64,000 bases of DNA. Source: Lutibacter flavus (GTDB taxonomy: Bacteria > Bacteroidota > Bacteroidia > Flavobacteriales > Flavobacteriaceae). Position 1 is the stretch's first letter, and each line of letters opens with the position of its first letter. Of this stretch, positions 1 through 64,000 are shown in pieces. The position numbers and the translations under genes are program-made. The stretch is from assembly GCF_900188355.1 (NCBI RefSeq), contig NZ_FZNX01000001.1:147671-211670 (forward strand), written 5' to 3'. Below the pieces are notes generated by a model. The model saw only the letters and a program-made list of their open reading frames with translations, was not told where the DNA came from and did not search any database.

Positions 1-1
1 A

Positions 2-3000
2 TATCATATTTATGGTGATGGAGCAAAACCATCTTATTATAGAATAGTACGTAAAGATGCACCAACAATTGAGCTAACTGGAAACGTTGATATTACATCA
101 GCAACAGAAATTCCTTCAGATTTTGCTATTAAGTTTATGAATGCCGCAGGTAAGACTTGGGAAACTACAGTTATTGATGGAGCATACCAAATAGAATTAG
201 CTATTGATGCTACTTACGCCATTAGTTTAGTAAATGCAGATGGATACGAAATAGTTGGTAACTCTTTGCTAAGCATTGATGAAAACACAACTACTCTAGA
301 TATAACTATTATTGCAACTCCAAACGGATTACCAGATGTTTGGGATTTTGGAGCAGCGCAATTAGATGTAGCAAATTACAACAACATATTAACCGAAGAT
401 ACTATCAACGCTTGGTATGAAGGAGTTGATCCAGGTACCGAAGGGATAAAAATACCTGATACTTTCACTAATGGTGTATTAACTTGGGTTGGTCAAGCAG
501 ATAAAGATAGATTAAGAAGTTCTAATACAAATCTAACTCGTTATGATTCAGATGCAAAATCTGAAGAATATGCAGGAAGATTCTATATAAATTCATCTTC
601 TACAAGTCGTTATTTTAGTATAGAACTAAATGAAGGTGATGAGCTTACAATTTTCGCTTCATCGAGTGCAGATCAAGGTGAAATTCATTTTGTAAATGCA
701 GATGAAAATGAAGCTCAAGATGATGTATTACAATTAGCAAAAGAAGGAGAGAGTGTTAGTGAGGTTAAAGTTATTGCAAAAACAACTGGAACATATCATA
801 TTTATGGTGATGGAGCAAAACCATCTTATTATAGAATAATACGCAGTGATGCACCATCAATTGAATTAACGGGTAATGTAGATGCTCCTAGTGATATTTC
901 TGCAATTTATTCAATTCAGTTTACAAACGAAGATGGTCAGTCATGGGAAACTTTTGTTACTGATGGAATATATCAAATTAATTTACCAATTGGTAATACT
1001 TACAATGTTAGTTTAAACAATGCAGATGAATATGCAATTACAACAGATACTTTATTAAGTGTTGACGAGAACACAACAACACTTAATGTTACAATCTTAA
1101 ACAAAAAAGATTTACCTGTTAGTTTACCAAATGTTTGGGATTTTGGAGCAGAACAACTAGATGAAGCTCTATATATTAATATGTTGAATGAAGATGCTAT
1201 CAATGCTTGGTATAGTAGCGATATCGAAGTTGGTTCATCAGGAAATAACATTCCTGATTTTACTTCTGGAATATTAAGTTGGACAGGTAAGCCAACATCA
1301 GATAGATTAAGAACTACAAATACAAACTTAACTCGTTATGATGAAAACACATCTGGGGTTGAAGGATTTACTGGTAGAATATATGTGAATGGAGGAGGAG
1401 TTAGAACTCGTTTTATTAGTCTAGATTTAGATGAAGATGATGAAGTTACACTATTTGGAATATCTCAAAATGGTAATGGTAATTTTCATTTTGAATATGT
1501 AAATAATCCTTCTGTTCAAGATGATGAAATGGCAGTAGGTGCAGATATCACTGAAATAAAATGGGTTGCAAAAAATTCAGGAACTTATGAAATTTATGAT
1601 GCAGTTGATAAACCAAGTTATTTTAGAGTTATTCGTACACCAGCAACTTATGTTTCATTAAAAGGAGATGTTGATACTTCTTTAGCAGAAAATATACCTA
1701 CTGGATATACTTTATTATTTACTAATGAAGCAGGTAAATCTTGGGAAACTTCACCTAGTGGCGGAAAATATTTAATAGATTTACCAGCAGGTTATTCTTA
1801 TGAAATGAGTGTTAACAATGCAAATGGATTTATTATTACTAGTGAAACAAATGTTAGTTTAGGAGAAACAACTACTATACATAATATTATTATTCAAGAA
1901 GTAGATCTTTATGAAGTTTCTGGTTCAATCGAAGGTCTAGGATCTAACATTGCAAATCTTAACTTAATTTATACTGTAGATAGTGAAGCCGACACATCTT
2001 TCGAACCAGAATCTGTAATTGATTTTGAAAATAGTACTTACACAGTACAATTAGAATCCGATATCGAATATACTATTTCAGCAGAAGGAGTGAATGATTA
2101 TACAATTCCTGCAAATACAATTACGATTTCAACTAGTGATACAACAGCAAATGTTGTTTTTGAAGAAAAAGCAACTTATGCGGTTACTATTGAAACTCCA
2201 GGATTAGACACAGAACAACAAGGTAAACTTTCAATAACATTTTCTAATTTAAATGAAACAGATTATAGTTATACATTTGATGATATAGCTGCTGTTTCTT
2301 TAAGAGATGGAGTATATGCAATTACGGTAGATGGTTTAGATGAATATCCTATTGAGCTTGCACTTACTTCAAATTTAGAAATAGCTGGCGCTATAGCAAC
2401 TAAAACATTAAACTTCAAACCAGTTACTAATTGGGCTTTTGATGATAAAATTATTACATCAAGTACTGCTTTTTATAAAGGATTATCATTTACTGGAACT
2501 GCTGGAACTATTAAAAATGAAATGGCAAAAGGTCATTTAGTATTTAAAACAGGAGGAGAAATTAATGTACCTCTTCAGCCTGGAGAAAAAATGATTGTTT
2601 CATATTATTATGCTGCAGATTTCTCTATTGAAGGAGGGACTGCAATAACTACAAATAGTGGAAGTACTTCTAATTTAGAAACAGTTGAGTATTTATATAC
2701 TGGAGATGTTACTGGTATAGCAACAATATTAAGTAATGCTACATCATATATAACTAACATCGCCGTTGTAACAGTAGTTGACTACACTCCTGAAATAAGG
2801 GTTGGTGTTGATAAGGATTTCCAAACAATTAATGGAGCTCTTAAAGCTATTGCACAAATGGATAGACCAAATAATGAGCGTGTAACTGTATTAATTGATG
2901 CAGGTAATTATGAGGAAATGGTAGTGATTAATAATCCTAACATTACTTTAAAAAATGACTCTCAGGAACCTAGTATAGAATTAACAAATAATGGAGTAGA

Positions 3001-4939
3001 TATTGATGATAATGCCGTACGTATCACTGCTTATTACGGTTATGGATACAACTACTTTAGTCAAGGTACAGATAACAAATGGAGTGCAGAATCTTTAGAA
3101 GTAAACAAAGCAAATGGATATCAAGAGTATACAAATGTTTCAGGTACAACAAATGCTTCTTATTGGAATGCAACTTTAGTTGTTTCTAGTGATGGATTTA
3201 TTGCTGAAGATATTATTATTGAGAATTCATTTAATCAATACATTTCTCAAAAAGAATCTGAAGATGTATTAGTATTAGCAAGTGGAAATAAAGGTGTAAG
3301 ACCAACTAATTATGGTAATACAGATGTTCAAAATCGTAGTTTCGTAGAGCGTGGCGCCGCAATTGGTGTAGCAAATGGTACAGACAAAGTGATCTTAGAT
3401 AAATGTTTGGTTGTTGGTAGACAAGATACTTTCTACGGAGGTTCTGATTCCAGATTAGTAGCCTACAAAGGTGCTATGATGGGCGCTGTTGATTATATTT
3501 TTGGTGGTATGACAGCAGTATTTTATAAAACTGATTTAGTTTTGAATACAAGTGATACTAGTGGTGATGCTGCTTATATTACAGCTGCTCAACAAGGAAG
3601 TGGTAGAGGTTTCTTAATGTATGAATGTAATATAATATCAACAGTTCCAGGTGTAAACACAGCGTCTACACAAGGTGCTAAACCAGGCTTTTTTGGAAGA
3701 CCTTGGCAACCAACAACAAGTGAAGTTGTATTCTACAATACCAACATAGATGTATCTACATACACTGGTTTTGCAGGAAAATCTTTGATTGATGCTGAAG
3801 GTTGGAAAAACTCATTAGGTGGAGAATCTGCTTTTATGTATGAGTACGGAACTAAAGAGAGTTCAGGTGAAAACAATTCAGGTAACCGTGCATCTTGGTC
3901 TACGGTATTATCTGCACCAACACTTACAGACGGTAAGGAAATAACTACATTCAATTTTACAAAAGGTAATGATGATTGGGATCCAATTCCTAGCCTTATT
4001 GAAAATGAAGATTCAGACAATGATGGAATATTGGATTCAGTAGATAACTGTATTAATACTTATAATCCGGATCAAGCAGATTTTGATAATGATGGAATTG
4101 GTGATGTTTGTGATGATAGTGATTTAGATGGTTTAGTGGATAGTGAAGATAATTGTCCAAATTCTGCTGAAGGTGTTACTATTGATGTATTTGGATGTGA
4201 AGTATTTGAACTTGGTGCAGAGAGCTTTAGTTTAGTTGCTACTTCTGCTTCTTGTAATGGAGGAGGTGACGGATCAATTAATATTAATGCATTAAATACA
4301 GATTACACTTATAATGTTTCTGTTAATGGATCTAGCACTAATGAAACCGGAACTTTATCTTCATCTAATGGATATACTTTAGATATTACAGGTCTTAATC
4401 CTGGAGCGTATGAAGTTTGTATTACAATTGAAGGAAAAGATAATTTCGAACAATGTTACAACGTAATTATTGAAGGTCCAGCACCACTTGACACATTCGC
4501 AACTGTAAATAAAGCTAATAATCAAATTACTTTAAACTTAGATGGTGCTTCTCTTTATTATGTTAATCATAATGGAAATTTAACAACAACTACTAAATCA
4601 ATTGTTGTAATTGATTTGGTTGCTGGTAAAAATACAGTTGAGGTTACAACAGATTCTTCATGTCAAGGTAAATATTTCGAAGAGATATTTGTTTCAGAAG
4701 AGGTTGTTGTATATCCTAACCCAACAAAAGGGCATCTTCAAGTTTTTGTTGAAGGTATAGATACTAATGTTGATGTAATGTTGTTTGACCTTAAAGGAAA
4801 TCAGTATATATCAATATCTAAAAGTGTTCCTTCTAATAGGGTAATAGAGCTTGACTTAACGAACTTAAATACTGGAGTGTATTCACTTTCGTTAAATTCA
4901 GATACAATTCGTCAATCAATAAAAATCATTAAAGAATAA
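2..4939 (+). CDS. Giant secreted pectin methylesterase (CE8) with T9SS sorting domain, 5' partial
   Basis: The frame is open from the first bases of the window, so the N-terminus lies outside; the ATG at 137 is internal. The protein removes methyl esters from homogalacturonan. Counting from that ATG, residues 1 to about 590 are tandem beta-rich repeats of about 264 residues (each with VWDFGA, TNLTRYD and KPSY motifs), followed by further Ig-like segments. The CE8 beta-helix spans about 885-1290, with GRQDTFYGG near 1094 (catalytic Asp), DYIFGG near 1118 (catalytic Asp) and GRPWQP near 1188 (substrate Arg). Thrombospondin type 3 calcium repeats ([18 protein letters not shown]) lie at about 1293-1350. 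The last 80 residues ([10 protein letters not shown], ending in IKIIKE) are a type IX secretion C-terminal domain, so the enzyme is exported and probably cell-attached. More than 1640 residues is far above the usual 300-400 for CE8. The PL9 gene follows after 6 nt. Confidence 0.93.
68..1905 (+). repeat. Tandem coding repeats of about 792 bp in the CE8 protein
   Basis: Equivalent codons recur at 68 (IELTGNVD), 860 (IELTGNVD) and 1652 (VSLKGDVD), giving two full units with a period of 792 bp and a third that keeps only its first subdomain, to about 1905. Bases 1-67 are the tail of an earlier unit that is almost identical to 793-859. Each unit encodes an Ig-like subdomain (TNE-G-SWET core) followed by a beta-rich subdomain beginning VWDFGA. 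A small indel inside the unit shifts the middle motif by 3 bp. Confidence 0.85.
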
Positions 4940-4945
4940 TTTATT

Positions 4946-6805
4946 ATGAAAACCATAAAATATTTATTAAATACCAAAGTTCTTCTGGTTTTTATAGCCA
5001 GTATACTGATATTCTCTTGCTCAGATGAAGAAGAGGGTGTTCCAACTTATGAAACAACACCAGGTCAGGCTGTGTTGTTATTACCTTCACATAATCAAGA
5101 ATGCGAGCAAGGTGAAGTAGTTGAGAACAAAGCGGATGTAACTTTTAGTTGGGAGGAATCAGCCGACACTGAAAGGTATAATATCACAGTAGTTAATTTA
5201 GTTACTAAAGATATTACACTTAATGTTGGTCTTACTTCAAATACAACAACTATTAAACTTTTAAGAGGCTACCCTTATTCTTGGGTAGTAACTTCTAGAA
5301 ATTCGGGAGATGTTGTTACAACTTCAGAAGTATGGAAATTTTATGTGACTGGAGATGGAGTAGCTAATAGTATTCCTTTTCCTGCTACCTTAGCAAGCCC
5401 ACTTTCTGGAGCAACTGTAAAACCAGTTGATGGAAAAGTAATTCTTGAATGGGAAAGTGAAGCTACAGACGTTGATGGTGATGAACTTACATTTACAATA
5501 TTTGCTGATACAGTTGATGGTAATCAAGAACCAATTGAAGAATGGCAAAACTTAACAGAAACTAGCTTAGAAATCTCGGTTGAAGATGATACAATTTATT
5601 ATTGGCATATAGAAGTGAGTGATGGAGTTAATACCTCAATTAGTTCTGTATATACATTTAGAACTGGTGATTATGACTCATCTGCTATTGATGGTACTGT
5701 AGTAAGTACTTCTCAAGAAGTTTTAGCGGCAATTGCTTCAGCTAAACCGGGTGAGAAGATTTATATTCACGGTGGAGATTATATATTTGATTCAACAATA
5801 GATTTTGATAACAGTGGAAGTACAGGAAATGTTATTTCATTACTTGTATATCCAGGCGACGAATCTAGACCAAAGTTTGATTTTTCTTCTATGTCAGAAA
5901 ATTCTTCAAACCGTGGAATACAATTAAAAGGATCATTTTGGTATATAAAAGGTATTGATGTATTTGGAGCTGGTGATAATGGAATGTATATCCAAGGAAA
6001 TAACAATATTATCGAATTCTGTACCTTTAGTGAAAATCATGATACAGGATTGCAAATTGGAAATGGAGCAGCAAACAATACTGTTTTAAATTGTGATTCT
6101 TTTTACAATGCTGACTCTACACTTGAAAATGCTGATGGATTTGCTTGTAAACTAGATGCTGGTACAGGTAATAAATTTATTGGTTGTAGAGCATGGCAAA
6201 ACCTTGATGATGGTTGGGATGGTTATTTAAGAGGTGCAGATAATATTAGTACTATCTATGAGAACTGTTGGGCTTTTAAAAATGGACTCTTAAAAAGTGG
6301 AGCTGTAGGTGCTGGAGATGGTAACGGTTTTAAAACTGGAGGTAGTGATGATAAATCTTTAAAACACAATGCTGTTTATAAAAACTGTATTTCTGCGGGT
6401 AATACTCATGATGGTTTTGATCATAATAGTAATAGGGGTGATGTAACAATGTACAACTGTTCAGCTTATAGTAATGGTAATAATATCAGTTTTGGTACTG
6501 GAAATATTGCGAATTCGTTAACTATAAAAAACACTGCTAGTTTAGCTGGCGGAAGTTCTGATAGTTTTGAAGCTACAACAACTGATATAGCCAATAACAG
6601 TTGGCAAAATAATATTTCTATTGCTTCTGATGATTTTGTAAGTTTAGATATGGATTTATTAAGTAGCCCTAGAAATGTTGATGGTAGTTTACCAAGTATA
6701 GATTTTATGAAATTGGCAACAGGTAGTGATCTTATTGATGCTGGTGTTGATGTTGGAATTGAATTTACTGGATCTGCACCAGATATAGGTGCATTTGAAA
6801 AATAA
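4946..6805 (+). CDS. Surface lipoprotein pectate lyase, PL9 type
   Basis: Predicted endo- or exo-pectate lyase cleaving de-esterified homogalacturonan by calcium-dependent beta-elimination. A signal peptide ends in a lipobox (LIFSC) followed by SDEEEG, an acidic tail that in Bacteroidota directs lipoproteins to the cell surface. Two fibronectin type III-like domains follow (about 40-135 and 145-245; the second contains DVDGDELTF and YYWHIEVSDG). The right-handed beta-helix covers about 255-619. PL9 landmarks are DGFACK near 394-402, NLDDGWD near 418 (the calcium-binding Asp cluster) and GNGFKTGG near 458 (the expected catalytic Lys). It starts 6 nt after the CE8 stop and should be co-transcribed. 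De-esterification by the CE8 would create its substrate. Family assignment is strong; exact product size is not known. Confidence 0.9.
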   Translation: MKTIKYLLNTKVLLVFIASILIFSCSDEEEGVPTYETTPGQAVLLLPSHNQECEQGEVVENKADVTFSWEESADTERYNITVVNLVTKDITLNVGLTSNTTTIKLLRGYPYSWVVTSRNSGDVVTTSEVWKFYVTGDGVANSIPFPATLASPLSGATVKPVDGKVILEWESEATDVDGDELTFTIFADTVDGNQEPIEEWQNLTETSLEISVEDDTIYYWHIEVSDGVNTSISSVYTFRTGDYDSSAIDGTVVSTSQEVLAAIASAKPGEKIYIHGGDYIFDSTIDFDNSGSTGNVISLLVYPGDESRPKFDFSSMSENSSNRGIQLKGSFWYIKGIDVFGAGDNGMYIQGNNNIIEFCTFSENHDTGLQIGNGAANNTVLNCDSFYNADSTLENADGFACKLDAGTGNKFIGCRAWQNLDDGWDGYLRGADNISTIYENCWAFKNGLLKSGAVGAGDGNGFKTGGSDDKSLKHNAVYKNCISAGNTHDGFDHNSNRGDVTMYNCSAYSNGNNISFGTGNIANSLTIKNTASLAGGSSDSFEATTTDIANNSWQNNISIASDDFVSLDMDLLSSPRNVDGSLPSIDFMKLATGSDLIDAGVDVGIEFTGSAPDIGAFEK

Positions 6806-6870
6806 ATAAACTAGAAGTAAATATGCATTCTAGTAATTTTTAAATAATTGTGAATTATATAATAATTAAA

Positions 6871-7818
6871 ATGAGTTTAAAATTACACTTGATAGCATTC
6901 TTTTTTTTAACGACTGCTGCAAGTGTAATTTCTCAAAATACCGCAAAACTTGATACAAGTTATTCAGTATATAGTTCATTTATTAAGTACAAAAAAAAGT
7001 TTCCACAAATTAAAATTGTAAAGCCGCAAACATTTGAAAATGTTGTTGTAAAAAAGGAAATTGTTTATAAAGAAATAGGTGAACGGAAATTACATTTAGA
7101 TGCTTTTTACAATAATAGCGAGCAGTTAAAACCTGCAGTAATTTTAATTCATGGTGGTGGATGGAGATCTGGTAATAAATCTCATATGATTCCTCTAGCT
7201 CAAAGCTTGGCATCAAAAGGATATGCTTGTTTTACTGTTGAATACAGGTTGTCATTAGAGGCAAAGTTCCCGGCAGGGATTCATGATGTAAAAAGAGCCA
7301 TTCAATTTATAAAAGCAAATGCAGATAACTATAATATTAATACTGCAAAGGTAGCTGTATTAGGCTCTTCTTCGGGTGGACAAATGGCTGCATTAATTGG
7401 AACTACAAATAACAATCCTGCTTTTGAAGAAATAAATAATAATTACATTCAATCCTCAAATGTACAAGCAATAGTTGATCTAGATGGTGTTTTAGCATTT
7501 AAACATCCAGAATCATCTGAAGGAGAAATGGCCGGATTTTGGTTAGGTGGAAACTCAACAGAAAAGCTTGAAACCTGGATGAATGCTTCTGCATTAACAC
7601 ATACAGATAAAAACACACCACCAATATTGTTTATAGGGAGCCAATATCCTCGTTTTCTTGCTGGAAGAGATGATATGATTAAAATATTAGATAAACATGG
7701 TATTTTCAATCAGGTTGAATCAATAGAAAACAGCCCTCATACTTTTTGGTTATTTCAACCTTGGTTTAAAGAAACTGAATTATATATTTCAACATTTCTG
7801 GATAAAATATTTAAATAA
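6871..7818 (+). CDS. Exported alpha/beta-hydrolase, probable carbohydrate esterase
   Basis: Serine esterase of the alpha/beta-hydrolase fold, similar to the BD-FAE/acetyl-esterase group seen in polysaccharide loci. HGGGW near residue 93 is the oxyanion-hole motif and GSSSGG near 165-170 holds the nucleophilic Ser. The C-terminal SPHTFW supplies the likely catalytic His. A longer frame begins at GTG 6850, but the ATG at 6871 is preferred because it puts a typical signal peptide (MSLKLHLIAFFFLTT) at the N-terminus, ending near SVISQ. Gap to the PL9 stop is 65 nt. Context suggests removal of acetyl or feruloyl groups from pectin. The acyl group cannot be decided from sequence. Confidence 0.8.
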   Translation: MSLKLHLIAFFFLTTAASVISQNTAKLDTSYSVYSSFIKYKKKFPQIKIVKPQTFENVVVKKEIVYKEIGERKLHLDAFYNNSEQLKPAVILIHGGGWRSGNKSHMIPLAQSLASKGYACFTVEYRLSLEAKFPAGIHDVKRAIQFIKANADNYNINTAKVAVLGSSSGGQMAALIGTTNNNPAFEEINNNYIQSSNVQAIVDLDGVLAFKHPESSEGEMAGFWLGGNSTEKLETWMNASALTHTDKNTPPILFIGSQYPRFLAGRDDMIKILDKHGIFNQVESIENSPHTFWLFQPWFKETELYISTFLDKIFK

Positions 7819-7841
7819 AATAAAAAGTAAAATTAATAGAT

Positions 7842-8840
7842 ATGAGATCATTAAAAATCGTGGCAATTTTGCTACTTATAAGTTTTGTTGGTTGTAAAAA
7901 TCAAGATAAAAAAACAACAGTTGAACCCGAAGTTATTGAAGAAACGGAAACTTTAACAACGTATGCTGAAATCTCAATTAAAGAAGGAGGGCACTGGGAA
8001 GGTAGAGAATATATTGATGGAAATTTTAAGAATGTAACCGAACTTAAAGTACCTGTAGAACACACTGATCATTCTTGGTTTATAAGATATGAGGGACCAG
8101 GATGGGAAAGTAGTAAAGTTGGATACAGAATGTATTTAGACTGGAGAAATGCTATTGATATTTTTGGAAAAGTAACAGACACTATGGTGCTGTCAAAAGT
8201 AGGTTTAGATGGTTTTGATTCTTATCATGAAAAACAATCTTGGGGACAAGATATTTTAAAAGCTGGTAAAGGATTAGGAATTGGTTCTATTGGAAGGTTT
8301 GTAAATAATGAAGTTTTACACTTTAAGAAAGTAGATTCAACATTTGCAAAAGTTGAAAATGCAATAGGAAAATCAACTGTTATAACCGATTATTATGGTT
8401 GGAATACGGCAAATGAAGCAATTGATTTACATCAGGTTTTATCGATAACTCCAGATGTGCGATATACAAAACACAGTATTCAGCCGTCAAAAGAAATTGA
8501 AGGTATTTGTACAGGTATTGTAAAACACGGTGTTAATTATTTCACTAAAGAAAGTGAAAATAAAGAATGGGGATATATTGCAACTTATGGCATACAAACA
8601 TTGGCTGAAGTACCTGATAATTTAGGAATGGCAATATTTTATGAAGTTGAAACAGTTAAAGAAGTAACTGAGTGGGAACACGACCATTTATTATTATTTA
8701 AACCAACAACAAATGAAATTTCATTTTACTTTTTAGGTGCCTGGGAGCAGGAAAAAGATGGAATTAAAACAGAAGCAGATTTTTTAACTTATTTAGATGG
8801 GTTATTAAATGAATTAAATACTAATAATTCTCTAAAATAA
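7842..8840 (+). CDS. DUF4861-family lipoprotein
   Basis: Recognised as the DUF4861 family by overall pattern: GGHWEGREYIDG near residue 45, then DHSWFIRYEGPGWES, YRMYLDWRNAIDIFGK and a mid-protein DYYGWNT. An N-terminal lipobox (FVGC followed by KNQDKK) indicates a membrane-anchored periplasmic lipoprotein. The C-terminal half is beta-rich (GICTGIVKHG, WGYIATYG). Members of this family recur beside GH105 hydrolases and pectate or ulvan lyases in Bacteroidota. The GH105 gene lies two genes downstream here. I do not know an established reaction for it; a role in handling unsaturated uronides is an inference from neighbours. Confidence 0.82.
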   Translation: MRSLKIVAILLLISFVGCKNQDKKTTVEPEVIEETETLTTYAEISIKEGGHWEGREYIDGNFKNVTELKVPVEHTDHSWFIRYEGPGWESSKVGYRMYLDWRNAIDIFGKVTDTMVLSKVGLDGFDSYHEKQSWGQDILKAGKGLGIGSIGRFVNNEVLHFKKVDSTFAKVENAIGKSTVITDYYGWNTANEAIDLHQVLSITPDVRYTKHSIQPSKEIEGICTGIVKHGVNYFTKESENKEWGYIATYGIQTLAEVPDNLGMAIFYEVETVKEVTEWEHDHLLLFKPTTNEISFYFLGAWEQEKDGIKTEADFLTYLDGLLNELNTNNSLK

Positions 8841-8845
8841 AATTG

Positions 8846-9298
8846 ATGAGTAAATTTAAGCTTAAAAGTTTTTTCTTGGTTTTCATGATTTGTTTGTTTG
8901 TAGTTTCATTTCAATCGATTTCAGCTCAGGAAAGAAGTAATGATTCAATTACAAAATTTACAATAGAAAATTGTGTAAATCAATTTACTATGGATAAAAC
9001 TGTAGAGACCAAAGTTGGTTATCAATACTGGTTTGCAGATAAAGAGTTTATTGATGGGCGCACTTTAAAAATGAGTGTGGTTGCTCCGCATAAATCAACA
9101 CACGCGCCACATAAACATATAGAAGACGAATTCTTTTTTGTTTTAGAAGGAACTGCTGAATTCTTTTTGGATGGTAAAACTAAAACTGTTGGAGCATATA
9201 CAAGTTTGTATTGTCCATCAATGGTTATGCACGGAATTAGCAATGTAGGAGATACAGAATTAAAATATTTAGTTATAAAAAAATATCAAAAGGATTAA
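8846..9298 (+). CDS. Exported small cupin, possibly KdgF-like
   Basis: A 150-residue single-domain cupin with an N-terminal signal peptide (core LVFMICLFVVSF, probable cleavage after ISAQ). Cupin motif 1 is visible as HAPHKHIEDEFFFVLEG, with the HxH pair and a Glu as metal ligands. Motif 2 reads CPSMVMHGISN, with the fourth ligand His. The frame is open from TTG at 8843, but the adjacent ATG at 8846 is the likely start. It sits 5 nt after the DUF4861 gene and 12 nt before GH105. KdgF-type cupins linearise 4,5-unsaturated uronates released by such hydrolases, but those are normally cytoplasmic; this one appears exported. Function is inferred from fold and neighbours only. Confidence 0.75.
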   Translation: MSKFKLKSFFLVFMICLFVVSFQSISAQERSNDSITKFTIENCVNQFTMDKTVETKVGYQYWFADKEFIDGRTLKMSVVAPHKSTHAPHKHIEDEFFFVLEGTAEFFLDGKTKTVGAYTSLYCPSMVMHGISNVGDTELKYLVIKKYQKD

Positions 9299-9310
9299 AA
9301 ATTAATAATT

Positions 9311-10558
9311 ATGAATAATTATAAAAAAACAATTCAAGTTTTAGTAGGATTATTTTTTGTTTTAGTAGCTTTTTCAAGTTGTAAAGAAGTGAAAAAAGAT
9401 AATCAGGAGAATCAATCAGTTAAAGAACTTGTAGTTTCAGACACGTTGAAATGGTCAGAAAGAATGATGCTTTCAGAAATACAACGCTTCCCAAAAGCTT
9501 CTTTATTAGATTTTAGAGAAACGCCAAAATGGAGCTATACAAATGGATTGGTTTTAAGTGCTGCTTCAAGAGTTTATGAACAAACTAATAATCAGAAAAT
9601 TTATGATTATATATATGAATATGCTGATGAGATGATTGATAGTATAGGAACTATAAATACCTACAAATTATCAAATCAAAATCTGGATATGATTAAATCT
9701 GGAGATGTACTGCTGTATTTGTATTCAAAAACAAACGAAGAACGTTTCTTAAAAGCTATTGAAACTTTAAATAGTCAAATGGAAACACAGCCAAAAACAT
9801 CAGATGGTGGGTATTGGCATAAAAAAATATACCCAAACCAAATGTGGTTAGACGGATTGTATATGGCTGAACCTTTTCATACTAAATATGCGTTGGATTT
9901 TGTTGAAGATAAAGATAAAGCCCAAAAAATATTTGATGATGTTGTACTTCAGTTTGATTTAATCCAAAAGCATAGTCGAGATGAAAAATCAGGACTTCTT
10001 TTTCACGGATGGGATGAAAGCAAAGAACAAAGATGGGCAAATAAAGAAACGGGAAATTCTCAACATTTTTGGTCAAGAGGAATGGGTTGGTACGGAATGG
10101 CAATGGTAGATGTTTTAGATTTTTTACCTGAAAATCATCCAGGAAGAGAAAGAATTATTACTTACTTAAACCAGTTTGCAGAAGCAATTACTGCAGTGCA
10201 ACATGAAACAGGTTTATGGTATCAGGTATTAGATCAGGGAGATAGAGAAGGAAATTATTTAGAAGCTACAGGAACTTCTATGTTTACTTATGCATTCGCA
10301 AAAGGTGTTAGAAAAGGCTATTTAGATAAAAAATATTTAGCAGTTGCGGAAAAAGGTTATCAAGGGCTTTTAGACAATTTAATTTCTATTGAAGATAATG
10401 GAGTTGTGAATCTTAATAAATGTTGTGGTGTTGCAGGTTTAGGAGGTAATCCTTATAGAGATGGATCTTTTGAGTATTATATGAATGAAATTATTCGTTC
10501 TAACGATCCAAAAGGAACAGGACCTTTTATTATGGCAAGTCTTGAATTAAACAGATAA
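9311..10558 (+). CDS. GH105 unsaturated rhamnogalacturonyl/galacturonyl hydrolase, lipoprotein
   Basis: Hydrates and thereby cleaves the 4,5-unsaturated galacturonic acid from the non-reducing end of lyase products. The (alpha/alpha)6-barrel pattern of YteR-like GH105 is clear: SDGGYWHKK near 160, MWLDGLYMAEPF near 177 (the catalytic Asp of the WLDG motif), FWSRGMGWYGMAMVD near 252 and a C-terminal CCGVAGLGG followed by YRDGSFEYYMNE. The N-terminus is a lipoprotein signal (AFSSC followed by KEVKKD), which suggests a periplasmic location. About 415 residues is slightly longer than YteR because of this leader. It directly follows the cupin and precedes the oxidoreductase by 6 nt. Confidence 0.92.
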   Translation: MNNYKKTIQVLVGLFFVLVAFSSCKEVKKDNQENQSVKELVVSDTLKWSERMMLSEIQRFPKASLLDFRETPKWSYTNGLVLSAASRVYEQTNNQKIYDYIYEYADEMIDSIGTINTYKLSNQNLDMIKSGDVLLYLYSKTNEERFLKAIETLNSQMETQPKTSDGGYWHKKIYPNQMWLDGLYMAEPFHTKYALDFVEDKDKAQKIFDDVVLQFDLIQKHSRDEKSGLLFHGWDESKEQRWANKETGNSQHFWSRGMGWYGMAMVDVLDFLPENHPGRERIITYLNQFAEAITAVQHETGLWYQVLDQGDREGNYLEATGTSMFTYAFAKGVRKGYLDKKYLAVAEKGYQGLLDNLISIEDNGVVNLNKCCGVAGLGGNPYRDGSFEYYMNEIIRSNDPKGTGPFIMASLELNR

Positions 10559-10564
10559 TCTAAA

Positions 10565-11614
10565 ATGAATAATTCTCCAATAAAAACCGCTTTATGTTCA
10601 TTTGGAATGAGTGGTGTTGTTTTTCACGCGCCTTTTATTTCTGTAAATCCTAATTTCAATTTGTATGGAGTTTTAGAAAGGACAAAAAACCTAGCGCAGG
10701 AGAAATATCCAACTATAAAAACATTTAGAACATTGGAGACAATGTTAGCAGATGAAAATATTGAATTAGTTGTTGTTAACACACCAAGTGTAACTCATTT
10801 TGATTTTGCAAAGCAAGTTATTAATGCAGGTAAAAATATAATAATAGAAAAACCAATTACCGCAACTGCAAAGCAGGCGGAGGAGTTAATCAAATTAGCA
10901 AAAGAGAAAAATGTAATGCTTTCGGTTTATCAGAATAGAAGGTATGACAGTGATTTTTTAACGGTTAAAAATATATTGGATCAAGGAATACTTGGCGAAA
11001 TTATAGAAGCAGAGATGCATTATGATCGTTTTGAACCAGGTTTAAGTTATAAAGTTCATAAAGAAACTCCAACTGCAGCCACAGGGACTTTGTATGATTT
11101 GGGCTCACATCTAATTGATCAGGCTTTGGTGTTATTTGGTTTGCCTAATTCTGTTTTTGCAGATTTAGACACCTTTCGTTTAAATTCAAAAGTAGCAGAT
11201 TATTTTGATGTTAAATTGATTTATGATTCACATCGTGTAACTCTTAAATCTAGTTATTTTGTGAGAGAATCGTTGCCAGGAAATATTTTTCATGGTAGAA
11301 ATGGTTCTTTTATTAAATCTAAAGCTGATATTCAGGAAAAAGAGTTGCAAGCTGAAAAAAAGCCAGGAACTACTGATTGGGGAATGGAGCCTGAAAGCGA
11401 AAACGGATTATTGCATACAGAGAAGGATGGTAGAATTATAATGGAATATATCCCAACCTTAAAAGGAGATTATATGGAATATTATGATGGAATTTATGGG
11501 GCAATAAGAAATAATAAATCAGTACCGGTTTCTGGAGAAGATGGTAAAAATGTAATTAAAGTTATTGAAGCCGCAATTAAAAGTAATAAAGAAAAAATGG
11601 TAATTCAACTATGA
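10565..11614 (+). CDS. Gfo/Idh/MocA oxidoreductase, IolW/YdgJ-like, cytoplasmic
   Basis: NAD(P)-dependent sugar or polyol dehydrogenase family. The N-terminal Rossmann domain starts with SFGMSGVVFHAPF, the variant dinucleotide-binding loop typical of the IolW/YdgJ branch. EKPIT near residue 94 is the conserved EKP motif. YDLGSHLIDQ near 178 carries the conserved DxxxH region. No signal peptide is present, so it acts in the cytoplasm, unlike most of its neighbours. Its stop overlaps the GH43 start by 4 nt (ATGA), implying translational coupling. Likely role is interconversion of a sugar or uronate released by the upstream enzymes; the substrate cannot be read from the sequence. Confidence 0.85.
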   Translation: MNNSPIKTALCSFGMSGVVFHAPFISVNPNFNLYGVLERTKNLAQEKYPTIKTFRTLETMLADENIELVVVNTPSVTHFDFAKQVINAGKNIIIEKPITATAKQAEELIKLAKEKNVMLSVYQNRRYDSDFLTVKNILDQGILGEIIEAEMHYDRFEPGLSYKVHKETPTAATGTLYDLGSHLIDQALVLFGLPNSVFADLDTFRLNSKVADYFDVKLIYDSHRVTLKSSYFVRESLPGNIFHGRNGSFIKSKADIQEKELQAEKKPGTTDWGMEPESENGLLHTEKDGRIIMEYIPTLKGDYMEYYDGIYGAIRNNKSVPVSGEDGKNVIKVIEAAIKSNKEKMVIQL

Positions 11615-13236
11615 AAAAAAAAATAGCAATTTTGTTTTTATTTAGTTTTGTTTGTATAATGGCACAACAAACGGAAACAATTTCGCAAGTTTGGGTTGCA
11701 GATAATGGAGATGGTACCTATAAAAATCCAATTTTATATTCAGATTATTCCGATTCCGATGTTGTAAGAGTTGGAGATGATTATTATATGACTGCTTCCA
11801 GTTTTAACGCGGCTCCAGGATTGCCAATCTTGCATTCAAAAGATATGGTGAACTGGAAATTAATTAACCACGCATTACAAATACAAATTCCAGATGAAAC
11901 ATTTAAAGTACCACAACATGGAAATGGTGTTTGGGCACCAAGTATTCGTTATCATAATGATGAAATTTACATTTATTGGGGAGATCCGGACTTTGGAATT
12001 TATATGGTGAAAACGAAAGACCCTTATGGAAAATGGGAAGATCCTATTTTAGTTATGGAAGGAAAAGGATTGATAGACCCTTCTCCTCTATGGGATGATA
12101 ATGGAGAAGTGTATTTAGTGCATGCATATGCAGGAAGTAGAGCTGGTGTTAAAAGTTTATTAACTGTCAATAAAATGAATCCTGAAGGAACTAAAGTTAT
12201 AGATAAAGGGATTCATGTTTTTGATGGTCATGATAATCATGACACTGTGGAAGGTGCAAAATTTTATAAGAGAAATGGTTATTATTATATTTTTGCTCCT
12301 GCAGGAGGTGTTGCAACAGGTTGGCAACTTATTTTAAGGTCAAAAAACATTTATGGCCCTTATGAAGAAAAAGTAGTTTTAGAACAGGGTAGTACAAATA
12401 TAAATGGCCCACATCAAGGCGCATGGGTTGATACTCCGAGTGGGGAATCTTGGTTTTATCATTTTCAAGATGTTGAAGCCTATGGAAGAATAGTGCACCT
12501 GCAACCTGTTGTTTGGGAAAAAGATTGGCCAGTAATGGGACAAGATTTTGATGGTAATGGTATAGGTGAGCCTGTTATGTCTTATAAAAAACCCAATGTT
12601 GGGAAAATTTATCCCATTGAAACACCTGTGGAAACAGATAATTTTGATAATTTTAATATAGGACTTCAATGGCAATGGAATGCAAATCCGAATGTTTTGT
12701 GGCATGCTAAATTACCTGGAAACGATTTTTTAAGACTTTTTTCAATTAAATCTGTTGAAGACTCAGAAAATCTTTGGATGGTCCCAAACTTATTACTTCA
12801 AAAATTTCCTGCTCCAAATTTTACAGCATCAACCAAAATTTCATTATATCCTGAAGAAGCTATAAGTGGTAAAACAGCCGGACTTATAATTATGGGAATG
12901 GATTACGCAACATTAAGTATATCTCATGACGAAAACGGGTATTTTATTAAACAGACAGAAGCAATTGGTGCTATAAAAGGTGTTGAGGAAAAAATAATTT
13001 CAGAAAAAAGATTGAAATCGAATTCAGCTTATTTTAGGGTGGAAGTAACTGCTCCAGATGCTATGTGTCAATTTAGTTATTCTGAAGATGGTAATAAATT
13101 TAATAAAATTGGAAAACCTTTTAAAGCGCAACCAGGTAAATGGATAGGCGCAAAAGTTGGAATATTTAATGTTAGCACACAAGAAGCCAAACGTGGAGGA
13201 TATGCTGATGTAGATTATTTTAAAATAACAAAATAA
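11611..13236 (+). CDS. GH43 exported arabinofuranosidase/xylosidase
   Basis: Five-bladed beta-propeller glycosidase with a signal peptide (core FLFSFVCIMAQ). The GH43 triad is visible: the base Asp in YSDSDVVRVGDDYYM (about 45-60), the pKa-modulating Asp in GLIDPSPLWDD (about 152) and the acid Glu in TVEGAKFY (about 213). A C-terminal beta-sandwich of about 190 residues (GLQWQWNANPN, PGNDFLRLF) is the GH43 C2-type domain. The architecture fits the beta-xylosidase/alpha-L-arabinofuranosidase branch near subfamily 12. In this pectin block arabinose side chains of rhamnogalacturonan I are the likely target. It overlaps the preceding gene by 4 nt and is followed after 10 nt by the DUF5060 protein. 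Confidence 0.88.
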   Translation: MKKKIAILFLFSFVCIMAQQTETISQVWVADNGDGTYKNPILYSDYSDSDVVRVGDDYYMTASSFNAAPGLPILHSKDMVNWKLINHALQIQIPDETFKVPQHGNGVWAPSIRYHNDEIYIYWGDPDFGIYMVKTKDPYGKWEDPILVMEGKGLIDPSPLWDDNGEVYLVHAYAGSRAGVKSLLTVNKMNPEGTKVIDKGIHVFDGHDNHDTVEGAKFYKRNGYYYIFAPAGGVATGWQLILRSKNIYGPYEEKVVLEQGSTNINGPHQGAWVDTPSGESWFYHFQDVEAYGRIVHLQPVVWEKDWPVMGQDFDGNGIGEPVMSYKKPNVGKIYPIETPVETDNFDNFNIGLQWQWNANPNVLWHAKLPGNDFLRLFSIKSVEDSENLWMVPNLLLQKFPAPNFTASTKISLYPEEAISGKTAGLIIMGMDYATLSISHDENGYFIKQTEAIGAIKGVEEKIISEKRLKSNSAYFRVEVTAPDAMCQFSYSEDGNKFNKIGKPFKAQPGKWIGAKVGIFNVSTQEAKRGGYADVDYFKITK

Positions 13237-13246
13237 TAAATTCATT

Positions 13247-14866
13247 ATGAAATTAAATTTCAAGAATTCAGCCATAATAATAGTGCTAGTTTTTTTAAAT
13301 AGTTTCAAAATTTTTGCTCAAGAAAAAGTTGAACAATGGAATCGTTTTGAAATTAAACTACAACATCATAATAAAGGAAATAGTTTTAATGATGTGCAAC
13401 TTTCAGCGAAATTCTTTAATTCTGACACCACCTTTTTTGTTAGTGGGTTTTACGATGGAAATGACATTTTTAAAATTCGTTTTATGCCACAAGAAATTGG
13501 TAAATGGAATTATATTATTTTAAGTAATATAGATTCATTTAATAATAAAAAAGGAAGTTTTGAATGTATAAAAGCAACAGGCAAAAACCACGGAATTATA
13601 AAAGTTAGTGATACTTATTATTTTAAACATGCTGATGGTAAAAATTACTATCCTTTTGGAACTACTGCTTATGCATGGCAACATATGGGAAATGAACTTC
13701 AAGAAGAAACACTTAGATCTTTAAAAAAATCAGGATTTAATAAAGTGAGAATGTGCGTTTTTCCGAAAGATTATACTTTAGTTAAAGAGGAACCAATATT
13801 TTATCCTTTTGAAGTTAAAAAAATAGAGACAGATACTAAAGGAAAGAAAGTATTTACATGGGATTTTGAGAAATTCAACCCTCTATTTTTTCAGCATTTA
13901 GAAGAAAGAATAGATGATTTAGCCAAACTTGGAATTGAAGCTGATTTAATTCTTTTTCACCCATACGATAAAGGTCGATGGGGATTTGATTCAATGCCAA
14001 ATGATATTAATTTAAAATACTTAAAATATTTAACAGCTCGCTTAGCATCTTTTAAAAATATTTGGTGGTCGCTTGCAAATGAGTGGGATTTTCTAAAAGC
14101 TAAAACTGTTAAAGATTGGGATTTATTAACTAAGACTGTTGTAAAAAACGACCCTTATATGCATATGTGCTCTATTCATGGGTCAACGTCCACTTATTAT
14201 AATTATTGGAAACCAGAATTTACACATGTTAGTATCCAAGATGAAGCACCTGTATTGAACTCATATTCTGCAGCAACCTTAAGAAATATTTACAAAAAAC
14301 CTATTGTTTTTGATGAGGTTGGTTACGAAGGTAATTTAAAATCACGTTGGGGAAGGCATAGTCCAGAACAAATGACACATTTAGTATGGAATGGAATTAT
14401 TGCAGGGACTTATGTTACCCACGGCGAAACTTATATGTTTCATAATGAAAAGGATACTATCTATTGGGCAGATGGCGGTTCATTTAAAGGAACTAGCTGG
14501 AAACGAATTTCATTTTTAAGGGATATTGTTGAAGAAGCTCCTGAACCATTATTTATGGCTGACATTAGTCGCGATTTAAATACGGCATCAGCAGGAAAAG
14601 GTTATTATTTAATATATTTTGGAAATGAAGTTAACGAATCTTGGTTTTTTAATTTGCCTAAGAAAAACGGTGATTTAGAAAAATTAAAACCTGGCACAAA
14701 ATTTAAAGTCGAAATTATTGATACTTGGGATATGACTATAACTACACATCCAATAACATTTGAAACCAAAGCAATTGACAATTACCGCTTTTATGATAAA
14801 GATATGAAAGATATTCGATTGCCTTTAAAACCATATATAGCATTAAGAATTACGGAAATTCATTAA
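13247..14866 (+). CDS. DUF5060/DUF4038-type TIM-barrel glycoside hydrolase
   Basis: An exported protein (signal peptide ending near FKIFAQ) with an N-terminal DUF5060-like beta-sandwich (VEQWNRFEI to about residue 110), then a DUF4038-like catalytic barrel beginning near YYPFGTTAYAW. Two candidate catalytic Glu are visible: WWSLANEWDF near 277, at the acid/base position of clan GH-A-like barrels, and IVFDEVGYEG near 352, at the nucleophile position. The C-terminal 100 residues (FKVEIIDTWDM) resemble DUF5605. This architecture recurs in Bacteroidota pectin loci and is distantly related to GH140. Exact sugar specificity is unknown; a rhamnogalacturonan side-chain linkage is likely from its place between GH43 and PL10. 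Confidence 0.75.
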   Translation: MKLNFKNSAIIIVLVFLNSFKIFAQEKVEQWNRFEIKLQHHNKGNSFNDVQLSAKFFNSDTTFFVSGFYDGNDIFKIRFMPQEIGKWNYIILSNIDSFNNKKGSFECIKATGKNHGIIKVSDTYYFKHADGKNYYPFGTTAYAWQHMGNELQEETLRSLKKSGFNKVRMCVFPKDYTLVKEEPIFYPFEVKKIETDTKGKKVFTWDFEKFNPLFFQHLEERIDDLAKLGIEADLILFHPYDKGRWGFDSMPNDINLKYLKYLTARLASFKNIWWSLANEWDFLKAKTVKDWDLLTKTVVKNDPYMHMCSIHGSTSTYYNYWKPEFTHVSIQDEAPVLNSYSAATLRNIYKKPIVFDEVGYEGNLKSRWGRHSPEQMTHLVWNGIIAGTYVTHGETYMFHNEKDTIYWADGGSFKGTSWKRISFLRDIVEEAPEPLFMADISRDLNTASAGKGYYLIYFGNEVNESWFFNLPKKNGDLEKLKPGTKFKVEIIDTWDMTITTHPITFETKAIDNYRFYDKDMKDIRLPLKPYIALRITEIH

Positions 14867-14883
14867 ATAAATATTTAGAAATA

Positions 14884-16008
14884 ATGACAATAAATAATAT
14901 AAAATCAATTTGTTTTTATGCACTTTTTTTAATTATTGTAACTAATGTTCAGTCCCAAGTACATAATAAAAAGTGGGAAAGTATTACGAATAAAGAAGAA
15001 GGTTCTTGGTTTGCTTCAAATGAAGCCAAAGAAATAGCTGAAAATGTATTGTTGTATCAAAGAAATATTGGTGGATGGGAGAAAAATATCCAAATGCACA
15101 AACCATTATCGGATGATGAAAAGCAAGAACTGATAGATCTTAAAAATTCAACAAAAGGTTGCACAACAGATAATGGAGCAACCTATCAGGAAATGATTTT
15201 TCTTTCTAAAATGTACAGACAAGTACCTGATGAACGGTATAAAAAGGCATTTCTTTTAGGCTTAGATTATATTTTAGAAGCACAGTATAATAATGGAGGA
15301 TGGCCTCAATATTATCCTTTAAGAAAGGGATATTATACGCACATTACGTATAACGATGATTCCATGGTTAACATTTTAAAGGTACTGGAAGAAATTAAAA
15401 ATAAAACGAATTATTTTTCAATTAAACCATCTGAAGAAATAATTGAGAGAGCTAAAATTGCTTTTGATAAAGGTATTGATTGCATTATAAAAACTCAATA
15501 TAAGCAACATGGTGTTTTAACAAGTTGGTGTGCACAACATGATGAAAATACTTTAGCGCCAGCCAAAGCTAGAGCCTATGAGTTGCCTTCTTTAAGTGGA
15601 AAAGAATCAGCTAAAATTGTGTTGTTGTTAATGACTCTTGAGAATCCATCAGAAGAGATAAAGATAGCTGTAAATAGTGCTGTAAAATGGTTTGAAAAAG
15701 TTCAAATTAATGGACTTCGTGAAGATCGAATTTATAATGAAAAAGGTAAAATTATTAATAAAATAATGGTTCCAGATGAAAATGCGAAACCAATTTGGGC
15801 TCGTTTTATGGAATTGGATGATAACACTCCTTTTTTCTGTGATCGTGATGGAATTAAAAAAGCAACCTTGGCTGAAATCGGGGCAGAACGTAGAAATGGT
15901 TATGCCTGGTATACAAATGAACCTAAAGAAGTTTTTAAGAAATATGTCAAGTGGAAAAAAAAGTATACTGTTTCAAAAGATAAAATTGAAACTGTAAAAA
16001 AAAACTAA
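14884..16008 (+). CDS. PL10 pectate lyase (first half of a probable PL10-CE8 protein)
   Basis: Calcium-dependent pectate lyase of family PL10. A signal peptide (core CFYALFLIIVTNVQSQ) is followed by the (alpha/alpha) toroid. Diagnostic motifs are NGGWPQYYPLRKGYYTH near 138, HITYNDDSMVN near 151 and WCAQHDENT with PAKARAYELPSLSG near 214-238, the last carrying the Arg expected to act as base. The frame ends in gta aaa aaa aac taa. Those last bases form the heptamer A AAA AAC (15999-16005) followed at once by TAA. A -1 slip there continues directly into the CE8 domain, giving a product of about 679 residues. The lyase domain itself looks complete, so it would also work alone. Confidence 0.88.
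   Translation: MTINNIKSICFYALFLIIVTNVQSQVHNKKWESITNKEEGSWFASNEAKEIAENVLLYQRNIGGWEKNIQMHKPLSDDEKQELIDLKNSTKGCTTDNGATYQEMIFLSKMYRQVPDERYKKAFLLGLDYILEAQYNNGGWPQYYPLRKGYYTHITYNDDSMVNILKVLEEIKNKTNYFSIKPSEEIIERAKIAFDKGIDCIIKTQYKQHGVLTSWCAQHDENTLAPAKARAYELPSLSGKESAKIVLLLMTLENPSEEIKIAVNSAVKWFEKVQINGLREDRIYNEKGKIINKIMVPDENAKPIWARFMELDDNTPFFCDRDGIKKATLAEIGAERRNGYAWYTNEPKEVFKKYVKWKKKYTVSKDKIETVKKN
15990..16008 (+). other. Probable -1 frameshift site (A9 run, slippery heptamer A AAA AAC before TAA)
   Basis: The PL10 frame runs to the stop at 16006-16008. The CE8 frame has a stop (TGA) at 15987-15989 and is open from 15990 on. A change of frame must therefore happen within about 16 bases, and this interval holds a run of nine A (15996-16004) and a textbook X XXY YYZ heptamer read in phase. 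I see no strong stem-loop just downstream. One missing A in the assembly, a real point deletion, or transcriptional slippage on the A-run would give the same picture. Confidence 0.6.
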
Positions 16009-16922
16009 AAAATGAATATAATGTAATTGTTTCTAAAGACGGAAGTGGAGATTATACCAGTATTCAGGAAGCAATTAATAATTCTAAATCTTTCCCTTAT
16101 GAAAGAGTAATTGTAAACATTAAAAACGGTGTTTATAAGGAGAAAGTTCATGTGTATTCATGGAATACAAAAGTTTCATTTTTAGGTGAAAGTAAAGAGC
16201 AAACAATTATTACTTATAATGATTATTTCGATAAAATTAATTTAGGTAGAAATAGCACTTTTCATTCATCAACAGTTTTAGTTGAAGGGAACGATTTTAT
16301 TGCTAAAAATTTAACTATTCAAAATACTGCAGGTGAAGTTGGACAAGCAGTTGCTTTAAGTGTAAATGCAACCAGAGCGCTTTTTGAAAACTGTGCATTT
16401 TTAGGTTATCAAGATACAGTTTATACAGCTGGAGAAGGGTTTAAGCAATATTTTAAAAACTGCTATATTGAAGGGAGCACCGATTTTATATTTGGAGAAG
16501 CTACTGTTTTGTTTGAAGATTGTACGATTCATAGTAAAGCAAATTCTTATATTACAGCAGCATCAACACCTGAAAATCAGAAGTTTGGTTATGTTTTTAA
16601 AAATTGCAAGTTAACAGCAGATGAAAATGTGACAGATGTTTATTTAGGAAGACCTTGGCGAATTTATGCTAAAACGGTCTTTATAAACTGCGAAATGGGA
16701 ACACATATAAAACCAGACGGTTGGCATAATTGGGGTAAAAAAGACGCCGAAGAATCTTCATTTTATGGAGAATACAATTCTATTGGAGATGGTTCCAATC
16801 CTACTAAAAGAGTTTTATGGTCCCATCAACTTAAAAAATCCAAAGCAAAAAAATATACTGCTAAAAATATTTTAGTTGGTAAAAAAAATAGGGATTCAAA
16901 TCCAATTTGGTATAATAATTAG
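16005..16922 (+). CDS. CE8 pectin methylesterase (second half of a probable PL10-CE8 protein)
   Basis: Homogalacturonan methylesterase of the usual short form. The conserved N-terminal strand motif (VIVSKDGSGDYTSIQEAI) is encoded from 16023, upstream of any plausible start. The only conventional start is a GTG at 16152, which would delete that motif and leave no signal peptide. Numbered from the GTG, catalytic landmarks are YQDTVY near 85, STDFIFGEA near 109 and LGRPWRIYAKTVF near 164, so the active site is intact. The missing start and leader, and the continuous frame back to the A-run at the end of PL10, argue that it is translated as the C-terminal half of a PL10-CE8 protein that couples demethylation to lyase cleavage. 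Without frameshifting it would probably not be exported. Confidence 0.85.
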   Translation, partial: LKNEYNVIVSKDGSGDYTSIQEAINNSKSFPYERVIVNIKNGVYKEKVHVYSWNTKVSFLGESKEQTIITYNDYFDKINLGRNSTFHSSTVLVEGNDFIAKNLTIQNTAGEVGQAVALSVNATRALFENCAFLGYQDTVYTAGEGFKQYFKNCYIEGSTDFIFGEATVLFEDCTIHSKANSYITAASTPENQKFGYVFKNCKLTADENVTDVYLGRPWRIYAKTVFINCEMGTHIKPDGWHNWGKKDAEESSFYGEYNSIGDGSNPTKRVLWSHQLKKSKAKKYTAKNILVGKKNRDSNPIWYNN

Positions 16923-16962
16923 GTTAAAATATGTAAATCAAAAAATTAAAATATTCTTTATT

Positions 16963-18393
16963 ATGAATTCAAAAAGCAAAAATGAAATAACTCGCAGAAA
17001 ATTTGTTAAAACAGCTGGAGCTGCAGTTGCAGGATCAATGATAATTTCCCCGGCTTTTAGTAATATTTTAAATGAAGCAACCGGAAAGAAACGAGTTGCT
17101 ATGGTTGGAACCGGAAGCAGAGGAAACTCATTTTATGGTAAGTTTTTGAAGGAAGAATATGGCGATATAGTAGAATTTGTTGGTTTATGTGATATAAACA
17201 AAGGAAGACTTGAGTATTCTAAAAAAAATATTGGTGCTGATTGTCCAACATTTACAGATTTTGACGAGATGCTAAATACTGTTGATATAGATTTATTAAT
17301 GGTTATAACTGTTGATGCTACCCATCACGAATTTATTGTAAAAGGACTAAATAAAAATATTGATGTAGTTACTGAAAAACCAATGACTACCGATGAAGAA
17401 AAATGTCAAGTAATTTTAGATGCTCAAAGAAAATCAAAAGGAAAATTAATAATGGCCTTTAATTATCGGTACGGAAAGGTTTTTACAAAATTGAAAGAAA
17501 TTATTGAAACTAAAGAAATAGGAGATTTAATTTCAATTGATTTAAACTGGTATTTAAATACGTTTCATGGAGCTGATTATTTTAGAAGATGGCACGGAAT
17601 TAGAGATAAATCTGGAACTCTTTTATTACATAAATCTGCTCATCATTTTGATTTATTAAACTGGTTTATTGGATCGGATCCGGTTGAAGTTTATGCAAAT
17701 GGAGCATTAGAAAAGTATGGTAAAAATAACGCGTTTAGAGGCGAAAATTGCAGATCTTGTGAGCATACTAAAGAATGTGAGTTTTATTGGGATATCACCA
17801 AGAAACAAAAATACATGGATTTATATGTTCAGAATGAAAAGTACGATGGATATTTAAGAGACAATTGTTTATGGAGAGAGGAAATTGACATTTTCGATAA
17901 AATGTCCGTTTTAGTAAAATACGCTAATAATGTTGAGGTAACTTACTCACTAACAACCTACTCGCCATTTGAAGGATTTAGAATTGCTTTTAACGGGAAG
18001 GATGGAAGATTAGAAACTCATGAAGGGATTCCTTGGAGAAATACAGAAAATGAAGATGAGGCTAAACTTCATGAAAAGGAAATGGATAATTCTTCACATA
18101 CAAAAATGGAGCATAAATTTCATGAAATAGTTACGCAGCGTAACTTTAAAGACTATAAAAGAATAGAATTTCCATATGTAAGATCTGGACACTGGGGAGG
18201 AGACAAATTAATGTTTGATGAAATCTTTAGAAGTAAAAGTGTAAATCCTGCATTAAATCATCCTGCAAATGTTAGAGATGGTTCATTAGCCGTTTTAGTT
18301 GGAATTGCTGCACGTAAAAGTATTGATACTGGTATGCCAATAAAAATTGCTGATCTAACAGATTTAGTCCCTCAAATCAATAAATGGGGCTAA
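16963..18393 (+). CDS. Tat-exported Gfo/Idh/MocA oxidoreductase
   Basis: NAD(P)-dependent oxidoreductase family with a twin-arginine leader (TRRKFVKTAGAAVAGSM), implying folding with cofactor before export to the periplasm. The Rossmann domain has VAMVGTGSRGNSFYG near 37 and EKPMT near 130; HKSAHHFD near 226 fits the family's conserved His region. A cysteine-rich insert (CRSCEHTKEC at about 262-271, plus Cys in RDNCLWRE near 299) could bind a metal. The frame is open from TTG 16876, overlapping CE8, but ATG 16963 is preferred because it places the Tat motif at the N-terminus. Related exported members include GH109-like NAD-dependent glycosidases; whether this one cleaves a glycosidic bond is open. 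Confidence 0.82.
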   Translation: MNSKSKNEITRRKFVKTAGAAVAGSMIISPAFSNILNEATGKKRVAMVGTGSRGNSFYGKFLKEEYGDIVEFVGLCDINKGRLEYSKKNIGADCPTFTDFDEMLNTVDIDLLMVITVDATHHEFIVKGLNKNIDVVTEKPMTTDEEKCQVILDAQRKSKGKLIMAFNYRYGKVFTKLKEIIETKEIGDLISIDLNWYLNTFHGADYFRRWHGIRDKSGTLLLHKSAHHFDLLNWFIGSDPVEVYANGALEKYGKNNAFRGENCRSCEHTKECEFYWDITKKQKYMDLYVQNEKYDGYLRDNCLWREEIDIFDKMSVLVKYANNVEVTYSLTTYSPFEGFRIAFNGKDGRLETHEGIPWRNTENEDEAKLHEKEMDNSSHTKMEHKFHEIVTQRNFKDYKRIEFPYVRSGHWGGDKLMFDEIFRSKSVNPALNHPANVRDGSLAVLVGIAARKSIDTGMPIKIADLTDLVPQINKWG

Positions 18394-18440
18394 TTATGTT
18401 AATTCAAACTAAATTTAAAAATAAATTAAATAGGATTAAT

Positions 18441-19193
18441 ATGAGAATTAAATGGATGTTAATAGTTTCAATTGTGTTTTTATTTAGTAGTTGCGCGACA
18501 GCTCAACAAATCACTATTTATACAATTGGGGATTCTACAATGGCAAATAAGCCAAATCCAGAAGAAAATCCAGAAAGAGGATGGGCTCAAATACTACCAG
18601 ATTTTTTTACAAGTGATGTTGTAATAGATAACAGAGCTGTTAATGGTAGAAGTACTAGAAGTTTTATCACTGAAAAGCGTTGGGATTCGGTGTTGAAAAC
18701 CTTAAAAAAAGGAGATTATGTTTTTATACAATTTGGTCATAATGATCAAAAAGAGAAAGATCCGAAAAGATACACCAATCCACATACAGCCTATCGTAAT
18801 AATTTAATTCGTTTTGTAAAAGAAACTCTAGAGAAAGAGGCAATACCAATAGTTTTTTCTTCAATAGTTAGAAGAAATTTCAATGAATTTGGAACATTAG
18901 TAGATACTCATGGTGCTTATCCAATGGAAGCTCGTTTGGTAGCCAAAGAATTAAATATTCCCTTTATAGATCTTCAATATTTAACTGAACAACTAGAAGA
19001 ATCTTATGGAGTAGAGGATTCATTAAAGTTGCATTTACATTATAAAGCTGGTGAAATACCATATTACCCAGAAGGTAAAGAAGACAATACACATTTGTCT
19101 GAAAAAGGAGCAACTGAAGTTGCTAAAATGGTAATTAATGAGTTGAAAAAAATGAATAACTCATTGATAAATTATATCAATTTAAAAATATAA
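18441..19193 (+). CDS. CE12 rhamnogalacturonan acetylesterase (SGNH hydrolase)
   Basis: Removes acetyl groups from rhamnogalacturonan I. SGNH blocks are all present: GDSTMANK near 29 (nucleophile Ser), NGRSTRSF near 69 (Gly/Asn oxyanion region), FGHNDQKEKDP near 98 and DNTHLSEKG near 216 (Asp and His). These match the YesT/RhgT type of CE12. The frame is open from ATG 18384, which overlaps the previous gene; the ATG at 18441 is preferred since it gives a clean lipoprotein-like leader (VFLFSSCATAQ). It is followed after 4 nt by another esterase. It complements GH105 and the lyases by exposing the acetylated backbone. Confidence 0.9.
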   Translation: MRIKWMLIVSIVFLFSSCATAQQITIYTIGDSTMANKPNPEENPERGWAQILPDFFTSDVVIDNRAVNGRSTRSFITEKRWDSVLKTLKKGDYVFIQFGHNDQKEKDPKRYTNPHTAYRNNLIRFVKETLEKEAIPIVFSSIVRRNFNEFGTLVDTHGAYPMEARLVAKELNIPFIDLQYLTEQLEESYGVEDSLKLHLHYKAGEIPYYPEGKEDNTHLSEKGATEVAKMVINELKKMNNSLINYINLKI

Positions 19194-19197
19194 TACT

Positions 19198-20130
19198 ATG
19201 AAAAGCTTAAAGAAATATCTATGGATTAGTGCTGTGGTAATATCATCTAATTTTAGTTTGTTGGCACAATCAGAAATAATTAATTTATGGTCAAATACAA
19301 TTCCGGGAGCTATAATTAATAAAGATTATCAAGAAATTGAAGTAATTAAAGATGGAGAATTAAGCGGGACTAGCAAAGTTGTGCAACCAACTTTATCGAT
19401 ATTTTTGCCAAATAAAGAAATTTCAAATGGAACATCTGTTGTAATTTGTCCGGGAGGCGGATATGGACATTTAGCTATCAATAAAGAAGGATTTAAAGTT
19501 GCTAAATGGTTTAATAGTTTGGGAGTAACAGCTTTTGTTTTAAAATACAGAATGCCAAGTGATATTATAATGAAAGATAAAACAGTTGGGCCTTTACAAG
19601 ATGTTCAAGAAGCCATGCGGTTTGTAAGACGAAAAGCTAAAAAATGGAATATAGATGCTAATAAAATTGGAATAATGGGATTCTCTGCTGGTGGACATTT
19701 AGCAGCTACTTTATCGACACATTATAATGATGTTGTTTATGAGGTTAAAGATACCACAAGTGCCAAACCAAATTTTTCAATTCTAATTTACCCAGTAATT
19801 TCGATGATGGATGGAGTTACGCATAATGGATCTAAAACCAATTTATTAGGTGAATCACCTTCAGAATCATTAATCATTAAATATTCTAATGAAAAGCAAG
19901 TAAACTCAGAAACTCCAAAAACTTTTTTAATTCATGCAACTGATGATGGTTCTGTTCCTGTTGAAAACAGTATCAATTATTATCTTGCATTAAAAGAAAA
20001 TAAAGTTTCTGCAGAAATACATATTTACCAAAATGGCGGTCACGGTTTTGGGTTGGGTGTTAAAAGTACCAGCCAATATTGGCCAACAGATTGTGAGAAC
20101 TGGTTAAAAATTAATAATTTAATGGAATAA
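19198..20130 (+). CDS. Exported alpha/beta-hydrolase esterase, acetyl-esterase type
   Basis: A 310-residue esterase with a signal peptide (ends near SLLAQ). CPGGGYGHLA near 84 is the oxyanion-hole segment, MGFSAGGHLAA near 159 contains the nucleophilic Ser, DDGSVPVEN near 249 the acid and NGGHGFG near 279 the His. The set matches acetylxylan-esterase-like enzymes often found in Bacteroidota polysaccharide loci. It is the last plus-strand gene of the pectin block and its stop lies only 7 nt from the stop of the convergent GH2 gene. Pectin deacetylation is a reasonable inference; the paralogue at 6871 has a different serine motif, so the two probably act on different esters. Confidence 0.82.
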   Translation: MKSLKKYLWISAVVISSNFSLLAQSEIINLWSNTIPGAIINKDYQEIEVIKDGELSGTSKVVQPTLSIFLPNKEISNGTSVVICPGGGYGHLAINKEGFKVAKWFNSLGVTAFVLKYRMPSDIIMKDKTVGPLQDVQEAMRFVRRKAKKWNIDANKIGIMGFSAGGHLAATLSTHYNDVVYEVKDTTSAKPNFSILIYPVISMMDGVTHNGSKTNLLGESPSESLIIKYSNEKQVNSETPKTFLIHATDDGSVPVENSINYYLALKENKVSAEIHIYQNGGHGFGLGVKSTSQYWPTDCENWLKINNLME

Positions 20131-20137
20131 TTAAAAC

Positions 20138-23290
<3,153 letters not shown>

Positions 23291-23374
23291 TTAAATATAA
23301 TTATGTAGGCTTTAGATTGCCTGATTTTCTTTTATAAAGTTTAATTACTTTATGGAAAAATCAATAGGATAAAT

Positions 23375-25744
23375 TTAAAACTTTTCAAGTTTAAAATTAA
23401 ATGTATTTGGTACATCTTTTAAAAGATTTACTTCTTTTTCAATTTCACCATATTTAACTTTAATTGTTTTTGAACTTTCAGACTTTAATGTTAACTCTTT
23501 TAGGTTACCATTGTTCCAGGAAATATCAATGGTAATATTCCCACGAGCTTTTAAACCTTTTATAGTCCCATTTTTCCAATTATTTGGCAAAGCTGGTAAA
23601 ATTCGTAAAAAACCTTCGTGTGATTGTAATAACGCTTCAGCAACTCCAGCTGTAAAACCAAAATTCCCATCTATTTGAAATGGAGGGTGAACGTCTAATA
23701 AGTTACCATATAGAGAGCGTTGCATAAATAAATTGATATTTTCTTCAACTGCATTTTTATCTAGTAATCGAGCAAAAAAGTTGATAATCCAAGCTCTGCT
23801 CCAACCAGGACCAGCGCCTCCATTATCCAATCTAAATTGAATGGTTTTTTTTGCTGCCTCAAATAATTCAGGATTTTCACTTGTAATATCGTCTCCAGGG
23901 TGTAGTGCGTATAAATGAGATATATGACGATGTCCTTTTTCAGGTTCTTCATATTCTCTATCCCATTCCATCAATCTGCCATCTGATCCAATTTTAATTC
24001 CAGAATGTAATTTGGCTCTTTTTTGTTTTATATTTTTAGTGAATTCATCATTTATTCCTAATATTTTAGCAGATTCTAATGCATTGTCAAATACTTCTGC
24101 AATAATTTGATGTCCCATTGCATTTCCATTTGAAACAGCCGCAGGTTTTCCATCTGATGCTAAGTATGAATTTTCAGGAGAAGTTTCAGGTGTTGAAATT
24201 AATGTTTGATCTCTTTTATCTAAAACCAACCAATCTGCATAAAATTCAGCATAAGATTTTATTGCAGGATAAGCTCTTTCACGCAAAAAAATGGTGTCTT
24301 GGGTAAATCTAAAATGTTCCCAATAGTGCTGAGCAATCCAACCTCCACCATGAATCCATGAACCCCAATATGGTTTTGCAGCTCGCATCCACGGCGCTCC
24401 CCATAAATCTGTGGTGTGATGAGCAACTGTTCCGTTCATTCCATATTGCTCTTTTGCTAAAATTTTACCTCTTTCAATCAATCTATCTGTTAAATCAAAT
24501 AAAGGCTCGTGGCATTCACTTAAATTAGTAACGTCAGCCAGCCAATAGTTCATTTGTAAATTGATATTTAAATGATAATCAGCGTTCCAAGGTGCATTAA
24601 TATGTTCATTCCAAATGCCTTGTAAATTTGCTGGATTTGTATTTGGACGAGAACTTGAAATTAATAAATAGCGACCGTAATCAAAAAGTTTTTTTGATAA
24701 ATCTATGTCTTCTTTTCCTTCTTTAACTAATGTTAATCGTTCATTTGTTGGTAAAGTATCTAATTCGTGATGTCCTAAATCTAGTGTTGTTCTATTGAAC
24801 AAATTTTGATAATCCTTTATATGATTATTTAGAATCTCGTCGTAACTTTTAGTATTTAATTTATGAAGTGCTTCTGTATTTTTTTCTTCATAATTATCGA
24901 AATAAAATGAAGTATTACAAATAATATAAATGGTAGCGTCTTTTACATTTTCTAAAGATAAACCCCCATCAATTGGCTGGATAGTTCCAGAATTATTTTG
25001 AACTTGTAAAACGGTTTCAAATTTAACACCGTGGTCAACTTCAACAGGAATGGAATGTACCATTCCGTCATATTGAGTTACCATTCCGTTCATTTTAATG
25101 GTGTTATTTGTTGGCGTTGAAACTACAACAGTTTTATGGCCTTTATTATCTGGTCTGTTTAATTTTAAGTTGTAGTTCAATCCATCTGGATTTGTAGTAG
25201 AAATTTTTATTACTAAAACATCATCAACTGCAGATGAAAACACTTTTTGGGAAACATCAAATCCATCTACTTTATAAGTTGTCTGGGCAAAAGAATTACT
25301 TAAGTTTAATTCTCTTTTATAATTTGAAGGTTTTTTTTTATCGAAATTTATAAATAAATCTCCCATTGTTTGATGCGACCTTGCAACCCATTTATATGAA
25401 AATCGTTCAACTATTAAACTGTCTGCCAAATGAACATTTCCAGTTTTTATAAAGTTTCTTATTTCAGCCAAATCTGCTGGAGTTCCTTTTGAATTTCCCC
25501 ATTCTGGACCACCAGACCACATAGAATCTTCGTTTAATTGAATGCGCTCATTTATTGGGTTTCCAAAAACCATCGCACCTAAACGACCGTTTCCAACTGG
25601 TAAAGCATTGTCCCAATTTTCAGCAGGAGAAGTGTACCATAAAATTTGTTCAGGTATTAAATTCCTTTGTTCTATGATTGTTTTTTTACAACCATAGAAC
25701 AACATAAATAAGGCCGGTATAAAAATTTTAAAAAGTATTCTCAT
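23375..25744 (-). CDS. GH95 alpha-L-fucosidase/alpha-L-galactosidase, lipoprotein
   Basis: Inverting glycosidase removing terminal alpha-1,2-linked L-fucose or L-galactose. The N-terminal domain opens with LWYTSPAENWDNALPVGNGRLG and LNEDSMWSGGP, both diagnostic of GH95. The (alpha/alpha)6 catalytic core has NLQGIWNEH and PWNADYHLNINLQMNYW (about 375-405), which carry the catalytic Asn/Asp/Glu network, plus WIHGGGWIAQHYW. The end of the core shows QIDGNFGFTAG. A lipobox (FYGC followed by KKT) predicts periplasmic anchoring. Its presence with GH31 and GH5 fits fucosylated xyloglucan side chains. It lies 33 nt downstream of the GH5 gene. Confidence 0.92.
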   Translation of the reverse strand: MRILFKIFIPALFMLFYGCKKTIIEQRNLIPEQILWYTSPAENWDNALPVGNGRLGAMVFGNPINERIQLNEDSMWSGGPEWGNSKGTPADLAEIRNFIKTGNVHLADSLIVERFSYKWVARSHQTMGDLFINFDKKKPSNYKRELNLSNSFAQTTYKVDGFDVSQKVFSSAVDDVLVIKISTTNPDGLNYNLKLNRPDNKGHKTVVVSTPTNNTIKMNGMVTQYDGMVHSIPVEVDHGVKFETVLQVQNNSGTIQPIDGGLSLENVKDATIYIICNTSFYFDNYEEKNTEALHKLNTKSYDEILNNHIKDYQNLFNRTTLDLGHHELDTLPTNERLTLVKEGKEDIDLSKKLFDYGRYLLISSSRPNTNPANLQGIWNEHINAPWNADYHLNINLQMNYWLADVTNLSECHEPLFDLTDRLIERGKILAKEQYGMNGTVAHHTTDLWGAPWMRAAKPYWGSWIHGGGWIAQHYWEHFRFTQDTIFLRERAYPAIKSYAEFYADWLVLDKRDQTLISTPETSPENSYLASDGKPAAVSNGNAMGHQIIAEVFDNALESAKILGINDEFTKNIKQKRAKLHSGIKIGSDGRLMEWDREYEEPEKGHRHISHLYALHPGDDITSENPELFEAAKKTIQFRLDNGGAGPGWSRAWIINFFARLLDKNAVEENINLFMQRSLYGNLLDVHPPFQIDGNFGFTAGVAEALLQSHEGFLRILPALPNNWKNGTIKGLKARGNITIDISWNNGNLKELTLKSESSKTIKVKYGEIEKEVNLLKDVPNTFNFKLEKF

Positions 25745-25777
25745 TTAATTATGGTAGTTAAAAATAATAAACCAATT

Positions 25778-27289
25778 TTAATTTAAACCTTCTAAAAGCG
25801 CTTCTAAAGCTTGTGTATCAAAAACAGTATTGTCATTTCTATTAAAAATTCCACTTGCAAGATTCCCGATACCACCATTGTCCCAATAAAAAGGTAGCAT
25901 TCCATTTACTTTAGCTTGTTTTACAACATACTTTAAAAAATAGGCTCTTGAATTTAAATGCAATGTTAAATCATCTCCGGTTAAAGTAGTTCTTCTTGTA
26001 GCATCAAATTCACCCAAAATAACAGGGATATTATTGTCTACAAATTGGTTTTTCATCAATTTAAAATAGGCATCTAATTCACTTTCTTCACCCCAAGTTG
26101 CATTGCGTTCTGGATCAGTTGTTGAATGGTAATCTGCTCCCCAATAATATGCCATTTTACCCCAGCTAGCATCTTCTTCCAAACCGCAAAATTGCCAAGG
26201 TGTATAATAATGCACTTCAACCATCATGCGATTAGAAGCAGTATCAATTGGCAATGTTGTCATTAAATTATTCGTTTTTTCAATATCAGTAGAAGGTCCT
26301 TGAATAACTAAAGTACGATACGCATTTTTACCGCCAGTGGATCTAACTGCGTCAATAAAGGTTTGATGATACGATGTTAATACATCCATTTGAGTTGAAT
26401 CATCAACATTTGGCTCATTTGTACCAGCAAATAATAAATGCTCATCAAAGTCTCTAAAATGAGTAGCTATTTGCTCCCAAAAGGCTTTTTGTTTGTAATT
26501 ATTTTCTTCTTGTTTGGCTTCAGTAACATTATTTTCAAGCCAGCCACCATCCCAGTGAATGTTCACTAAAACGTACATATCATTATCAACACAATATTCA
26601 ATCACTTCTTTCACTCTTTCAAGCCATTCAGTTTTTATTTCTGCTGTTGAACTATTTGAAAGATATTGATTCCAAGAACAAGGAATTCGAATTGCATTAA
26701 AACCATTTTGTTTAACTAAATCTATTAATTCCTTTGTAATTTTTGGATTTCCCCAAGATGTTTCACTTCCTGAAGCCTCTAATGAGTTTCCAACATTCCA
26801 ACCTAAAGATATTTTTGCTGCAAGTTCTGTTGCTGAACTACTCATACCTGTTGCATCAGCAGGAATAGGATTCGTATTGTAGCTTGGGTATAAACTTTCA
26901 TAAGCCGCTTCACCAGTTTTTTGTGTTACAGTAATTTTTACTGCAGATACTTTGTTTGCGCTTATTGTAATAGTAGAAGTTCGTTCTTCACCAGTATTTT
27001 CTAAGGCAGTTATTTTAACAACCGAACTTCCTTTAATTCCAGATGTTTTACTTAATTCTATCCAACTAGTACTTGAACTGCTAATAGTATAATTATCTAC
27101 ATTTGTTGTAATTGTAATATCATAGCTACTTTTTTCTTTTTCAAATTCAATACTGTTGGCACTAACTTCAAGAGTTAGTACAATAGTTGGATCAATAACT
27201 TTGTTCGGTTCAGAGGTTTCTTTTGAACAAGATCTTAAACCAACTAGTATAAAAAAAGTAAAAATTAATTGTTTAATAAATAGTTTCAT
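25778..27289 (-). CDS. BACON-GH5 endo-xyloglucanase/endoglucanase, lipoprotein
   Basis: Endo-acting enzyme of GH5, subfamily 4 type. After a lipobox (GLRSC followed by SKETSE) comes a BACON domain at about 38-128 (SSTSWIELSKTSG, GEERTSTITISAN). The catalytic barrel starts near 150 with ISLGWNVGNSLEA. The acid/base Glu is in GTNEPNVDD near 293 and the nucleophile Glu in ILGEFDATRR near 426; VNIHWDGGW and EVHYYTPW are further GH5_4-like landmarks. BACON-GH5_4 is the architecture of the surface endo-xyloglucanase in Bacteroides ovatus. The acidic residues after the lipid Cys are compatible with surface exposure. It sits in the middle of an operon of side-chain-trimming enzymes, fitting xyloglucan. 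Confidence 0.9.
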   Translation of the reverse strand: MKLFIKQLIFTFFILVGLRSCSKETSEPNKVIDPTIVLTLEVSANSIEFEKEKSSYDITITTNVDNYTISSSSTSWIELSKTSGIKGSSVVKITALENTGEERTSTITISANKVSAVKITVTQKTGEAAYESLYPSYNTNPIPADATGMSSSATELAAKISLGWNVGNSLEASGSETSWGNPKITKELIDLVKQNGFNAIRIPCSWNQYLSNSSTAEIKTEWLERVKEVIEYCVDNDMYVLVNIHWDGGWLENNVTEAKQEENNYKQKAFWEQIATHFRDFDEHLLFAGTNEPNVDDSTQMDVLTSYHQTFIDAVRSTGGKNAYRTLVIQGPSTDIEKTNNLMTTLPIDTASNRMMVEVHYYTPWQFCGLEEDASWGKMAYYWGADYHSTTDPERNATWGEESELDAYFKLMKNQFVDNNIPVILGEFDATRRTTLTGDDLTLHLNSRAYFLKYVVKQAKVNGMLPFYWDNGGIGNLASGIFNRNDNTVFDTQALEALLEGLN

Positions 27290-27290
27290 A

Positions 27291-29513
27291 TTATTTAATA
27301 GTTACAGAAATTTCTTTTAAAATGTTTCTTGATGAATTTCCAATTTTTAAATTATAAGTGCCAGTTTCTACAATCCATTCCTTTTTTTCTATGTTATAAT
27401 ATGCTAATTCTTTTACAGGTAATTGAATTGTAACTTTTTCGGAAGTACCACTTTTAACAAATACTTTTTTGAATCCTTTTAATTCTTTAGCAGCTTTTTC
27501 AACTGAAGAAGTCGGGTTTGAGACATATAATTGAGCAACTTCCTTTCCATCAACATTTCCAGTATTTTTTATAGTAAAGGTAACCTCAATTGAATCATTT
27601 GAAGAATAGCTTTCTTGATTTGTTTTTAAATCTAAAATTTCAAAATTGGTATAGGACAAACCGTACCCGAATGGGTAGAAAGGTTCAATATTTTTAGTGT
27701 CAAACCAACGATATCCTACTAAAATACCTTCTTTATATTCTACTGTTTCATCACCTGGAAAACTGTTTGTTGCGTGTGCAGGAGAATCTTCAATGTTTTT
27801 AGGCATTGTCCAAGGTAATTTACCTGAAGGATTTACAGTTCCCATTAAAACATCAGCCAAGGCGTTTCCACCTTCAGAGCCGTTAAACCAACTCCAAACT
27901 AGGGTAGAGGCATTTTTTTCTACATCTTGAAGGTCAAATGGAGCACCAGCTATCATAACCACAATTGTATTTGGATTTATGGCTATTACTTTTTTAATTA
28001 ATTCTTCTTGACCGAAAGGTAATTTTAGATCTCGGCGATCAGATGCTTCCGTTTCATAATCACGGTTAGAACCTGCAAAGATAATTGCCATATCAGAGTT
28101 TTTGGCAGCAATTAAGGCTTCTTCTAATATATTTTGGTCTAATTGGTTTACAGTGGTAGGTCCGTGTAAAGTAACTTCTTCCTTTTGGTCATTTTCATTT
28201 TTAGAATATCTTTCTAAATAACCCTCAGCATAATTAATTTTAATATTTTCTGGAAGCCTATTTTTAAGTCCTTCTAAAGGAGTAACCTCTCTTTTTGTTT
28301 TTACTCCTGCTCCAAATCCACCTAAAGCGTTTTTCTTTTTAGCATTGTTTCCTATAACTGCAATTGACTTAATATTATTTAATTTTAAGGGTAATGTATT
28401 TTTCTCGTTTTTTAACAATACTACAGATTCTGCAGCAATATCATAAGCATCTTTGTAGTGTGCTTCTGTTGCAATACTTCCTTTAACTCTATCATCGCCT
28501 GTTATCGCTTTAACTTGATATAATACGTGTAAAATTCGTTTAACGTGTTTATTAATTTCTTCTTCTGAAATTTCTCCAGCTTTAGCAGCTGCAATTAATT
28601 TATCAGCTAAAAAGAATTCGTTAAATGGTTTTGGTGTTCCCATTTCAATGTCCAATCCGTTTTTTAACGATTTTACTGTTGAATGAACCGCAGCCCAATC
28701 AGAAACAACCACTCCTTTAAATCCCCATTCATCTCTCAATACTTTGTTAAGCATATAATCATTTTCACATAAATAATCACCTCTAAATTTATTATAGGCT
28801 CCCATAACACTATGTGCATTTCCTTCTGTAATTGCGGCTTTAAAAGCTGGTAAATATATTTCTCTTAATGTTCTTTCATCTGTTATAACATCAACAGTTC
28901 CACGATTTGTTTCCTGATTGTTAACAGCAAAATGTTTTACACAAACCATAACATCATTATCCTGTACGCCAACAATAAATGGAACAGAAAGTTTTTTATT
29001 TAAAAAAGGATCTTCTGTAAAATACTCGTAAGTACGCCCTCCAAGTGGGGTTCTAATAATATTGATTGCAGGTGAAAGTAACATGTCTTTTTCACGAGCA
29101 CGTGCTTCTTGTCCAACACTATTTCCTAATGTATAAGATAATTCTGGATTCCAAGTGGCGGCTAAACCACCGGCTGCAGGATAATAGGTAGCAAAGTCAT
29201 TATCCCAACCCGCATTAGCCCAACTATTTCTTGAGATTTCTTCTCGAATTCCTAATGGCCCATCTGCCATTTTTAGTTCTGGGATTCCTAAACGTTCAAC
29301 ACCACCAGAGGTAAACATGCTGTTACCATGAAGCATTCCTATTTTTTCTTCAATAGTCATTAATGAAATTAAACTGTCAATTTCACTTTCGTTTTTTAAA
29401 GAAATAGTATCTGAAGAATTTGCTAATTCTTTAGCTTTTTTAGATTCTTGGTTACACGAAATGATTAACAATAGGGTTAATAAGAGCGTAATATTTTTAA
29501 CAGAATTTCTCAT
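27291..29513 (-). CDS. GH3 beta-glucosidase-type lipoprotein
   Basis: Retaining GH3 exo-hydrolase. The nucleophile Asp lies in GVVVSDWAAVHST near 272. Substrate-site motifs MADGPLGIREE near 83, EDPFL and KHFAVNNQETNRG near 190-205 are of the beta-glucosidase type. The second alpha/beta domain carries AVIGNNAKKK and AGSNRDYETEASDR (candidate acid/base Glu). A C-terminal fibronectin-like domain (GKEVAQLYVS, ELKGFKKVF) ends the protein. A lipobox (IISC followed by NQESKK) is present. Only 1 nt separates it from the GH5 start, so the two are closely co-translated. Removal of glucose from trimmed xyloglucan oligosaccharides is the expected job. Confidence 0.92.
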   Translation of the reverse strand: MRNSVKNITLLLTLLLIISCNQESKKAKELANSSDTISLKNESEIDSLISLMTIEEKIGMLHGNSMFTSGGVERLGIPELKMADGPLGIREEISRNSWANAGWDNDFATYYPAAGGLAATWNPELSYTLGNSVGQEARAREKDMLLSPAINIIRTPLGGRTYEYFTEDPFLNKKLSVPFIVGVQDNDVMVCVKHFAVNNQETNRGTVDVITDERTLREIYLPAFKAAITEGNAHSVMGAYNKFRGDYLCENDYMLNKVLRDEWGFKGVVVSDWAAVHSTVKSLKNGLDIEMGTPKPFNEFFLADKLIAAAKAGEISEEEINKHVKRILHVLYQVKAITGDDRVKGSIATEAHYKDAYDIAAESVVLLKNEKNTLPLKLNNIKSIAVIGNNAKKKNALGGFGAGVKTKREVTPLEGLKNRLPENIKINYAEGYLERYSKNENDQKEEVTLHGPTTVNQLDQNILEEALIAAKNSDMAIIFAGSNRDYETEASDRRDLKLPFGQEELIKKVIAINPNTIVVMIAGAPFDLQDVEKNASTLVWSWFNGSEGGNALADVLMGTVNPSGKLPWTMPKNIEDSPAHATNSFPGDETVEYKEGILVGYRWFDTKNIEPFYPFGYGLSYTNFEILDLKTNQESYSSNDSIEVTFTIKNTGNVDGKEVAQLYVSNPTSSVEKAAKELKGFKKVFVKSGTSEKVTIQLPVKELAYYNIEKKEWIVETGTYNLKIGNSSRNILKEISVTIK

Positions 29514-29520
29514 TTTATTT

Positions 29521-31674
29521 CTAATTTAGTTTTATATTTTTTTTAATTTTTATATTGTTTGATGCACTTCCAATTTGCAATTGAATGTTTTCTTTTTCCA
29601 ATTCAAATTGTTGATTTTTAGTATTCCAGTATTTCAAATCAGCTGCATTTAATGGAATAGTTACATTTACTTTTTTTCCTGCTTCAATAAAAACTCGCTT
29701 AAATCCTTTTAGCTCTATTATTGGTCTTTGAATGCTAGAATTTAAATGTTTAATATACAATTGAATAACTTCATCTCCATCTATTTTACCAGTATTCTTA
29801 ATATCAACGGAAATACTAATTTTTTCATTATTTGAAATACTTTTTTTAGTTAATTTTAAATTTGAATATTCAAAATTTGTATAGCTTAATCCAAAACCAA
29901 AAGAGTATAAAGGATCTTTTTTGGAATACATATAAGTTCTTCCTTTTGTTATGTCATAATCTAAAAAATCTGGTAAATCTGTAATAGATTTAACCCAGGT
30001 TTGGGTTAATCTACCTGCGGGATTGTAATCTCCAAACAGCACATCAGCCAATGCATTTCCTAATTCCTGACTATTATGAGTTAAATGCACAATTGCAGGG
30101 ACGTTTTCTTGAGTCCAGTTTATAGCATAAGGAAAACTACTAATTAAACCTACAATGGTTTTAGAGTTTGCCTGATACACTAATTTTATTAAATCTTCTT
30201 CTTCCAAGGTCAACGATTCTCTATCAACAGCTTCTTTTCCATTACTTGGTTTTGGACATTTTGCCCAACCAGCATCGCAAGTAGGATGATTACCAACTAA
30301 AACAATTACAACATCAGCTTTTTTTGCATATTCCACGGCTTTACCATCAGTATTGTTTGGCGTGAATAAAATTTCAACGTTATCTCCAACTTTGTTTTTA
30401 ATTCCTTCCAGAGCCGAAATTGTATAAGGAGGCGTTCCGCTATACCAATCTAAAAAAACATTGCTTGCGTTGTTTCCAATAACGGCAATGGTTTTAATTT
30501 TTTCTTTATTTAGTGGTAATAATTTTTTATCATTTTTTAATAGTACAATTGATTTTTGAGTAGCTAATAGGGCTAAATCTTTATGTTTTTGAGTTAGCCA
30601 AGGATCAATAGAATCATCTTTTCCAATTTGACTGAATGGATTTTTTTCTTCGGAATCTAGCATTCCAAGTTTAATCATTATACGGTAAACACCTTTTAAC
30701 TTTAAATCAATATCGGATTCTGTTAAATAACCATTAGACAAAGCACCATAAACACCTTCTGTATGATCATCTAAAAATTGATTGATACCTGCTTTAATAG
30801 TTGCCGCAGCTCCTAAATATTTATCTGCATAATACTTATGGTCGCTTAATAAAAGTCTATAAGCACCGCCATCAGTACAAATAATTCCATTTTGACCCCA
30901 TTCTTTTTGAGTAATATCTTTTAGCATTGGATGCACCATTGCTGGTATTCCATTTACTTTATTATAAGCAGCCATATACGCTCTAGAACCTCCTTTTGTA
31001 ACTCCCATTTTAAATGGAAGTGCATAATACTCTCTCCATAATCGTTCACTGAATTCAGAATTTGTATAAGTTCTTCCATTTTCATTACTATTTGCTAAAA
31101 AGTGCTTCATTAAAGAAGCTGTTTGCCAATAATTGGGATTATTACCTTGCAATCCTTTTATAAATGCAACCGTTAAACTTCCTGTTAAAAATGCGTCTTC
31201 ACCATAACTTTCTTCTGTTCGTCCCCACCTAGGATCACGAGCTAAATCTGCGTTTGGAGCTCTAACAACCAATCCACCTCTATTGTATTTTTGAAAAGCA
31301 TATCGAGTTTCATAACCTTCAACTTCAGCTACTTTTTGTAACAGTTCAGTATCCCAGGTTTCACCTAATCCATAAGCTTGTGGAAACATAGTTGTTGGCA
31401 TTGGTTCATTATTTTTCCCACCCCAATGTGCTGGACCACCTAAAGCCAAACCGTGCAATCCTTCAACATGTCCTGTACCTTTAACACCTAAACGAGGAAC
31501 TTCTGGATTTGTACTTAAAGCTTTTACTTTTTCATCAATTGTCATTAATGAAAGTAAGTTTGAGATTCGTGTTTCAACATCTAATTCTTGATTTTGAAAA
31601 GAATGTTCAGTATTTTGAGCAGATAGTTTAATAGCTGCAATTAAAATTAAGATATAACTGAAAACGGTTTTCAT
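29521..31674 (-). CDS. GH3 exo-hydrolase, second paralogue, exported
   Basis: GH3 enzyme with a signal peptide rather than a lipobox (IKLSAQ). It differs from its neighbour in the active-site region: the nucleophile Asp is in IICTDGGAYRLL near 268, and KHFLANSNENGRTYT replaces the KHFAVNNQE motif. EVEGYETRY and RDPRWGRTEESYGEDAFL resemble the beta-xylosidase/alpha-arabinofuranosidase branch of GH3. The C-terminal fibronectin-like domain is present (GDEVIQLYIKH). It may act on xylose or glucose at chain ends; the branch is inferred, not proven. Gap to the next GH3 is 7 nt. Confidence 0.88.
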   Translation of the reverse strand: MKTVFSYILILIAAIKLSAQNTEHSFQNQELDVETRISNLLSLMTIDEKVKALSTNPEVPRLGVKGTGHVEGLHGLALGGPAHWGGKNNEPMPTTMFPQAYGLGETWDTELLQKVAEVEGYETRYAFQKYNRGGLVVRAPNADLARDPRWGRTEESYGEDAFLTGSLTVAFIKGLQGNNPNYWQTASLMKHFLANSNENGRTYTNSEFSERLWREYYALPFKMGVTKGGSRAYMAAYNKVNGIPAMVHPMLKDITQKEWGQNGIICTDGGAYRLLLSDHKYYADKYLGAAATIKAGINQFLDDHTEGVYGALSNGYLTESDIDLKLKGVYRIMIKLGMLDSEEKNPFSQIGKDDSIDPWLTQKHKDLALLATQKSIVLLKNDKKLLPLNKEKIKTIAVIGNNASNVFLDWYSGTPPYTISALEGIKNKVGDNVEILFTPNNTDGKAVEYAKKADVVIVLVGNHPTCDAGWAKCPKPSNGKEAVDRESLTLEEEDLIKLVYQANSKTIVGLISSFPYAINWTQENVPAIVHLTHNSQELGNALADVLFGDYNPAGRLTQTWVKSITDLPDFLDYDITKGRTYMYSKKDPLYSFGFGLSYTNFEYSNLKLTKKSISNNEKISISVDIKNTGKIDGDEVIQLYIKHLNSSIQRPIIELKGFKRVFIEAGKKVNVTIPLNAADLKYWNTKNQQFELEKENIQLQIGSASNNIKIKKNIKLN

Positions 31675-31702
31675 ATTTTATTTTACCAATTTTTATTTAT
31701 AA

Positions 31703-33292
31703 TTATTGTTTAATGAAATTGAATAAAAAAACATCATTTTCATTCATATTAATATCCTTAACATAAATTCCTTTTGAATCTATTTTTAGAGTTTCTGAAA
31801 TAATTGGCGTTCCATTATTTTGCTGCTTTAGCTTATTTACTTGTTGTTTTGTAAGCTGATTAGGTTTATCCATTGCTAAATAGTCGGAATAAACGTCATT
31901 CACTTTATAACCAACTTTGTATATTTCTAATGTGTATTTCCCTTTTTTTAAACCAGTAACTTCTAATTTAACTATGCCTTTGGATTGTGCAGGTAAATCT
32001 TTTAAATAGTAGGTCTGATTAAGTTCAGAATCTCCAGGATGCGTATTTGTAAAATCCCAGAAAAGTAACTGTATGTCACCATTGGATTTTTTGCTAGCCC
32101 AAGAAGATGTATCTGTTTTTTTAAGTTCTGTTTTACCCAATTTGTTCATTAAATAATAGGAGAAATAAGCTGGTTTTTTAATTCCTTGAGTGTTCAACAA
32201 TCCAAAACCACCGTGAAAAGGAGTAAATCTTGGACCAGCTTCTTCAAAAATATCAGTAAAAACCCAATAAGACATAGAGTTAGCAGCATCGCCGACTTGC
32301 TTTAATTTTTGAAGAATATAAGCAGCAGAATGATAACTATCGTGAATAGGATCTGCAGGTGTGTATGAAGAGCTCCATTCTGTATAATGTAATTCTAAAT
32401 TAGGTTTTGCTGAATTTGAAATTTGTTTACGAGAATTTATAACATCACCACTTACGCTTGCTTCATCTTTATTTAAGATAGTTCCAGAAGTTCCAAATTC
32501 ATCTAAATAACCATGTTTTACACCATATGTATGGGTTGAAATAAAATCAATAGGAACGTTAGAATTCTCGCAAAATTCAATAGTTTCAGGAACCCAAGCA
32601 GCTCCAGCAGTTGCAGGTCCGCCTACTTTGTATGCTGAATTTACATTTTTTATAGCTTTTGTTGTATATTCATACAATTTAAAATATTCTTCCTGAGTAC
32701 CAGTCCAAAATCCAGGAGTTAGGTTGGGTTCATTCCAAACTTCAAAATACCAAGATTTAACTTCTTCAGCTCCATACCGTTCTGTAAAATGAGTAGTTAA
32801 GTTGCTAATTAAGTCGGCCCATTTTTTATAATCTTTAGGCGGAGTTACATTTCCTTTCCACCAAAAAATAGTTTCAGGACCACTTGCTAAAGCAGATGGC
32901 ATAAAACCTAATTCAACAAAAGGTTTCATGTTGATACTTAAGATAAAATCATACAAGGCATCAATATATTGATAATTATAGTTTGGATTTCCTTTTTCAT
33001 CCTCACTATAAACACCCATATCATCAGATAATAAACCATGCATTCTAATGTATTTAAAATCGCATTCGTTCTTTACCATAGTTAATTGTTGCTGCCAATC
33101 TGCTCGTAAACCTTCATTTGCTCTTCCTGCTCCAATACATTCATTAAACATAGTGTTTAGGTCGCCAGCAATATTATTGTAATCTATTTTTATTGTTCTA
33201 TAATAATCGTTTGTTGAAAACGACGTTTGCGATTTTGTTGTTTGAATAAAAAGGCAACTTATAATTGAAATAAAAAATAGACACTGTTTCAT
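31703..33292 (-). CDS. GH39 beta-xylosidase-like enzyme, exported
   Basis: Clan GH-A retaining glycosidase of family GH39. The leader ends near IQTTKSQ. Barrel landmarks are FKYIRMHGLLSDDMGVY near 77, the acid/base Glu in WYFEVWNEPNLTPGFW near 186, ISTHTYG near 250 and the nucleophile Glu in LHYTEWSSSY near 304. YWVFTDIFEE near 340 and the C-terminal beta domain are also typical. GH39 members hydrolyse beta-xylosides, with a few acting on other sugars. It is unusual in a textbook xyloglucan locus, where xylose is alpha-linked, so a beta-xylosyl branch or a different sugar is implied. Flanked by GH3 and GH97 in the same operon. Confidence 0.88.
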   Translation of the reverse strand: MKQCLFFISIISCLFIQTTKSQTSFSTNDYYRTIKIDYNNIAGDLNTMFNECIGAGRANEGLRADWQQQLTMVKNECDFKYIRMHGLLSDDMGVYSEDEKGNPNYNYQYIDALYDFILSINMKPFVELGFMPSALASGPETIFWWKGNVTPPKDYKKWADLISNLTTHFTERYGAEEVKSWYFEVWNEPNLTPGFWTGTQEEYFKLYEYTTKAIKNVNSAYKVGGPATAGAAWVPETIEFCENSNVPIDFISTHTYGVKHGYLDEFGTSGTILNKDEASVSGDVINSRKQISNSAKPNLELHYTEWSSSYTPADPIHDSYHSAAYILQKLKQVGDAANSMSYWVFTDIFEEAGPRFTPFHGGFGLLNTQGIKKPAYFSYYLMNKLGKTELKKTDTSSWASKKSNGDIQLLFWDFTNTHPGDSELNQTYYLKDLPAQSKGIVKLEVTGLKKGKYTLEIYKVGYKVNDVYSDYLAMDKPNQLTKQQVNKLKQQNNGTPIISETLKIDSKGIYVKDINMNENDVFLFNFIKQ

Positions 33293-33317
33293 TGATTTTT
33301 ATTTTTAAAACTGAATT

Positions 33318-35318
33318 TTATAATTTCTTAAAACGTATTGCAGTTCCTCCACCTTCACTAAGATTAATTTTTAAGATATCAGATGATTTTACTTCTTTAG
33401 ATGTTATAGCTACTTTCGTTGCGTTTTTATTCCAAGTTGTGCCAATTTCATCAGCATATATTTGAGCTTCATATGTTACATCTTTATCAAGAAAAGATAA
33501 ATCAATATGAAAAGATCTACTTTCTTCATTAGTTAAACTTCCTAAATACCAGTCATCACTGTATTTATCTTTTCTAACGGTTGTAATATATTCTCCAATT
33601 TCAGCATTTAAAACTTTGGTATCTTCCCAATCTACAGGTACATCTTGTAAAAACTTAAAAGCAGGGTTTCCATCATAATTTTCTGGTAAATCTGCTAACA
33701 TTTGAATAGGAGAGTACAAGACAACATATAAAGCAAGTTGTTTTGCTGCAGTTGTATGAACATCTCTGCCTTCATATCCTTGTTTAATTTCAACATCTAA
33801 AACACCAGGAGTAAAATCCATAGGCCCGGCAAGAAATCTAGTAAAAGGTAAAATTGCGGTATGGTTTGGGGGATTTCCATCACTCCAGGCATTATATTCC
33901 TGACCGCGAGCGCCTTCACGAGCCATCATATTTGGATACGTTCTTCGTTCGCCGGTATCTTTAATTGGTTCGTGGAAATTAACTGTTAATTGATATTTTG
34001 CTGCAGTTTCTAAAACTTGCCTGTAATAATTAACTCCAAATTGTCCGTGATGCCATTCTTTCATATTTAATCGTGAACCAACTTGACCAATTTTTACATC
34101 GTGGATTCCATTTTTTTGATAAAGTTCCATTCCTTCATCAATTTGAGCTAAATAATTGATGATATTTGAACCTGTTTCGTGATAACCAATAATACTAACT
34201 CCTTTAGATTTAGCATATTCTGTAACCTTCTCTAAATCGAAATTATCAGCTTCTTTAGTGAAATTAAATTGATGCATTGCATTTTCATACCAGGCAGGAG
34301 TCCAACCTTTATTCCACCCTTCAATTAATAAATGATCAATACCTAGTTTTTCACAATAATCAATATGTTCAAATGCATTTGTAGTAGTTGCTCCTTGAAT
34401 TGGACTTTCCCAAAAAGAATATTTTCCAATATGCATTCCCCACCAAATTCCTAAATATTTATGTGGTTTTATCCAACTTGTATCTTCGAATTTGTTAGAA
34501 TCGTTTAAGTTTAAAATTAAATAGGATGTTATTAAATCCCCTGGTGTTTCAGCAATTTGCAAGGTTCTCCAGGGAGTTGTAAAACTGCCATTTGTTTTTA
34601 CTTTGTCTCCATCTGCCCATGGCACTAAATTACTTTTTAAATTAGTTCCGTTAGTTCTTTCTAAAGTCATACTTGCAAAGTCTTTCAAATTTGCTTCATG
34701 AAAACTTATTGAAAGGCCATTTTCACTATTAATAGTCAAAGGAGTATGAACGGTGTCTAAGGTGCTAACAGGCGATTTTGTTGTTAAATATTCATATCTG
34801 TTATCTTGATATGCTCCAATCCACCAGGCATCTCCATCGTCTTTTAAATTGAATTGTGTTAACTCATCCATAATAAAAACACTGTCTTTTCCTTGTTCAG
34901 GATAAATATATCTAAAAGCAATTCCATCATCAAAAGCTCTGAATTGAACTTCTAAATTTCGCTTGTTTTCAGATTTTTCCTGAAGTAAAACAGATAATTG
35001 ATTGTAATTATTTTGAATAGATTTTTTCTCTCCCCAAACTTGTTCCCAAGTTTCATCAAAAGAAGTAGTTTCCATTTTAATAACTTCAAAATTTGAACTA
35101 AGAGAATCATTATTTTTAAATACAAAACCTAATTTTGAAGGAGAAATTACAGATTTTTCACCATGTGAAACTGAGTAAAAAGGAACCCCATTATTTAATT
35201 CAAAAGTGATGTTGTTTTTTGAATTTGGTGAATTTAATTCTTGTGAAACCTTTTTAGGCTGTTGATTACAAGAGATTAACAATAATAGTAGAAATGCTGT
35301 TGAAAGTTGCTTTATCAT
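33318..35318 (-). CDS. GH97 alpha-glycosidase, SusB-like inverting subgroup, lipoprotein
   Basis: GH97 protein with lipobox (LLISC followed by NQQPKK), N-terminal beta-supersandwich, catalytic barrel from about 290 (KYLGIWWGMHIG) and C-terminal beta domain. The retaining branch uses an Asp nucleophile after the fourth strand; here that segment reads VKIGQVGSR, with Gly instead, as in the inverting SusB group. The matching Glu residues are present in LTVNFHEPIKDTG near 449 and AREGARGQEYNAW near 468. An alpha-glucosidase-type inverting mechanism is therefore favoured over alpha-galactosidase. Its substrate within this locus is unclear. It lies between GH39 (25 nt) and GH31 (17 nt). Confidence 0.9.
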   Translation of the reverse strand: MIKQLSTAFLLLLLISCNQQPKKVSQELNSPNSKNNITFELNNGVPFYSVSHGEKSVISPSKLGFVFKNNDSLSSNFEVIKMETTSFDETWEQVWGEKKSIQNNYNQLSVLLQEKSENKRNLEVQFRAFDDGIAFRYIYPEQGKDSVFIMDELTQFNLKDDGDAWWIGAYQDNRYEYLTTKSPVSTLDTVHTPLTINSENGLSISFHEANLKDFASMTLERTNGTNLKSNLVPWADGDKVKTNGSFTTPWRTLQIAETPGDLITSYLILNLNDSNKFEDTSWIKPHKYLGIWWGMHIGKYSFWESPIQGATTTNAFEHIDYCEKLGIDHLLIEGWNKGWTPAWYENAMHQFNFTKEADNFDLEKVTEYAKSKGVSIIGYHETGSNIINYLAQIDEGMELYQKNGIHDVKIGQVGSRLNMKEWHHGQFGVNYYRQVLETAAKYQLTVNFHEPIKDTGERRTYPNMMAREGARGQEYNAWSDGNPPNHTAILPFTRFLAGPMDFTPGVLDVEIKQGYEGRDVHTTAAKQLALYVVLYSPIQMLADLPENYDGNPAFKFLQDVPVDWEDTKVLNAEIGEYITTVRKDKYSDDWYLGSLTNEESRSFHIDLSFLDKDVTYEAQIYADEIGTTWNKNATKVAITSKEVKSSDILKINLSEGGGTAIRFKKL

Positions 35319-35335
35319 TTTAATTAAAATATAAA

Positions 35336-37732
35336 TTATTTAATAGTTGAAATTTTAAATTTAGTTTTGCTTTCAAGAGGATTTTTAACCAATTCAAATG
35401 TGTCTCCTTTTTTTACAACTTCTAAGTTGTATAAGTTACTATCATTTGGAATGTACAATTTACAACTAGCCGTAGTTGCATCAGCAGCAAATACTTTTAA
35501 TTCTAAAGAGCTCCAATCCATGTCTTTAGTAGATTGAGCCAATTTAATGTGTGGTAAAATAGTTCCATCTTTAACTAGCATAATAATTGGAATATCACCA
35601 GCTTTAATAGAATGCCAACCACCTTCATAAACTTTGTCGGTCTGATAATCAATCCATTTTCCTTTTGGTAAATACACATTTCTTTCAGCACCATTTTCAA
35701 ATAAAGGAGCAACTAAAATATCCGAACCAAATAAGTATTGATCATCTACTAACCAAGATCCAGGATCGTTTGGAAATTCAACAAACATGGCTCTTAACAT
35801 TGGCAATCCATTTTCTGATGAATGTTTAGCCTGACCATAAATGTATGGCATTAATTGATAACGTAAATTATCCGCATTTCTAAAATCTACTAAAAATTCT
35901 TTGCTGTACTCCCAAGGTTCAGTTGGTGGTTCACCGTGACTACGAACGTGTGAAGTCAACATTCCAAATGGAGTCCATCTTCTATATAAATCTTCAGGAG
36001 ATTTTGTAACAAAACCACCTACATCATGACTCCAAAAAGTAAATCCGGATAAACCAAATGATAAACCTCCTCTTAAAGTTGCTGCCATTGCAGTGTTTGT
36101 AGTTGCAGCATCTCCACCCCAATGTAATGGATATCTTTGGCTTCCGGCCCAAGCGCTTCTCGCCCAAATAATAGAGTTTCCTGTAACTTCTTTTGTGATT
36201 TCAGAAACCGCTTTGTTATACCTTAGTGGATATAAATTGTGTTCATAAAAACCAGTTTTCCCATTGCTGAATATTCCTGTTGCGGGAGCTGCTTCTCCAA
36301 AATCAACTTTTATAACTCCAACACCTTGTTTTAAGAGAGATGCTATTTTATTTTGATACCAAGTTACCGTTTCAGGATTTGTAAAATCTAAAGTAGCATC
36401 TTCATAAGGGATATTTCCTTTTCTATCTTTTACAGCTAACCCTTTTTCAATAATTTCATTAAACAACGTATTTCTTGGCGTAAAATAAGGTAATTGCCAT
36501 AAACAAACGTTAAATCCGTCTTCTTTCATATCAGCAATCATATCAATAGGATCATTGAATCTGTTTTTAGAGAATTCGTAATTACATCTCCAATCTGTTT
36601 CAAACCAACCTGTATCAAAATGAATTACATCACTTGGAATTTTATGTTTTCTTAAATTTTTTGCGATTTCTCGTCCTTCTGTTTCAGAAAAATAAGTGAT
36701 TCTACTCATCCAAAAACCAAACGACCAAAGTGGTGGCATTTCAGCTTTTCCAGTTAAATCGGTGTATTCATCTAAAATATCTTTTGGTTCACCAATAAAT
36801 ACAAATAAATCGGCTTCATCATCACCAATCATCATAGAATTAGCGCCATTAAAATATTTTCCAAAATCAACAGTAATAGGAGTGGAGTGATGCATAAAAA
36901 CACCGTAACCACGGCTGCTCATATAAAAAGGAATTGGTTTGTACATAGTTTCATTTTGCACACCATTTGCATCATCTGTCCATAAAATAACTTTTTGCCC
37001 ACGTTTATTAAATTGCGTAAAAGATTCACCACAACCAAATATTTTTTCTTCAGGAGACATAGAAAAAACAGCGTCCATACTTCTTGAATAATCATCTGCT
37101 CTACGAACAAATGAAAATGGCGTTACAGGCGTGTACGTGCTTTTAACATCATCTAAATGTAACGTGCTAGTTAATAGTTTTCCTTGAGCATTGTAAATAG
37201 AAACGTGCCAAGGTTTTTCTGTAATTACAACAGAACCTTTGCTACTTGTATATTTATGACCTTCGGTGATTTTGGAGTATTTCCATAAATTTCTAGCATC
37301 TTTTGCAACACCATTAACTAGCATTAATGATGCTTCTTGTTTTTTAAATTGTGGACCAGATGAAGTTTTTATTCTAATGGTTCTGTCTGAAATAAATTCA
37401 ATTGAAAATGGTAATTCAGGAGAATCTGCATATTCAGTTGTAGGAAATTCATTTGCAGGAGCAGGTACAAGTCTACTCAGCATATTATCAAAAGCTTGTC
37501 TTGTAGCAAAATTGTGACGTAAATATTTTATAGTTCCTTCTCCAGTTTCAGGATTGAATGATGCCAATTCATCAGCTAAATAATAAGTATTTCTAAAATC
37601 TTCAAAATCCTTACTAATATCTGGTGGTTCGTTTAAAACGTTTGTATTTTGAAGTTGAGCAGACGCAACGCTTATAAAACCAACGATTGTTAAAAGCGTT
37701 AACAGGATTTGTTTATTTAATTTATTTTTCAT
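35336..37732 (-). CDS. GH31 alpha-xylosidase, exported
   Basis: Retaining GH31 enzyme of 798 residues with a signal peptide (ISVASAQ). The nucleophile Asp lies in VIKVDFGEAAP near 476, and DFGE followed by a hydrophobic tail is the pattern seen in alpha-xylosidases such as YicI. The acid/base Asp is in HWGGDAATT near 539. PLWSFGFWMSR near 330 and GFTFWSHDVGGF near 560 line the active site. It would release alpha-1,6-linked xylose from the non-reducing end of xyloglucan oligosaccharides, the hallmark step of xyloglucan breakdown. It is the second gene of the operon, 16 nt after GH2. Confidence 0.93.
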   Translation of the reverse strand: MKNKLNKQILLTLLTIVGFISVASAQLQNTNVLNEPPDISKDFEDFRNTYYLADELASFNPETGEGTIKYLRHNFATRQAFDNMLSRLVPAPANEFPTTEYADSPELPFSIEFISDRTIRIKTSSGPQFKKQEASLMLVNGVAKDARNLWKYSKITEGHKYTSSKGSVVITEKPWHVSIYNAQGKLLTSTLHLDDVKSTYTPVTPFSFVRRADDYSRSMDAVFSMSPEEKIFGCGESFTQFNKRGQKVILWTDDANGVQNETMYKPIPFYMSSRGYGVFMHHSTPITVDFGKYFNGANSMMIGDDEADLFVFIGEPKDILDEYTDLTGKAEMPPLWSFGFWMSRITYFSETEGREIAKNLRKHKIPSDVIHFDTGWFETDWRCNYEFSKNRFNDPIDMIADMKEDGFNVCLWQLPYFTPRNTLFNEIIEKGLAVKDRKGNIPYEDATLDFTNPETVTWYQNKIASLLKQGVGVIKVDFGEAAPATGIFSNGKTGFYEHNLYPLRYNKAVSEITKEVTGNSIIWARSAWAGSQRYPLHWGGDAATTNTAMAATLRGGLSFGLSGFTFWSHDVGGFVTKSPEDLYRRWTPFGMLTSHVRSHGEPPTEPWEYSKEFLVDFRNADNLRYQLMPYIYGQAKHSSENGLPMLRAMFVEFPNDPGSWLVDDQYLFGSDILVAPLFENGAERNVYLPKGKWIDYQTDKVYEGGWHSIKAGDIPIIMLVKDGTILPHIKLAQSTKDMDWSSLELKVFAADATTASCKLYIPNDSNLYNLEVVKKGDTFELVKNPLESKTKFKISTIK

Positions 37733-37748
37733 TTTATGAGATGAACTT

Positions 37749-40214
37749 TTAATTATTATTTAGACTAATATTTATTGATGATTCTTCTAACCCTTGTGAA
37801 TTAGCTGAAAGTTTTATAATTCCGTCTGAATTTAGAGATTGTACAATAACCAAACATTTACCGTAAAAGGCATTTCTATTTGAAGCTTTAAATGATGCAT
37901 GACTTGTAGGATCTCCGTTATCAACACCTACAATTTTTCCTGGGCCGTCAATTGTGAATTCAATATTATTCATTGCATTTGGCACCATTGTACCATTTTT
38001 ATCTAAAACTGAAACTGTGATAAAAGATAAATCTACACCATCGGGTTTAATGGTGTTTCTATCTGCATTTAAACTTATTTGAGATGCCTCTTCCGCTGTT
38101 TTTATTTCTTTTACAAGTACTACTTTGCCGTCTTTTCTAGAAATTGCTTTTAACACACCTTTTTTAAATGGAACTCTCCACATTACGTGCAATTCATCTC
38201 CTTCTTTTTTCTTAATTCCTAAAGATTCATTATTTAAAAATAATTCAACTTCATCTGCTTGTGAATAATAAGCCCAAATATCTACGTCATTTCCAACTTT
38301 CCAATTCCAATGTGGAAATACGTGAAGAACTGGTTTATCTGTCCACTCACTTTGATACATGTAATAAACATCTTTTGGAAAACCTGCCAAATCAATAACG
38401 CCAAAATAAGAACTTCGTGAAGGCCAAACATATGGAGTAGGTTCGCCTAAATAATCAAAACCAGTCCAAATAAACATACCAGAAAGATAATCGTGTTTTT
38501 TAATAACTTTCCAAGTTTCTTCGTGGGTTGAACCCCAAGGAGTACTTACTTGATCATAAGATGAAACTGTATTATCGGGATTTCCACCTGTAAAAGCGAT
38601 ATCCCAACGAACCGGCCATCTTTTCAATGTATCTGATTTTTGATCGTAATACCCTCTAGTTTGTAATCCTGATGTTGTTTCAGTAGCTATAAAAGGCGTG
38701 TTAGGGAAATTTTGTGGATGATACTCAAATGTTTTATGGGCATAGTTATATCCTATTAAATCTAAAACACCCGAAGCAGCTAATGCATTATAGTTTACGT
38801 TGGCTTTGTCGAACTGAATAGTAACATCTTGATTGTCCATGTTTACTGGAGGATTCATTCCAGCAGTGATTAGCCTAGTGGTGTCTAAATTTCTTACAAT
38901 TGCTTTTAACTCTTTTGCAGTTTCTACACCTTGTTCATTCCATTGTTCTTGAATTTCATTACCTATACTCCAAATAAATACACTAGGATGATTTCTATCT
39001 CTTTTTATAAAATCTTCTAAATCCTTTTTATGCCATTCTTTCCAGGTGATAGCATAATCATATTTTGCTTTTGCATTGTTCCAAACATCGAAAGACTCAT
39101 CCATTACAATAAATCCCATTTTATCACATAAATCTAAAAGTTCAGGTGCGGGTGGATTATGAGCGGTTCTAATACCGTTAACGCCCATTTCTTTTAAGAT
39201 TTCTAATTGGCGTTCTAATGCTCGAGTGTTAATTGCTGTACCCAATGCTCCTAAATCGTGATGATTACATACCCCTTTTATTTTTACTGATTTGTTGTTT
39301 AAAAGGAAGCCTTTATACAAATCAAATTTGAATGTTCTTATCCCGAAAGGAGTTTTATAAGTGTCAACTAATTGGTTGTCAATGTAAACTTCAGAAAGTG
39401 CTGTATATAATTGTGGATTTTCAACAGACCATAATTTTGGACTATTAATTTTTAATTCTTCAGAAAAAGTGAGTTCATTTTTAGTTGTGATATTTAAATG
39501 ATTACTGTTTTCTGTAATTTTTTCATTATTAAAAAGTACTGTTGTTTTTAATACTATGTTTTTCGTTTCGTTATAATTGTTAACTATTGAAGTTTCAATA
39601 TTAACAGTTGCACTATCTACAGTTACAATAGGAGTTGTAACATAAGTACCCCAATTATTTATGTGAAGTTTATCAGTTTTTACCAACCATACATTTCTAT
39701 AAATTCCAGAACCGGAATACCAACGTGAATTTGGTTGTTGAGAATTATCTACTTTTACTTTTATCTCATTTTCTTTTTCTCCAAAATTTAAATAAGGAGT
39801 AAGATTATATCTAAATCCAATATAACCATTTGGTCTTTTTCCTAAATAGTGATCGTTAATCCAAACCTCACTATTCATATAAACACCATCAAAATCAATA
39901 TAAAATTCTTTTAGTTTATCAATTTCTTCGACTTTAAAAGTTTTTTTGTACCAACCGATACCACCGGGTAAAGCTCCACCATTATAGGTTGCAGGATGAT
40001 TTTCATTAAAATCACCTTCAATACTCCAATCGTGAGGTAAATTTAATTGGCACCAAACCGCATCAGTTTGTTCTAAATAGGAACTATCTTTTTTAGCTTC
40101 TAAACTAAATAGCCAATTGGAATTAAAATTTTCAACAGTTCTTGTTTCTTGTGATTTATTACACCCAAAGGTTAGGATTAAAATAAGAAAGTACCAAAGC
40201 AATTTAGCTTTCAT
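37749..40214 (-). CDS. GH2 beta-galactosidase-type lipoprotein with DUF4982
   Basis: An 821-residue GH2 enzyme, shorter than LacZ. The sugar-binding domain shows LPHDWSIEGDFN and NGGALPGGIGWYKK. The acid/base Glu is in VFIWSIGNEIQEQW near 416 and the nucleophile Glu in IATETTSGLQTRG near 508. A DUF4982 domain (KPVLHVFPHWNWK near 625) and a C-terminal Ig-like domain (LSFITVSVLDKNG, IVGVDNGDPTSH) follow. The lipobox is LTFGC followed by NKSQ. It is the first gene of the operon; a candidate promoter lies 68 to 100 nt upstream. Xyloglucan beta-galactosidase is the best guess, similar to the GH2 of Bacteroides xyloglucan loci. Confidence 0.9.
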   Translation of the reverse strand: MKAKLLWYFLILILTFGCNKSQETRTVENFNSNWLFSLEAKKDSSYLEQTDAVWCQLNLPHDWSIEGDFNENHPATYNGGALPGGIGWYKKTFKVEEIDKLKEFYIDFDGVYMNSEVWINDHYLGKRPNGYIGFRYNLTPYLNFGEKENEIKVKVDNSQQPNSRWYSGSGIYRNVWLVKTDKLHINNWGTYVTTPIVTVDSATVNIETSIVNNYNETKNIVLKTTVLFNNEKITENSNHLNITTKNELTFSEELKINSPKLWSVENPQLYTALSEVYIDNQLVDTYKTPFGIRTFKFDLYKGFLLNNKSVKIKGVCNHHDLGALGTAINTRALERQLEILKEMGVNGIRTAHNPPAPELLDLCDKMGFIVMDESFDVWNNAKAKYDYAITWKEWHKKDLEDFIKRDRNHPSVFIWSIGNEIQEQWNEQGVETAKELKAIVRNLDTTRLITAGMNPPVNMDNQDVTIQFDKANVNYNALAASGVLDLIGYNYAHKTFEYHPQNFPNTPFIATETTSGLQTRGYYDQKSDTLKRWPVRWDIAFTGGNPDNTVSSYDQVSTPWGSTHEETWKVIKKHDYLSGMFIWTGFDYLGEPTPYVWPSRSSYFGVIDLAGFPKDVYYMYQSEWTDKPVLHVFPHWNWKVGNDVDIWAYYSQADEVELFLNNESLGIKKKEGDELHVMWRVPFKKGVLKAISRKDGKVVLVKEIKTAEEASQISLNADRNTIKPDGVDLSFITVSVLDKNGTMVPNAMNNIEFTIDGPGKIVGVDNGDPTSHASFKASNRNAFYGKCLVIVQSLNSDGIIKLSANSQGLEESSINISLNNN

Positions 40215-40281
40215 TATATAAGTTTTTAGTCATATTTAACGTAATCAAATAACAATAAATGTAAAACACACATTTATTTAT

Positions 40282-40314
40282 CAAAAGTAAATTATAAAAA
40301 TGTTTTTACCTAAA
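40282..40314 (-). promoter_or_regulatory. Candidate promoter of the xyloglucan-like operon
   Basis: Read on the minus strand, TTTAG (40314-40310) is followed after 20 nt by TACTTTTG (40289-40282), an exact match to the Bacteroidota -7 box TANNTTTG. The upstream box departs from the usual TTG. The leader to the GH2 ATG would be about 60 nt. The 184-nt gap around it is the only long gap between 20138 and 45631, which supports a transcription start here. Confidence 0.45.
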
Positions 40315-40398
40315 ATAAATATAGCATTGTATGATACTATTTTTGCTATAATATTTTTTTTAATTAAATATAAACCTTTAGTATTAGTAAATAGTTAA

Positions 40399-42402
40399 TT
40401 AATTAAATAAGATTTCTTTTTTAGAACCATCTTTAAAGAAAACAATAACTTTATTAGTTGTAAATTTTAAATCTTTAATAGGGTATAACTCCTTTTTAGT
40501 AAATTTTTCACCTGCATTTTTCCAAAGCATTAACGTTATATGGTATTGTGTTTTGTCTTTATTTGGAATATAATTAGTAGTGACATTTAAAACAGTACTT
40601 TCATTACTTTCGGGATGCAACCCAACGGAATTAATTATTTCTGTTGTATCCCAACCTAAAACAGGAATCATTGCTAATTGATATTTACCGTTATTAATAA
40701 TTTTTATTTGGTGTCCTTTAATTATTTTGGAGGTAGTTTTTATTTCCTCATTTAACTTAGGTAAAGCATAGTGGCCTAAGTGCATTAAAACATCATCTGA
40801 ACTGCTATTTTTATCAACTCTCAAAATACCATTTGGCAAAGGAACATCAGCAAGATTTAGTTTTATATTTTCATTTGTTTCTAAAACGGCATCTCTATAA
40901 TAAATGCCATTTTCAAATTTTTTGAAGGTGAAAAGGCGCAACGCTTCCCATTGCAGTTGCTTATTTTTAAAAACATAGTTCATTGCTACTTCACCATTTT
41001 TACCATCAGCTTGCCAAGGAAAAGAGCTATTATATGACAATCTATTATAATTTTCGGTAGATCTATATTTTTGCCAGTCGTCCTCCACTTTTTCATGGCA
41101 CCAAGCTCTAATTTCTGAAGCTCCAATATTTGGGTAATCAGTTATTAATATTTCAGATACACCTTGAAATTTATTATAAACATTATCTTTTTTAAATTCT
41201 GTTTCCCAAACACCATTGTTTTCAATAGCTTTCCAAAACGGATTTTCATCTGGTACAAGTAGCCCTAAAAAGGCTTTTCCCATCCAAAAAACACTTCCTC
41301 TACAACTATAATTTTGAACGGCAGGTTCAAATTCTCCGTAAAATCCTAAGGTTGGAATATTGTCTTTTAAAAAATCGGGGTGTTGTAAAAATTGTTTTAT
41401 TACACTTGAAGATATTCTCCTCATCCAACCAAAATTTGTATTACTATCATCTTCAAATCCCATTAATGGAAAAGGAACTATTGCTCCAATTCGGTAACTA
41501 ATGCTGCGTCCCCACATTATCATTTTACCATTTTTTCCAAACATAAAAGGGTAGTTAGATTTTACATTTTTAAAATTCTCTTGAAACTTACTAGCATATT
41601 TAGGGTAATATTCTTTTCCAAAAAATTCGGACCATACCATTCCATACATTTGAAAAGCCCACATACTATAATAATCGTATGCTGGATTGTCGTTATACCA
41701 ACCATTTCCTCTATAATGGTCTAATGATCTTTGAAGATATTCTTCTAATAAAGGTTCATTAACGGCATATCCTTGTTGTTTAAAAAAGCTCATTACAAAA
41801 ATATTGAAGAACTTCCAGTTAGAAGGTACTGTTGGACCATCAGCATAACTTAACATTGTATTTGCCAATGCATCTTTTTGAGCTTTTGTTAAAGGCTCCC
41901 AAAGTACATTTGGAATTACTAATAATGAAACCGCCAATGCTCCAAATTCAACTAAATTTTGACTAATATTTCCATCTATTGCTCTTGGAATTATATACGA
42001 ATCACTTTCTAGATCAATTAATTTTACAATTTGATGCCGATAGTATTCTGAAACATTGATGTTATTAACTACTAATGCAGGATTTTCTTTTAAAAGTGGA
42101 GCAGCAACAAATAATGTTCTACAAAGTCCTTCCAGTTTTTCTGTAGGAATTTCTGATGCTAGATTTGGATACGTTTTTCCAGATTGTTTTGGAAATTTCA
42201 TAGCATCATCTAATGTGTTTATATAGCTAAAAGCACCATCTAATAAATACAATGCGGCATCTTTCCAATGCTGCTTTGTCATTCCAGTATGCGGACTTAT
42301 TTTATAATTTGGGTTTTCAACTTCAAAAACCTTCTTTTCAGATTGAGAAAAAACCAATGTATTTATGAGAAATAATAAAACTAAAATCCTAAATTTATAC
42401 AT
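40399..42402 (-). CDS. DUF2264 protein, GH154-like candidate uronidase
   Basis: The N-terminal (alpha/alpha)-barrel region matches DUF2264: MTKQHWKDAALYLLDGAF near 42, GLCRTLFVAAPLL near 92, VPSNWKFFNIFV near 195 and YRGNGWYNDNPAYDYYSMWAFQMYG (in two parts near 232-255). The C-terminal 250 residues are beta-rich. A signal peptide ends near LVFSQ. CAZy placed DUF2264-type proteins in GH154, where beta-glucuronidase activity is reported; I recall this rather than derive it. It lies 6 nt after the SASA esterase and in the same transcription unit as GH88, so a uronic-acid target is plausible. Catalytic residues cannot be assigned with confidence by eye. Confidence 0.8.
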   Translation of the reverse strand: MYKFRILVLLFLINTLVFSQSEKKVFEVENPNYKISPHTGMTKQHWKDAALYLLDGAFSYINTLDDAMKFPKQSGKTYPNLASEIPTEKLEGLCRTLFVAAPLLKENPALVVNNINVSEYYRHQIVKLIDLESDSYIIPRAIDGNISQNLVEFGALAVSLLVIPNVLWEPLTKAQKDALANTMLSYADGPTVPSNWKFFNIFVMSFFKQQGYAVNEPLLEEYLQRSLDHYRGNGWYNDNPAYDYYSMWAFQMYGMVWSEFFGKEYYPKYASKFQENFKNVKSNYPFMFGKNGKMIMWGRSISYRIGAIVPFPLMGFEDDSNTNFGWMRRISSSVIKQFLQHPDFLKDNIPTLGFYGEFEPAVQNYSCRGSVFWMGKAFLGLLVPDENPFWKAIENNGVWETEFKKDNVYNKFQGVSEILITDYPNIGASEIRAWCHEKVEDDWQKYRSTENYNRLSYNSSFPWQADGKNGEVAMNYVFKNKQLQWEALRLFTFKKFENGIYYRDAVLETNENIKLNLADVPLPNGILRVDKNSSSDDVLMHLGHYALPKLNEEIKTTSKIIKGHQIKIINNGKYQLAMIPVLGWDTTEIINSVGLHPESNESTVLNVTTNYIPNKDKTQYHITLMLWKNAGEKFTKKELYPIKDLKFTTNKVIVFFKDGSKKEILFN

Positions 42403-42408
42403 AAGTTG

Positions 42409-44346
42409 TTAATTGTCAGTTCTAAATGGAGTTGTTGGTAAATTTTCTTTATTATATAAATTTGCATCATCTGGATTATCGGCCCAGGCGTATCGTACAT
42501 ATAATGGTTTTTCTATAGTTTCATTCCAAACGATTACATTGTTGTTTTCAATAGTAGCTTTTGCCCAAATAAATTTCTTATCGGCTCCTGCAATTGAGAA
42601 TCCTTTTACATAACCATATTTATCCTTTGTTTGAAGCCCAGATCCAATATTATTAAAACTTACTACAATTTTATTGTCTTTTATTTCCTGACTTTTAAAC
42701 GTTGGTCCCGAATAAACGATGTTTTGGTTATAAGCAGTTTTTCTGGCTGCCAATGATAATCTATAACCAACATCTTGTTTGTTTTTTGGGTGAATATCTC
42801 CAGCTTCACCTAATTCAATAATTACTGCCTCACCAGTATTTGATAATTGTAATGTTTTTGATTGAGATTCTCTTAAAACCGCCCAATTACTTTCAACTGA
42901 AGGTTCTTGAGGCTCCATATAATTAGCTAATTGTACCCATAAAAATGGGAAATCTCCAATTTTCCAGTCTTTTCTCCATTGTTTAATCATAGTTGGAAAT
43001 AACTCACTATATTTTTTAGCTTCTTCCAAGCTATTTGCATTCGATTCTCCTTGATACCAAATTGCTCCTTTAATTGGAAAATTTAGTAATGGATAAATCA
43101 TTTTATTATATAGTAATGTAGAAATTTGATTTACACCCATATATGGCTTTCTGTAAGAGCCAACTTTAAAAGACCAATTTTTTGCCAATGAACTTGTTCT
43201 TTTTGAAGTTTTTACAAATAAATCTGTAGCATCACCATAAATTCCACCACCGCCACCAGTATCGTCAACTCTTATTGCAATTGTATTTATTCCTTGTTTT
43301 AAGTTTTTAGCATCAACTTCATAAACACGAGTAGAGCTGTATTCCTGAATAGTTTCACCAACTTTATTTCCATTAATCCATACATAATCTGAATCGTCAA
43401 TTTTACCAAGACCAAGAGTTATTTTATTTGCGGCCTCATCTTCAGTTAAATTAATGGTGGTTCTGTACCAAGCAAAACCATCTAATCCTTCAAAGCCTTC
43501 ATACTCCCACATAGCGGGAACTTTAATTTGAATCCAATCACTTTCATCTAGATTTTCTTTAGCCCAAATAGGTTCGTTATTTACAAAACCTTGATCTTCT
43601 TCTGTAAGATTTGGAAACACCTTTTTGTAGACATCAACTTGTTTCATAAATTCTGTATCCGATTTCTTTTGAACGTTATCAAAAAAGTCCTTAGCATTTT
43701 TAATACCTAAAACTTCGGCACTCATCCAAGGTTCAATTCTACTACCTCCCCATGAAGTGTTAATTAAGCCAATTGGTACATTGCTATTTGATGCTCTTAA
43801 ATTTTTAGCAAAGAAATATCCAACTGCAGTAAAATCACCTACGTTTTCAGGATTTCCAATATTCCATTCTCCACCAGCTAATTCTTTTTCTGGTGAATTT
43901 GCCGAAGATAATGGTACTTTGAAATGCCTTATATTTAAATCGTTTGCGTTTTCAATTTCTGCAATTGCGTTGTTTGAATTTTTAACAATCCATTCCATGT
44001 TAGATTGGCCAGAACAAATCCAAACATCACCAATTAAAATATCATTAATTATAATGGTTTCTTTACCTGATTTAATCGTCATTTCTAAAGGACCTCCTTC
44101 TTTCATTTTAGGAAGGGTAACTTTCCAAGCTCCTTTTGAATTTGATTTGGTTTTGTAGGATTTATTGTTGAATTTAACAGTTATCTTTTTACCTTTTTTA
44201 TGTTCTCCCCAAACATTTATATCATGGTTTCTTTGAATAACCATATGGTTGTTAAAAAGTTTGGATACTTTTAATTGTGAAAACATACTTGTACTAACTA
44301 ATAGTGTTATTAAAACTAGAAGGAGTTTTGTGGCTTTAAATTTCAT
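42409..44346 (-). CDS. SASA-family acetylesterase with inserted beta-sandwich (CE20-like)
   Basis: Exported SGNH-type O-acetylesterase. The nucleophile Ser is in VWICSGQSNMEW near 113. INTSWGGSRIEPW near 195 and IWYQGESNANS near 432 hold oxyanion-hole residues, and DIHPKNKQDVGYR near 517 supplies the Asp/His pair. Between them, at about 245-380, sits an inserted GH2-like sugar-binding beta-sandwich (AMWEYEGFEG, WINGNKVGET, TIAIRVDDTGGGGG). This split layout resembles the xyloglucan acetylesterase founding CE20. In the xyloglucan-like block it would deacetylate galactose branches. It precedes DUF2264 by 6 nt and follows GH88 by 55 nt. The paralogue at 54019 lacks the insert. Confidence 0.87.
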   Translation of the reverse strand: MKFKATKLLLVLITLLVSTSMFSQLKVSKLFNNHMVIQRNHDINVWGEHKKGKKITVKFNNKSYKTKSNSKGAWKVTLPKMKEGGPLEMTIKSGKETIIINDILIGDVWICSGQSNMEWIVKNSNNAIAEIENANDLNIRHFKVPLSSANSPEKELAGGEWNIGNPENVGDFTAVGYFFAKNLRASNSNVPIGLINTSWGGSRIEPWMSAEVLGIKNAKDFFDNVQKKSDTEFMKQVDVYKKVFPNLTEEDQGFVNNEPIWAKENLDESDWIQIKVPAMWEYEGFEGLDGFAWYRTTINLTEDEAANKITLGLGKIDDSDYVWINGNKVGETIQEYSSTRVYEVDAKNLKQGINTIAIRVDDTGGGGGIYGDATDLFVKTSKRTSSLAKNWSFKVGSYRKPYMGVNQISTLLYNKMIYPLLNFPIKGAIWYQGESNANSLEEAKKYSELFPTMIKQWRKDWKIGDFPFLWVQLANYMEPQEPSVESNWAVLRESQSKTLQLSNTGEAVIIELGEAGDIHPKNKQDVGYRLSLAARKTAYNQNIVYSGPTFKSQEIKDNKIVVSFNNIGSGLQTKDKYGYVKGFSIAGADKKFIWAKATIENNNVIVWNETIEKPLYVRYAWADNPDDANLYNKENLPTTPFRTDN

Positions 44347-44401
44347 TTTTCTAAATATTTTAATGCTATTTTTATTTTTTAATTTGGATTTTAAAAGCTA
44401 G

Positions 44402-45631
44402 TTAAAACTCTTTTAATTTTTTATATCTCATTAATGCTTCAACAAAATAATAATCAGCATAAGTTAATGGAACATCTACTTCGCTATTAGCTGGTAAATG
44501 ACCAACCCCGTGCTTAAGAATAAAATTGGCGTTATTCCCTAAAGCATTGCGATATTGTGGCGAACTTAATGTACGAATTTGAGTTTCTACGGTTTTTAAA
44601 TATGCTGCTGAATTATTGCTATTTGTATATTCGCTTAACTCTAAAAGAGCTGAGCACATAATTGCTGCAGCCGAAGCATCTCTATAGGTATCTGGTATGT
44701 TTGGAGCGTTAAAATCCCAAAACGGAATTTTATCTTCAGGTAAATTAGGGTGGTTAACCATAAATGAAGCAATATTTTCAGCCTGTTTTAAATATGTTGG
44801 GTCTTTTGTAAAACGGTACATTAACGTATAACCATACAATCCCCAGGCCTGACCTCTTGCCCAAGCCGATTCATTATTAAACCCTTGTGCTGTATGTTTA
44901 AATTCTGCTTGGCCAGAAATCGTATCATAACTTATAACATGATAAGAACTATTGTCTTTTCTGAAATGATTTTTTAAAGTTGTATTAGCATGTGTTATGG
45001 CTATATTTTTAAAATTAGGATCATCAAATTTTTCTGAAGACCACATTAATAATTCTAAATTCATCATATTATCAATAATCACTGGATATTGCCAAATATT
45101 GTTAGGACCTCCGCTATCCCAAGATTTAATTGCTTTTGTTGTAGTGTTAAAACGTGTTGATAATGATTTTGATGCGTTGAGAATGGCCTCTTTATAAGTA
45201 TCATCTTTGGTTAATCTATAGGCATTTCCAAAACTGCAATAAATCATAAATCCAACATCGTGGTTATCTGTTGTATACTGCTCATCCTTGACACGTAAAG
45301 TGTACTCATGAGCCCATTTTTTAACCTCCTCATTGTTGGAGTATTCATACAAATACCATAAAGTACCTGGAAAAAAACCACTTACCCACCATTTTGACTC
45401 ACAAGTTTCTAAATTTCCAAAACGATCTGTTGTTTTTGGTAAAAAATTAGGCTTGTCTTTTAGAGATTCAGCCATTTTTAAACTTTGTTGTACGGAAAAT
45501 TCGAGGGCTTCGTTTACAACAGTTTCCATTGAAATTTTGTCTTTTTTAGTTTCTTTTTTACAAGAAGTAAAAAAAATAAAGATTGAAGCAATTAAAACTG
45601 ATATTGTTTTTTTGATAATCATTTTGTTCAT
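44402..45631 (-). CDS. GH88 unsaturated glucuronyl hydrolase, lipoprotein
   Basis: Hydrolase for 4,5-unsaturated uronic acid at the non-reducing end of lyase products. The (alpha/alpha)6 barrel shows SKWWVSGFFPGTLWYLYE near 80, the first key Asp in DNHDVGFMIYCSFG near 121, the second in PVIIDNMMNLELL near 186, SAWARGQAWGLYGY near 253 and RDASAAAIMCSALL near 320. The family's usual DTS-rich end is present in variant form (EVDVPLTYADYYFVEAL). The lipobox is FTSC followed by KKET. It begins a minus-strand unit with SASA and DUF2264. Note that no polysaccharide lyase lies in this block; the pectin lyases are 25 kb away. Confidence 0.9.
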   Translation of the reverse strand: MNKMIIKKTISVLIASIFIFFTSCKKETKKDKISMETVVNEALEFSVQQSLKMAESLKDKPNFLPKTTDRFGNLETCESKWWVSGFFPGTLWYLYEYSNNEEVKKWAHEYTLRVKDEQYTTDNHDVGFMIYCSFGNAYRLTKDDTYKEAILNASKSLSTRFNTTTKAIKSWDSGGPNNIWQYPVIIDNMMNLELLMWSSEKFDDPNFKNIAITHANTTLKNHFRKDNSSYHVISYDTISGQAEFKHTAQGFNNESAWARGQAWGLYGYTLMYRFTKDPTYLKQAENIASFMVNHPNLPEDKIPFWDFNAPNIPDTYRDASAAAIMCSALLELSEYTNSNNSAAYLKTVETQIRTLSSPQYRNALGNNANFILKHGVGHLPANSEVDVPLTYADYYFVEALMRYKKLKEF

Positions 45632-46072
45632 ATTCTATAGTTTCAAGTAGTGGATTGTAAATGTTTTTGTATTTATTTGATTTATAAGAAATAAAAATAC
45701 TACAGAAAAAAATGATTTCATCATAACAAATATAAAAATTCAAGCTTAGTTTAACTAAACATTTATTGCGTTTAATTAGACTTTTTTTAGCATTTTTAAG
45801 ATGTGAAAAACCATTTTTATTTTTTTTTAAAAAAACTGATACAATTTTTTAAGGTTTAATCTTTACAAAGTTTTTAACATCTAATAAATCGAAAAAAAAA
45901 TCAAAAAAAAGTAAATTCAGATTAAGATAAATCATAATTTTAAACAGTATAAAGATAGCATATTTACCTAAACTTATAGTCAACTGCAGATATCATATGC
46001 TATATTGATTAAATAATACTAATCATAACTTTTAAGATTAGCCTAATTTTATTGAAACTAAATTAATCTATT
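45632..46072. other. Divergent intergenic region between GH88 and GH9
   Basis: 441 bp with no convincing gene. It is very A/T-rich, with long T and A runs around 45820-45910. Candidate minus-strand promoter elements are listed separately; on the plus side only a weak TATATTGA box at 46001 is seen before GH9. Short overlapping frames on the minus strand are out of frame with GH88 and have poor composition. This is the natural place for operators of the AraC regulators. Confidence 0.7.
45727..45759 (-). promoter_or_regulatory. Candidate promoter of the GH88-SASA-DUF2264 unit
   Basis: On the minus strand TTTAG (45759-45755) is followed after 20 nt by TATATTTG (45734-45727), an exact TANNTTTG -7 box. 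The same TTTAG-N20-TANNTTTG layout occurs upstream of the GH2 at 40214. The leader would be about 90 nt. Confidence 0.45.
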
Positions 46073-48574
46073 ATGAAATACTATTTCTTTTCGCTATTTG
46101 TATGCTTTTTTTTAAATGTAAATGCTCAAACTATAGCCGATTCGAGTTCTGTTTTTAAAATTAATAATCAGGAGTATTTAGAAATGCGAGGTGCAAATGT
46201 AATGTTGGCACATGATTTTTATCCTGAAAGTCATCAAGGAGGTGTAGGACTTATTCAAAACGGAATTAGAGTTGCAACAAATGGAGATTTAAGATTAGAA
46301 CCAACTCCAGGTCAGTGGCAACCAGTTCCAAAAGTTAGTGAACGCAAGGTTGATTTGGAAACTCAAGAAATTAGTGTTCATATGGAATATCCAGATCCGT
46401 CAAAAGATAGAACAGGTTTTAATCCAATTATATATCCCAAATTAAATTTAGGCTATACATTAAAAGTAAAACCATTTGGAAAATCATTTAAAATAATAGT
46501 GGATTTAGATGCACCGTTACCTGAAGAATGGGTTGGTAAAGTAGGAATGAATATCGAACTTTTTCCTGGGTATTTATTTGGGAAATCATATTATATGGAT
46601 GATAATTTTGGTTTGTTTAACCGTCAGGCAAATGGTCCGGGTTATATTGATGCTGATAAGGAATATCAAATTACTCCAATGGCTATTGGTAGAGAATTGG
46701 TTGTTGTTCCAGAAGACAGCAAGCAAACATTAAGCATAAAGAATTTAAATGGAGGTAATTTAGAATTAATAGATGGCCGTGCAAAACATAGTAATGGATG
46801 GTTTGTTGTAAGATCTATTGTACCAGCTGGTGTTACTAAAAATGCCATTGAATGGTTAATAACTCCAAATGTTGAAGAAAATTTTACATATAGTCCAGTT
46901 GTGCAAGTTTCACAAGTAGGGTATCATTCCCAACAATCTAAAATAGCTGTTATAGAAACGGATAAAAATGACATAATTAATAAGCAAGTTAAATTATTAA
47001 GAGTAAATAATAAAGGTGGTTTTACTCAAATACTTTCTGAAACTCCAAAAGAATGGGGAGATTTTTTACGCTATAATTATTACCAGTTTGATTTTTCGGA
47101 AATTACAGAACCTGGAATGTATGTTGTAAATTATGGAGATTATACAACAAATCCATTTCAAATTAATGACAACGTTTTTAAAAGAGATGTTTGGCAACCA
47201 ACTTTAGAGTATTTTTTACCAGTTCAAATGTGTCATATGCGTGTAAATGATCGATATAAGGTTTGGCATGGGCGTTGCCATATTGATGATGCGAGAATGG
47301 CTCCAACTAATCACAATCATTTTGATGGGTACAAACAAGGTTCAGAAACACTAACAAAATATCAATCTGGAGAACATGTTCCCGGAATAAATGTTGGCGG
47401 TTGGCATGATGCTGGAGATTATGATTTAAGAGTTGAATCACAAGCTTCTACGGTTCGAGGTTTGTCGCATATTTATGAAATTTTTAAAGTAGATTATGAC
47501 AATACGAACATAGACCAAAAAACTAAAACTGTTGAAATGTTGCAACCAGATGGAAAAGCCGATATGTTGCAACAAATTGAGCACGGCGCACTTTCAATAG
47601 TTGGTGGTTATAAATCTATGGGGCGTTTTTATAGAGGTATAATTGTACCACATAAAAGACAATATATTTTATTAGGAGATGCAGTATCACATAGTGATAA
47701 TGAAATTTATTCAAATACTAATAATCCTACAGATTTAGATGTTAAAGCTATTGAAATAGGAGAAAAAGGCGCTCCAGATGATCGCTGGGTGTTTACTGAG
47801 GAAAATCCATATAGAGAATTAAATGCTGCTGCTGGATTAGCTGCTGCTGCACGAGTTTTAAAAGATTTTAATGCTGAATTAGCCGCTGATTGTCTTAAAA
47901 TTGCTGAAGAAATTTGGGAGATAACAAAAACTGAGAATCAATTAATAAAAACGAGTTTAGCCGTTGAATTATTAAAAACTACAAATAACCAAAAATATGC
48001 TCAATTTTTAATTGATAATACAGATGCAATTATAGGTAAAATTGAACGAACAGGTTGGGTTGTTGGGCCAGTTTTGAATTTAGTTAACGATAAAAATTTC
48101 ACCAATAAAGTAAGAACGTCAGTTAAAGAATATTTAATTCAAGTTAAAGAATTAGAAAAGAAAACACCTTATGGAATGCCTTACGAACCAAATATTTGGG
48201 GAGCTGGTTGGGGAATTCAAAATTTTGGAGTTCAACAATACTTTTTACATACTAGTTTTCCAGATATTTTTCCAAATACTTATATGTTAAATGCTATGAA
48301 TTTTGTTTTAGGTGTGCACCCAGGAGTAAATATTTCTTCATTTGCATCAGGTGTTGGATCTAAATCTTTAACCCAAGCTTATGGAATAAATAGAGGAGAA
48401 AACTCTTTTATTCCTGGAGGAATAGGATCTGGAACAGCTTTAATTCGTCCTGATTTTCCTGAATTATTAGAATGGCCATTTTTATGGCAGCAAACTGAAT
48501 ATGTTTTAGGAGGAGGAACAACAGATTATATTTTTCTAATTCTAGCTGCAGATCAATTATTCAATAAAAAATGA
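46073..48574 (+). CDS. GH9 glycoside hydrolase with an extra N-terminal beta domain
   Basis: Inverting endo-beta-glucanase family. A signal peptide ends near LNVNAQ. Residues about 20-265 form a beta-rich domain I do not recognise (GQWQPVPKVSER, GYLFGKSYYMDD). A cellulase-N Ig-like domain follows (VVQVSQVGYHSQQSK near 278). The catalytic (alpha/alpha)6 barrel has GGWHDAGDYDLR near 442, holding the base Asp pair, and a C-terminal WQQTEYVLGGGTTDY near 805 with the candidate acid Glu. At 833 residues it is longer than classical GH9. Xyloglucan loci often pair GH5_4 with GH9, which fits, but it stands alone on the plus strand beside the regulators. Backbone cleavage of a beta-1,4-glucan is the best guess. 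Confidence 0.85.
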   Translation: MKYYFFSLFVCFFLNVNAQTIADSSSVFKINNQEYLEMRGANVMLAHDFYPESHQGGVGLIQNGIRVATNGDLRLEPTPGQWQPVPKVSERKVDLETQEISVHMEYPDPSKDRTGFNPIIYPKLNLGYTLKVKPFGKSFKIIVDLDAPLPEEWVGKVGMNIELFPGYLFGKSYYMDDNFGLFNRQANGPGYIDADKEYQITPMAIGRELVVVPEDSKQTLSIKNLNGGNLELIDGRAKHSNGWFVVRSIVPAGVTKNAIEWLITPNVEENFTYSPVVQVSQVGYHSQQSKIAVIETDKNDIINKQVKLLRVNNKGGFTQILSETPKEWGDFLRYNYYQFDFSEITEPGMYVVNYGDYTTNPFQINDNVFKRDVWQPTLEYFLPVQMCHMRVNDRYKVWHGRCHIDDARMAPTNHNHFDGYKQGSETLTKYQSGEHVPGINVGGWHDAGDYDLRVESQASTVRGLSHIYEIFKVDYDNTNIDQKTKTVEMLQPDGKADMLQQIEHGALSIVGGYKSMGRFYRGIIVPHKRQYILLGDAVSHSDNEIYSNTNNPTDLDVKAIEIGEKGAPDDRWVFTEENPYRELNAAAGLAAAARVLKDFNAELAADCLKIAEEIWEITKTENQLIKTSLAVELLKTTNNQKYAQFLIDNTDAIIGKIERTGWVVGPVLNLVNDKNFTNKVRTSVKEYLIQVKELEKKTPYGMPYEPNIWGAGWGIQNFGVQQYFLHTSFPDIFPNTYMLNAMNFVLGVHPGVNISSFASGVGSKSLTQAYGINRGENSFIPGGIGSGTALIRPDFPELLEWPFLWQQTEYVLGGGTTDYIFLILAADQLFNKK

Positions 48575-48705
48575 AAATTATGATTAAAAGATTTTAACAT
48601 TTTTTCTATCATTCAATCCAATAAGAAAGCTTTTTTATAGTGTTTGTTTGTTATTCTCTAATTTAATTCAATAATACAATTAATTAGTACTTTTTTGTCA
48701 AAATT

Positions 48706-48716
48706 TTACTATTTTG
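48706..48716 (+). promoter_or_regulatory. Motif shared upstream of the first and third AraC genes
   Basis: The 11-mer TTACTATTTTG lies 67 nt before the first AraC ATG and occurs identically 27 nt before the third (50675-50685). It could be part of a promoter (the TTTG resembles a -7 box end) or a regulator site. In so A/T-rich a sequence chance is a real alternative. Confidence 0.3.
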
Positions 48717-48783
48717 CAATACTATTGTTATCCTTAATGATAGTAATTTAACTCAATAATTATAAATAGAACTTATATTTTAT

Positions 48784-49656
48784 ATGGATAAAAATTTCCA
48801 CAGAGAAATTACACCAATAGCACCTGAAGATAGTTTTCAGGTTTTTGATCGTATAAAAGATGATTTTGATTTTCCTATTCATTTTCATCCTGAATATGAA
48901 TTGAATTTTATATTTAATGGAAAAGGTGTTAGAAGAGTTGTAGGGGATAGTATGGAAGAAATTTCAGAAATTGAATTGGTGTTAATTGGCCCTAATCTTG
49001 AACATTGCTGGGAATTGCACAATTGTAAAAGCAAAAAAATTAATGAAATTACAATTCAATTTCATAACGATTTATTTGATGATAAAATGCTTTCAAGAAG
49101 AATCTTTAAACCTATTAAAGATATGTTTGAAAGATCTAATTATGGGATTTTATTTTCAAAAAAAACTTCACATGATTTAAGAGAAAGAATACAGAAATTA
49201 TCTAAAATAGATAGTATAGATTATTTAATGGAGTTGATATCCATATTACAAGATTTGGCAAATTCTAGAAATCAACGTTTGTTGTCAACATATACTTCTC
49301 AAAATAAAAAATTTGAGAATAGTGATAAAATTAAAAAAGTATATGAGTATATACAGGAAAATTTTAACCATAAAATTTCACTATCAGAAATATCTGAAAT
49401 TGTAAATATGAGTCCGGTTACTTTTAATCGATTTATAAAAAAAAGAACAGGTAAAACTTTTGTGGAATATACAAACGATACACGAATTAGTTATGCCACC
49501 AGATGGTTAATAGAAACAGATTTAAGTATTAGTGAGATAAGCTTTAAATGTGGATTTAATAATATAGCCAATTTTAATAGAGTATTTAAAAAATGTAAAA
49601 GCGCAACACCAACAGAATTTAGAGAAAAGTTTGAAGGAATTAAGAGAGTTCTATAA
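48784..49656 (+). CDS. AraC-family regulator, first of three tandem paralogues
   Basis: Cytoplasmic transcription factor, 290 residues, no membrane segment. The N-terminal cupin-like sensor has FDFPIHFHPEYELNFI near 22 and IELVLIGPNLEH near 60. The C-terminal double helix-turn-helix covers about 190-290: first unit ISLSEISEIVNMSPVTFNRF, second ISEISFKCGFNNIANFNRVF, ending in the AraC signature TPTEFREKF. The gene is separated by 14 nt from the second paralogue. It follows GH9 by 209 nt of A/T-rich DNA with no obvious terminator. It probably senses a sugar released by one of the flanking blocks and activates them; which one is unknown. Confidence 0.9.
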   Translation: MDKNFHREITPIAPEDSFQVFDRIKDDFDFPIHFHPEYELNFIFNGKGVRRVVGDSMEEISEIELVLIGPNLEHCWELHNCKSKKINEITIQFHNDLFDDKMLSRRIFKPIKDMFERSNYGILFSKKTSHDLRERIQKLSKIDSIDYLMELISILQDLANSRNQRLLSTYTSQNKKFENSDKIKKVYEYIQENFNHKISLSEISEIVNMSPVTFNRFIKKRTGKTFVEYTNDTRISYATRWLIETDLSISEISFKCGFNNIANFNRVFKKCKSATPTEFREKFEGIKRVL

Positions 49657-49670
49657 CCTAAAATTTTAAA

Positions 49671-50534
49671 ATGAGTAGAATAATTAATAGAGAAATCACT
49701 CAATTAGAGCCGGAAAATGGATTTTTGGTTATTAAGAGAATGAAGCAAAAATTTGATTTTCCAATTCATTTTCACCCGGAATATGAACTTAATTTTATTC
49801 AAAATGGTAAGGGAGTTCGAAGAGTTGTTGGAAACAGCATGGAAGAGTTGGAAGAAATTGAGCTCGTTTTAGTTGGGCCTTATGTTGTTCATGGTTGGGA
49901 AACACACAATTGCAAAAGTGATAGTATTTATGAAATGACTATTCAATTTAATAATTCAGTTTTTGATGATGAACTACTTTCATTAAGAATGTTTAAACCA
50001 ATTAAAGATATGTTGGAGCGTTCTAAACATGGAATACTTTTTTCAAAACAAATATCACTGGAATTAATGCCTCAAATAAAGGAATTTACTAAAATTGAAG
50101 ATGTCAATGATTTTATTAAGCTATTAACACTTTTACAAGGTTTAGCAAATTCTAAAGATCAAAGAATGCTTTCTACTTCAGTTTCAAATAATAATGAATA
50201 TGAACATAGCAAACGAATTAAACTTGTGTATGAGTATGTTCAAGAAAATTATAATAGAAAAATATCATTGCCAGAAATTTCAGATATTGTAAATATGACT
50301 CCGGTTTCTTTTAATAGATTTATTAAAAAAAGAACGGGGAAAACTTTTGTGGATTATTTAAATCATACCAGATTAAGTTATGCAACTAAATGGTTGATAG
50401 AGACAGATTTAAATATAGGTGAAATAGGATTTAACAGTGGTTTTAATAATATTGCAAATTTTAATAGAATTTTTAAAAAATTTAAAAATTGTACTCCAAA
50501 TGAATATAGAATGAGATTTGAGAGAATCAATTAA
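49671..50534 (+). CDS. AraC-family regulator, second paralogue
   Basis: 287 residues, same layout as the preceding gene: cupin-like sensor (FDFPIHFHPEYELNFI, LVLVGPYVVHGWE) and AraC double helix-turn-helix (VNMTPVSFNRFIKKR; GFNNIANFNRIFKK). The recognition helices are nearly identical to its neighbours, while the stretch at about 95-185 has diverged. The second HTH carries GEIGFNSGF where the others have SEISFKCGF. It starts 14 nt after the first paralogue and is likely co-transcribed with it. Confidence 0.9.
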   Translation: MSRIINREITQLEPENGFLVIKRMKQKFDFPIHFHPEYELNFIQNGKGVRRVVGNSMEELEEIELVLVGPYVVHGWETHNCKSDSIYEMTIQFNNSVFDDELLSLRMFKPIKDMLERSKHGILFSKQISLELMPQIKEFTKIEDVNDFIKLLTLLQGLANSKDQRMLSTSVSNNNEYEHSKRIKLVYEYVQENYNRKISLPEISDIVNMTPVSFNRFIKKRTGKTFVDYLNHTRLSYATKWLIETDLNIGEIGFNSGFNNIANFNRIFKKFKNCTPNEYRMRFERIN

Positions 50535-50568
50535 ATATTTATACCTTGCTAATTCTTATTAAACCAAT

Positions 50569-50667
50569 TTAATCGTTTTTAACAAATTGGGTGAAATTAT
50601 TGTTTTTTACACCAATAATATGATATCCTTTTCCTTTTAATTTATAATAAGTTTTCATGTTTTTCAT
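50569..50667 (-). CDS. Possible 32-residue peptide between AraC genes
   Basis: A minus-strand frame ATG to TAA encoding a short basic peptide (starts MKNMKTYYKLKGKG, ends FVKND). It fills most of the 178-nt gap between the second and third AraC genes and its start abuts the shared motif at 50675. I do not recognise it. An open frame this short in A/T-rich DNA can arise by chance. Confidence 0.15.
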   Translation of the reverse strand: MKNMKTYYKLKGKGYHIIGVKNNNFTQFVKND

Positions 50668-50712
50668 TAAAAAGTTACTATTTTGTGTCTGAAATTTTTA
50701 ATATTATAAAGT

Positions 50713-51585
50713 ATGAGGAAAGGAATAAATAGGGAAATTACACAACTCGAACCTGAAAATGGTTTTTTGGTAATTAATGGTGTAAAACAAGAATTTGATT
50801 TTCCAATTCACTTTCATCCAGAATATGAGCTAAATTTTATTGTAAACGGAAAAGGTATAAAAAGATTGGTAGGGAATAGTGAAGAAGAATTAGATAATAT
50901 TGAACTTGTGTTGTTAGGGCCTCAATTATTACATGGATGGGAGACTTATAATTGTAAAAGTAAAAACATAATTGAAACAACCATTCAGTTTAATAATACC
51001 ATTTTTGATGAGAAATTACTTTCTTTGAAAATGTTTGAACCAATTAAAGATATGTTGGTGCAATCAAAAAACGGAATTCTATTTTCTAAAAAGACTGCAC
51101 TTAATTTAAAAAAAAGGATTCAATCATTATCTAAAATAGATAATATTGATAGTTTTATTATATTGTTAGGTATCCTTCAGGAGTTGGCTAATTCAAAAAA
51201 ACAAAGGTTACTTTCTACTTCAATTTCATATAATAATGAATATAAGCATAGTAAAAAATTAAAAATGGTTTATGATTTTGTTCAAGAAAATTTTCATCGT
51301 AAAATTTCTTTAGCAGAAGTTTCTGAACTAGTAGAAATGAGTCCTGTTACTTTTAATAGATTTATTAAAAAGAGATTTTGCAAAACTTTTATTGACTATG
51401 TAAATCATACTCGATTGAACCGCGCTGCAAATATGCTTGTAGAAACGGATTTAAATGTAAGTGAAATTAGTTTTAAATGTGGATTTAATAATATCGCCAA
51501 TTTTAATCGAGTTTTTAAGAGATTTAAAAATTCTACGCCAACAGCCTTTAGAGAGAAATTTGAAGGTGTAAGCAAAGATTTGTAG
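50713..51585 (+). CDS. AraC-family regulator, third paralogue
   Basis: 290 residues, again cupin-like sensor (FDFPIHFHPEYELNFI; LVLLGPQLLHGWE) and AraC DNA-binding domain (VEMSPVTFNRFIKKR; GFNNIANFNRVFKR). The turn after the first recognition helix reads RFCKTF instead of RTGKTF. A 178-nt gap and its own copy of the TTACTATTTTG motif suggest separate transcription from the other two. It is followed by a 324-nt intergenic region and then the CE2-type esterase, so it is the regulator nearest the mannan block. Confidence 0.9.
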   Translation: MRKGINREITQLEPENGFLVINGVKQEFDFPIHFHPEYELNFIVNGKGIKRLVGNSEEELDNIELVLLGPQLLHGWETYNCKSKNIIETTIQFNNTIFDEKLLSLKMFEPIKDMLVQSKNGILFSKKTALNLKKRIQSLSKIDNIDSFIILLGILQELANSKKQRLLSTSISYNNEYKHSKKLKMVYDFVQENFHRKISLAEVSELVEMSPVTFNRFIKKRFCKTFIDYVNHTRLNRAANMLVETDLNVSEISFKCGFNNIANFNRVFKRFKNSTPTAFREKFEGVSKDL

Positions 51586-51909
51586 TTTTTAAGAATTAGT
51601 TAAATTCTGATCTGAAAATGTGTGGTATTTCTAATTTGCTTATTTATTAAGTTTAAATTGAAAGCAATCTATGATTTTGGGAAAATTAATAATATGCTAG
51701 GAATAATTTTTGAAATTATTCCTAGCATATTATTCCTGCTCTTTCAAATATTTAGCATTATAAAAATAAAATAAGCATTAATTTTTTTAAATATTTACAA
51801 AGTGCTTTTTTATTTTAAATGACTGTTTTTATAATATTATGTTTTGATTAATTTCGTTGCAAATAAAAAAACTGAATTATTTAACTTTAAAAAATTCAAA
51901 AATATTAAA
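51586..51909. other. Intergenic region between AraC 3 and the CE2 esterase
   Basis: 324 bp without a convincing gene. It holds the long perfect hairpin described separately at 51688-51734. A frame open from TTG 51844 runs into the esterase but only adds a basic, non-signal extension. The rest is A/T-rich; no clear -33/-7 promoter pair was seen, although TATGTTTTG at 51838 is one base longer than the -7 consensus. Confidence 0.65.
51688..51734. terminator. Perfect 22-bp hairpin with 3-nt loop
   Basis: Bases 51688-51709 are exactly complementary to 51713-51734, leaving the loop TTG. The stem includes the core ATGCTAGGAAT. It lies about 100 nt after the third AraC stop. The right arm is followed by CCTGCTCTTTC, not a T-run, so it is not a standard intrinsic terminator, though it could stop transcription in either direction or act as an RNA-stabilising stem. 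Confidence 0.55.
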
Positions 51910-53013
51910 ATGAAAGCACGTTTTATAGTTCCAATATTGTTATTAACCTTAATTGGTTGCACTAAAAAATCAAATAGTATTTTATTATATAAGAAAGCAA
52001 ATAATTCTTCCTTTTCTTATCAGGGTAGAACTGATGTGTTAAAAGATAGTTCTGTTGCACTTATAAGTTCAGCTGCTTCAGTTGAGTTTATTGTTGAAGG
52101 AGATTCTATTAATTTACACTTACAATCTGGTAACAACTCACATAATTATATTGTAGTGTCAATTAATGATGAATATCAAAAAAGATTTAAAATTGATGCA
52201 AAATCAATTACAAGTATTCCATTAAGCTTGCCTAAAACTGCGCAAAATAAAATTGGAATCTTTAAAGCTACGGAAGCGGGTAGTGGAAATGTGATATTTC
52301 ACGGTGTAGAAGCGGCAAAAATAAGTCCAATAATTAACGATAAAGAATATTTTATTGAGTTTATAGGGGATTCAGTTACATGTGGAGCTGCAGCAGATCC
52401 GAACGATGTACCTTGTGGTACAGGAGAATATTTAGATCAGCATAATGCATATTTAGCATTTGGGCCAAGAATTGCGCGAGCTTTAAATGTCAATTTTATG
52501 TTGAGTTCAGTTTCTGGTATTGGAATCTATAGAAATTGGAATGATGAAAATATAGAAGAACCAATTATGCCTCAAGTATATAATAATTTGTATTTAAATA
52601 CTGATGCTACAAAAAAGTATGATTTTTCAATAAAACCAGCTATTGTTAATATATGTTTGGGAACAAATGATTTATCAAATGGAGATGGGATTAAAACACG
52701 GCTACCTTTTAATAAGGAAAAGTTTGTTTTGAATTATATAGAATTTGTAAAAACTGTTTATTCCCATTATCCAAACACAAAAATTGTGTTGCTAAATAGC
52801 CCAATGATTATTGGAGAAACAAATGATTTATTAGTTTCCTGTTTAAATGAAGTTCAAAACTATTTTTCTACAAATACGGATAAAAAAGTAACAATATTCC
52901 AATTGGATAAAGCGTATAATAGTGGATGCACAACACATCCTAATGTTGAAGAACACAAAGAAATTGCTGAAAAATTAACACCTTTTTTCAAAAACCTTTT
53001 AAATAATAAATAA
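51910..53013 (+). CDS. CE2-like acetylesterase, lipoprotein (SGNH hydrolase)
   Basis: Two-domain carbohydrate esterase: an N-terminal jelly-roll (SSFSYQGRTD, ASVEFIVEGDSINLHLQSG to about 140) followed by an SGNH domain with the nucleophile Ser in FIGDSVTCGAA near 153, LSSVSGIGIYRNW near 198, ICLGTNDLSNGD near 255 and HPNVEEHKEIAEKL near 345 (catalytic His). This is the CE2 layout, whose members deacetylate xylan, mannan and glucomannan, mostly at position 6. The ATG at 51910 is chosen over TTG 51844 because it begins a lipoprotein signal (TLIGC followed by TKKS). With the SASA enzyme two genes on, it probably deacetylates mannan. Confidence 0.83.
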   Translation: MKARFIVPILLLTLIGCTKKSNSILLYKKANNSSFSYQGRTDVLKDSSVALISSAASVEFIVEGDSINLHLQSGNNSHNYIVVSINDEYQKRFKIDAKSITSIPLSLPKTAQNKIGIFKATEAGSGNVIFHGVEAAKISPIINDKEYFIEFIGDSVTCGAAADPNDVPCGTGEYLDQHNAYLAFGPRIARALNVNFMLSSVSGIGIYRNWNDENIEEPIMPQVYNNLYLNTDATKKYDFSIKPAIVNICLGTNDLSNGDGIKTRLPFNKEKFVLNYIEFVKTVYSHYPNTKIVLLNSPMIIGETNDLLVSCLNEVQNYFSTNTDKKVTIFQLDKAYNSGCTTHPNVEEHKEIAEKLTPFFKNLLNNK

Positions 53014-53020
53014 TCACAGA

Positions 53021-54013
53021 ATGGAAAAATATACAGCGAAAAATGAGAGATATGATACAATGGAATATAGACGATGTGGAAAAAGCGGATTGTTGCTTCC
53101 TGCAATTTCATTAGGGTTGTGGCATAATTTCGGAGATGTTGATAACTACCAAAATGGTAAACAAATTTTGCATACTGCGTTTGACAATGGAATTACGCAT
53201 TTTGATTTAGCTAATAATTATGGACCACCTCCAGGTTCAGCAGAAGAAAATTTCGGTAAAATTTTAAAAGAAAGCTTTGTAAATTATAGAGATGAATTAA
53301 TTATCTCATCAAAAGCTGGTTGGGGAATGTGGCCAGGTCCTTATGGAGATTTTGGTTCAAAAAAGTATTTAGTTGCAAGTTTAGACCAAAGTTTAAAAAG
53401 AATGGGACTGGATTATGTCGATATTTTTTATCACCATAGGCCAGATCCTGAAACACCTTTAGAAGAGACGATGGGAGCTTTGGATTTAATCGTACGTCAG
53501 GGAAAAGCACTGTATGTTGGTATTTCATCCTATAGTGCAGAAGATACTTTAAAGGCGTCTAAAATGTTAAAAGAATTAGGAACACCTTGTTTGATTCATC
53601 AGCCAAGATATAGTATGATGGATCGTTGGGTAGAAAATGGATTGTTAGACGTTATAGAAGATGAAGGAGTTGGATCAATAGCTTTTTCTCCACTTGAACA
53701 GGGAATTCTAACAAGTAAATATTTAAAAGGAATTCCTAAAGATTCCAGAGCGGCTAAAAGTACTGGATTTTTACAAGAAGATCAGGTAACGGAAACTGTA
53801 ATTAATAAAGCAATAAAATTAAATAAATTGGCTTTAAAAAGAGGTCAGACTTTAGCTCAAATGGCAATCTCCTGGCTTTTGAAAGACAAAAGAATAACAT
53901 CTGTGTTAGTTGGGGCAAGTAGCTCTAAACAGTTATTGGATAATTTAGGTTCGTTAAAGAATTTAAGTTTTACTGCTGAAGAATTACAGGAAATTGAAGC
54001 TATTTTAAAATAA
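53021..54013 (+). CDS. Aldo/keto reductase, YghZ-like
   Basis: NADPH-dependent reductase with the beta/alpha barrel of the aldo/keto reductase family, cytoplasmic. Catalytic tetrad elements are THFDLANNYGPPPGSAEE near 60-75 (Asp and Tyr), ISSKAGWGMWPGPYG near 95 (Lys) and DIFYHHRPDPETP near 138 (His). The HHRPDP and GPPPGSAE motifs place it with L-glyceraldehyde-3-phosphate reductase (YghZ/Gpr) and potassium-channel beta subunit-like enzymes. A second ATG at 53060 starts right at the domain (MEYRRCGKSG). It lies between two esterase genes with 7-nt and 5-nt gaps, so it is part of this unit; its sugar-related substrate is unknown. Confidence 0.88.
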   Translation: MEKYTAKNERYDTMEYRRCGKSGLLLPAISLGLWHNFGDVDNYQNGKQILHTAFDNGITHFDLANNYGPPPGSAEENFGKILKESFVNYRDELIISSKAGWGMWPGPYGDFGSKKYLVASLDQSLKRMGLDYVDIFYHHRPDPETPLEETMGALDLIVRQGKALYVGISSYSAEDTLKASKMLKELGTPCLIHQPRYSMMDRWVENGLLDVIEDEGVGSIAFSPLEQGILTSKYLKGIPKDSRAAKSTGFLQEDQVTETVINKAIKLNKLALKRGQTLAQMAISWLLKDKRITSVLVGASSSKQLLDNLGSLKNLSFTAEELQEIEAILK

Positions 54014-54018
54014 ATAAA

Positions 54019-55392
54019 ATGTTAAAAAAAATATCATATATATTATTGTTGTTTGTGCAAGTTTCATTTGCAAATGTAACTTTACCGGCACTGTTTTCAG
54101 ATCATATGGTTTTACAACAAAATGATGATGTGAAATTTTGGGGATGGGCAAATCCAAATGAAGAGGTTGTTATAAAAGCGTCTTGGAGTGAAATAGCATA
54201 TAAAATTAAAGCAAACAATCAGGCATATTGGGAAATAAAAATTAAAACTCCAAGCGCTGGTGGACCTTATATTATTAAAATTAATGGGTATAATGAAATT
54301 ATTTTAAAAGATGTTTTAATTGGTGAAGTTTGGTTATGCTCTGGGCAATCTAATATGGAAATGTCTGCAGCTTGGGGAATAAAAAATGGAGATAAAGAAG
54401 TTGAAAAAGCAAATCATCCAACTATTCGTTTTTTTACAGTTTCAAAATCCTCGGCAACTTCACCTCAAAATGATTTATATGGAAATTGGGAAGTTTGTTC
54501 TCCCGAAACAATGAAAAATTCAAGTGCTGTTGCTTATTATTTTGCACAAAGATTACAAGAGGATTTAAAAGATGTTCCTCTTGGTTTAATGGTTTCGGCT
54601 TGGGGAGGAACTCCTGCAGAAATTTGGATGCCAGAAGAGGTAATTGAAGAAGATAATGTTTTAAAGGAAGCTGCAAGTAAATTACAACCTGTTGAATGGG
54701 GGCCAACGGAACCTGCGAGAGCATTTAATTCTATGATTAATCCATTAATTGGCTATAACATTGCTGGTACACTTTGGTATCAGGGTGAAGCAAATGTTGG
54801 GGCATCTAAATATGACAAAACTCTGGAAGCATTAATTAAATCCTGGAGAGCTAAAGGGGAAAATGATTTTCCGTTTTATTATGTTCAAATTGCTCCATTT
54901 GATTATGGTAAAGATCATTCTGGCGGTGTAGAAATTAGAGATGCTCAGCGTAAAGTTTTAGATAAAGTTTCTAATGTTGGTATGGTTGTAATTAGTGATG
55001 TTTCACCAACAGATGATATTCATCCAAAAGATAAAAAACCAGTAGGAATTCGATTGGCCAATTTGGCATTAGCAGATCACTATAAAACCTATTTTAAAGA
55101 AGTAAATGGACCTTTGTACAAAGGAATATCTATTAAAAATAAAAATGTAATTGTTCATTTTGACAATGCAGAAGGACTCTATTTCACAAATAAAAAGACA
55201 TCATTATTTGAAATTGCAGGGAAAGATAAAATATACCATACTGCAAAAGTAAGATTAAAGAAAAATGAAATTACTATTTTTTCAAAAGAAGTTAAATCGC
55301 CAAAGTATGTCCGATTTTCTTGGGGAAATACAAGTGTTTCAAACTTATTTAATAAGGTTAATTTACCAGCATCAAGTTTTACAACAGAATAA
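54019..55392 (+). CDS. SASA-family acetylesterase, exported, short form
   Basis: 457-residue SGNH-type esterase of the sialate O-acetylesterase-like family, as at 42409 but without the inserted beta-sandwich. It has LPALFSDHMVLQQ after the signal peptide, the nucleophile Ser in VWLCSGQSNMEM near 108, VSAWGGTPAEIWMP near 194, LWYQGEANVG near 253 and DDIHPKDKKPVGIR near 333. In this block, which ends in a mannan-degrading operon, deacetylation of acetylated (gluco)mannan is likely. The stop codon is followed after about 25 nt by a strong bidirectional terminator. Confidence 0.88.
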   Translation: MLKKISYILLLFVQVSFANVTLPALFSDHMVLQQNDDVKFWGWANPNEEVVIKASWSEIAYKIKANNQAYWEIKIKTPSAGGPYIIKINGYNEIILKDVLIGEVWLCSGQSNMEMSAAWGIKNGDKEVEKANHPTIRFFTVSKSSATSPQNDLYGNWEVCSPETMKNSSAVAYYFAQRLQEDLKDVPLGLMVSAWGGTPAEIWMPEEVIEEDNVLKEAASKLQPVEWGPTEPARAFNSMINPLIGYNIAGTLWYQGEANVGASKYDKTLEALIKSWRAKGENDFPFYYVQIAPFDYGKDHSGGVEIRDAQRKVLDKVSNVGMVVISDVSPTDDIHPKDKKPVGIRLANLALADHYKTYFKEVNGPLYKGISIKNKNVIVHFDNAEGLYFTNKKTSLFEIAGKDKIYHTAKVRLKKNEITIFSKEVKSPKYVRFSWGNTSVSNLFNKVNLPASSFTTE

Positions 55393-55415
55393 TTGGTAAG
55401 TATTAAATTATAAAA

Positions 55416-55448
55416 AAAAGGGGGTTGATATTTTATCAACCCCTTTTT
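55416..55448. terminator. Bidirectional intrinsic terminator
   Basis: A 15-bp stem (55416-55430 with 55434-55448, one G-T pair) and a TTT loop. The core is GGGGTTGATA paired with TATCAACCCC. A-runs on the left and T-runs on the right give a terminator on both strands. It sits between the convergent SASA and GH5 genes. Confidence 0.9.
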
Positions 55449-55494
55449 GTCACCAAAATAATTATTCAATCAAAAATATATAAAGTTAAATTGG

Positions 55495-56832
55495 TTATTT
55501 TTCAATTAATTTGTCGTTTGCAGTTTTTATAAGTTCAAGTGTTGATACATCTGAAGCAAATACAGAGTTTAAACCTTGTGGTTCTTGAGGTGGATCTGCT
55601 GTAAAATCATCGCCGTGTAGCCATTTCCCGTTTTCTGCATTCGTTTTAGCATAACCTGCAAATCCCCAGAAATTTAATCCAGCTAATTCGCCATTGTTAA
55701 TTTTACTTTCATTAATCCTTTCAAAAATAGCTTTATAAAAAGTATCTCTATTTTCAACTGAAGCATCGAGAGATAAACTTTCTTTTTCACGAGGAAACCC
55801 AAACTCTGACATAACAATAGGTTTTTGCAGTTTTTTTGCAACAACAATATGTTCATTCATATATTCATTTGCTCTTTCTATAGATAATTGAGTTGTTTCT
55901 TTTTCGTTATTAATATCATACCATCCCCAGTTTTTTGGCCACATATGCATTGCTAAGTAATCAATATCTTTATTAACATGTAATCTTTCATACATTTTAA
56001 TATCTTGTAAAAATCCGTGTTTTCCTTCGGTTCCAGTTGAAATTAAATGTGTTGAATCTAATGATTCTATAATTGAAACTGTTTCATTTAACCAAGCGCC
56101 AAATGCTTCTTCGTGATCAGGAGTCATTAATACTCTTGGCTCATTTGCAACTTGCCAAGACATAATGGTATTATCGTCATTATACTTTTTCCCTGTATAT
56201 GCATTTGTTCTTCCTATAATAAATTTTAAATGCTCATAAAATGCTTCTTTACAAGGTTCACAAGAATGAAATTGCTTTGTGTAATTCATATATTGATCCC
56301 ATGTATATTCTTCTAAAAATGGGTTTGGAACTTTTCCATAACCATTCCATTCTAGATATTGAGACATTCCACCAGACCAAATCCAGTTATTATTTAAATA
56401 TAACACAGCATACATATTTCTTTTGCGCATTTCTGCCATTAAGAAATCTAAACCATCCAATAAATCTTCATTATAAACACCTTGTTTCGGTTGTAAAGCC
56501 GGATGAACTCTAGAATCTTCTCCTGCTCCTTCAGCTCCAACTAAAATACGTAGGTTGTCTATACCTACTTCTTTCATTAAATCTAGTTCTTTTATTAATC
56601 GGTCTCTATCGCCAATATTTTTTGCCGCAATTAGAGGTCCATACCAATAATTTGTGCCGACAAAATAATAAGGATTGTCTCCTTTAAAAAATTGAGATCC
56701 TTTTACAGATATAAGTTCAATGTTGTCTTTTGAGTTTTCGCTCCCTTTTTGAGCAGTTACTTTAGTATTTTCTTTGCAAGAAATAAGTAAAAAGATACTT
56801 AAAAATAAAAGGATTGAGTTGTTAATTTTCAT
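55495..56832 (-). CDS. GH5 beta-mannanase, subfamily 7 type, lipoprotein
   Basis: Endo-beta-1,4-mannanase of clan GH-A. The barrel opens with FVGTNYWYGPLIAA near 58 and LDLMKEVGIDNLRILVGAEG near 88. The acid/base Glu is in SWQVANEPRVL near 229 and the nucleophile Glu in IVMSEFGFPRE near 341. VLYLNNNWIWSGGMSQYLEW (about 147) is the aromatic subsite region typical of GH5_7. The lipobox is LLISC followed by KENTK. It is the last gene of the minus-strand mannan operon, 8 nt after GH26. It would cut mannan or mannooligosaccharides to short products. Confidence 0.9.
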   Translation of the reverse strand: MKINNSILLFLSIFLLISCKENTKVTAQKGSENSKDNIELISVKGSQFFKGDNPYYFVGTNYWYGPLIAAKNIGDRDRLIKELDLMKEVGIDNLRILVGAEGAGEDSRVHPALQPKQGVYNEDLLDGLDFLMAEMRKRNMYAVLYLNNNWIWSGGMSQYLEWNGYGKVPNPFLEEYTWDQYMNYTKQFHSCEPCKEAFYEHLKFIIGRTNAYTGKKYNDDNTIMSWQVANEPRVLMTPDHEEAFGAWLNETVSIIESLDSTHLISTGTEGKHGFLQDIKMYERLHVNKDIDYLAMHMWPKNWGWYDINNEKETTQLSIERANEYMNEHIVVAKKLQKPIVMSEFGFPREKESLSLDASVENRDTFYKAIFERINESKINNGELAGLNFWGFAGYAKTNAENGKWLHGDDFTADPPQEPQGLNSVFASDVSTLELIKTANDKLIEK

Positions 56833-56840
56833 CGTATTTG

Positions 56841-58403
56841 TTAATTAGGTAAGTTGTACATGTCAGGTAATTCATTTTGTAATAAAGCACCTTCTTTATT
56901 TGTAAATTCAATAAAATCAGCAGCATCTGATGTTCCTGGAGTAGGAGTATAGTAGCCATCATTGTTATTATTCCAATACATTACAAAACCAATTTCAACA
57001 TCGTTATTTGTTAAAGTACTATAATAATAAGTTGAAAATAAATTGGCAATTGGACTTGTTCCACTGGTAACTCGGTAGCCGGTTTCGGTTAATGCTGCAA
57101 TTTTAACTTTATCAATAGCTAAATCAGAAATAATTTTAAGTCTGCTATTAGCTCTATTTGCACCAGTTTGCCCTTGATTACTAAAATCGCCGTAATTATC
57201 CATACCCAAAATATCTACATATTCATCGCCAGGATAACGTTCTAAATAAACTCCTTCGGAATCGTAATGGTTATCAGGAGAAAATGCAAATAACATATTA
57301 TCCACTTGTTTTTCATCTCGTAAATATTCAACCGTAAATTGATATAGTTGAATATATTCTGCAGCCGTACAATAATTATTACCCCACCAAAACCAACTTC
57401 CATCAAACTCGTGAAATGGTCTAAAAATAATTGGAACTAATTTACTGTCTGCCCCAACCATTCCTTTAGTTACTTTAGCTACTTTGTCTAATTTAGTTTT
57501 ATAATAGTCGTGATTTGCTCCTCCGGGTAAGATACTTTTTAAAGCATTTTCTCTTTGGAATTCGGTCATATCATCTGCATAAAAATGCTCGCCTTCGTAA
57601 GGTTCTCTTATATGCCATGAGAATGCGTTTACCATTCCTTTATCATAAGCTTCAATGGCATCTGCTGTAATAATTTGCTCTTGTTGATAAAACCAGTTTG
57701 AAGAATTTCCATTATTTTGATCATCAGTAATAAACATAAAATCCGAACCTAATAAACCTGGGTCACTTCCTGTTAATTTTTTAATATCAGAATCTCCAGT
57801 ATTGTCATTGTAAAAAGAATTAAAAGCATCTTGTTGTCCAATAATAAAACTAGATTTAGACATTGTTTTTAAATTGTAAAACAAGGCTACTGTTTCATCG
57901 GTTGCATTTGGATTTACCATATATGATCTCGTTTCTTCAGGTAAAAGAATGAATTCTTCTACAACCAAAGGTTTGTCTTCAATGGTAACAATAGCTTTAC
58001 TAGAAGCGCTTATAGTTACATTATTATTGTTTGTACTTGATAGCGTAATAATAACTGTTTCATCACCTTCCTCTTCATTATCATCAATAATTACAACTGG
58101 AATAGTGTAGGTTGTTGTTTCTCTGGGAATTGAAATATTGCTCTCAATAGTTTCATAATCCGTTCCATTTATTGCACTTCCAGATATTGAAAATGAAACA
58201 TTTGTAATCGTGCTAAGAGACTTACTTAACGTAATTTTAAATTCTCCATTGGTTGTAGGTTCTGATCCTGAAAAATTTGTTGTAATTTTTATAGTTGCAG
58301 TTTCAACTTGTGGTTCAGGATCTGGAGTATCTGAACTTTTCGAACAACTATTCAGAAAAGATATTGAAACAATAAATAGTAATAATATTAGATTTTTTTT
58401 CAT
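56841..58403 (-). CDS. GH26 beta-mannanase with Calx-beta-like domain, lipoprotein
   Basis: Lipobox LNSC followed by SKSSDTPDPEPE, an acid-rich tail compatible with surface display. A Calx-beta-like domain occupies about 38-145 (AINGTDYETI, DDNEEEGDETVIITL). The GH26 barrel runs from about 170 to the end: FIIGQQDAFNS, NAFSWHIREPYEG, the acid/base Glu in FRPFHEFDGSWFWWG near 328, YPGDEYVDILGMD near 385 and the nucleophile Glu in ALTETGYRV near 437. FWWG and TETG are GH26 hallmarks. The Calx-beta module may hold the enzyme on the surface or bind glycan. It is followed by GH5_7 and preceded by the epimerase. Confidence 0.92.
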   Translation of the reverse strand: MKKNLILLLFIVSISFLNSCSKSSDTPDPEPQVETATIKITTNFSGSEPTTNGEFKITLSKSLSTITNVSFSISGSAINGTDYETIESNISIPRETTTYTIPVVIIDDNEEEGDETVIITLSSTNNNNVTISASSKAIVTIEDKPLVVEEFILLPEETRSYMVNPNATDETVALFYNLKTMSKSSFIIGQQDAFNSFYNDNTGDSDIKKLTGSDPGLLGSDFMFITDDQNNGNSSNWFYQQEQIITADAIEAYDKGMVNAFSWHIREPYEGEHFYADDMTEFQRENALKSILPGGANHDYYKTKLDKVAKVTKGMVGADSKLVPIIFRPFHEFDGSWFWWGNNYCTAAEYIQLYQFTVEYLRDEKQVDNMLFAFSPDNHYDSEGVYLERYPGDEYVDILGMDNYGDFSNQGQTGANRANSRLKIISDLAIDKVKIAALTETGYRVTSGTSPIANLFSTYYYSTLTNNDVEIGFVMYWNNNNDGYYTPTPGTSDAADFIEFTNKEGALLQNELPDMYNLPN

Positions 58404-58405
58404 TT

Positions 58406-59587
58406 TTAATTGTTTAATACAATGCAGGCTCTGGAATTATGATAAGGCGCTTTCCACATTCCAATTTTGTAATCATTTGAATATAGTTTTCCATTTTTAT
58501 CAACTCTCCAAAACCACTCACCATTTTTATGGTCAATAATTTTTGTTTGAATAAAATTTAAAATTTTAGATGATATTAAAAGGTATTTTTCATCACCAGT
58601 AATATTATAAACATATCTAAGTCCAACCAGCGCTTCGGCTTGTGGCCACCAATGTTTGTCACCGTCTAAGACATTTGTTTCGGGCTCAAATTCATTCATA
58701 ACACCTCCATCAACATCTATACCGTGTTTTATAAAAGTATCAGCAATTAACACAGCAACCCTCTCTGTTTCAGATAGTAATTCTTTATTTTCAATAACCT
58801 TTGCAGCCTCTATTAATAACCATGCTGTTTCAATATCGTGACCGAAAGAAATAACACTACTTTTTAAATTCCATTGTTCATCAAAAAATAAATTTAAGTT
58901 ATTGTTTGAGTTTAAAAATTTGGTTAAAAATAAATTTATAAGTTCTGAAAGATCATTTTTTAAATTTTCATTTTTATAAACTTTATAAAGATTTGTATAA
59001 GCTTCTAAAACATGTAAATGAGTATTCATTGTTTTAGCCTCATTCTCATCTTTATCACTTAATCTCATATCTTCAATTGGAGACCAATCTTTATTAAACG
59101 CTTCAATATATCCTTTATATTTAGTGTCTCTGGCATTTTTTTCAATTAAATTATAGAGTTCTATAGCCCAATTGAGGGTATCTTTATTTTTTGAAAATAT
59201 ATAGTATTCAGACAATGCATATATCATAAATGCTTGTGCATAAACTTGTTTTCGAGTATTTATAGGATTTCCATTGGAATCTAATTCCCAATAAACACCG
59301 CCAAATTCTTCATCGTTAAAGTGAGTTTTTAAATAATTATAAGATCGTTCACAAATCGAATTATAGGCATCGGTTTTTAAATGATTTGAAGCGGCTGAGA
59401 AAGACCATAAAATACGAGAATTTAAAATTATTCCTTTTGATGCATTAGGTATAAGGTTATTATTATGATCACGTTCTCCTACAAAACCTCCATTTATTTC
59501 ATCAATAGTATTTGTACTCCAATATGTTAGTATATTTTGAAGCTCTTTACCTAATTCAATGGATACTTTTTCTGCTAATGGATGCAT
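58406..59587 (-). CDS. Cellobiose/mannobiose 2-epimerase
   Basis: N-acylglucosamine 2-epimerase-fold enzyme, 393 residues, without signal peptide, so cytoplasmic. It converts beta-1,4-mannobiose to 4-O-mannosyl-glucose. The barrel shows INGGFVGERDHNN near 31, the active-site His in MNTHLHVLEAY near 190, SFGHDIETAWLLIEA near 249 and WKAPYHNSRACI near 381. DKHWWPQAEALVGL near 314 is also characteristic of cellobiose 2-epimerases. Its ATG shares one base with the GH130 stop (TAATG), implying translational coupling with the enzyme that uses its product. Confidence 0.92.
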   Translation of the reverse strand: MHPLAEKVSIELGKELQNILTYWSTNTIDEINGGFVGERDHNNNLIPNASKGIILNSRILWSFSAASNHLKTDAYNSICERSYNYLKTHFNDEEFGGVYWELDSNGNPINTRKQVYAQAFMIYALSEYYIFSKNKDTLNWAIELYNLIEKNARDTKYKGYIEAFNKDWSPIEDMRLSDKDENEAKTMNTHLHVLEAYTNLYKVYKNENLKNDLSELINLFLTKFLNSNNNLNLFFDEQWNLKSSVISFGHDIETAWLLIEAAKVIENKELLSETERVAVLIADTFIKHGIDVDGGVMNEFEPETNVLDGDKHWWPQAEALVGLRYVYNITGDEKYLLISSKILNFIQTKIIDHKNGEWFWRVDKNGKLYSNDYKIGMWKAPYHNSRACIVLNN

Positions 59588-60768
59588 TAATATAATCCTT
59601 TATTTTTTTCAATTAAATCTAAAATTGTTTGAACTGAACCAGCTGATGTAAATGTATCTTCAGGACTATTTGTTACATAATCAACTAATTTTTCAACTGA
59701 AGAAACTGCAACGTGCATACGAGTATCTGATGATGCGTAGTAAATATAAATCGAACCATCTTCATTTTCAATCCAACCATTTGTAAATAAAACATTGGAA
59801 ACATCACCTAATGTTTCTTTATAATTTGGTGCCATAAAATAACCTGCAGGATGATGAATAACTTTAGTAACATTATCTAAAGCAGTCATAAACATATATA
59901 AGGTATATCTTAAACCAGCTGCAGTATTACGAACCCCATGAGCTAAATGTAACCAACCTTTTGATGTTTTTATAGGTGCAGGACCTTGTCCGTTTTTTAA
60001 TTCATAAACAGTATGATATACTTTATTTGTGAATATTTTTTCATCTGTCACAATTGGGTTTGTTATGTCTTTTACATAACCAAAACCAATTCCACCGCCA
60101 CTTCCGATGTCTATAAATCCATCTTGTGGTCTTGTATATAAACCATATTGTCCGTTTATAAATTCCGGATGTAAAACAACATTACGTTGTTGACCAGTAT
60201 TTGATACCAAATCAGGTAATCGTTCCCAGGTTAATAAATCTTTTGTACGTACAATTCCTGCATTAGCAATTGCTGAACTTGTATCTTCACTTGGAGCATT
60301 TGGATCTTTTCTTTCAGTACAAAAGATTCCATAAATCCAACCATCTTCGTGTTTTATTAAACGCATATCATATACGTTTGTATCTGGGTTTCCTTTAATT
60401 TGGGGAATTACACAAGGTTTATCCCAAAACTTAAAATTATCAATACCATTAGGGCTTTCAGCTATTGCAAAAAATGATTTTCTATCATTTCCTTCAACTC
60501 TTGCACATAATAAGAATTTACCGTCTATTTTAATTGCACCTGAATTAAAAGCAGCATTAATCCCAATTCTTTCTAATCCAAAAGGGTTAGTTTGAGAATT
60601 TAAATCATATCTCCAATGTATTGGGGCGTGTTCAGCTGTTAATACAGGGTTTTTATATCTTTGATAAATCCCATTTGTTTTTGAAATAGGTTTATTTTTT
60701 TTCTTAATTAATTTAGCGTGACGCTTTAATTCTTTATCAAGAGTTTTAATTCTCATGTTAAGTTCCAT
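59587..60768 (-). CDS. GH130 4-O-beta-mannosyl-glucose phosphorylase
   Basis: Five-bladed beta-propeller phosphorylase, 393 residues, cytoplasmic. It phosphorolyses mannosyl-glucose to alpha-mannose 1-phosphate and glucose. GH130 subfamily 1 landmarks are NPVLTAEHAPIHWRYD near 39, GINAAFNSGAIKIDGK near 70, CARVEGNDRKSFF near 87, the catalytic Asp in NVYDMRLIKHEDGWIYG near 131, GQQRNVVLHPEF near 190 and GPAPIKTSKGWLHLAHG near 260 (phosphate region). The second ATG four codons in (MRIKTLDKEL) is an alternative start. Directly coupled to the epimerase, as in the Bacteroides fragilis mannan pathway. Confidence 0.93.
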   Translation of the reverse strand: MELNMRIKTLDKELKRHAKLIKKKNKPISKTNGIYQRYKNPVLTAEHAPIHWRYDLNSQTNPFGLERIGINAAFNSGAIKIDGKFLLCARVEGNDRKSFFAIAESPNGIDNFKFWDKPCVIPQIKGNPDTNVYDMRLIKHEDGWIYGIFCTERKDPNAPSEDTSSAIANAGIVRTKDLLTWERLPDLVSNTGQQRNVVLHPEFINGQYGLYTRPQDGFIDIGSGGGIGFGYVKDITNPIVTDEKIFTNKVYHTVYELKNGQGPAPIKTSKGWLHLAHGVRNTAAGLRYTLYMFMTALDNVTKVIHHPAGYFMAPNYKETLGDVSNVLFTNGWIENEDGSIYIYYASSDTRMHVAVSSVEKLVDYVTNSPEDTFTSAGSVQTILDLIEKNKGLY

Positions 60769-60781
60769 CTTTTGTATTTTT

Positions 60782-62620
60782 TTAATCTAATTTTTCATTT
60801 AATTTATTCCACCAGAATTTTTTCAATAAGAATAAGCACACTACTAATAAAGCAAGTGAAATATATACAGGGGTACTTTGTCTAAAAATAATATACATTG
60901 GAATAATAACCAGAGCAGTTTGTGCAACAATACCAATTGCTACATTAAACATATCTAATTTAAAGTCTTTATTCTTTTTAAAGTATGGGTTTTCAGCAAC
61001 ACAAAGATCATTAATTGGCCCCCAGAAACCCCAAGGTCTCACATTTTTATAAAAATCTTTCAATACAGCTTCTTCAGTTGGAGGTGCAGAATAAGTTCCA
61101 ATGATACTTCCAATTATTGATACTGCTAATAATACTGGAAATAAGTACAATTCGTTTTCTACATGAATTAACATTGGAGCAAAATAAGCTGCTAATAGTC
61201 CGGCAACCATTCCCCAGAAAAATCCTTCACCATTAAATCTCCACCAGTGCCATTTTAAGATATTTGCAGCTACATAACTACCGTATAATACAGATACAAT
61301 TATGTTTAATACTGAATTTACATCTTCAGCGAAAAAACCTAAAACAATACTAACTACAACAACTACAACACCAGTTATATAGTTCATGTTTTTAATTTGA
61401 TTTGTGGTAGCGTTAGGTTTTGCATATTTTAAATAAATATCGTTAACCAAATAAGCTTGAGCAGCATTTAATGTTCCTGCAAAAGTTGACATAAATGCAG
61501 CAATAAGTCCAGCCAATAACAATCCTAGTAAACCAACTGGAACAAATTCTTTTATTGCTGTTGGTAGAATTAATTCGAAATCAATATTGCCAGCAGAATT
61601 CATTAAATCTAATTTTTCATAATAAATTAATGCTAAAGCGGCAAAACCAGCAATCATTAAATATCTAATTGGCATTAATATTACAGATACAAATCCGCTC
61701 ATTTTTGAAGCTTCAACTGCATTTTTAGTAGATAATATTTTTTGCATATCGTATGTTGGAGCAGGACCAGCAATACTTACTAGAATTCCTTTAAATACCA
61801 TCATTATAAAGAAGTAGGTAAATAAACTATACCCATCAGACCTTATTTTATCATTTACTTCTGGGATAATTTGTGCCCAATCCATATTTAATTCAAAACC
61901 AAAGAATGGACTCAGCCAACCATCAGGAACACTTAAAGGGTGTGCTCCAATTGCTTGGAACCCTAAATAACCAATTACTAAAGCAGCAACCGTCATAATT
62001 GCAAATTGAACAACATCTGCCCAAACAATACCAGACATACCACCTAATAATGAATAAAATACAGCAAAAAGAGTAAAAATTACACCATAAAAATGAGGAA
62101 CATATTCTGGAGTAACTGTAAAAGGAACATAGTTACTAACAACCTCCCAAGGAATAAATATTTCAATAAATTTTCCTAAACCTATAAACCCATATGCTAA
62201 ATAACCCAAACAAACAACAAGAGCAAAAACTACTACAATAATATGAGATAGTTTTGCCCCTTTACCAAATCCAAAACGTGTTCCAATCCATTCAGCACCA
62301 GTTGTTGCATTAGATCGTCTCAGCCATTTAGAAAGATAAACCATTAAAAATATTTGATTGAAAACTGGCCAAATCCAAGGTAGCCAAGCACTTTTAATTC
62401 CGTAAACAAACATTAATGTAACTAACCAAATTGTACCTGAAATATCAAACATTCCCGATGCATTAGAAAGACCAAGCATATACCAAGGAATAGATTTTCC
62501 ACCTAATAAATAGTCATCTTTACTTCGTTGTGCTCTTTTTCTAAGCACAAGACCTATTACAACTATTGTAACTAAGTACAATAATATTATTAGGATGTCA
62601 ACGGTATTTAATAATTTCAT
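60782..62620 (-). CDS. Sodium/solute symporter (SSS family), probable mannobiose importer
   Basis: Inner-membrane transporter of 612 residues with about 14 hydrophobic segments. N-terminal features are VDILIILLYLVTIVVIGLVL, then RSKDDYLLGGKSIPWYMLGLS and SNASGMFDISGTIW, the sodium-site region of SSS proteins. GWLSPFFGF and LLGLLLAGLIAAFMSTFAGTL (about 360-385, where the second sodium-site Ser/Thr usually lie) follow. The C-terminal part has APPTEEAVLKDFYKNVRPWGFWGP, common in the sugar-transporting branch. Its position between the GH26 and GH130 genes points to mannobiose or other mannooligosaccharides as cargo. It is the only transporter seen in the window. Confidence 0.9.
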   Translation of the reverse strand: MKLLNTVDILIILLYLVTIVVIGLVLRKRAQRSKDDYLLGGKSIPWYMLGLSNASGMFDISGTIWLVTLMFVYGIKSAWLPWIWPVFNQIFLMVYLSKWLRRSNATTGAEWIGTRFGFGKGAKLSHIIVVVFALVVCLGYLAYGFIGLGKFIEIFIPWEVVSNYVPFTVTPEYVPHFYGVIFTLFAVFYSLLGGMSGIVWADVVQFAIMTVAALVIGYLGFQAIGAHPLSVPDGWLSPFFGFELNMDWAQIIPEVNDKIRSDGYSLFTYFFIMMVFKGILVSIAGPAPTYDMQKILSTKNAVEASKMSGFVSVILMPIRYLMIAGFAALALIYYEKLDLMNSAGNIDFELILPTAIKEFVPVGLLGLLLAGLIAAFMSTFAGTLNAAQAYLVNDIYLKYAKPNATTNQIKNMNYITGVVVVVVSIVLGFFAEDVNSVLNIIVSVLYGSYVAANILKWHWWRFNGEGFFWGMVAGLLAAYFAPMLIHVENELYLFPVLLAVSIIGSIIGTYSAPPTEEAVLKDFYKNVRPWGFWGPINDLCVAENPYFKKNKDFKLDMFNVAIGIVAQTALVIIPMYIIFRQSTPVYISLALLVVCLFLLKKFWWNKLNEKLD

Positions 62621-62627
62621 AAATGAG

Positions 62628-63770
62628 TTAGTTTAAGTTAGAATTAATATCTTTTAAAAAAAGTGTTTTTGGCAGTGATTCAAATTGCTTAAAGTCATCT
62701 TCGCTCACATGACCTTTATAAGGCATATAATGATGATCTAATCGACCATTCCTCCAAAATAAAATATAAGAAATACCAGAATTTTCTATTGCTGGGTAAA
62801 CTACTTCGGTAAACCATTTTGGTGTTTGAATTGTTTCGAGTCCTGTTTCTGTAAAAGCGAAAAGTTTATTTTTTTCAGTTGCTATATTTTTTACAATATT
62901 TAAATCGTTGATTACAGAATTTTTATAAGTATCAGAGTTTTTAAAGTCATAAATGTCAATTCCTAAAATATCAACAAATTCATCCCCAGGGTAGCATCTT
63001 AGATAATCGTCATTTGGATTTAATTTGTTTGGAGAGTATGCATATAATAGATTGTGTATGTTGTGTTTATCTCTTAACAAAACAACGGTTTCTTGCCATA
63101 ATTGTTTGTAATCTGTAGTAGAGCAATTACCTTCACCCCACCAAAACCATCCGCCATTCATTTCATGATATGGCCTGAAAATTATTGGTATTTCTTCACC
63201 ATTATATCTAAGTGTCTTTAAAAAATCTGCAACTCTGCTAACCCATAATTCATATTTATCTTTATGAATGCCTCCATTAATAATATCTTTTACAGCAGGA
63301 GTTTTATCCCAAGAATCACTTCCTGAAGTTGGATTGTCTAAATGCCAGCTAATAGTAATAATACCACCTTTTTTATGCGCATCTATAATTAATTTTCTCA
63401 TACTGTTAAAATTAACAGAATCTAAATTAAATTCATGTGCCAATTCTAGATGGCCGATATCAAAACCATATACGGCAGGAAAGTCTCCAACAACTTCATT
63501 AACATCACTTTTAATTAAAGTTGTATCATTTTCATAATTCCAACCAATTCCGTAAGAGGTTGCATCTTGGTGTCCAATGGCAAAACCCTTTTTAGCAATA
63601 TTTGCTAATTTTTTATGTAATGATATTACATTTTTTGAAGCTGTTTTATCAACTAATATAGGTTTCTTTAATTCTTCTTTTTTTATTGGACTGCATGAAA
63701 ATAAAGCAGAAACAATTATTAATGTAGTTAAAAATTTAGTCACTTTAGTTTGATGATATGTATTAATCAT
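62628..63770 (-). CDS. GH26 beta-mannanase/mannobiohydrolase, lipoprotein
   Basis: 380-residue GH26 with a lipobox (LFSC followed by SPIKKEE). No accessory domain. The barrel shows FAIGHQDATSYGIGW near 65, VYGFDIGHLELAHEF near 97, the acid/base Glu in FRPYHEMNGGWFWWG near 200, RCYPGDEFVDILGID near 255 and the nucleophile Glu in AFTETGLETI near 303. The compact form next to a symporter and epimerase matches the Bacteroides fragilis ManA type that releases mannobiose, but exo- or endo-action cannot be read from the sequence. It is the first gene of the mannan operon within the window. Confidence 0.92.
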   Translation of the reverse strand: MINTYHQTKVTKFLTTLIIVSALFSCSPIKKEELKKPILVDKTASKNVISLHKKLANIAKKGFAIGHQDATSYGIGWNYENDTTLIKSDVNEVVGDFPAVYGFDIGHLELAHEFNLDSVNFNSMRKLIIDAHKKGGIITISWHLDNPTSGSDSWDKTPAVKDIINGGIHKDKYELWVSRVADFLKTLRYNGEEIPIIFRPYHEMNGGWFWWGEGNCSTTDYKQLWQETVVLLRDKHNIHNLLYAYSPNKLNPNDDYLRCYPGDEFVDILGIDIYDFKNSDTYKNSVINDLNIVKNIATEKNKLFAFTETGLETIQTPKWFTEVVYPAIENSGISYILFWRNGRLDHHYMPYKGHVSEDDFKQFESLPKTLFLKDINSNLN

Positions 63771-64000
63771 TTTTGTTTAGTTGAAATATTGAAAAAATCT
63801 GCTATAAAGATAAAAAGATAATATGTATAAATTATAATTTTCAAATTTAACGATATAGTAACCTATTTGATGATATTATTTTATCAAAACGCTAAAAGAA
63901 AATTACATTTTTATTTTTTGGCTATGAAAATTGACTAATTTATACTAGTTATTATTCTCCTGTTTTCCCTTGTAATACTTGAAGTTTTTGTTAATAATTA
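63771..64000. other. Upstream region of the mannan operon
   Basis: 230 bp to the window edge with no gene seen. A minus-strand TAAATTTG at 63849-63842 matches the -7 consensus TANNTTTG and would give a leader of about 65 nt, but no matching -33 box was found at the right distance. Confidence 0.35.

Follow-up and report, generated by a model that had tools for sequence, protein, structure and literature searches.

A slippery linker between pectate lyase and pectin methylesterase in Lutibacter flavus probably gives two products from one gene

In Lutibacter flavus, a PL10 pectate lyase and a CE8 pectin methylesterase are encoded by adjoining frames that differ by one base, and a run of nine A's lies at their junction. 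Since the same mismatch recurs in relatives, the cell probably slips at the A run and makes the first enzyme alone as well as a two-enzyme fusion from one gene. Such a slippery PL10-CE8 linker, giving a lyase and a lyase-esterase fusion, is well supported by our comparison of related loci, and judged from the same loci the mismatch is no isolated accident. As the source of the two products we consider slippage of RNA polymerase on linkers with A9 or A10 to be the likely one.

The window, which is the whole stretch of DNA analysed (64,000 nt), contains on the plus strand the PL10 frame (14884..16008, 374 aa), the zero-frame product of which ends with ...TVKKN. Its N-terminus was judged by eye to be a Sec-type signal peptide. 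The Pec_lyase profile PF09492 matches the protein at full length (positions 1-291 of 292, 1.6e-109), TIGR02474 matches above its cut-off (3.2e-101), and the PDB matches are 1r76 and 1gxm. The 3' end of the frame reads GTA AAA AAA AAC TAA. This includes the A9 run proposed as slippage site (15996..16004), the heptamer A_AAA_AAC in phase with PL10 (15999..16005), the last codon of which varies among relatives, and the TAA which would end the lyase-only product (16006..16008). The CE8 frame is -1 relative to PL10; it is shut 5' of the A run by TGA (15987..15989) and is open from 15990 to 16922. Its methylesterase domain (16020..16880) covers positions 1-297 of the 298 of the Pectinesterase profile PF01095 (7.5e-79) and matches PDB 1gq8 (3.8e-52) with alignment of the QDT, DFIFG and LGRPW segments, which we take to be catalytic. 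Thus the frame ends and the two intact catalytic domains were described correctly in the initial annotation. It was also right that no signal-like leader precedes the CE8 fold and that the conserved KDGSGDY core lies before the first start codon: 5' of this core the frame has no ATG, GTG or TTG, and the first start codon is the GTG at 16152. The statement that CE8 has no ATG holds upstream of the fold, but an internal Met is present in 'CEMGTH'. A second run, A8, is located behind the conserved Trp of PL10 (15955..15962), at the site of the A9 run in the six Flavobacterium loci L164-L169. A tRNA scan gave no hit.

For the comparison we used 90 distinct PL10-CE8 loci, counted after removal of nine exact duplicates. 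This set excludes 60 more distant CE8 loci (L061-L120), which have no PL10 immediately 5' of them, as well as the background stretches L182-L201, loci in which the two domains are not side by side, and L222-L254, which come largely from genomes already counted. L137 and L221 have no defined linker and stand outside the counts based on 88 loci; L221 is the 69th fused locus, and L137 was grouped with L132-L136 through its PL10 identity of 88% to a common query. Broken junctions were found at 21 of the 90 loci in four genera, a share which overstates their prevalence because short frames were over-sampled. In Flavobacterium, 70 of 119 PL10 matches were read (30 loci, 20 short frames and 20 long frames), and the 20 short-frame matches comprised eight broken junctions and 12 PL10 genes without CE8 behind them. 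In the family sample, the junction is broken in two of the 20 genomes that encode a close PL10. At E<=1e-90 the class-level search gave matches in 12 of the 395 genomes, and by frame length all matches outside the family (374-458 aa) are too short for a PL10-CE8 fusion. Among the 120 PL10 proteins listed of 1469 matches, 60 end with WKKK plus at most six residues and 32 have their C-terminus at most six residues from a Lys run located elsewhere than at the Trp; this search left out full-length fusions by length, and most of these sequences were viewed at the protein level.

The remaining 69 loci are in-frame fusions of Flavobacteriaceae with the same domains, the same order and the same linker position. 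All 21 broken junctions have the offset -1, with A9 in seven and A10 in 14; there is no +1 break and no broken junction with fewer than nine A's among them. In Lutibacter maritimus DSM 24450 the corresponding run is A10. A run of A9-A10 is also present in 27 of the 68 fused linkers that could be defined, and none of these 68 has an in-frame run above A10. The other 41 fused linkers are without A>=9, which means that the device is not universal. The position of the A run within the linker differs among broken loci. In those other than the window locus the run ends in AAA|C, AAA|G or AAG, and the stop follows one to six codons downstream.

On the gene tree (a quick LG+G4 tree of 88 loci, in which changes may be gains or losses) the broken loci form eight clusters, all with -1, and 17 of the 21 fall in clusters of at least two loci. 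The broken state requires at least nine changes, seven of them forced by starred branches. In the simplest history the broken state would have been gained eight times and lost once, L219 being the one apparent return to the in-frame state; fewer gains with more reversals, or gene transfer between genera, may have led to the same pattern. A two-sided sign test for the -1 direction gives 0.008 with eight separate gains and 0.016 with seven. Run and offset are kept over large synonymous distances: five broken Flavobacterium loci all have A10 and a 74-nt linker, and six others all have A9, at pS values of 0.48-0.62. These observations bear on phase variation, by which the length of the run in DNA would shift within the population and toggle the fusion. 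An A9-A10 homopolymer and the existence of in-frame and out-of-frame states between species would suit such a switch, but snapshots of it should show +1 and -1 equally, whereas 21 of 21 are -1, and the broken state is common to the five and to the six related loci. We therefore consider phase variation very unlikely. Less credible still is an assembly error in the A run: homopolymers are error-prone, but 21 assemblies share the identical offset, among them that of L166, where the locus lies on one 3.85-Mb contig, and 17 of these loci are grouped with at least one other.

The CE8 domains behind broken junctions were analysed for constraint. Their frame extends over more than 260 codons past the core in each of the 88 loci, fused ones included, and in the broken clades the median dN/dS is 0.06-0.18, from which we conclude that CE8 there is kept under purifying selection. 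In Lutibacter the dN/dS of broken CE8 (0.177) is slightly above that of fused CE8 (0.135). Since the offset recurs in relatives and CE8 is constrained, assembly error and recent mutation, both listed as competing explanations in the initial annotation, explain the junction poorly. Another possibility is that the two are separate genes, with CE8 translated by reinitiation and lacking a signal peptide, or that CE8 is decaying and not made at all. The stop and the frame overlap are compatible with reinitiation, and four of 20 broken leaders contain a single ATG, GTG or TTG; the other 16 have no start codon before the fold, and a signal-peptide-like stretch is absent from all 20. Separate CE8 genes without PL10 upstream look different: in a hand-picked set of 11 (L008, L009, L039, L040 and certain named loci being excluded), ATG is present in all 11 and an N-terminus that appears signal-like by eye in ten. 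Together with the purifying selection, this makes separate or decaying CE8 genes highly improbable.

Runs of nine or more A's are concentrated at the junction. Linkers totalling 6,829 nt contain 48 runs of A>=9, while three occur in 168,189 nt from elsewhere in these genes. A Lys-Lys-Lys triplet is written as all-AAA in one of 28 cases in gene bodies and in 19 of 26 cases in fused linkers; the neutral expectation, calculated from an AAA usage of 85%, is about 0.61. The idea that all-AAA is positively selected in fused linkers was dropped, the value there being near neutral and the contrast reflecting mainly depletion elsewhere. In a 366-kb coding sample of the genome, which includes the target, A9 was observed eight times and A10 twice, while 31.8 and 12.6 were obtained after codon randomisation; for A8 the numbers are 77 and 93.3. 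In this sample A runs thus become scarce from nine onwards. Because A8 is somewhat scarce and A6 somewhat common (each about 2.7 sd), the threshold at nine is steep rather than perfectly clean. The drop resembles the criterion for judging slippage length in the available part of PMC1088944. Ten runs of A>=9 lie in ORFs of the sample, and only that of the window is followed by a long open alternative frame (305 codons in -1); behind the other nine, neither shifted frame stays open for more than 39 codons. A first comparison had also suggested hidden off-frame stops as a selected feature of fused loci with A9 or more. This was lost under a fairer, fixed-point control (p = 0.23 and 0.51 for the two frames), in spite of a difference in the longer of the two off-frames (10 versus 21 codons, p = 0.0014, kinship being ignored).

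According to the explanation we prefer, RNA polymerase would slip on the nine or ten A's of the linker and thereby produce a mixed mRNA population. The mRNA with the templated number of A's would give the secreted PL10 lyase alone, while one extra A would bring CE8 in frame and result in the secreted fusion, with KKK-L-K-N-E-Y at the junction. In relatives with the in-frame arrangement, this run would lead chiefly to the fusion, together with a smaller amount of the lyase by itself. PL10-type lyases prefer demethylated pectin, and the product ratio could be useful in that CE8 demethylates pectin for the lyase.

The one-gene, two-product proposal of the initial annotation is supported by the recurrence of the junction, but its assumption that the conserved element is a ribosomal heptamer A AAA AAC adjoining the stop had to be rejected: neither the last codon nor the adjacent stop nor a stimulator is shared by the relatives, and what is conserved is run length and offset alone. 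All 21 broken junctions keep nine or more A's, whereas the third codon of the heptamer is AAC, AAA or AAG. In programmed -1 ribosomal frameshifting, the tRNAs on A_AAA_AAN would slip back by one base and pair anew, and the ribosome would go on into CE8. In line with this, -1 is needed at every broken junction and an in-phase A_AAA_AAA, A_AAA_AAC or A_AAA_AAG is present in each of the 21. Any run of A>=9 holds an in-phase A_AAA_AAA, so that the heptamer is weak evidence but also makes a ribosomal shift possible. The ribosome would need no more than seven bases (A7, or A6 followed by G), yet each broken junction has nine or more A's. We found no Shine-Dalgarno or hairpin stimulator common to the 20 broken loci examined; a Shine-Dalgarno-like site is absent in 16 and lies at differing distances in four. 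Downstream folds, assessed as pseudoknot-free structures, are slightly stronger on average in the 20 broken loci (mean z -0.69) than in two sets of fused controls (-0.24 and -0.14), but z falls below -2 in two of the 20 alone, compared to one of 27 and one of 25 controls. The shift of E. coli dnaX uses a 5' stimulator. At eight broken loci (L127, L132-L136, L146, L162) the run ends in an in-phase AAG, which corresponds to the type of shift site of E. coli dnaX as given in the accessible part of PMC5009743. Altogether we consider ribosomal frameshifting unlikely. The conserved A run and the -1 offset fit slippage by RNA polymerase at least as well, and we favour transcriptional slippage with one extra A over the ribosomal shift, although the two are hardly separable by sequence.

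The strict -1 direction is what ribosomal frameshifting predicts, and it counts against the slippage reading. Slippage can also delete A's and so rescue +1 breaks; as none was seen, the slippage reading needs a presumed bias towards insertion.

RNA polymerase slippage could also be merely tolerated, A runs drifting in a loosely constrained linker and leaked fusion rescuing the breaks without benefit from two products. The near-neutral share of all-AAA triplets in fused linkers, which may mean that the run is simply tolerated there with A9 avoidance relaxed, and the apparent return of L219 to frame speak for this. On the other hand, species separated by pS 0.42-0.62 have the identical run length and offset, although instability would be expected of runs of this kind, and neither +1 breaks nor in-frame runs above A10 occur in the loci compared. 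Tolerated slippage appears to us somewhat unlikely; as it shares its mechanism with the preferred explanation and differs in purpose, our confidence in the two overlaps. We infer programmed use: slippage by RNA polymerase, both products made, and a ratio that is useful to the cell. More tentatively, and with less than even confidence, we propose a recurrently evolved dosage device with an A9-A10 linker and a ratio set by the polymerase. Lineages would switch between fusion-major (in-frame), lyase-major (-1) and fusion-only (run broken by AAG) states by changes of one or two bases, both enzymes remaining under selection.

Conserved slippage in ordinary chromosomal genes is rarely documented, and PL10-CE8 would add eight clusters in a secreted carbohydrate-active enzyme of Bacteroidota. 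In the literature searched, with subscription papers mostly outside its coverage, we did not find a PL10-CE8 slippage junction described. A CE8 frame of this type could easily be annotated as a pseudogene or a gene fragment, and the fusion would then be overlooked. The natural in-frame, out-of-frame and run-less versions offer a simple system for the question of how slippage sets an enzyme ratio.

Several known systems resemble the junction in part. In the available text of PMC1088944, a survey of 108 bacterial genomes found conserved overlapping ORFs together with nine A's in seven cases, of which six belong to insertion sequences and the seventh is mapW. E. coli dnaX, a case of -1 ribosomal frameshifting, has a site of the A_AAA_AAG type and makes two products from one gene, as presumed here, but according to the accessible parts of PMC5009743 and PMC1088944 its shift gives the shorter product and, as stated in the former, uses a stem-loop, while PL10-CE8 has no shared stimulator. 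In Thermus thermophilus dnaX, slippage on an in-frame A9 yields a truncated form as well as the full-length protein (PMC1088944, part available). This outcome is that expected of in-frame A9-A10 PL10-CE8 loci; unlike in the window, the full-length form, a DNA polymerase subunit, is in frame in the DNA. Shigella flexneri mxiE, as presented in the same part of PMC1088944, has two overlapping ORFs joined only by a slippage-added nucleotide, as proposed for the window, but has a U run and encodes a transcription activator. Poly-A slippage giving two length variants was shown experimentally for Citrobacter rodentium tssM1 and Yersinia pseudotuberculosis tssM3, at reported frequencies of about 20-25% and 15-25%, respectively (available part of PMC4256274). 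These genes encode a secretion-system protein, whereas PL10-CE8 is a secreted two-enzyme protein of four genera known from sequence alone, and tssM1 has A11 and a +1 shift where PL10-CE8 has A9 or A10 and -1. According to the same part of that paper, slippage gives the longer form at tssM1 and the shorter form at tssM3, which parallels what is expected of the broken and the in-frame PL10-CE8 loci, respectively.

The PL10 pectate lyase frame extends from 14884 to 16008 (374 aa) and ends with GTA AAA AAA AAC TAA, while the CE8 pectin methylesterase frame, in -1 relative to PL10, is closed upstream by a TGA at 15987-15989 and open from 15990 to 16922. According to the profile search each domain is complete, and both have relatives with solved structures. 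The initial annotation had proposed that the two are joined by -1 frameshifting at A AAA AAC TAA, giving a lyase alone and a fusion. The -1 offset was borne out by our reading of the frames, and we judge the finding to be real and wider than could be seen from the window: it is a recurrent, conserved -1 break at a run of nine or ten A's (A9-A10) in the linker of two secreted pectinases.

The gene belongs to a carbohydrate-degradation cluster, whose other members include GH43, GH88, a Pel9A-like protein, a GDSL esterase and further esterases. The GH43 gene (11611-13236) starts with ATG AAA AAA AAA ATA, and slippage in this A10 immediately after the start codon would throw the frame out at once. 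For the oxidoreductase at 16876-18393, the start in the ORF list is a TTG within CE8, and the ATG at 16963 is likelier. Alongside TSP_3 and a type IX secretion C-terminal sorting domain, a 1600-aa protein (137-4939) contains another, diverged CE8 domain (PF01095, 5.6e-22). Three similar tandem ORFs (48784-51585; 290, 287 and 290 aa), the first with an AraC-type helix-turn-helix, are perhaps duplicated regulators of the cluster.

We counted 90 distinct PL10-CE8 loci, nine exact duplicates being excluded. Among those with a defined linker, 20 are broken, i.e. the CE8 frame is offset at the junction, and 68 are fused in a single ORF; L137 (broken) and L221 (fused) have undefined linkers and stand outside these counts. 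The offset is -1 in 21 of 21 broken junctions, and neither +1 breaks nor linker A runs longer than ten were seen among the 90 loci. The longest linker run is A10 in 13 and A9 in seven broken loci, plus A10 in L137, and A4-A8 in 41, A9 in 12 and A10 in 15 fused loci. The broken share is overstated, since Flavobacterium sampling was weighted towards short frames; in a family-level sample the broken form was present in two of 20 genomes having a close PL10.

CE8 is present in seven of 38 Lutibacter genomes. Three of these loci are broken (A9 in the window, A10 in Lutibacter sp. HS1-25 and L. maritimus), and the other four have the PL10 junction in frame (L002, L005 and L006 with A10, L007 with A9 then G). 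Two of seven genomes of Wenyingzhuangia, a genus assigned from an identical protein tail, hold CE8, and in both the junction is GTA AAA AAA AAA GAC TAA, CE8 lying in -1. GAA AAA AAA AAG TAA is found in Mariniflexile L127 (L126, L128 and L019 are fused) and in Flavobacterium L162, while Flavobacterium L132-L136 and L146 have GAA AAA AAA AAG with a stop 3-6 codons downstream. In L163 (A10) and L164-L169 (A9; L165, L166, L167 and L169 were assigned to F. fluvii, F. eburneipallidum, F. franklandianum and F. alvei, respectively) all seven runs immediately follow the conserved PL10 Trp. Besides its -1 A10 junction, Flavobacterium L137 has a second break in the PL10 frame further upstream, close to a T run; either the gene is decaying or the assembly is in error. 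An A8 in the window linker (15955-15962) lies at the site of the A9 in six Flavobacterium loci, and fused L217 has one A9 behind Trp and another further along. Of 120 PL10 proteins among the matches listed, 60 end with WKKK and at most six further residues, resembling broken loci of the F. fluvii type; many of the 60 may derive from broken PL10-CE8 genes in metagenomes, read as lyase alone, but some may be genuine stand-alone PL10.

A quick tree was built from PL10 and CE8 of 88 loci, concatenated and without the linker; on it, the broken state requires at least nine changes, seven of them forced by starred branches. The broken loci form eight clusters (Wenyingzhuangia; L163-L169; L001; L003 and L004; L127; L162; L132-L136; L146), and in-frame L219 is nested within L163-L169. 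The simplest reading is that the break arose eight times and was reversed once, although the changes could be gains or losses. The run occupies five different linker positions and is followed by different codons, which argues for separate origins. If all eight are separate, their common direction gives 0.008 in a two-sided sign test, and 0.016 for seven. At the same position in Mariniflexile, fused sister L128 has A8 and broken L127 has A10; therefore, simple contraction is not the obvious source of every -1 state.

The CE8 frame remains open for more than 260 codons beyond the core in 88 of 88 loci. Median CE8 dN/dS is 0.177 in broken Lutibacter, 0.065 in Wenyingzhuangia and 0.060 and 0.092 in two Flavobacterium clades (PL10: 0.118, 0.079, 0.061 and 0.096). 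For comparison, the CE8 medians of three fused groups are 0.135, 0.074 and 0.038. Within broken clades, run and offset are constant at synonymous distances (pS) of 0.42-0.62. Eleven hand-picked CE8 genes without a preceding PL10 all start with ATG, ten with a signal-peptide-like N-terminus by eye. Among the broken CE8 leaders, 16 of 20 have no start codon ahead of the fold, four have one ATG, GTG or TTG, and by eye none of the 20 has a hydrophobic stretch.

Across 6,829 nt, the linkers hold 48 runs of at least nine A's, and the other 168,189 nt of these genes hold three. Lys-Lys-Lys is encoded entirely by AAA in one of 28 cases in gene bodies versus 19 of 26 in fused linkers (Fisher 7e-8, kinship ignored). 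At 85% AAA among Lys codons the neutral expectation is about 0.61, so the linkers seem to escape a strong avoidance and not to be enriched. A coding sample of this genome comprises 366 kb in 307 ORFs (150 aa or longer), taken from 444 kb of a single contig, including the window. In it, A6, A7 and A8 occur 691, 257 and 77 times versus 652, 264 and 93 after codon randomisation (sd 14, 11 and 6), A9 eight versus 31.8 and A10 two versus 12.6 times. Steep depletion starts at nine A's, the minimum in any broken junction. Depletion of this kind is interpreted in PMC1088944 as selection against slippage.

Recoding at the junction is well supported by these sequence comparisons. Ribosomal frameshifting at the A run is possible: every run of at least nine contains an in-phase A_AAA_AAA, eight loci have A_AAA_AAG at the run end, and it predicts an exclusively -1 shift. 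However, the runs are never shorter than nine, their last codon differs among broken loci, folding downstream is unremarkable (mean z -0.69 in broken loci versus -0.24 and -0.14 in fused controls; z below -2 in two of 20), and 16 of 20 broken loci have no Shine-Dalgarno-like site. Because of this, we consider transcriptional slippage the likelier mechanism and place ribosomal frameshifting second; both possibly contribute.

CE8 enzymes remove methyl esters from homogalacturonan and PL10 enzymes cut the demethylated chains. From the families, the fusion would couple demethylation and cleavage, and free lyase would work on pectin already demethylated. Slippage would set the ratio of lyase to fusion with no need for another promoter or signal peptide, and a programmed benefit of two products is plausible but unproven.

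A literature search at the listing level, with subscription papers and bioRxiv preprints mostly outside it, found no report on the PL10-CE8 junction, and neither "pectate" nor "pectin" was found in the available parts of PMC3711429 and PMC5009743. Precedents for slippage are Thermus dnaX (A9) and Shigella mxiE (PMC1088944), and Citrobacter tssM1, with A11 and a reported frequency of about 20-25%, and Yersinia tssM3 (PMC4256274). Together tssM1 and tssM3 represent both polarities of the device, although the shift in tssM1 is +1.
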